From the IMG/VR virus record IMGVR_UViG_3300047379_000441, positions 1 through 24,663 of that record: a stretch of DNA of 24,663 bases, one strand, 5' to 3'. Position numbers and translations under genes: made by a program. The stretch comes from a virus. Every line of letters begins with the position of its first letter. Position 1 is the stretch's first letter. The notes beneath the pieces were generated by a model, which did not search any database, was not told the DNA's origin, and saw only the letters and a list, made by a program, of their open reading frames with translations. Positions 1 through 24,663 of the stretch are shown one piece after another.

Positions 1-1
1 T

Positions 2-688
2 ATATTTCCAACCAGTGTATATGTTGGAGAGATGGAAGATCATGCACGGCACAAGGAAGTATTTTATAGAGAGATCTATCCAAAGTATGAGTTTCCACGT
101 ATAGAAGAAAGCAGTGGAGATATTAACACTGTATCGGAACACGAGGGTAAACCGATTATTCATACGGAAGAATGTGCGGTGGCAATGATGAAAGAGATCA
201 CCAAACATATTAAGATCTATTATATGGAGATCTTAGGATTAAGGGATGTATTTGATGTTTATCATACAAAGAGTTGGATCTCAAGGAGTTATGGTAGTGA
301 GGAATTAATTCCAGAGCATCTACATGCCCCAGCACATATATCTTATGCCTATTATGTAAATGCCCCAGAAGGATCACATGCATTATCATTTTATGATAAG
401 AAGAAGGGTAATGAGTTATTTCAGAGTGTACTTGATTACTACCATGAGGATGATACATTCATAGATCAGTATACATTTGAATCAACTCAGAAGTATTCTC
501 TTCATACTAAAGAAGGAACAATATGCATATTTCCAAGTAAGACTCCTCATGGGACAGATTCTGTATCCGAGGTTTTTTCTGGCGAGCGACTTGCGATTTC
601 CGGTGACTGTATCATAACGCTCAAAGAATCAGAGAAGATGAAGTATTCGGTGGGGTATATAAACCCGAAGTATTGGCGCACTTATTAG
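2..688 (+). CDS. 2-oxoglutarate/Fe(II)-dependent oxygenase, 5' end outside window
   Basis: Probable 2OG-Fe(II) oxygenase of the type common in cyanophages, using 2-oxoglutarate and O2 to hydroxylate an unknown substrate. The first ATG is at 32, but the frame stays open to base 2 and the upstream codons read IFPTSVYVGE, the usual N-terminal strand of this family, so the true start very likely lies left of the window. Numbering from the ATG at 32, the metal-binding segment is H96-L-H98 in EHLHAPAHISYAYYVN. The distal histidine is H173 in FPSKTPHG, and R186 in GERLAIS is the expected 2-oxoglutarate contact. Strand order and spacing (about 75 residues between the His groups) fit a double-stranded beta-helix fold. 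The stop overlaps by 4 bases the end of the convergent gene at 685-1407. Family assignment is fairly firm; the substrate is unknown. Confidence 0.82.
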   Translation: MFPTSVYVGEMEDHARHKEVFYREIYPKYEFPRIEESSGDINTVSEHEGKPIIHTEECAVAMMKEITKHIKIYYMEILGLRDVFDVYHTKSWISRSYGSEELIPEHLHAPAHISYAYYVNAPEGSHALSFYDKKKGNELFQSVLDYYHEDDTFIDQYTFESTQKYSLHTKEGTICIFPSKTPHGTDSVSEVFSGERLAISGDCIITLKESEKMKYSVGYINPKYWRTY

Positions 689-1407
689 ACGTAGAACCAC
701 ATATAACCACGCCATGTGTATCTACCTTTACTTTTAAGAGATGCTGTTAATGTGGTTCCGTGAGTGCCATTCCCTAAACGTCTGATAGCATCTGCTTTAG
801 ATTCAAAGAAGATCTCTTCCCATGTGATCTTATGAATACCTTTCACTGGTTTCTTTTTAGTTTTGTGTTCAAGCAGCTTCCATCTATGACCATATGAGAT
901 GTAACCCTTACGTGCTGATTTTAGTATGTTAGCGTTACGGTTTGGATTACCTGCAAGTTCTGCTGCCGCAACTCTTGCATTCTCCCACTCTTTTAATTCG
1001 CCTGTTTCTATGTTCATACTCTGAATACGTATACCAGAGTGTTTACCAGTTCCTCTATTTTCATCTGTAAATGTAGGAAGATTCTTAGGTTTCTTCTCTA
1101 TAACTGTAAAGGTCTTAGTAGGAGGTTCTTCTATTATAATATTACTACTGTCATTGTATTCTGGTTTATATCTTCCTATCCAATACTCTGTTTTCTCAAT
1201 AAGATCTAATTCATTACAGGCATCTATTTCTTTTATATTGAATGTATGATTACCATACTTACGCATTGCAATATGTAATGGTTCTCTGGACATACGCCTT
1301 GCACACTCAATATGGTGTTTCCACTCTTTATTGAGCATACTTGTGGTGTTTCCGATGTATTTGTGTCCTGTATCGGTGTTGATGATTAGATATACACTGC
1401 CTTGCAA
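685..1407 (-). CDS. GIY-YIG homing-endonuclease-like protein, probably catalytically impaired
   Basis: Resembles free-standing GIY-YIG endonucleases of T4-like phages (I-TevI and Seg types). Residues 4-90 form the GIY-YIG domain: SVYLI, then KYIGNTT, KYGNHTF, and EKTEYWIGRYKPEYN. Two C-terminal repeats follow, of the NUMOD/intron-encoded-nuclease-repeat kind, about 125-180 (ENARVAAAELAG, GHRWKLLE) and 187-240 (ESKADAIRRLGNG, RGYMWFYV); these would bind DNA. The start is TTG at 1407, chosen because a strong Shine-Dalgarno GGAGG sits six bases upstream on the reverse strand and the GIY strand begins at residue 4. Aligned by eye to I-TevI, the catalytic Arg27 position is Glu28 and the metal-binding Glu75 position is Thr73 (a Glu lies one residue later). 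It may therefore be a degenerate or purely DNA-binding protein. It lies opposite to all its neighbours. Confidence 0.8.
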   Translation of the reverse strand: MQGSVYLIINTDTGHKYIGNTTSMLNKEWKHHIECARRMSREPLHIAMRKYGNHTFNIKEIDACNELDLIEKTEYWIGRYKPEYNDSSNIIIEEPPTKTFTVIEKKPKNLPTFTDENRGTGKHSGIRIQSMNIETGELKEWENARVAAAELAGNPNRNANILKSARKGYISYGHRWKLLEHKTKKKPVKGIHKITWEEIFFESKADAIRRLGNGTHGTTLTASLKSKGRYTWRGYMWFYV

Positions 1408-1427
1408 AACTACCCTCCAGATGGTAT

Positions 1428-1435
1428 TATAAATA
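1428..1435 (+). promoter_or_regulatory. T4-type late promoter element, isolated
   Basis: Exact TATAAATA, the T4 late -10 consensus recognised by the phage late sigma factor (gp55 type). The same octamer occurs correctly placed before gp25 and gp8. Here no gene starts within 400 bases downstream, so transcription would begin near 1441 and run through the palindrome region into the small genes at 1843 and 2065. In A+T-rich DNA a chance match is quite possible. Confidence 0.35.
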
Positions 1436-1510
1436 ACGGTTATTTTATATTATCTAGGATATGTTGTATTTTAGAGAGTGTTTTTTATAATAATTTGAGT
1501 TAATGTATAA

Positions 1511-1542
1511 TGATTCTCAATTGCAATAAGTAATTCTCATTA
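1511..1542. repeat. two direct copies of an ATTCTCA motif
   Basis: TGATTCTCAA (from 1511) and TAATTCTCAT (from 1531) are direct repeats with starts 20 bases apart. The same core appears as a perfect inverted pair at 2255-2285. The core resembles a half-site of bacterial Fur boxes (TGAGAAT/ATTCTCA), but the arrangement is not canonical. They lie 104-135 bases upstream of the endonuclease start on the reverse strand, so could be operators for it. Confidence 0.35.
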
Positions 1543-1750
1543 ATGTTGGGTATTGCTGAGTATTGTGTGTTAATGTATGTTCTTATTGTAAGTTTAGCGA
1601 GCGTAGCATGGAACGCGGAGTTTGTCAACCCACGGGGCGCGATTTTCTGGGCGAGATTAGAAGATCTTATATACGCTACGAGATTTCTAGACTAGATATA
1701 TGTTACAATAATGACATAAGTCTCGACTATATACATATATACTACTATGC

Positions 1751-1906
1751 ATCTCGACGAGATATAGGTGTGACAAGAAGGTTGCAATCTCGTCGAAAAT
1801 ACAGTATAATCATAAAGTAAACTAATCAAATCTCGACGAGTTATGTACGACGATTACGATCTAGAATATTCATACACACCTGAATATACATATGATCTCG
1901 ACGAGA
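1751..1906. repeat. cluster of TCTCGACGAG palindromes
   Basis: Near-identical copies of a self-complementary element, ATCTCG-A-CGAGAT: complete at 1751-1763, 11 bases at 1830-1840, 12 bases at 1895-1906, and an opposite-centre variant ATCTCGTCGA at 1787-1796. Partial copies flank the cluster: TCTCGACTA at 1721, CTACGAGAT at 1676, ATCTCGCC near 2049. Spacing between the main copies is about 36, 43 and 65 bases. The copy at 1895 lies inside the small gene 1843-2022; the one at 1830 ends two bases before its ATG. The pattern suggests binding sites for a dimeric protein, or iteron-like repeats; no partner protein is evident. Confidence 0.6.
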
Positions 1907-2022
1907 CCTATGACATGTGGGCGCAATCATATAATGCGCTAGATGAAGACGTACAACAAGACGACGAATACGCACGAGATAATGACACATATGAGGCACT
2001 TGCGTATCGTCATTACGCATGA
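1843..2022 (+). CDS. small acidic tyrosine-rich protein, unknown function
   Basis: A 59-residue open frame from ATG 1843 to TGA 2020-2022, starting MYDDYDLEYS and ending YEALAYRHYA. It is strongly acidic (roughly one residue in three is Asp or Glu) and unusually rich in Tyr (about ten residues), with no membrane segment and no recognisable motif. The start lies right after a TCTCGACGAG palindrome (1830-1840), so a protein on that palindrome could block transcription or initiation. Only a weak GAG is available as ribosome-binding site. The next gene follows 42 bases later on the same strand. Reality is supported by frame length, biased composition typical of small phage proteins, and the head-to-tail arrangement. 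The reverse-strand frame across the same bases is judged a shadow. Confidence 0.5.
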   Translation: MYDDYDLEYSYTPEYTYDLDETYDMWAQSYNALDEDVQQDDEYARDNDTYEALAYRHYA

Positions 2023-2064
2023 TATAATACACACGTATACATCACACATCTCGCCACTAGACAC

Positions 2065-2220
2065 ATGTACACAACTACTAAGCGCCTGGTTAGTGTCACT
2101 CTCGATATAGAGTGTTATGATGACTTGCCCCTAGAAGATTACGACTGGAAAGAAGTCTTAGGTCTTGAAGGTGGCGAGAATGTTCATGTTAACATCAAAG
2201 AAATGGCAGATATGTATTGA
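2065..2220 (+). CDS. small conserved-looking phage protein, unknown function
   Basis: A 51-residue frame, ATG 2065 to TGA 2218-2220, starting MYTTTKRLVSVTLDIECYDD and containing LPLEDYDWKEVLGLEGGE, ending IKEMADMY. Alternating hydrophobic residues (RLVSVTLDI and NVHVNIKEM) suggest two beta strands around a short helix (DYDWKEVLGL). This layout recalls small cyanophage proteins I have seen, but I cannot name a family. It starts with the same MY dipeptide as the gene upstream. The stop is directly followed by the structured element at 2222-2308. No function proposed. Confidence 0.68.
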   Translation: MYTTTKRLVSVTLDIECYDDLPLEDYDWKEVLGLEGGENVHVNIKEMADMY

Positions 2221-2221
2221 T

Positions 2222-2308
2222 TGTGCCAGTTCGTGGACTGGTTTAAAGATGATCTATTCTCAATAGCAAGATCTTATTGAGAATAAAACCAATTGTAGAA
2301 GTGGCACA
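2222..2308 (+). repeat. structured intergenic element with nested hairpins
   Basis: Perfect outer arms TGTGCCA (2222-2228) and TGGCACA (2302-2308). Inside are CCAGT/ACTGG (2227-2240), TGGTTT (2239-2244) pairing with AAACCA (2286-2291), and a perfect 11-base hairpin TATTCTCAATA (2255-2265) / TATTGAGAATA (2275-2285) with a 9-base loop. The inner helices partly compete for bases, so alternative folds are possible. Overall size (87 bases) and a 7-bp closing stem resemble a tRNA, but no T-arm or D-arm is present. It could end transcription of 2065-2220 or act as a leader RNA or operator. Confidence 0.55.
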
Positions 2309-2344
2309 CAACCCCTTGCGGATTCGTTCGTGAGGGGTTATTGT
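2302..2344 (+). promoter_or_regulatory. recurring promoter cassette, copy 1
   Basis: TGGCACA (2302-2308) followed after 30 bases by TATTGT (2339-2344), here with TTGCGG (2317-2322) placed 16 bases before the -10-like box, a fair -35. The interval also forms a 7-bp hairpin, AACCCCT (2310-2316) with AGGGGTT (2333-2339) and a 16-base loop, which overlaps the -10. It probably drives the gene at 2402. Alternatively the hairpin is a terminator. Confidence 0.5.
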
Positions 2345-2401
2345 TATATCAAGTTCAAAAAAGTTCTCTTGAAAACTTTCACTCCAAACCCACATCTGGA
2401 A

Positions 2402-2545
2402 ATGTTAATGCAACGGGAACAATTGATGGAAGATATTGACTCAATTGTTGATGGTGAACTTAGTGGTATTATTAGTGATGGATTGAGAGATGAATTGGTA
2501 AGACGCCTATGTGATGCCGTATGTAAAAACTTCCCTGCTAAGTAA
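2402..2545 (+). CDS. small protein, unknown function
   Basis: A 47-residue product if translation starts at ATG 2402 (MLMQREQLMEDIDSI). A second ATG at 2408 is also possible. The frame is open further upstream to a GTG at 2330, but that part overlaps the hairpin and the TATTGT box, so I chose the internal ATG. The sequence is predicted mostly helical: QREQLMEDIDSIVDGELSGI, then DGLRDELVRRLCDAVCKNF with two cysteines four residues apart. No zinc-finger or other named motif. It lies between cassette copies 1 and 2, so appears to be its own transcription unit. No function proposed. Confidence 0.6.
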   Translation: MLMQREQLMEDIDSIVDGELSGIISDGLRDELVRRLCDAVCKNFPAK

Positions 2546-2550
2546 CACTA

Positions 2551-2574
2551 TGTGCCAAAAGTATTAGTGGCACA
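2551..2574 (+). repeat. TGTGCCA/TGGCACA hairpin
   Basis: Perfect 7-bp inverted repeat, 2551-2557 and 2568-2574, with a 10-base loop, starting five bases after the stop of the gene at 2402-2545. This is the simplest version of the hairpin that closes the elements at 2222-2308, 3141-3184 and 3580-3624. There is no T-run after it, so it is not a classical intrinsic terminator. Confidence 0.6.
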
Positions 2575-2608
2575 GTAAATGAGCACGGTTCTGAAAATCG
2601 TGTATTGT
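2568..2608 (+). promoter_or_regulatory. recurring promoter cassette, copy 2
   Basis: TGGCACA (2568-2574), then exactly 28 bases, then TATTGT (2603-2608). A second GCAC (2583-2586) lies 13 bases after the GCAC of TGGCACA and 16 bases before TATTGT, in the place of a -35. The leader after the box shares TTTCA and TCAAACAA with copy 4, and both leaders are 28 bases long. Confidence 0.6.
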
Positions 2609-2636
2609 AGTTTCAAGTCAAACAATTCTCTTCAAA

Positions 2637-2786
2637 ATGGATTACGACACTTTCGACACTGATGTTTTTTCTGAGATCAATGACATGCCAGGTGAGATTT
2701 ATGATGTGATTGAATACAAAGAAGAATATGAAGATGATAAGAAGTTTGATGTAGAAGGTTATATTAACGGGAAAGTTGATTACTAA
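2637..2786 (+). CDS. small acidic protein, unknown function
   Basis: A 49-residue frame, ATG 2637 to TAA 2784-2786, starting MDYDTFDTDV and ending YINGKVDY. It is very acidic, with Asp and Glu clusters (IEYKEEYEDDKKFDVEG). No membrane segment or known motif. It follows promoter cassette copy 2 by 28 bases, matching the geometry of copy 4 and its gene at 3688, which supports this start. No Shine-Dalgarno is visible (leader TTCAAA before ATG). Downstream, a weak GAGGG/CCCTC inverted repeat (2795-2799 and 2822-2826) precedes the next gene. Small acidic early proteins of phages often bind host enzymes, but nothing here shows that specifically. Confidence 0.62.
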   Translation: MDYDTFDTDVFSEINDMPGEIYDVIEYKEEYEDDKKFDVEGYINGKVDY

Positions 2787-2850
2787 GTAACATCGAGGGC
2801 TGCACAGTATTAAGCGTAAGACCCTCCAAACATTTTCTCTTTTTAACCTC

Positions 2851-3132
2851 ATGAACTACACTCTCAAGCAACTTCAAGACCGTGTATCAAGTATGATCAA
2901 AGAATTGGGAGAAGATGCAGAATGTGGCGCGTGGATTTATACCAAGAATGATTGTCATTTGAAGGATGAAAATGGTGAGATTGATTATGATAACAACATA
3001 GAAGATCCTGAGTTGGTTAGACGTATCTTTGATGATGTAGGAAACATTGATTACATCTATCAGGTGATTCAAGAGAGTGTGGATGAAGTCGTAGAAGAGC
3101 AATGGATGGCATATCAACACGAGTTAGTGTAA
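2851..3132 (+). CDS. acidic phage protein, unknown function
   Basis: A 93-residue protein starting MNYTLKQLQDRVSSMIKELG. Predicted order: an N-terminal helix (LKQLQDRVSSMIKELGEDAE), a short strand (CGAWIYTKND), an acidic loop (LKDENGEIDYDNNIED), and C-terminal helices (ELVRRIFDDVG, YIYQVIQESVDEVVEEQWMAY). It is acidic overall, with two cysteines (near 24 and 34). No catalytic motif recognised. Start ATG 2851 follows a T/C-rich leader without a clear Shine-Dalgarno. The gap from 2787 lacks the TGGCACA-N28-TATTGT cassette, although TGCACA occurs at 2801, so it may be co-transcribed with the gene at 2637. The reverse-strand frame over the same bases is a shadow. Confidence 0.72.
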   Translation: MNYTLKQLQDRVSSMIKELGEDAECGAWIYTKNDCHLKDENGEIDYDNNIEDPELVRRIFDDVGNIDYIYQVIQESVDEVVEEQWMAYQHELV

Positions 3133-3140
3133 GGCACTAA

Positions 3141-3184
3141 GTGTCACAAACCAGTCGGCTGCCGACCAGTTGGATAGGTGGCAC
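3141..3184 (+). repeat. intergenic hairpin element, longer form A
   Basis: Outer arms GTGTCAC (3141-3147) and GTGGCAC (3178-3184) pair over 7 bases with one G-U. Inside, AACCAGTCGG and CCGACCAGTT pair 8 of 10 around CTG. The nearby GGCACTAAGTGTC (3133-3145) adds a short palindrome. The element is nearly duplicated at 3580-3624, and lies just after the stop of the gene at 2851. Confidence 0.6.
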
Positions 3185-3219
3185 ACGAAATGGGCACAGG
3201 GGCGGAAACCGTGTATTGT
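3179..3219 (+). promoter_or_regulatory. recurring promoter cassette, copy 3
   Basis: TGGCACA (3179-3185), 28 bases, TATTGT (3214-3219). The second GCAC is at 3194-3197, again 13 bases after the first and 16 before the box. The ATG of the next gene is only six bases past the box, so a transcript starting at the usual distance would be leaderless. Confidence 0.55.
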
Positions 3220-3225
3220 AGACAC

Positions 3226-3405
3226 ATGAACAAAACCAACCTTTTTTCCGATTCCAATCTGACCGAACTTCAGGACTTTATGTTTGACACTATGCTACCT
3301 GCTGAAATGTGTGTAGATTGGTTCTGCGAACGTTTCAACGTTAGCGCAACTGATGAAGTCATTGATTTTGTCGTTGATTCACACTTTGCATTCTTCGGTA
3401 ACTGA
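3226..3405 (+). CDS. small protein, unknown function
   Basis: A 59-residue product from ATG 3226 (MNKTNLFSDSNLTELQDF) to TGA 3403-3405. The frame is open back to 3178, but that part is the promoter cassette, so the ATG at 3226 is preferred. The sequence is acidic and helical: NLTELQDFMFDTMLPAEM, CVDWFCERFNVS, TDEVIDFVVDSHFAFFGN. CVDWFCERF has two cysteines five residues apart. No known family recognised. The start is so close to the TATTGT box that translation may begin at the 5' end of the mRNA; otherwise the internal ATG at 3280 is an option. Confidence 0.65.
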   Translation: MNKTNLFSDSNLTELQDFMFDTMLPAEMCVDWFCERFNVSATDEVIDFVVDSHFAFFGN

Positions 3406-3439
3406 CACTAACCTCTCTGTTCTTCATTAACACAAACTC

Positions 3440-3571
3440 ATGCGTATTTGTCTTTCTGCCATTGTTATTTTGTTAGGTGCCAATCTTCTCATCGATCTAT
3501 TAGATTCTGATATGATGGAAGTCATCAACGAAAGAAACGAAACGATTCAAAGACAAATTGATGCAATGTGA
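3440..3571 (+). CDS. small single-pass membrane peptide
   Basis: A 43-residue frame, ATG 3440 to TGA 3569-3571. Residues 3-21 (ICLSAIVILLGANLLIDLL) are one hydrophobic stretch long enough to cross a membrane or to serve as an uncleaved signal anchor. The remainder (DSDMMEVINERNETIQRQID) is charged and helical. It could sit in the host inner or thylakoid membrane; small phage membrane peptides of this kind often affect lysis timing or host transport, but nothing specific is shown here. It lies 34 bases after the gene at 3226 with no cassette between, suggesting co-transcription, and is followed by hairpin element B. Confidence 0.6.
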   Translation: MRICLSAIVILLGANLLIDLLDSDMMEVINERNETIQRQIDAM

Positions 3572-3579
3572 GGCACTAA

Positions 3580-3624
3580 GTGTCACAAACTGGTCGGCTG
3601 CCTGACCAGTTGGATAAGTGGCAC
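3580..3624 (+). repeat. intergenic hairpin element, longer form B
   Basis: Outer arms GTGTCAC (3580-3586) and GTGGCAC (3618-3624). Inner stem AACTGGTC-GG with CC-T-GACCAGTT. Compared with form A at 3141, the left inner arm differs (CTGGTC versus CCAGTC) and restores pairing with the constant right arm, while a T is inserted near the loop. The shared flank GGCACTAAGTGTCACAAA shows the two are copies of one element. Confidence 0.62.
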
Positions 3625-3659
3625 ACAAAAGACGCACGGCGCTCAAAATGCCCTATTGT
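3619..3659 (+). promoter_or_regulatory. recurring promoter cassette, copy 4
   Basis: TGGCACA (3619-3625), 28 bases, TATTGT (3654-3659). The second GCAC is at 3634-3637, 13 bases after the first and 16 before the box. A 28-base leader leads to ATG 3688 and matches the leader of copy 2 (TTTCA, then TCAAACAA). Confidence 0.6.
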
Positions 3660-3687
3660 ACTTTCAGATCAAACAACGACACCAAAC

Positions 3688-4005
3688 ATGCGTAAGATCG
3701 AAACCCAGATGGTCGCAGCAATCCAGAACGACGAGCGTTGGTCATCTGCTAACACGACGGTCATCCCTGGATGGGAGGGAACCTCTGACGTGTATCTCCA
3801 CGGTAGCAGAATTGCCACGATCGGTCAAGATTGGATGCAATTGTTTGACGGTGGGTATCAATCAAAGACAACTAAGTCACGCCTGAATGCATTACTTTCT
3901 GCCTTCGGAATGGACGGTGAGTATGTTTTTCAAAAGAACTTTCAGTGGTTTGTAAACTATCAGGGATCACCGATTCCTTTCTTTGACGGTATGCGGTTGG
4001 CATAG
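3688..4005 (+). CDS. conserved phage hypothetical protein
   Basis: A 105-residue product starting MRKIETQMVAAIQND. The open frame extends to 3580, but that part is hairpin and promoter DNA, so ATG 3688 is chosen. Visible blocks: an N-terminal helix (RKIETQMVAAIQNDERW), WSSANTTV, VYLHGSRIATI, then KTTKSRLNALLSAFG and VFQKNFQWFVNYQGS. The pattern of a small beta domain with an LHG-x-x-IA strand and a T-x-x-RLNALL helix recalls a small protein family seen in cyanophages and some cyanobacteria, whose function I do not know. It is more G+C rich than the late genes. It sits between promoter cassettes 4 and 5, so is likely monocistronic and expressed early or mid-infection. Confidence 0.82.
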   Translation: MRKIETQMVAAIQNDERWSSANTTVIPGWEGTSDVYLHGSRIATIGQDWMQLFDGGYQSKTTKSRLNALLSAFGMDGEYVFQKNFQWFVNYQGSPIPFFDGMRLA

Positions 4006-4048
4006 TGGCACACTGCCACCCCAGAACGCCCCCCTTACCGACTACAAT
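4006..4048 (+). promoter_or_regulatory. recurring promoter cassette, copy 5 (variant)
   Basis: TGGCACA (4006-4012), whose T directly follows the stop of the gene at 3688, then 30 bases, then TACAAT (4043-4048). GTGGCA-CAC-TGCCAC makes a tight hairpin here. The second GCAC is missing and the interval is C-rich. The ATG at 4055 is six bases past the box, so the transcript may be leaderless. Confidence 0.45.
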
Positions 4049-4054
4049 TTGGAT

Positions 4055-4969
4055 ATGCAAAACAAGCACATCGAACACCCCGAAGACCTGATCCTCACGG
4101 GGGACCTGACCGTTCTGGATCTGCTAAGGACAGAGGGGCACCTAAGCGTCAAGATGGACGGCGCTCCTGCCATCGTATGGGGCACCAACCCCGCGACGGG
4201 TAACTTCTTTGTTGGCACCAAATCCGTGTTTAACAAAGTAAAAATCAAAATCAACGAATCTCACAATGACATCGATCAGAATCATAAAGGGGCAGTTGCA
4301 GACATTTTGCACGCTTGTTTTGATTGGTTGCCTCGTCAACGCGGGAATGGAATTTATCAGGGTGATTTCATCGGATTCGGTGGCACAGATGAATATACAC
4401 CAAACACAATCACGTATCAGTTCGATGACATTGTAGAAGAAAAAATAATTGTTGCACCCCATACGTATTACACAGCAGAGAGTGACTTAAGGGATGCAAT
4501 CGCACACCCTATGAAGTTCATCATCACAAACACATCTTACTGTAAGTTTGTGACACCCAGAGCGACGATTGCCTCTGGTTATTATGACGATGGATTGAAG
4601 AGATTTCATGACTTAGACGACGTAATTCGTTTCGCTAAGATAATGGCACAGAACATTGAGTTTGTGACAGATAAGGAAGCAAAGTTAATTAAGCAGGAAC
4701 TTAACTCATGCATCCGTGAGAATCGTCCCGTGATTGCATCAACCTTTATGAATGAGAAACTCATCAGTTTCTGGTTGTTAGTTAAGTCCATTAAAGAGGA
4801 TGCAATATATCTCTGCCGTAATGATGGTCCTAAGGCATACATCGGACAGACTCCAATCGGTGGTGAGGGTTATGTCTACTCCAATGAGTTTGGTATGGTG
4901 AAACTGGTTAATCGTGAGCAGTTCAGTTATGCAAACTTCAGCAACGCTAAGTTTCAACAAAGCGTGTGA
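4055..4969 (+). CDS. nucleotidyltransferase/ligase-fold protein with KxDG motif
   Basis: Probable member of the covalent nucleotidyltransferase superfamily (DNA/RNA ligases and capping enzymes), which attach AMP or GMP to a lysine. From ATG 4055 (304 residues), motif I is K33-M-D35-G36 in GHLSVKMDGAPAIVWG. FFVGTKSVFNK follows, then YQGDFIGF (101-108) at a motif III-like place. EGYVY (271-275) and MVKLVNR (281-287) fit motifs IV and V, with E271 and K283 as expected ligands. I recall related proteins, often longer, in T4-like marine phages. No OB-fold domain follows motif V, so it may lack full ligase activity or need a partner. The open frame upstream to 3983 overlaps the previous gene and the promoter, so it was not used. 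The substrate is unknown; nucleic acid repair or RNA modification are plausible. Confidence 0.78.
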   Translation: MQNKHIEHPEDLILTGDLTVLDLLRTEGHLSVKMDGAPAIVWGTNPATGNFFVGTKSVFNKVKIKINESHNDIDQNHKGAVADILHACFDWLPRQRGNGIYQGDFIGFGGTDEYTPNTITYQFDDIVEEKIIVAPHTYYTAESDLRDAIAHPMKFIITNTSYCKFVTPRATIASGYYDDGLKRFHDLDDVIRFAKIMAQNIEFVTDKEAKLIKQELNSCIRENRPVIASTFMNEKLISFWLLVKSIKEDAIYLCRNDGPKAYIGQTPIGGEGYVYSNEFGMVKLVNREQFSYANFSNAKFQQSV

Positions 4970-4989
4970 CGGTCAGCGAACTGGTCCAA

Positions 4990-5009
4990 AGGGGGTAGAC
5001 GGACCCCCT
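4990..5009 (+). terminator. hairpin after the KxDG gene
   Basis: Perfect 7-bp stem AGGGGGT (4990-4996) with ACCCCCT (5003-5009) and a 6-base loop, 21 bases after the stop codon. It is G+C rich but followed by CTATGG rather than a T-run, so termination may be partial. A possible -10, TATGAT (about 5018), follows and could start the mRNA for the gene at 5053. Confidence 0.5.
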
Positions 5010-5052
5010 CTATGGACTATGATAAGCACAGCAAACAAACAAAGGACACAGC

Positions 5053-5298
5053 ATGAACGGTTGGGCAAACTACGAAACTTGGAACGCTTCCCTCTGGATC
5101 GGTAACGATGAGTTCCTTTACAACACCGCTCGCGCTTGCGTTCAGTTTGCCGAAGGCGAATCACCCTGGACTAAGTTCGTTCGCTGCATGACTGACGGAC
5201 AGATCGGACGCTTTATCGGTGAGACAGACGACGGCGTTCGTTGGGATGACCCCGCGATCGATGCCGATGAGATGGCGGAAATGATGGCGGAACTCTGA
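5053..5298 (+). CDS. NGWANYETWN-type small protein (conserved, unknown function)
   Basis: An 81-residue protein opening MNGWANYETWNASLWIGNDE. I recognise this N-terminus from a family of small proteins shared by cyanobacteria, cyanophages and other bacteria; its function is not known to me. Aromatic residues cluster at the start (W4, Y7, W10, W15). Helices follow (FLYNTARACVQFAEG; WTKFVRCMTDG), then an acidic tail ending DEMAEMMAEL. ATG 5053 follows GGACACAGC, with only a weak ribosome-binding site. By eye its G+C content is clearly above that of the baseplate genes and closer to marine Synechococcus, fitting acquisition from a host. It lies between two C/G-rich hairpins, so is probably a separate unit. 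Confidence 0.85.
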   Translation: MNGWANYETWNASLWIGNDEFLYNTARACVQFAEGESPWTKFVRCMTDGQIGRFIGETDDGVRWDDPAIDADEMAEMMAEL

Positions 5299-5320
5299 GG
5301 GGATCCCCCCCTTTCCGTGC

Positions 5321-5326
5321 TACAAT
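5321..5326 (+). promoter_or_regulatory. -10-like box before the gene at 5348
   Basis: TACAAT at 5321-5326, 21 bases before ATG 5348, identical to the box of cassette copy 5. It has no good -35 or TGGCACA. Immediately upstream the palindrome GGGGATCCCC (5299-5308) with a C-run follows the stop of the previous gene and may act as its terminator. Confidence 0.4.
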
Positions 5327-5347
5327 ACACCCAAGCGAATCACCCCA

Positions 5348-5590
5348 ATGGCAAAAGCAATCGGCAACACCCGCAGCAGCGACACCAACGTCAAAGGACA
5401 GGCGTTACGTGCTAGCAGTGGCGGCGGGATGACTTTCACCAAAGCACGCGGACTGGGTGCTTCTATGGTGGCAGACTTAGACGGAACCGTTAAGCGTGCC
5501 AAGGCACAGCATCGCGCCGACCGCATTGCTGCCGCCCGTGATCGTTTGATGAACCGACAGGGTCACTCACACCTTGCCTGCCGTTACTGA
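5348..5590 (+). CDS. small basic protein, unknown function
   Basis: An 80-residue frame from ATG 5348 to TGA 5588-5590, starting MAKAIGNTRSSDTNVKGQAL. It is basic and rich in Ala, Gly, Arg and Lys. The first half is Gly/Ser rich and probably flexible (RASSGGGMTFTKARGLGASM). The second half looks helical and positively charged (DGTVKRAKAQHRADRIAAARDRLMNRQ), suitable for binding nucleic acid, though that is inference. It ends HSHLACRY. No named family recognised. It has the same high G+C composition as the gene at 5053. Its own -10-like box at 5321 and C-run hairpins at 5618 downstream suggest an independent short transcript. Confidence 0.65.
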   Translation: MAKAIGNTRSSDTNVKGQALRASSGGGMTFTKARGLGASMVADLDGTVKRAKAQHRADRIAAARDRLMNRQGHSHLACRY

Positions 5591-5617
5591 CCTCATGCGT
5601 TCGTGACAGCAGCAGTG

Positions 5618-5664
5618 CCCCCCGTCCTTGGGGGTGCCCCCCCTGCGGCGCGTGATGCCCCCCC
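5618..5664 (+). terminator. C-run/G-run hairpin with three poly-C tracts
   Basis: CCCCC (5619-5623) pairs with GGGGG (5630-5634) across a 6-base loop, 28 bases after the stop at 5590. Two more C-tracts follow (5637-5643 and 5658-5664), either of which could pair with the same G-run. No T-run follows. It marks the boundary between the G+C-rich genes and the A+T-rich DNA that starts at about 5665. Confidence 0.5.
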
Positions 5665-5780
5665 GTATATAAAAACGCCTAACTTCCCTAATCTATAAAG
5701 TGTTACGTAAGCGAGCTAAATTTACAGAGGGTATCAAAAAAATTTTTCGCTATATAAAATCATGGTGAAGGTTTACGTAT

Positions 5781-5954
5781 ATGCAAAAAAACTCCGGAGA
5801 AAATATTACCACTATAGAAGTCGATCCAGTAACAGGTGAGTATGTTGCACTAGTGCCCGAATGGATCATCTCAGAGTATGGTTGGTATGAGGGCACTCAA
5901 CTCAATATGGAAGTTGATGGTGACAGTATCGTAATTACCGAACTAACTGATTGA
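5781..5954 (+). CDS. AbrB/SpoVT-like small protein
   Basis: A 57-residue product starting MQKNSGENITTIEVDPVTGE. The layout is that of a swapped-hairpin AbrB/MazE fold: a first strand (ITTIEVDPVTGEYVALVPEW), a short helix (IISEYGW), then YEGTQLNMEVDGDSIVITEL, the last two strands with the usual GW-x-x-G turn. Such proteins act as dimeric transcriptional regulators or antitoxins; no toxin partner is adjacent, so a regulatory role is inferred only. Start ATG 5781 has GAAGG nine bases upstream. The A+T-rich leader (5665-5780) has TATATAAAAT just before the gene, possibly a weak late-type element. Its stop codon overlaps the -35 of the next promoter, so reading this gene could influence that promoter. 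Confidence 0.72.
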   Translation: MQKNSGENITTIEVDPVTGEYVALVPEWIISEYGWYEGTQLNMEVDGDSIVITELTD

Positions 5955-5979
5955 CTTCAAGGTAAATTGCTAGTATAAT
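5951..5979 (+). promoter_or_regulatory. sigma-70 promoter for the glycosyltransferase gene
   Basis: TTGACT (5951-5956), a 17-base spacer, and TATAAT (5974-5979): five of six and six of six matches to the host vegetative consensus. Transcription should start near 5986, so the GTG at 5985 cannot be the start codon and ATG 6018 is supported. The -35 contains the stop codon of the AbrB-like gene. Such promoters in T4-like phages are read early by host RNA polymerase. Confidence 0.8.
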
Positions 5980-6017
5980 TACTAGTGAATCGATTAAAAT
6001 TCAAACTTGACCTAATT

Positions 6018-6773
6018 ATGTCTAAAGGATTTACAGTAAAGGCAAAAACGCCAGTTAAAGAGAAAGCACCCGAATGGGATTATGATTACGCAAAAGAACT
6101 TATAAAAGGTAAGAGTATTGTATTCTGTCTACCTGGGCGTGGAGTATCTTATACGTATCTGAAGAACTTTGTACAACTTTGTTTTGATCTTGTTCAGGCA
6201 GGAGCAAGTATTCAGATCTCACAAGATTATAGTTCCATGGTGAACTTTGCACGTTGTAAGTGTTTAGGTGCAAATGTTCTTCGTGGTCCTGATCAGATTC
6301 CATGGGATGGAAAACTAAAATATGATTATCAGTTATGGATTGATAGTGATATTGTGTTTAACTCAGAGAAGTTCTGGCAACTTGTATTAATGGAAAAAGA
6401 TATTGCAAGTGGATGGTATTGTACCGAAGATGGTCAAACCACATCTGTTGCACATTGGATGGACGAGGATGACTTCCGTAGTAATGGCGGAGTTATGAAT
6501 CATGAAACACTTGAAAGTATTGCAAAGCGTCGTAAACCATTCACGGTAGACTATGCAGGATTTGGATGGCTTCTAATTAAAAACGGAGTTTTTGAAGATG
6601 AAGGTATCAAATACCCATGGTTTGCTCCGAAGATGCAAGTATTCGAATCTGGAGAGGTGCAGGATATGTGTGGAGAGGATGTATCATTCTGTCTCGATGC
6701 AATCGCAGCAGGTTTTGAGATTTGGTGTGATCCTCGTATCAGAGTCGGGCACGAAAAAACTCGTGTTATCTGA
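6018..6773 (+). CDS. GT-A fold glycosyltransferase-like protein
   Basis: A 251-residue protein likely to transfer a sugar from a nucleotide-sugar donor. Evidence: an N-terminal Rossmann-like start (GKSIVFCLPGRGVSYTYLKN), the DxD metal/nucleotide motif D109-S-D111 in LWIDSDIVF, an acceptor-side segment AGFGWLLIKNGVFE (180-193), GEDVSFCLDAIAAGF (219-233) with the acidic GED expected near the active site, and H245 in RVGHEK near the C-terminus. These are hallmarks of GT-A enzymes similar to family 2. The target could be phage DNA, virion protein or host surface. ATG 6018 is chosen because the sigma-70 promoter places the mRNA start near 5986. The next gene overlaps by one base (TGATG), so the two are translationally coupled. 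Its early promoter argues against a purely structural role. Confidence 0.8.
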   Translation: MSKGFTVKAKTPVKEKAPEWDYDYAKELIKGKSIVFCLPGRGVSYTYLKNFVQLCFDLVQAGASIQISQDYSSMVNFARCKCLGANVLRGPDQIPWDGKLKYDYQLWIDSDIVFNSEKFWQLVLMEKDIASGWYCTEDGQTTSVAHWMDEDDFRSNGGVMNHETLESIAKRRKPFTVDYAGFGWLLIKNGVFEDEGIKYPWFAPKMQVFESGEVQDMCGEDVSFCLDAIAAGFEIWCDPRIRVGHEKTRVI

Positions 6774-6958
6774 TGGATCGGTATACAGTCATACGTAACG
6801 GCAAGGTCCTCTTTGAGGGTCTCTCGGAAGAGGACTACATGAATCTTATGGAGGACTTTGCTGCTGAATATTATAAAACTGGTAAACCCAAAGCGGGTGA
6901 AGTTGAAACACACATTATTGGAGAAACTGATCAATGGCAAAAGCGAAAACAGGTCTGA
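6773..6958 (+). CDS. small acidic protein coupled to the glycosyltransferase
   Basis: A 61-residue product whose ATG (6773) shares one base with the stop of the glycosyltransferase gene, a sign of translational coupling. Sequence: a beta hairpin MDRYTVIRNGKVLFEGLS, a helix EEDYMNLMEDFAAEYYKTG, then KPKAGEVETHIIGETDQWQKRKQV. The beginning (YTVIRNGKVLFEGLSEEDY) resembles small phage proteins found beside similar genes, but no family name can be given. It could be a partner of the glycosyltransferase; this is inferred from coupling alone. Its last 25 bases overlap the start of the gene at 6934 in another frame. Confidence 0.72.
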   Translation: MDRYTVIRNGKVLFEGLSEEDYMNLMEDFAAEYYKTGKPKAGEVETHIIGETDQWQKRKQV

Positions 6959-7080
6959 ACAAAAGTGGTTATGCCACTGGGACACCCAAAAAAACTCGTC
7001 AGGGTAGTGGTAATGGAACCAAATATGCCGCGTCGTCTCGTAATAGTGCTAGAAAAGCATATCGTGGACAAGGACGTTAA
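6934..7080 (+). CDS. very small basic Gly/Ser-rich protein
   Basis: A 48-residue frame starting MAKAKTGLNKSGYATGTPKK and ending RKAYRGQGR before TAA 7078-7080. It has many Lys/Arg and no Asp or Glu, and is Gly/Ser rich, so probably unstructured and able to bind nucleic acid or acidic surfaces (inference). I recall similar MAKAKTGLN proteins in cyanophages, which supports the frame. It starts 25 bases inside the end of the gene at 6773, on a different frame, continuing the tight overlaps of this operon. The next gene begins 31 bases later. Confidence 0.7.
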   Translation: MAKAKTGLNKSGYATGTPKKTRQGSGNGTKYAASSRNSARKAYRGQGR

Positions 7081-7111
7081 CGTATAGATAACGTTATAGA
7101 CAAATAATTGT

Positions 7112-7780
7112 ATGGCATGTTTGATTGCAAATCTTCCATCGATGGAAGTATGGGTTCGTAAAGAATATCTTACTGATCATCAATCTGGTCATGGGGAATT
7201 TGTTAAAGGCGTTTGGGTATCGGTTAAATCGATTCCTGGGCGTGCTTTTTATTTTGAAACCTACTTACCAGAATATGCGGCAATGTATGACAAATTGCCT
7301 ATAAGTGCCTTTGTAGCAGATCCTGAGACACCTTCTCCTGATATGAACCTACCAAACCTACAGTTTTGGAACTGTATGGACTATGGTGTGGTATCAGTCG
7401 ATAAGAAATTCATTGGTTCGATGGATTTTGAGTGTTATACACGGGACTTTGGTAATGTAAAAGGCACTTATGTCTGCACAATTGATAACTATCATCATGA
7501 TCCAGACTACGTTGACTGGGCAACGAGTGAAAATCCTGCCGAACACAAGTCTCATAACCTAATTGAACTTGAAAATGGGCAGTATGCACTGTATCCAAAC
7601 AATAGATTACGTATTTTTGATAATAGTTTGACACCTGTCGAACCAAAAATGCCTGATTTTAAGGTTTCAACTCAATATTATCAAGTTGAAAATGGATTTG
7701 AACGTCTTGGAATGGGACGTGAGGACGAATATTTCTGGAAAACTTCCAAAGAACGCGAAGAAGAAGAGGAAAATAAATAG
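7112..7780 (+). CDS. conserved cyanophage-type protein, unknown function
   Basis: A 222-residue soluble protein starting MACLIANLPSMEVWVRKEYL. It reads like a compact mixed or beta-rich protein: GVWVSVKSIPGRAFYFETYL, YDKLPISAFV, LQFWNCMDYGVVSVDKKFIG, then GTYVCTIDNYHHDPDYVDW, a loop YALYPNNRLRIFDNSL, and a charged C-terminal tail (KTSKEREEEEENK). No signal peptide, membrane segment or enzyme motif recognised. HHDPDYVD is a possible metal site but unproven. Its position two genes before gp25 suggests a virion- or assembly-related role; this is context only. ATG 7112 is preceded by A+T-rich sequence (ACAAATAATTGT) with no clear ribosome-binding site. Confidence 0.82.
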   Translation: MACLIANLPSMEVWVRKEYLTDHQSGHGEFVKGVWVSVKSIPGRAFYFETYLPEYAAMYDKLPISAFVADPETPSPDMNLPNLQFWNCMDYGVVSVDKKFIGSMDFECYTRDFGNVKGTYVCTIDNYHHDPDYVDWATSENPAEHKSHNLIELENGQYALYPNNRLRIFDNSLTPVEPKMPDFKVSTQYYQVENGFERLGMGREDEYFWKTSKEREEEEENK

Positions 7781-7825
7781 AAGTATAGAATATTAATGAA
7801 CATTTCATGAACATAAGGAGACATC

Positions 7826-8077
7826 ATGGGTAATTCACCTGTCGATAGAAATTCTAACTATATGAGAGAGATGTGGGGAACCACAAAACTCGTCACTGAC
7901 TACTATCAAAATGAAAAAATGACTTCAGAACACGATTTTCTAGATAATTTGGCAAATCATCAGCATCAAAAGATGCTTCGTGAGATTTCAAATGATGATA
8001 TCACTCCAAAAAAACGTGATACTGTGAATCAAGAGGACCTTTATGAGAAAATAGAAGATAATACAGAATTATTCTGA
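7826..8077 (+). CDS. small protein upstream of gp25, unknown function
   Basis: An 83-residue product starting MGNSPVDRNSNYMREMWGTT. The start is well set by AAGGAG (7815-7820) five bases before ATG 7826. The sequence is hydrophilic and mostly helical: NYMREMWGTTKLVTDYYQNEKM, EHDFLDNLANHQHQKMLREISND, then an acidic C-terminus (EDLYEKIEDNTELF). The His-rich stretch ANHQHQKM is notable. No family recognised. The gene ends seven bases before the late promoter of gp25, so it belongs to the upstream unit, possibly with the gene at 7112, and may be an assembly factor; the role is unproven. Confidence 0.75.
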   Translation: MGNSPVDRNSNYMREMWGTTKLVTDYYQNEKMTSEHDFLDNLANHQHQKMLREISNDDITPKKRDTVNQEDLYEKIEDNTELF

Positions 8078-8083
8078 ATAGGG

Positions 8084-8091
8084 TATAAATA
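8084..8091 (+). promoter_or_regulatory. late promoter for the baseplate operon
   Basis: Exact TATAAATA, the T4 late promoter box, 26 bases before the GTG start of gp25. Transcription should begin about six bases after it. Spacing and an identical box before gp8 make this a well-supported late promoter, dependent on the phage late sigma factor and sliding clamp in T4-like systems. Confidence 0.75.
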
Positions 8092-8117
8092 AAATTAAAT
8101 AAAGTCTCCATATTATC

Positions 8118-8516
8118 GTGGTTCAGAGGATATCCAGAGCATTTAAGGACATTAGTCTATCATTTGATAGACATCCTATAACTAATGATATCCTCAATAT
8201 TAAAAATGAGGATGCAATTAAGAAAGCAGTGCGTAATATTGTGCGAACTGTGCCTAGTGAGAGATTTTTTAACCCTATTTTTGGTTCTGACGTAAAGACT
8301 AGTTTATTTGAATTTGTTGATTTTGGTACTGCATCCGAACTTGAAGATCAGATTTTAGTTGCAATTGAAAACTACGAACCAAGGATAAGCAATATTCAGG
8401 TTAGAGTAGATCCAAATGCGGATAGAAACGAATTTGAGGTCTTCATATCCTATAATATCGTTGGACAAGAGGTTCCACCACAAAAATTTTCATTCATCCT
8501 AGAGGCAACCAGATAA
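8118..8516 (+). CDS. 25: baseplate wedge subunit gp25
   Basis: Homologue of T4 gp25, the small wedge protein shared by contractile tails and type VI secretion (TssE), where it joins gp6 and gp53 and helps nucleate the sheath. The product is 132 residues, equal to T4 gp25. Diagnostic segments: ERFFNPIFGSDVKTSLFEF (48-66) and the conserved E87-P88-R89 triplet in YEPRISNIQVRVDP. The C-terminal strands (FEVFISYNI, QKFSFILEA) complete the small alpha/beta fold. Translation begins at GTG 8118 (reads VQRISRAFKDISLSF); no in-frame ATG fits and the late promoter lies just upstream. The gp6 gene begins four bases after its stop, so the two are surely co-transcribed. Confidence 0.92.
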   Translation: MVQRISRAFKDISLSFDRHPITNDILNIKNEDAIKKAVRNIVRTVPSERFFNPIFGSDVKTSLFEFVDFGTASELEDQILVAIENYEPRISNIQVRVDPNADRNEFEVFISYNIVGQEVPPQKFSFILEATR

Positions 8517-8520
8517 AATA

Positions 8521-10383
8521 ATGCCTTTTACTAAGTTTACCAATCTAGATTTTGATCAGATAAAGACATCTATTAAAGATTATCTTCGTGCTAATTCCGA
8601 TTTCACGGATTTTGACTTTGAAGGATCTAACTTTTCTGTTCTGATCGATACGTTAGCATATAATACGTATATTACAGCATTCAACTCTAATATGGTTGCT
8701 AATGAATCCTTCTTGGATTCAGCAACTCTTAGGGAAAATGTTGTTTCCCTAGCAAGAAATATTGGTTATATCCCCAGATCAAAAACTGCAGCAAAGGCAA
8801 CAGTTAGTTTTACTATAGACGTATCGACAACTGCCTCTCAGTTGATCCTGAAGGCAGGTCTAGTGTGTGTTGGGGCAGTTGATAACAGTGCATATACTTT
8901 CTCCATTGCAGGCGATGTGAGTGCCAATATTGTCAACGATCAAGCAACATTTACAGATTTAGAAATTTTTCAGGGAACCTATCTAACAAAAGAGTTTATT
9001 GTAGATACCTCCCAAGATCAAAGGTTTATTTTAAATAATCCCAATATTGATACATCAACTATCAAAGTAAGAATTGGGACAAAAGAATATAAGCAAGTAG
9101 ATAATATTATTACTGTTAATAAAGAATCTGAAATTTATTTGATTCAAGAAGTTGCAGATGAGAAATATGAACTTCTCTTTGGTGATGGAATTATTGGTAA
9201 GAAATTGTCATCAGGTGATGTAATTCAGGTTTCTTATATTGTAACTGATGGTGAGAATGGTAATGGTCCATCGTTGTTTACGTATTCTGGAACAACCACC
9301 GATAGCAATGGTCTTTCTGTTTCACCATCAGCAACACCATCATTAACAACCACTGAGAAGGCGATAGGGGGCGGCGCAATTGAACCAATTGATTCAATCA
9401 AATACTTTGCACCTAGAGTATATTCGTCGCAGTATCGTGCCGTTACAGCAAAGGATTATGAGGCAATCATACAACAGGTATTCCCAAGCACTGAATCAGT
9501 TGCTGTTGTTGGTGGTGAAGAATTAGATCCACCAGAATTTGGTAAGGTTGTCATTAGTATCAAACCAAAAAATGGTTTTGCTATCTCCGACTTTGCAAAA
9601 ACACAAATTTTAAATGATTTAAAACAATACACTGTATCTGGTGTCAAACAAGAATTATCAGATCTTAAACTACTATTTGTTGAACTTGAGAGTGATGTCT
9701 TTTATGATCCTTCTAAGATTACTGACATTGCATCATTGAGGTCTAACATTATAGCATCTCTAACCAAACATTCCAAAACTGTTGATATGAATAAGTTTGG
9801 GGGAAGATTTAGATATAGTAAAGTTCTTCAAATCATTGATAATGTAGATACTTCGATTACTTCTAATATCACTAAAGTGAAGATGAGAAGAAATATGAAT
9901 TGTATTACTAATACATTTGCACAATATGAGATTTGTTTTGGTAATAAGTTCTTCAAAAAATTAGATGGTTCTAGTATCAAGAGCACCGGTTTTAAAGTTG
10001 CTGGTGAATCAGAAACAGTATACTTCTTAGACGTTCCATTAGAAAATAGTGATATTGGAATTCTTACAATTGTTAAACCAACACTAAATCCAGACACTTT
10101 CGAAGTTGTTAAAAAATCAATTGGAACGGTTGATTATAAGAAAGGTGAGATTATTGTTAATACAATTAATATTGTTTCAACAGATTTACCAGAGAATGTT
10201 GTAGAGATTCAAGCACTTCCAGATTCGAATGATATTATTGGTTTGAAGGATTTATATCTCATCTTTGATGTGTCGAAAAGCACTATAAATATGGTTAAGG
10301 ATACGATTGCCTCTGGAGAACAAATTTCTGGAGTGAACTTCCCGGTGAAATCAAGTTACTTAAACGGAAAAATAACAAGGTAA
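8521..10383 (+). CDS. 6: baseplate wedge subunit gp6
   Basis: Homologue of T4 gp6 (P2 gpJ family), which forms the inner ring of the baseplate by dimerising between neighbouring wedges. Length 620 residues versus about 660 in T4. The N-terminal block is typical: FTNLDFDQIKTSIKDYLRAN, then SVLIDTLAYNTYITAFNSNM, and ANESFLDSATLRENVVSLAR (40-85). A long beta-rich middle follows (IVNDQATFTDLEIFQGTYL; YELLFGDGIIGKKL). Then comes the conserved region RAVTAKDYEAIIQQVFPS, before VDMNKFGGRFRYSKVLQIID. The last 120 residues form beta strands ending NFPVKSSYLNGKITR. It lies four bases after gp25 and 12 bases before the giant gene, in the T4 order 25-like, 6, [7], 8. No disruption seen. Confidence 0.92.
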   Translation: MPFTKFTNLDFDQIKTSIKDYLRANSDFTDFDFEGSNFSVLIDTLAYNTYITAFNSNMVANESFLDSATLRENVVSLARNIGYIPRSKTAAKATVSFTIDVSTTASQLILKAGLVCVGAVDNSAYTFSIAGDVSANIVNDQATFTDLEIFQGTYLTKEFIVDTSQDQRFILNNPNIDTSTIKVRIGTKEYKQVDNIITVNKESEIYLIQEVADEKYELLFGDGIIGKKLSSGDVIQVSYIVTDGENGNGPSLFTYSGTTTDSNGLSVSPSATPSLTTTEKAIGGGAIEPIDSIKYFAPRVYSSQYRAVTAKDYEAIIQQVFPSTESVAVVGGEELDPPEFGKVVISIKPKNGFAISDFAKTQILNDLKQYTVSGVKQELSDLKLLFVELESDVFYDPSKITDIASLRSNIIASLTKHSKTVDMNKFGGRFRYSKVLQIIDNVDTSITSNITKVKMRRNMNCITNTFAQYEICFGNKFFKKLDGSSIKSTGFKVAGESETVYFLDVPLENSDIGILTIVKPTLNPDTFEVVKKSIGTVDYKKGEIIVNTINIVSTDLPENVVEIQALPDSNDIIGLKDLYLIFDVSKSTINMVKDTIASGEQISGVNFPVKSSYLNGKITR

Positions 10384-10395
10384 TAGAGAGGAAAT

Positions 10396-13300
10396 ATGAT
10401 TACTACTGGTTTTGATGCTAGGGTAAAAGTACAGCAAGTCATTGATAGCCAATTACCAGAATTCATTTTAAATGAAAACCCTAAAGTTGTAGACTTTCTT
10501 AAACAATATTACACGTCTCAGGAATTCCAGGGAGGTGCGATTGATATTGTCGAGAATTTAGATCAGTATCTAAGTCTTAATAATTTAACTCCAGAAATTT
10601 TAACTGACCATACATCAGTAACTTCTGATGTTACGTCTACTGATACTACAATTAATGTAACAACTACAGGTGGTTTTCCCAAAGATTATGGTCTTTTCAG
10701 ACTAAATGATGAGATTATTACCTATACTGGAATAACCACAAATAGTTTTGTGGGTTGTATTCGTGGATTTAGTGGTATTACCTCTTATAGAGATCGTCTA
10801 AATGCAGAAGAATTAGTATTTGAATCTTCAGCAGCAGATTCTCATACTACAGGAACTCAAGTTAAAAATATAAGCTCACTATTTCTCAAAGAATTTTATA
10901 GAAAACTAAAGTATCTTCTTGCACCTGGATTTGAAGATGTTAGTTTTGAGAGTTCACTTGATGTAAACAATCTCATCAAGCAGATTCGTAACCTGTATCA
11001 AAGTAAAGGAACCGAAGAATCTTTTAGAATTCTATTTGCAATCTTATATAATGAAGTTCCTAAAGTTATTAACCTAGAGGACTTCCTTCTAAAACCCTCT
11101 TATGCAGAATTTATAAGAAGAAGAGTTCTTGTTGGTGAACAAATTTCGGGTAATCCGAATAAACTTATTGGTCAAATGATCGGTAATTATCGAGATACTG
11201 CTACTGGTCCAGTATCAGAAGTTGAAATTATTACTAGAAATAAAAAAACATTTTATAAAATTCAACTTTTCTCTGGATACAATGAGAAAAGTCTCATTGA
11301 AGGAACGTTTAATATCACACCAAATAGTTTAATCTCCGATAGTATTTCTATTGGATCTTCCGTAGTTAGTGTAGATAGCACTATTGGGTTTGGTCAAACT
11401 GGTATTATAAGCGTTGAAGGTCAAAAGATAGAATATAGAGATAAGAGTATCAATCAATTCTTTAATTGTAGTGGAATTACTTCTGCGATTACACCAGGAA
11501 CTCTTGCATATTCACAAACTGACACTATCTATGGATATGAAGATGGAGATACATCAAAGAGAGTAGATCTCAGAGTTACTGGTGTAATGTCAGATATTGA
11601 GGATAAAGATCAATATACTTTACTATTCAATGATGATTTAATTAGTGTTAAAAATCTTGGTGATAGTATTGTTAATAATGATGAAAATTATAAGCAATTT
11701 GCTTTCAATACCTGGATTTATAATACTAGAACACGATATGAAATTGAAAGTTTTTCAAATAACACAGTAACTTTATTTGAAACTGCAGATAAGTCAAGTC
11801 TTAAGAAAAATGATTCTGTAGATATTTTAGATAGAAATGCCGAAAATATTGTAGTATCCAATGCCGTTGTTACTTCTGTAAATGGAAAAGAAGTTCAGAT
11901 AAATCAATCGATCAGTGCTGCATCTAATAGAAGTTTGAGCATACGTAAAAGATTTAACTATGCTACTTCATCTGGTATTCAATTAGAATCTGATAAGATT
12001 TTGACTAATGTTCAAAATACTTATAGTGAAAAACCTAGTGGGATGTATGTTGCATCAAATTCACTTCCAGATTATGAAATAACGAAAGAAATTTCAGAAG
12101 CAACAATTGCTATTACACCAACAACAAATTTAAATAATATTTACCAAGGATTTTTCCCAACTCTTGGCACATATTCTACATTATCATTTGCCAATGATGT
12201 TCCATTCCTGACTGGTGATGAAGTAATTTACACCGGTGATGGGGATAAAATTGTTGGATTGGAATTTGGTAGAGTCTATTATGTTGAAGTTATAAGAGAT
12301 ACTAATCCTGTTAGAACGAATAGAATTAAATTATATAATGCACGATCATTTATTGGAACTAGTCAACATGTAGGATTGGAAGATACTGCGTTTACTACTA
12401 CAACAAATCACACATTTACTTTAAAACAACATTATAGTAAAAATTTAAAAGCAAAGAAATCACTAGTAAACTTCCCACTGATTCCAGATATTAAATCTGG
12501 AAAGAATACCCCAACAGAACCAGGTTCTATCGGTTTGATGATTAATGGTGTTGAAATTCAAAACTATAAATCTGATGATAGAGTTTACTATGGTCCTTTA
12601 GATAATATTAAAGTTTTAAACGGTGGATCAGATTATGATGTCTTAAATCCACCCCAACTTGTAATTTCTGATTCTGCTATTTCAACAGGAACAACCGCAA
12701 GAGCACAGACAGTTGTTACTGGTACAGTTAAAAGAATTATTGTTGACCCACAAGACTTTAGTATTAATAGAGTTTTATCAACAACCATAGAAGGTGGTAA
12801 TGGTAAAGATGCTGTTTTGGAGGCAGTTGTTTCCAAACAGTTCAGGGAGATGCCTTTTAATGCCTCTAGAGTTGGTGTTGCAGTAACCGGTGGTATTGAT
12901 ATTACTAACGATGCTCTAACGTTTGAAAACTTTCATAATTTAATTGATGGTCAAAGACTTGTTTACAGTTCTAATGGCAACTTACCTCTTGGTATTGGAC
13001 TCTTTGGTGGATCTAATACAAATCAAAACGATAATTTGGTAAATGGTGGAGTTTATTATCCAGAGATTATTAATACAAAATCCATATACCTATACAAAAA
13101 TTTATCTGATTATTCTGCTGGTATTAATACAGTTGGTTTTACTACTGTCAATACTGGTGGTATTCATAAATTTAGAACATTCGATGAGCAAAATGTTGTT
13201 TCTGAAATTAAGGTATTAAATCCTGGTTCTGGTTATACCAATAGAAAACTCAGAGTTCATCCAATTGGTATATCTACAATCACAAATATTATTAAATCAA

Positions 13301-16300
13301 AAGATCATGGATTTAATGATGGAGATTTAGTCAATTATAGATTCCAAAATTCTGCTGTTTCTGGTCTTTCCAGTTCCACACAATATAGAATTTTAAAATT
13401 AAATGATTCTGAGTTCCAGATTGCGGAAGCAGTTGGTGGGGCAAGAACAAATTATAATAGAAAAAACTATGTAAGTTTTGGTTCTACTTCTGGTGAAGGA
13501 TATCAAATATTCTCATATCCACCAATTCAAGTCAAGATTGATGCAGAATTTACTGCAGGATCTGGTGGCATTAATACTATTTTTACAACTCCAGTTGTTC
13601 GTGGTCAAATTACTAATGTATATGTTTATGAGAAAGGATCTGACTATGGATCAAACATTTTAAACTTCCACAGAAATCCAAAAGTTGTTACAAAAATAGG
13701 TCAAGGTGCTCAACTAAGACCTATTATTAAGAGGGGATATATTGTTGCAGTTGAAGTTCAGAATGGTGGAAAGTTCTATGATGCCGCACCAGATCTGGAA
13801 ATTAATGGTGATGGTGTTGGTGCTGTATTGAGAGCAGTTGTAAGAGATGGTAAAGTTATTGATGTAATCATCATCAATAGAGGAACAGGATATGATCAAA
13901 ATAATACAAGTATTAATGTCAAACCACCTGGTAGAAATGTAGTTTTAGAATCAAACATTAGACATCTTCGGGTCAATAACTTGAAGAGATTTTCTGATGA
14001 ACTACTTACAAATTATGAAGATAGTTTATCTTATGGTGTTGTTGGTTATTCGACCGATAGAGATGGAGAATCTTTCTTAGATTCAATTTCAGAAGATGAA
14101 CACTCCAAAGTTATTGGATGGGCAAACGATGGTAATCCAATTTATGGGCCATATGCATTTTCTGATCCTAATGATGATAACTCAGCAACTAGACGATTAG
14201 TTAGTGGTTATGTTGATGCATCTTCTGATATCAATAATCGACCATCTTTTGATGTATTTGAATCTGGATATTTTATTGAAGATTTCAAATTTAATGATAG
14301 CGGTGATTTAGATTATCATAATGGAAGATACTCCAAAACTCCAGAATTCCCTGATGGTGTATATGCATATTTTGTTGGTGTATCTACAAATGCAGTTACA
14401 GGAAAATTAGATCCAGAATTCCCATATTTCATTGGTGATACTTATAGATCACAAGTAATTACTGAGAAATTAGATCAAACGTTTGATTTTAATAAATCAA
14501 ATCTTGTTAGGAATACATTCCCATACAGAACAGCAAAACAACATTCAGGAAGTGATTTTCTATTCGAATCAAATTCTCCTGTCGACCAAACAACTGTCGT
14601 TGAATCTGCATCTAAAGGTTCAATTGAATCTTTTGTAATCCTAAATTCTGGTGATGATTATAAAGTTGGAAATTCTTTAAATTATAATAATGCTGGCACT
14701 GGTGGTGGTGGAGCAGCAGCAGAGATATCCAGAGTATTCGGTAGAAAAATTAACGAAATTTCTACAGAATATCTTAAATATGAAAATTCTATTGTTGAAA
14801 GAGAAAATTCAGAGACTCTTAGAATATACACCAATACAATTCATGAATATTTGAATAAAGATACTATTCAAATATCTGGTATTTCGACCCATGTTGAAGG
14901 TCTAATCGGATCGCATGTAATTGGTGTTTCTTCCAACATAACAAGATTATCAGATTATATTTCAGCAGATCAAGGTATATCAACAGATATTTACGTTTCA
15001 TCACTCTCACCTGTAATTGGATCTGGAACTTCTATTGGAATTGGTAGCGAAACCTTTAGAGTTCTAAACGTATTTGCTGATGAAAATATTTTACGTGTTA
15101 AGAGAGGTAATGTAGGAGCATCTCATACGTTTGCTGATTTAATCAGTGTAAATAATGATTATTTTACAATTCCAGTAAAATCCGAAAAAGAAATAGATTC
15201 TAAAAAGAACTACAGTGTATATTTCAACCCTTTTGAATCTATTGGTGTTGGACTACAAACTGGAACTGATGCATCTCTCGGATACCATGTAGGAAGATCA
15301 CCAAAAACAATTTCTGTTCCAACCCAATCAATTTTCATTCCAAACCATCCATTTAAAGATAATCAAGAAGTTGAATTTACTGTTCCTACTGGTTTTGTTG
15401 GGATTGATGCTAGAGATACTCCTGGTGGTTTAACATTTGCATTAGCAAATCAATCAGTTTACGTAATTAACAAAGGAAAAGATTTTATTGGTATTGTAAC
15501 CGAAGTTGGATTTACAACTTCAACAAGTGGTCTATTCTTCCCTGCAACCAATGTTAATACTAACAATAGTTTTGAGTATGCCTTCACAACTAAGTTTAGT
15601 GAGATAACTGCAAATGCACAGAAGATAAAAACACAAGTTTCTATCTCAACTATCCATAACTTAAATAATGGAGATTCTATTGACCTTACAGTAACACCAA
15701 ATCAGTCGGTTGGTTTTGGCACAAATCCATCTGTAAATGTTAAGTATAATACAATATACCAAAAGATTCTAGTTGATAGTGTTGGATTTGGTTCAGATAA
15801 AATTAACACCAATGACAGTAGTGTTACTATTAGTAATCATGGGTATAAAACAGGTCAGAAAGTATTTTATAATTCTACAGATTTAGTTTCTAGTGGTTTA
15901 GAAACAGGAGGATACTTTGTATTCAGAATTGATGATAATAAGTTTAATTTAGCGAGAACATTAAATGATACTATTTCCAATCCACCAGTAATTGTTAGTA
16001 TTGCAAGCACTGGTGGCGCTGATCAAGAAATTAGTCTCTTAAATCCACAAATCGAAGTATTTAAAAATAATAATATTGTTTTCAATGTTTCTGATAGTTC
16101 TCTAATAGACTACGAATTTAAATTCTTCTATGATAAGAATCTTAGTAATGAATTTGTTTCTACCGGAACAACATCAACATTCTCTGTTGTTGAGAGTGCA
16201 ACCAGTGGTATAACTTCTACTTATACTATTACATATAGTAAAGACTTACCAACAAAATTATATTATTCTTTTGAGAAAGATGGTATCTCTATTAAACCAG

Positions 16301-19300
16301 ATGCTGATGTTGTTGATTCTTCTGAAATCATATACATTAACAGTAAGTATAATAAATCTTATAATGTATTTGGAGTTGGATCTACAACGTTCAATATTTC
16401 TCCAAATGAACTCCCAGAAGCATTATCATATACATCAACAAATACTGATACTTTAGAATATACAACAAGTTCAAAGACTGCTTCTGGTCCAATATCCAGA
16501 ATAACTACAGTTTCAACTGGTTCCAACTACTCAAGATTGCCAGTTATATCTGGTTTAGGATCTGGAACAGCAGCAACTGTTGGATCTAATGCAATTATTA
16601 GACCTTTAACAGAATCTATCGGTAAACTAAACAACTTCAGAATTGTTAATGAAGGATTTGAATATGCTTCTGATAAAACTTTAAGACCTCAAGCAAGAAT
16701 TTCAAAATTATTCACGTTAAGTGGAACCGATATTGTAAAATCTGTTAATGTTCTTGATGGTGGTAGAAATTATCTTTCACCACCAAGTCTCATCATTGTT
16801 AACATGTATACTAGAGAGGTGCTTGATCCTTCAACATATTCTCTAGAAACACAATTCTCAGGAAACACTATTGTTGGTGTAGATGTTATTGCAGAACCAA
16901 AAGGTTTGGAATCTGTTGAGCACCGTTTATTTCCAATATTGAATAGTAATGGTGTTCAAGTTGAAAAAATTACTGATTACAGCAATGGTGTTGTAACTTT
17001 GGAAGTAAGCACTCCACCAATTGATGGTTTTATAAATCCACCATTTGTTGTTGGAGATGAAATTTTTGTTGAAGGACTAAGAAAGAAATCTTTCACGGAT
17101 ACTCTTGGTAATATATCTTCACCTGGTAATGGATTTAACTCTGAAGACAATAGATACAATTTCTTCAGAGTAGTTGAATTTACAAATTCAAATCCAGCTA
17201 TATTGAAGTTTAATATTGGTGATGTAACAACTAATCCAGGAGTTCCTGAAGAGTTACAAACTGGATTCACCTCACTTGTTAAAAAACAGAACTTCCCAGA
17301 GTTTAAGTTAAATATTGAAACTGGTATTTTCTTCCTCGGAGAAGAGATTACCGTAAATGGTGTTAAAACTGATTTAGTAACCACTGTTGTTGAGAAAGGT
17401 TTAGTTAAAGTTGATGGTGATTACAAAGTAAAAATTGGTGACAAATTAAAAGGAATCAATTCTGGTGTTTTTGCAACTGTCAATTCTATTACTGATTTTG
17501 AAGGAAGATTCTCTGTAGATTATTCTAGTAAGAAGAATTTTGGTTGGAAGAATAATATTGGTCAATTGAGTAATTCATTACAAGTTATTCCCGATAATTA
17601 CTATTATCAAAATCTTTCATATACTATTCAAAGTCCAAAAGAATTTGTAGATATTCAAGAAAATGTAAGTCGCCATGTTCACCCATCAGGGATGTTAAAC
17701 TTTGCTGATATTCAGTTATTATCCAAATCTACAGTTTCTATTGGATTAACTGATTCGTTTGTTTCAACTGTTCTTGATTTTGTTGGTGAAAGAAGAGTTG
17801 ATACGATTAATAACTTCGATGTAGTTCAAGATTATGATGCAACTAGTGAAACTTCGAGATTTGTAATTTTCAAAAATAGGAGACTCTCTGATTTTATTGA
17901 ATGTAGAACTAATAGAGTATTACAAATTGATGACATCAGTAATAGATTCTCAAGTGCAGAATTTAATAAGGATAGATTTGTTGAAGCAATAGAATATCCA
18001 ATTACAGATTTCTATTCAAGATTCTTAGTTCAAATTTCTGATGAGGATAAAACTAGTTCTCAGTTTAGTGAAGTTGTTGTCTTAAATGATTTTAGTAATA
18101 CTTACACTTTGAATAAAGTAGATCTTTTCACAGATACAAGACTTGGAACTTTATCTGGAGATTTTGCTCCTAGTGGAGATCCAACTTTAAGATTTGATCC
18201 TGTTGATCCAAATAACTTTAATTATAATGTTAAAGTTTATAGAGAGTCGTTTGCACCTTCCACTACAGTTGGAACTGGTTTTACCGAATTTGGTTTCCTT
18301 AGAATTGATGGAAGAACTAAGAGGTTGGGACCTGCGAATGGAAGTGGATTGGTTGGATTTAAGACCGATGTTTTTGAAGCACTCTCTAGCAAATATGACA
18401 CAATATACACCTTTGCACAAGTTCTGAATACTGATACCAATAGAATGAACTACTTTGAAGTAGTTGCTCATCATGATGGACAAGATAATCATGTATCAGA
18501 ATTTTACTATGACACTTTACCAACAACATCATTCTCTGGTGCAAACATTGGCACATTTGGACTGAATGTTTCGGGTGGCGTTATTAGTCTCCAATTTGAA
18601 AATAATATTAATAATAATCTACTTGTTAAGACAAAAACAATTGGAATTGGAACTGTTGGTGCTGGAGTTGCAACTCATAGATTCTTAGTTCCTGGTCAAA
18701 TTCCAGGAACAGAACGAACTGCAAAGTTTGATTCTCAATTAAAGGAAACAGTTGGTATTTCTACTGTATTTGAATTTGATAGTGTATTGCAGTTTAGTCA
18801 AAAATCAATTATAAAAATTGGTATTGGTGAAACTACTGTGGTTCAGAATGTGATGGTAGTTGCTGATCAGCAAAGAACTTCCATTCAATCGTCACCGTTT
18901 ATTAATGTCAATACATCTAATGGTATTGGAACATATTCTTCAGAAATGGTCGGAAGTAATGTAATTGTTAAATTTCATCCAGATCCAGAGTTTGCTACCG
19001 ATACCATTACTCATCAGGCATACAGTCAGCACATTTATACTGATATTGACGAATTTAATATTCCACCAGCATATCTAGTAGGAACCGTTATTGAAGATCT
19101 TGAGAATTCTTTCTATGGTTCGATTAATGTCTTTGGTAAAGATAAGACTGATTTTGATCTGAACTATAAATCTATTCCAATTTATGAAAAAGGATTCAAT
19201 CCAGCAAATACCAATGCATTAAATCAATCTACTGGTGTTATTAGTATTGATGATCATTTCTTTGAAACTGGTGAGGAATTAATTTATACTCCAGCATCAA

Positions 19301-22300
19301 CACTACTTGGTATTGCTGCAACTTCTATTGGTATTGGAACCACTGTTGTAAATGGAACTTTATTTACTGGAGACATTGTTGAAACAGGTTTCTCTACAAT
19401 TACTGGCATTGCAAATTCGACAGGTTTAACCTCGGGTGCTCTACTATTTGGCGATGGAATTCCTGCAAATACTACAATTACAGGTATTCAAACCTTCAAT
19501 TCATATTTCCAAGGTGATGTTGTAAGTGTAGGTGCGACAGTAATTACAGGTATTGGTAATACCTCAGTTATTAAAGTAGGTTCTGGAATTTTCTCTGGCA
19601 ATAGCACTTCATTAGGCACTATCATCGCTATCGGTATTAATTCTGTAACTGCATCTACAACTATTGTTGGTGGTGATGATAGAACTTATTATATTGATAA
19701 TCCAAACTGGTCAGTGACCATGTCGAATGTTTCTACTGCATCGACAACTAGAGAAGTGTTTACTACTGGTATTACTACTGATAAGATGCCTTCCAGAGTA
19801 TATGCAATCAGACTTTCTAAGGATACCTTTAAGTTGACAGGAACTGCTGGTGGAAGTGGGATAGGATTCACATTTACTGATATTGGATCAGGAAATCGCC
19901 ACAAACTTGAAATGAAGAAGAAGCTTGAAAAAGCACTTATTACTATTGATGGTGTAACACAATACCCACTAGCATATACTCCATTAGTATTCAATTTGGA
20001 AAATAATGGAGGAACAACTGTTGGTGCCGCTGTTTCTTTCCTATCACTTTCTGGTATTTCTTCAATCAGACCAAGAGATATTCTTAAAGTAAATGAAGAG
20101 TTCTTAGAAATTCAAAACGTAGGATTTGGAACTACAACATCGGGTCCAATCAGTGGTATTGGAACAGTTCCACTGATCAATGTATCCAGAGGATTTGTTG
20201 GAACTTCAGCAACAACACATAATGATGGTTCAGAAGCAAGAATCTTCAAGGGGGCATTCAATATTGTTGGTAATAAGATTCACTTCACTGAAGCACCTGA
20301 TGGTAAGGGAAATAATGACAGATTAAATGAAAGCGCATTATCTCTTCCAAAATCAACATTTAATGGTAGAGTTTATCTAAGACAAGATTATACTGGTAAT
20401 ACAGTATATGATGATATTTCTTTAGGATTTAACGGGATTGGAAGAACATTTAGTGTTTATAAAGAAGGAGAAAATACTCTCGGATTGGAAGCAGGAAGCA
20501 ACTTAGTATTCATTAATGATATCTTCCAGACTCCCGATACTTCTAATAACACTGGTAACAACTATAACTTTAGTGCTGATGAAGTAACCGGAATTTCTAG
20601 TGTTACATTTACTGGAATCACTAGACCAGGATCTAACGATATAATTATCTCCGAAGAAGATGTTAATCAAAATCAAATTCCAAGAGGTGGTGTTGTAATC
20701 TCTGTTGCATCCACTGGTGGTCTTGGATATGCACCACTAGTTAATGCTAAGGTAAAACCAACTATTGGTGCTGGAAAATCAATTTCTGGTATACTCGGTG
20801 TTTCTACGTTTAGTTCTTCCCAAATCAATATTAGCACTTCTCGTTATATTGAATCAACTGGTATTCTTAAGATCACTACACAAACACCACATAATCTCTA
20901 TGGATCGGGAACATTTGTATATTTAAATGATTTGGAGTTCTCTTGTGCTGCACCACATGCTGGTGTGACTACAACAATATTCCCAGATGGAACTCAAGGA
21001 TTTCAATATCCAGTTACTGGAATATCTTCCGATAAGACATTTGAAATTAATGTTGGGACAAGCACAATTCCACACACATATGAATCTGGTGGAACTATTC
21101 GCCAATACTTCCCACAATTAACCTTTGGTTCTGGATATCGTGGACCTGTTGGTGTTGCAATCACTGATCTTGCATATGCACATAAATTTGTTAGTGCTGA
21201 AACTGACTCCATTACAGATAATACTAATGCAACATATACAGTAACTAACGCTAAGTATACTTCACATTCTGGTGTTCTGATTCTATCAATTCCAAATCAT
21301 GGATTGACCGTATCAAATACTGTTGGAATTGATACTGGATCTTTAACTTTCAAATGTTCCAGTGATAACTTTAAAACAAATCAAGTTTATCCAAGATCAA
21401 CTGATCCTGTTGCAGGTATTCAAACTGCAATTACTGCAGTAACTGCAAATACAATTACTGTAAACATTGGTCCCGCTGGTGGAGCAGGAACTGGTGCAAA
21501 TATCACCGCTATTGTCGGTGCTGGTGGAACACTAGCATTTAATGTTGTTGATGGTGGTAGTGGGTATATCAATCCAGTTGTATCAGTGGATAGTCCATCT
21601 TATGAAAATTTATCTATTACTGGAGTATCAAGACTTGGAACTGGTGCAACAACGGCGACAGGTATTGGTTTATCAATAACATTCGAGTTATCACCATCAT
21701 CTGTTGGCATCGGCACATCATACTTTGAAATTGATAGATTTCAAATTTCAAATCCGGGTTATTCATTCAGAAAGGGTGATGTGTTTAAACCAGTCGGTTT
21801 AGTTACTGCTGCAGGATTATCATCACCTATTTCCGACATCGAATTCACTGTGACTGAAGTATTTAATGATTCATTCTCATCATGGCAATTAGGTGAATTT
21901 GATTATATTGATAGCAATGCATCCAGACAAGATAATATAAGAACTAGATTCCCATTGTTTAAAAATAATCAACTACTCAGTTTTGAAAAAAATAATTCTG
22001 ATGTAACATCTTCTCTCATTGATTTTGATTCTATTTTATTGATTTATGTTAATGGTGTTATGCAAGAACCAGGTAAATCATATGTATTTGAAGGAGGAAC
22101 AACATTCTCATTCCTCGAACCACCTAAGAAAGAAGATAAAGTTGATGTGTTCTTCTATAGAGGAACTAGAAATATTGATAGTGTTGAAGTTGATGTTGAT
22201 GAATCGATTAAACCTGGTGATGAAATTAGAATATTAAAGAATGATTCATTAAGTGTCAATACAATTTCACAAGATTCAAGAATTGTATCTTCAATTATAT

Positions 22301-23652
22301 CTGCAGATACTATTGAAACTGGAATTTATCTTGGTGATGGTATTGATGAAACTAATTACAAACCAATTGAGTGGAGTAAACAAAAAAGAGATCTATTAGT
22401 TGGTGATAATGCACGACCAAAATCTAGAGATTCTTTAGAGGGTATGGTTTTTCCAACTGCTAAAGTAATTAAAGATTTCACTTCAACAGATACTCAAATT
22501 TTTGTTGATTCTGCACAATTATTTAATTATGAAGAAAATGAATCTGCAATAACTATCAACCAAGTTTCTGGATTGCTAGTATCTGGTGATCCAGAACCTG
22601 TTGCGTGTGCTTTAACTGCTGTTGTATCTGCTGCAGGAACAATTTCATCTATTGATATTATTGATGGTGGTAGTGGATACGATTCTGGATCAAATGTTAC
22701 CATTGTTGTTGCAACACCAATTGGTGGTATTGGAACTGATATCTTTAAAGCAGAAATTAAAGATAAGGTTGGAACAGTTGGTATTGGATCCACAGTCATA
22801 ACTGGAATTGATCCAACATCAATTAGAGTTGGGCATTCTTTAAATAGGGCATTTGATGGGGCGCTGGAAATTTTAGATAAGACATTTACAGTAATTGGAG
22901 TTGGCACAGATTCTATTGAACTTAATAAATCTCCTGCAAATACTAGAACACTTGTAAGAACATTTGATTTTGGTTTATATCAAGACCAAGTTCGCGCTAC
23001 TGCGTCTACAACAGTTTCTATTGGAGGAACTATTAGTTCTATTTCAATAACTAACCCTGGTTCTGGATATACATCTACAGCATCTCCAGATTTGCTTACA
23101 GCACTACCTGTTGTTCAAGATGAACTGATTACTGGTATTGAGTTTGTTTCTGGTTATAGTGGCATTATTACGGGTATTACAACGAGTGTTGGAACTGGTG
23201 GCAATCCACTAGCAATTAGATTTGACTTAGAATTTGAACCTACATCAATCATTGATTCTTTGGAAATTGGATATCCAATTATGGTTTCAAATACAACTGT
23301 TGGTGCAGGAATTACATCTATTGATGATGGTGATAATGCTGTTGTTGGTATTGGAACAACATTTGCTGATAATATATACTATGTTCACGCATTTACCAGA
23401 CAAAATCTTACAGGAATTGTAACAGCAAATATTCTTTCAACCACCAATCACATTGGCATTGGAACTACTACTGGTCCATATTGTGGATCATTCTCTTGGG
23501 GTAGATTATCTGGATTTGCGAGAGGATCATCTGCTATTGGTATCGGAGTTTCTGGATTTACCGTAAATTCTGGTCTAACAACATATCCAACAATCCAAAG
23601 AAGAGACTTTGGACTTAGAGATAATGGATCTCTAAGAAAAGATCTTGGTTAA
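10396..23652 (+). CDS. giant virion structural protein in the gp7 position, YHYH-related domain
   Basis: A single uninterrupted frame of 4418 codons (13.3 kb) from ATG 10396, with GAGAGGA as ribosome-binding site. By position between gp6 and gp8 it replaces T4 gp7 (about 1030 residues), the wedge backbone. N-terminus (1-90): FILNENPKVVDFLKQYYTS, which I recall from large cyanophage structural proteins. The rest is beta-rich, Thr/Ser/Gly/Asn-rich and poor in Cys. Visible modules: about 14 GSGY-like repeats (near 738, 939, 1076, 1120, 1159, 1414, 2039, 2082, 2118, 3437, 3716, 3783, 4088, 4216); RG-x-x-GT modules (about 93-126, 1548-1580, 3222-3285); a YHYH-related domain (1239-1350, NDGNPIYGPYAF to EFPYFIGD); HVHPSGML at about 2427; and paired INDIFQTP and YVNGVMQEPG modules (3325-3420 and 3849-3925). 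No coiled coil, membrane segment or enzyme motif seen. A structural baseplate role is very likely; receptor binding is inference. Confidence 0.88.
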   Translation: MITTGFDARVKVQQVIDSQLPEFILNENPKVVDFLKQYYTSQEFQGGAIDIVENLDQYLSLNNLTPEILTDHTSVTSDVTSTDTTINVTTTGGFPKDYGLFRLNDEIITYTGITTNSFVGCIRGFSGITSYRDRLNAEELVFESSAADSHTTGTQVKNISSLFLKEFYRKLKYLLAPGFEDVSFESSLDVNNLIKQIRNLYQSKGTEESFRILFAILYNEVPKVINLEDFLLKPSYAEFIRRRVLVGEQISGNPNKLIGQMIGNYRDTATGPVSEVEIITRNKKTFYKIQLFSGYNEKSLIEGTFNITPNSLISDSISIGSSVVSVDSTIGFGQTGIISVEGQKIEYRDKSINQFFNCSGITSAITPGTLAYSQTDTIYGYEDGDTSKRVDLRVTGVMSDIEDKDQYTLLFNDDLISVKNLGDSIVNNDENYKQFAFNTWIYNTRTRYEIESFSNNTVTLFETADKSSLKKNDSVDILDRNAENIVVSNAVVTSVNGKEVQINQSISAASNRSLSIRKRFNYATSSGIQLESDKILTNVQNTYSEKPSGMYVASNSLPDYEITKEISEATIAITPTTNLNNIYQGFFPTLGTYSTLSFANDVPFLTGDEVIYTGDGDKIVGLEFGRVYYVEVIRDTNPVRTNRIKLYNARSFIGTSQHVGLEDTAFTTTTNHTFTLKQHYSKNLKAKKSLVNFPLIPDIKSGKNTPTEPGSIGLMINGVEIQNYKSDDRVYYGPLDNIKVLNGGSDYDVLNPPQLVISDSAISTGTTARAQTVVTGTVKRIIVDPQDFSINRVLSTTIEGGNGKDAVLEAVVSKQFREMPFNASRVGVAVTGGIDITNDALTFENFHNLIDGQRLVYSSNGNLPLGIGLFGGSNTNQNDNLVNGGVYYPEIINTKSIYLYKNLSDYSAGINTVGFTTVNTGGIHKFRTFDEQNVVSEIKVLNPGSGYTNRKLRVHPIGISTITNIIKSKDHGFNDGDLVNYRFQNSAVSGLSSSTQYRILKLNDSEFQIAEAVGGARTNYNRKNYVSFGSTSGEGYQIFSYPPIQVKIDAEFTAGSGGINTIFTTPVVRGQITNVYVYEKGSDYGSNILNFHRNPKVVTKIGQGAQLRPIIKRGYIVAVEVQNGGKFYDAAPDLEINGDGVGAVLRAVVRDGKVIDVIIINRGTGYDQNNTSINVKPPGRNVVLESNIRHLRVNNLKRFSDELLTNYEDSLSYGVVGYSTDRDGESFLDSISEDEHSKVIGWANDGNPIYGPYAFSDPNDDNSATRRLVSGYVDASSDINNRPSFDVFESGYFIEDFKFNDSGDLDYHNGRYSKTPEFPDGVYAYFVGVSTNAVTGKLDPEFPYFIGDTYRSQVITEKLDQTFDFNKSNLVRNTFPYRTAKQHSGSDFLFESNSPVDQTTVVESASKGSIESFVILNSGDDYKVGNSLNYNNAGTGGGGAAAEISRVFGRKINEISTEYLKYENSIVERENSETLRIYTNTIHEYLNKDTIQISGISTHVEGLIGSHVIGVSSNITRLSDYISADQGISTDIYVSSLSPVIGSGTSIGIGSETFRVLNVFADENILRVKRGNVGASHTFADLISVNNDYFTIPVKSEKEIDSKKNYSVYFNPFESIGVGLQTGTDASLGYHVGRSPKTISVPTQSIFIPNHPFKDNQEVEFTVPTGFVGIDARDTPGGLTFALANQSVYVINKGKDFIGIVTEVGFTTSTSGLFFPATNVNTNNSFEYAFTTKFSEITANAQKIKTQVSISTIHNLNNGDSIDLTVTPNQSVGFGTNPSVNVKYNTIYQKILVDSVGFGSDKINTNDSSVTISNHGYKTGQKVFYNSTDLVSSGLETGGYFVFRIDDNKFNLARTLNDTISNPPVIVSIASTGGADQEISLLNPQIEVFKNNNIVFNVSDSSLIDYEFKFFYDKNLSNEFVSTGTTSTFSVVESATSGITSTYTITYSKDLPTKLYYSFEKDGISIKPDADVVDSSEIIYINSKYNKSYNVFGVGSTTFNISPNELPEALSYTSTNTDTLEYTTSSKTASGPISRITTVSTGSNYSRLPVISGLGSGTAATVGSNAIIRPLTESIGKLNNFRIVNEGFEYASDKTLRPQARISKLFTLSGTDIVKSVNVLDGGRNYLSPPSLIIVNMYTREVLDPSTYSLETQFSGNTIVGVDVIAEPKGLESVEHRLFPILNSNGVQVEKITDYSNGVVTLEVSTPPIDGFINPPFVVGDEIFVEGLRKKSFTDTLGNISSPGNGFNSEDNRYNFFRVVEFTNSNPAILKFNIGDVTTNPGVPEELQTGFTSLVKKQNFPEFKLNIETGIFFLGEEITVNGVKTDLVTTVVEKGLVKVDGDYKVKIGDKLKGINSGVFATVNSITDFEGRFSVDYSSKKNFGWKNNIGQLSNSLQVIPDNYYYQNLSYTIQSPKEFVDIQENVSRHVHPSGMLNFADIQLLSKSTVSIGLTDSFVSTVLDFVGERRVDTINNFDVVQDYDATSETSRFVIFKNRRLSDFIECRTNRVLQIDDISNRFSSAEFNKDRFVEAIEYPITDFYSRFLVQISDEDKTSSQFSEVVVLNDFSNTYTLNKVDLFTDTRLGTLSGDFAPSGDPTLRFDPVDPNNFNYNVKVYRESFAPSTTVGTGFTEFGFLRIDGRTKRLGPANGSGLVGFKTDVFEALSSKYDTIYTFAQVLNTDTNRMNYFEVVAHHDGQDNHVSEFYYDTLPTTSFSGANIGTFGLNVSGGVISLQFENNINNNLLVKTKTIGIGTVGAGVATHRFLVPGQIPGTERTAKFDSQLKETVGISTVFEFDSVLQFSQKSIIKIGIGETTVVQNVMVVADQQRTSIQSSPFINVNTSNGIGTYSSEMVGSNVIVKFHPDPEFATDTITHQAYSQHIYTDIDEFNIPPAYLVGTVIEDLENSFYGSINVFGKDKTDFDLNYKSIPIYEKGFNPANTNALNQSTGVISIDDHFFETGEELIYTPASTLLGIAATSIGIGTTVVNGTLFTGDIVETGFSTITGIANSTGLTSGALLFGDGIPANTTITGIQTFNSYFQGDVVSVGATVITGIGNTSVIKVGSGIFSGNSTSLGTIIAIGINSVTASTTIVGGDDRTYYIDNPNWSVTMSNVSTASTTREVFTTGITTDKMPSRVYAIRLSKDTFKLTGTAGGSGIGFTFTDIGSGNRHKLEMKKKLEKALITIDGVTQYPLAYTPLVFNLENNGGTTVGAAVSFLSLSGISSIRPRDILKVNEEFLEIQNVGFGTTTSGPISGIGTVPLINVSRGFVGTSATTHNDGSEARIFKGAFNIVGNKIHFTEAPDGKGNNDRLNESALSLPKSTFNGRVYLRQDYTGNTVYDDISLGFNGIGRTFSVYKEGENTLGLEAGSNLVFINDIFQTPDTSNNTGNNYNFSADEVTGISSVTFTGITRPGSNDIIISEEDVNQNQIPRGGVVISVASTGGLGYAPLVNAKVKPTIGAGKSISGILGVSTFSSSQINISTSRYIESTGILKITTQTPHNLYGSGTFVYLNDLEFSCAAPHAGVTTTIFPDGTQGFQYPVTGISSDKTFEINVGTSTIPHTYESGGTIRQYFPQLTFGSGYRGPVGVAITDLAYAHKFVSAETDSITDNTNATYTVTNAKYTSHSGVLILSIPNHGLTVSNTVGIDTGSLTFKCSSDNFKTNQVYPRSTDPVAGIQTAITAVTANTITVNIGPAGGAGTGANITAIVGAGGTLAFNVVDGGSGYINPVVSVDSPSYENLSITGVSRLGTGATTATGIGLSITFELSPSSVGIGTSYFEIDRFQISNPGYSFRKGDVFKPVGLVTAAGLSSPISDIEFTVTEVFNDSFSSWQLGEFDYIDSNASRQDNIRTRFPLFKNNQLLSFEKNNSDVTSSLIDFDSILLIYVNGVMQEPGKSYVFEGGTTFSFLEPPKKEDKVDVFFYRGTRNIDSVEVDVDESIKPGDEIRILKNDSLSVNTISQDSRIVSSIISADTIETGIYLGDGIDETNYKPIEWSKQKRDLLVGDNARPKSRDSLEGMVFPTAKVIKDFTSTDTQIFVDSAQLFNYEENESAITINQVSGLLVSGDPEPVACALTAVVSAAGTISSIDIIDGGSGYDSGSNVTIVVATPIGGIGTDIFKAEIKDKVGTVGIGSTVITGIDPTSIRVGHSLNRAFDGALEILDKTFTVIGVGTDSIELNKSPANTRTLVRTFDFGLYQDQVRATASTTVSIGGTISSISITNPGSGYTSTASPDLLTALPVVQDELITGIEFVSGYSGIITGITTSVGTGGNPLAIRFDLEFEPTSIIDSLEIGYPIMVSNTTVGAGITSIDDGDNAVVGIGTTFADNIYYVHAFTRQNLTGIVTANILSTTNHIGIGTTTGPYCGSFSWGRLSGFARGSSAIGIGVSGFTVNSGLTTYPTIQRRDFGLRDNGSLRKDLG

Positions 23653-23657
23653 TCATT

Positions 23658-23665
23658 TATAAATA
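23658..23665 (+). promoter_or_regulatory. late promoter for gp8
   Basis: Exact TATAAATA five bases after the stop of the giant gene and 18 bases before the gp8 ATG. It gives gp8 its own late transcript in addition to read-through from 8084, which would help keep gp8 in supply behind a 13-kb gene. Confidence 0.72.
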
Positions 23666-23683
23666 TAGAAAAAAGCTAGCGAT

Positions 23684-24663
23684 ATGGCTGCGATTGTTAC
23701 AGATCAATTTAGACTTTTAAACGCTGAGAATTTTGTGGATTCTGTTAGTGATCCCAATAATTCTTATTACGTTTTTTTGAGTCTTGTGAATCCCTCCGCA
23801 AATGTTGGATTTGGGAGATCTACTACATGGGATACCAATACTCCCTCACCAATAGACAATAAAAACTACCTAAGTCATGTCAAAGATACTATGATTTTTG
23901 GTAAGAGAATTACCAAAAATGATATTAGAAGACTTGTAAGGAGAATTGACTGGAAGCAGGGAACAGTCTATGAGATGTATAGGCATGACTATGGATTAGA
24001 TAATCCCTCACCACAAACAAACTCTTCTAGATTATATGATGCAAATTACTATGTAATTAATAATGATTTTAGAGTATATGTTTGTATAGATAACGGATCT
24101 TCAGAAGTAAATCCAACAGGAAACTTCTCCCAAGATGAACCAACGTTTGTTGATTTGGAACCATCACGAGCAGGTGAGAGTGGAGATGGATATGTTTGGA
24201 AATACTTATTTACAGTTGCTCCTAGTGATATTATAAAATTTGACTCTATTGAATATATTCCAATTCCCAATGACTGGGAAACAACAACAGAGCAACAAAT
24301 TGTTTCTGTTAGAGATAATGGTGATTCTACAATTAATGAAAATCAAATTAAAAAAATCTACGTAGAAAAACAGGGATCTGGTTATAATACTACCGACGCT
24401 GAATTGGATATTTTAGGTGATGGTGTAGGTGGAAAGGCAGTTGTGAATGTAGTTGGTGGTAAAATTACTTCAGCAACTGTTTCTGCGGGTGGAAATGGAT
24501 ATACGTATGGAAGAGTTGATTTATCTACTATCAACTCAGGTGCTACTGGTTTTGCACACCTAATTCCAATTATTCCCCCATCTAGAGGGCATGGATACAA
24601 TGTATATGAAGAATTGGGAACTGATCGTGTTTTAGTCTATGCTCGTTTTGATGCATCTACTAG
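23684..24663 (+). CDS. 8: baseplate wedge subunit gp8, 3' end outside window
   Basis: N-terminal 326 residues of a gp8 homologue; the frame is open to the window edge. Matches to T4 gp8 by eye: the start AAIVTDQFRLLNAENFVDS (T4: AIVTSKFRTEKMLNF), VGFGRSTTWD (T4: FGRSEPW), HVKDTMIFGKRI, LVRRIDW (T4: IPRRDW), and GDGYVWKYLF (T4: GDGYVWEYLF), followed by EYIPIPNDW (T4: EYIVVPWP). T4 gp8 has 334 residues; this one carries an insertion or extension of G-x-G-Y repeats from about 226 (KQGSGYNTT, GGNGYTYGR, RGHGYNVY), so it is probably longer. gp8 dimers connect gp7 and gp10 in the T4 wedge. ATG 23684 lies 18 bases after a late promoter box; no strong ribosome-binding site is seen. Confidence 0.87.
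   Translation, partial: MAAIVTDQFRLLNAENFVDSVSDPNNSYYVFLSLVNPSANVGFGRSTTWDTNTPSPIDNKNYLSHVKDTMIFGKRITKNDIRRLVRRIDWKQGTVYEMYRHDYGLDNPSPQTNSSRLYDANYYVINNDFRVYVCIDNGSSEVNPTGNFSQDEPTFVDLEPSRAGESGDGYVWKYLFTVAPSDIIKFDSIEYIPIPNDWETTTEQQIVSVRDNGDSTINENQIKKIYVEKQGSGYNTTDAELDILGDGVGGKAVVNVVGGKITSATVSAGGNGYTYGRVDLSTINSGATGFAHLIPIIPPSRGHGYNVYEELGTDRVLVYARFDAST

Follow-up and report, generated by a model that had tools for sequence, protein, structure and literature searches.

In T4 middle promoters, the MotA box substitutes for the -35 element and has its centre near -30. The CRP site, a palindromic operator, reads TGTGA-N6-TCACA. For the T4-like cyanophages, Doron et al. in 2016 reportedly described a novel regulatory element for the early genes of Syn9, with similar results for P-TIM40; this early-gene element is said to be abundant and conserved among T4-like cyanophages, their middle genes being on host-like promoters. 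T4-like cyanophages lack motA and asiA, as well as T4-type middle promoters (PMC5780444). In Cyanobacteria, the NtcA site is GTA-N8-TAC (PMC3037559). Finally, promoter-early stem-loop (PeSL) cassettes are known from T4-like phages (Arbiol et al. 2010; Comeau et al. 2014, both cited in PMC4503421) and have been judged sparse in S-PM2 (PMC4503421).

The DNA analysed here (the window) is the 24,663-base record of a T4-like cyanophage whose BLAST matches are Synechococcus and Prochlorococcus phages. It carries small ORFs followed by gp25, gp6 and an ORF of 4,418 amino acids. The order of small genes, gp25, gp6 and a giant structural protein is common to the window and Syn9.

Results

An original prediction, made from the window alone, had noticed TGGCACA followed after exactly 28 bases by TATTGT at positions 2568, 3179 and 3619. 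These three copies are exact and the window contains no others, whereas dinucleotide shuffles of the window gave a mean of 0.01 and never three. In all of them, as had been described, a second GCAC follows the first by 13 bases and precedes TATTGT by 16. With three mismatches permitted, the count in the window is at the chance level, so that the pattern by itself gives weight to the exact copies only.

We scanned IMG/VR with GTGGCACA-N28-TATTGTA and obtained at least 119 stretches. Among the matches listed, the non-redundant instances separated into 77 with a long shared element and 19 chance matches, none being intermediate in score. The shared element consists, in order, of TGKGCCA, GTGGCACA, RGCACAG, CAAAATCGTG and TATTGTA, the box and hexamer columns being set by the search and the other columns free. 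A chance origin of the copies was rejected on the basis of both the shuffles and this clean split in score. Among more distant isolates, the element is recognisable in its upstream part only, which is a 24 bp palindrome, TGTGMCASTT-N4-AASTGKCACA. The predicted box TGGCACA is the inner half of this dyad. GCAC is a shared part within the TATTGT sub-lineage but is conserved nowhere beyond it, and the fixed spacing of 28 holds for that sub-lineage, whereas in T4-like cyanophages overall the spacing is 28–30 with a mode of 29.

Using a loose dyad pattern (TGTGNCA-N10-TGNCACA, one mismatch permitted), we found matches in 11 of the 12 T4-like cyanophages examined: Syn9, ACG-2014e, S-SKS1, S-PM2, P-SSM2, Syn1, S-SSM7, S-CRM01, P-TIM40, Syn19 and P-SSM4. 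The twelfth, S-WAM1, whose right arm is ACCTGCACA, was recognized by the model only. The reversed pattern, used as a control, gave no match apart from one in P-TIM40. The loose pattern is absent from T4, from the Pelagibacter T4-like phage HTVC008M, from Syn5 and from Ma-LMM01; P-SSP7 has one isolated match with one mismatch. All 12 T4-like cyanophages have the dyad in their small-gene module, with sites that are weak or few in some of them. Syn1 and Syn9 have few sites, and some of their pattern matches fall outside this module. In S-SSM7, 11 of 13 sites are located inside 41.8–51.8 kb of the 233-kb genome. A first scan of Syn9 with the 28-base model gave no match because this phage has a spacing of 29 and the hexamer TATTCT, copies of which begin at 48611, 51053 and 53049. 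The recurring phage promoter class of fixed geometry ahead of small genes that had been proposed is thus found across T4-like cyanophages; the outcome named beforehand as refuting it, a lack of enrichment of the motif in relatives, is not what we observed. The same palindrome also occurs in Nostocales and Acidobacteria, without a common gene neighbour.

To return to the window, a profile was built from the copies of other phages, excluding the window itself and leaving out the near-identical L014. It recovers the three exact copies at E values of 1e-12 to 1e-19, and the upstream (box) part of two looser copies, 1 and 5, at 0.0014 and 0.017. Five copies had been predicted and all five are present, with a sixth overlooked. 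The six copies, their dyads and the ORFs directly behind them are all on the plus strand. Copy 1 (2285–2344; E 0.0014 for the box part) has a degenerate dyad at 2285–2308 (AAAACCAATTGTAGAAGTGGCACA) and, as predicted for the two looser copies, a spacing of 30, its -10 being TATTGT at 2339–2344. Its spacer contains a 13-bp inverted repeat (AACCCC...GGGGTT), and the ATG at 2402, 57 bases past the hexamer, opens a small ORF (2402–2545) of phrog_2584, function unknown. Copy 2 (2551–2608, spacing 28, TATTGT at 2603–2608, E 1.5e-17) has a dyad with perfect outer arms (2551–2574, TGTGCCA-N10-TGGCACA) and precedes a small ORF without family match (2637–2786; ATG at 2637, 28 bases past the hexamer). The next ORF (2851–3132, phrog_1255) has no promoter copy of its own. 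Copy 3 (3162–3219, spacing 28, TATTGT at 3214–3219, E 1.2e-19) has a dyad with a degenerate left arm (3162–3185, GACCAGTT). Its ATG at 3226, 6 bases past the hexamer and at the predicted start site (see below), begins a small ORF of phrog_10297 (3226–3405), which is followed by an ORF of phrog_2517 (3440–3571). Copy 4 (3602–3659, dyad 3602–3625, spacing 28, TATTGT at 3654–3659, E 1e-12) lies ahead of a Kyanoviridae Gp96 family protein (3688–4005; PF23790, E 1.1e-42). Its ATG at 3688 is 28 bases past the hexamer, so that the leaders of copies 2 and 4 are equally long, as had been noticed. Copy 5 (3989–4048; E 0.017 for the box part) also has a spacing of 30, with TACAAT at 4043–4048 and a half-site ending at 4012 (AGTGGCACA); the ATG at 4055, again 6 bases past the hexamer and at the predicted start site, opens a DUF6267 protein (4055–4969, E 4.4e-84). 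The additional copy 6 (4965–5023) has the dyad TGTGACGGTCAGCGAACTGGTCCA at 4965–4988, a spacing of 29, a -10 TATGAT at 5018–5023 and an inverted repeat in its spacer (GGGGGTAGACGGACCCCC); it precedes a small ORF of phrog_871 (5053–5298) whose ATG at 5053 is 29 bases past the hexamer. The left arm is degenerate in most of the window's own dyads, and TGGCACA alone may therefore be enough in this phage.

The geometry was next derived from the perfect dyad searched alone, which returned at least 120 stretches with up to 5 in 6.5 kb. In this dyad-selected set, where the dyad letters are imposed by the pattern, the -10 is not and related phages are counted repeatedly, exact TATAAT occurs among the matches listed 25 times at a distance of 29 and 8 times at 30, against about 0–1 at nearly every other distance. 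When a 5/6 match to TATAAT is accepted, the same listed matches give 48 at 29, 27 at 30 and 8 at 28, for a background of about 2, and named isolates give 46, 12 and 5, respectively. The regions read in T4-like cyanophages likewise have their -10 at 28–30 from the dyad, the hexamer being TATAAT in most phages and TATTGT in the window. A second spacing peak at 40, which resembled one helical turn, turned out to be mostly the echo of a TATAA-like stretch that sits 11 bases after the -10; only four sites of this peak (L213, L230, L231 and L244) are without a -10 at 29–30.

Counting from the start of the hexamer, a purine is found at +12 (82%) and a T at +13 (81%). This conservation suggests that transcription begins some 12 bases downstream of the hexamer's first base, in which case the dyad would span roughly -65 to -42. 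The -35 position, about 17 bases upstream of the -10, is weak: it reads tTGnnA, or TnRGCA in the TATTGT sub-lineage, the latter corresponding to the GCAC discussed above. The idea that the box replaces the -35 in the manner of a MotA box does not hold, since the dyad sits upstream of this weak -35 position. The same geometry bears on the possibility that the dyad is a repressor operator, used for example by a phage protein that silences early genes as infection proceeds. Such palindromes are characteristic of repressor operators, and a single operator common to all copies would make a joint switch-off feasible. However, the dyad leaves the -35, the -10 and the start site uncovered, and the strict spacing of 28–30 combined with a weak -35 better fits a contact with the polymerase, making repression quite unlikely, although a repressor could act from an upstream site.

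An ATG of an ORF (at least 35 codons) lies at most 60 bases away for 93% of 81 copies, compared with 34% at random places. The distances from hexamer to ATG cluster at 6, 22–29 and around 58, and those of copies 1 to 6 in the window (57, 28, 6, 28, 6 and 29) belong to these classes found in other phages. A distance of 6 puts the ATG at the predicted start, so that the corresponding mRNAs may be leaderless. When two elements are at least 90% alike, they precede unrelated proteins in 61 of 89 pairs, indicating that the cassette is reused.

An inverted repeat can be read either as DNA or as RNA. Dyad positions 8 and 17 are G-G in 40 sites, C-C in 27, G-C in 12 and C-G in none; they are therefore non-complementary in 67 of 79 cases, whereas RNA pairing predicts the opposite. 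Positions 5 and 20 vary independently of each other, and each site tends towards one CAGTT half and one CACTT half. The constraint thus operates on the sequence rather than on a hairpin, and such anti-complementary variation argues for a DNA operator that is probably read by a protein. A search of Rfam matched no curated RNA family, and an RNA element was rejected on this ground and on that of the dyad variation. We nevertheless considered that the repeat could act as RNA, forming a stem-loop or terminator of the upstream gene beside the promoter, in a PeSL-like cassette. Stem-loops do occur upstream of copy 3 (3148–3170, plus strand, AACCAGTCGGCTGCCGACCAGTT, overlapping the left arm of this copy; z -1.25 for the stretch) and, in similar form, upstream of copy 4 (about 3588–3610; z -4.28 for the stretch). 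In addition, the spacer that separates the dyad from the -10 holds more inverted repeats than expected: 23–35% of spacers rank under their own 5th percentile, against 5% in the control. On the other hand, a terminator would not need a strict distance to the -10, and the behaviour of positions 8/17 and 5/20 makes this role highly improbable for the dyad itself. The separate spacer stem-loops, which exceed chance in a minority of copies and of which some have T-runs, are possible terminators.

We then looked for the dyad in the host family. In 201 genomes (about 0.43 Gb) it occurs 10 times, for about 6 by chance (an estimate), and is thus not enriched, whereas phages have several per 200 kb; a host regulon was rejected for this reason. 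In a variant of the reading favoured below, the dyad protein could still be one of the host's ordinary regulators or nucleoid proteins, serving both host and phage promoters, with no phage-specific activator, as early phage genes normally need host factors only and the -10 is sigma-70-like. With host genomes near chance, such a factor, if it is the binder, must have looser sites of its own, and we regard this explanation as unlikely.

Discussion

We favour, with a probability of about 0.7, sigma-70-type promoters with a weak -35 and a dimeric activator on the upstream dyad, probably serving early genes. Each copy would be a promoter recognised by the host RNA polymerase carrying its main sigma-70-type factor. 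A dimeric DNA-binding protein, of host or virion origin, would occupy the dyad and help the polymerase to start where the -35 is too weak alone. These promoters would drive the small-gene module upstream of gp25, probably an early module, and copies would be reused ahead of unrelated genes; in some cases an accompanying stem-loop may also end the upstream transcript. From these sequence patterns we infer transcription itself, its early timing and activation rather than repression. The promoter class is thus probably dependent on an activator, as originally predicted, but a middle class is unlikely, given the location of the copies in the small-gene module and given that the novel element already published is reportedly an early one.

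In a lytic phage, an early activator has to be available before any phage protein is made, and this counts against our reading, as do the lack of dyad excess in host genomes and the degenerate left arms of most dyads in the window. An activator needed at the start of infection would have to come with the virion, or be a host protein whose own sites are looser. No candidate for the dyad-binding protein was found; Syn9 gp230, annotated as a transcriptional regulator, gave no Pfam match. A more specific model is tentative, and we consider it somewhat doubtful: a previously undescribed dimeric activator, carried by the virion or recruited from the host, would start early genes of T4-like cyanophages, leaderless ones included, from the 24-bp operator and would replace the early and middle devices of T4. 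The operator would combine one TGTGMCAGTT and one TGTGMCACTT half-site, with G/G or C/C at positions 8/17, sometimes G/C and never C/G. The ocean is rich in T4-like cyanophages, which are said to be devoid of the T4 transcription switches. An operator and a geometry common to marine and freshwater members could serve as bait for the protein that starts the infection programme, and the sequence rule can be used to mark candidate early promoters in metagenomic contigs.

Among the closest known systems is the early-gene element of Doron et al. 2016. It belongs to T4-like cyanophages, and Syn9 and P-TIM40, the two phages studied there, carry the dyad with a -10 at 28–30, which would place our finding with that promoter class. 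The dyad promoter is probably this already published element, an identification drawn from the shared phages rather than from a comparison of motif letters. The motif was not found in print in the literature searched, which did not extend to the text of Doron et al. 2016. The palindromic form of the dyad, its 8/17 half-site rule and a spacing with its mode at 29 are results of the present analysis and may or may not be already published. PeSLs lie in the gaps between small genes, with near-identical copies before unrelated genes, as do the copies described here, and they join a promoter to a stem-loop, which a minority of our copies have beyond chance; here, in contrast, a protein-type dyad defines the element and many copies have no separate stem-loop. 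T4 middle promoters share a sigma-70 -10 with a poor -35 and, at a fixed distance, an additional box. The dyad, however, is of another sequence, ends 28–30 bases before the -10 and, with its predicted position well upstream, is not a box near -30 in place of the -35. Lastly, in CRP/NtcA-type cyanobacterial promoters too, the sigma-70 -10 is preceded by a palindromic operator, but the dyad differs from theirs in half-sites and spacing, and its centre would lie near -53.5 instead of -41.5.

Possible leaderless starts and promoter surroundings

The ATG of the ORF behind promoter copy 3 (window 3226) and that of the DUF6267 ORF behind copy 5 (4055) both lie exactly 6 bases past the -10 hexamer, a distance also found in 16 of the 81 promoter copies of other phages. 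Given this spacing, transcripts at 3226 and 4055 may be leaderless, with the A of the ATG as their first base. For a few dyads (loci L213, L230, L231 and L244) the -10 stands at 40-41 bases, one helical turn further, and three of these carry a TTGACA -35.

Upstream of copy 1, a long stem-loop spans window 2218-2310 (-32 kcal/mol, z -5.7); its flanks, within 2222-2308, read TTGTGCCA...TGGCACACA. Elsewhere in the window, a GIY-YIG/HNH-type homing endonuclease-like gene (685-1407, minus strand) adjoins a 2OG-Fe(II) oxygenase gene (32-688).

The dyad in bacterial genomes

Perfect dyads also occur in Nostocales-type cyanobacteria (L146, L149, L158, L172, L179, L181 and other cyanobacterial loci). 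Judged by eye, their neighbours are surface polysaccharide-like, exosortase-like and PEP-CTERM-like genes, and some dyads lie 3′ of purH. In a single acidobacterial genome, that of Pyrinomonadaceae SSF56, TGTGNCA-N10-TGNCACA is present seven times, mostly in intergenic positions (loci L148, L155, L159, L165, L177 and L180). This set resembles a regulon, whose regulator may or may not be related.
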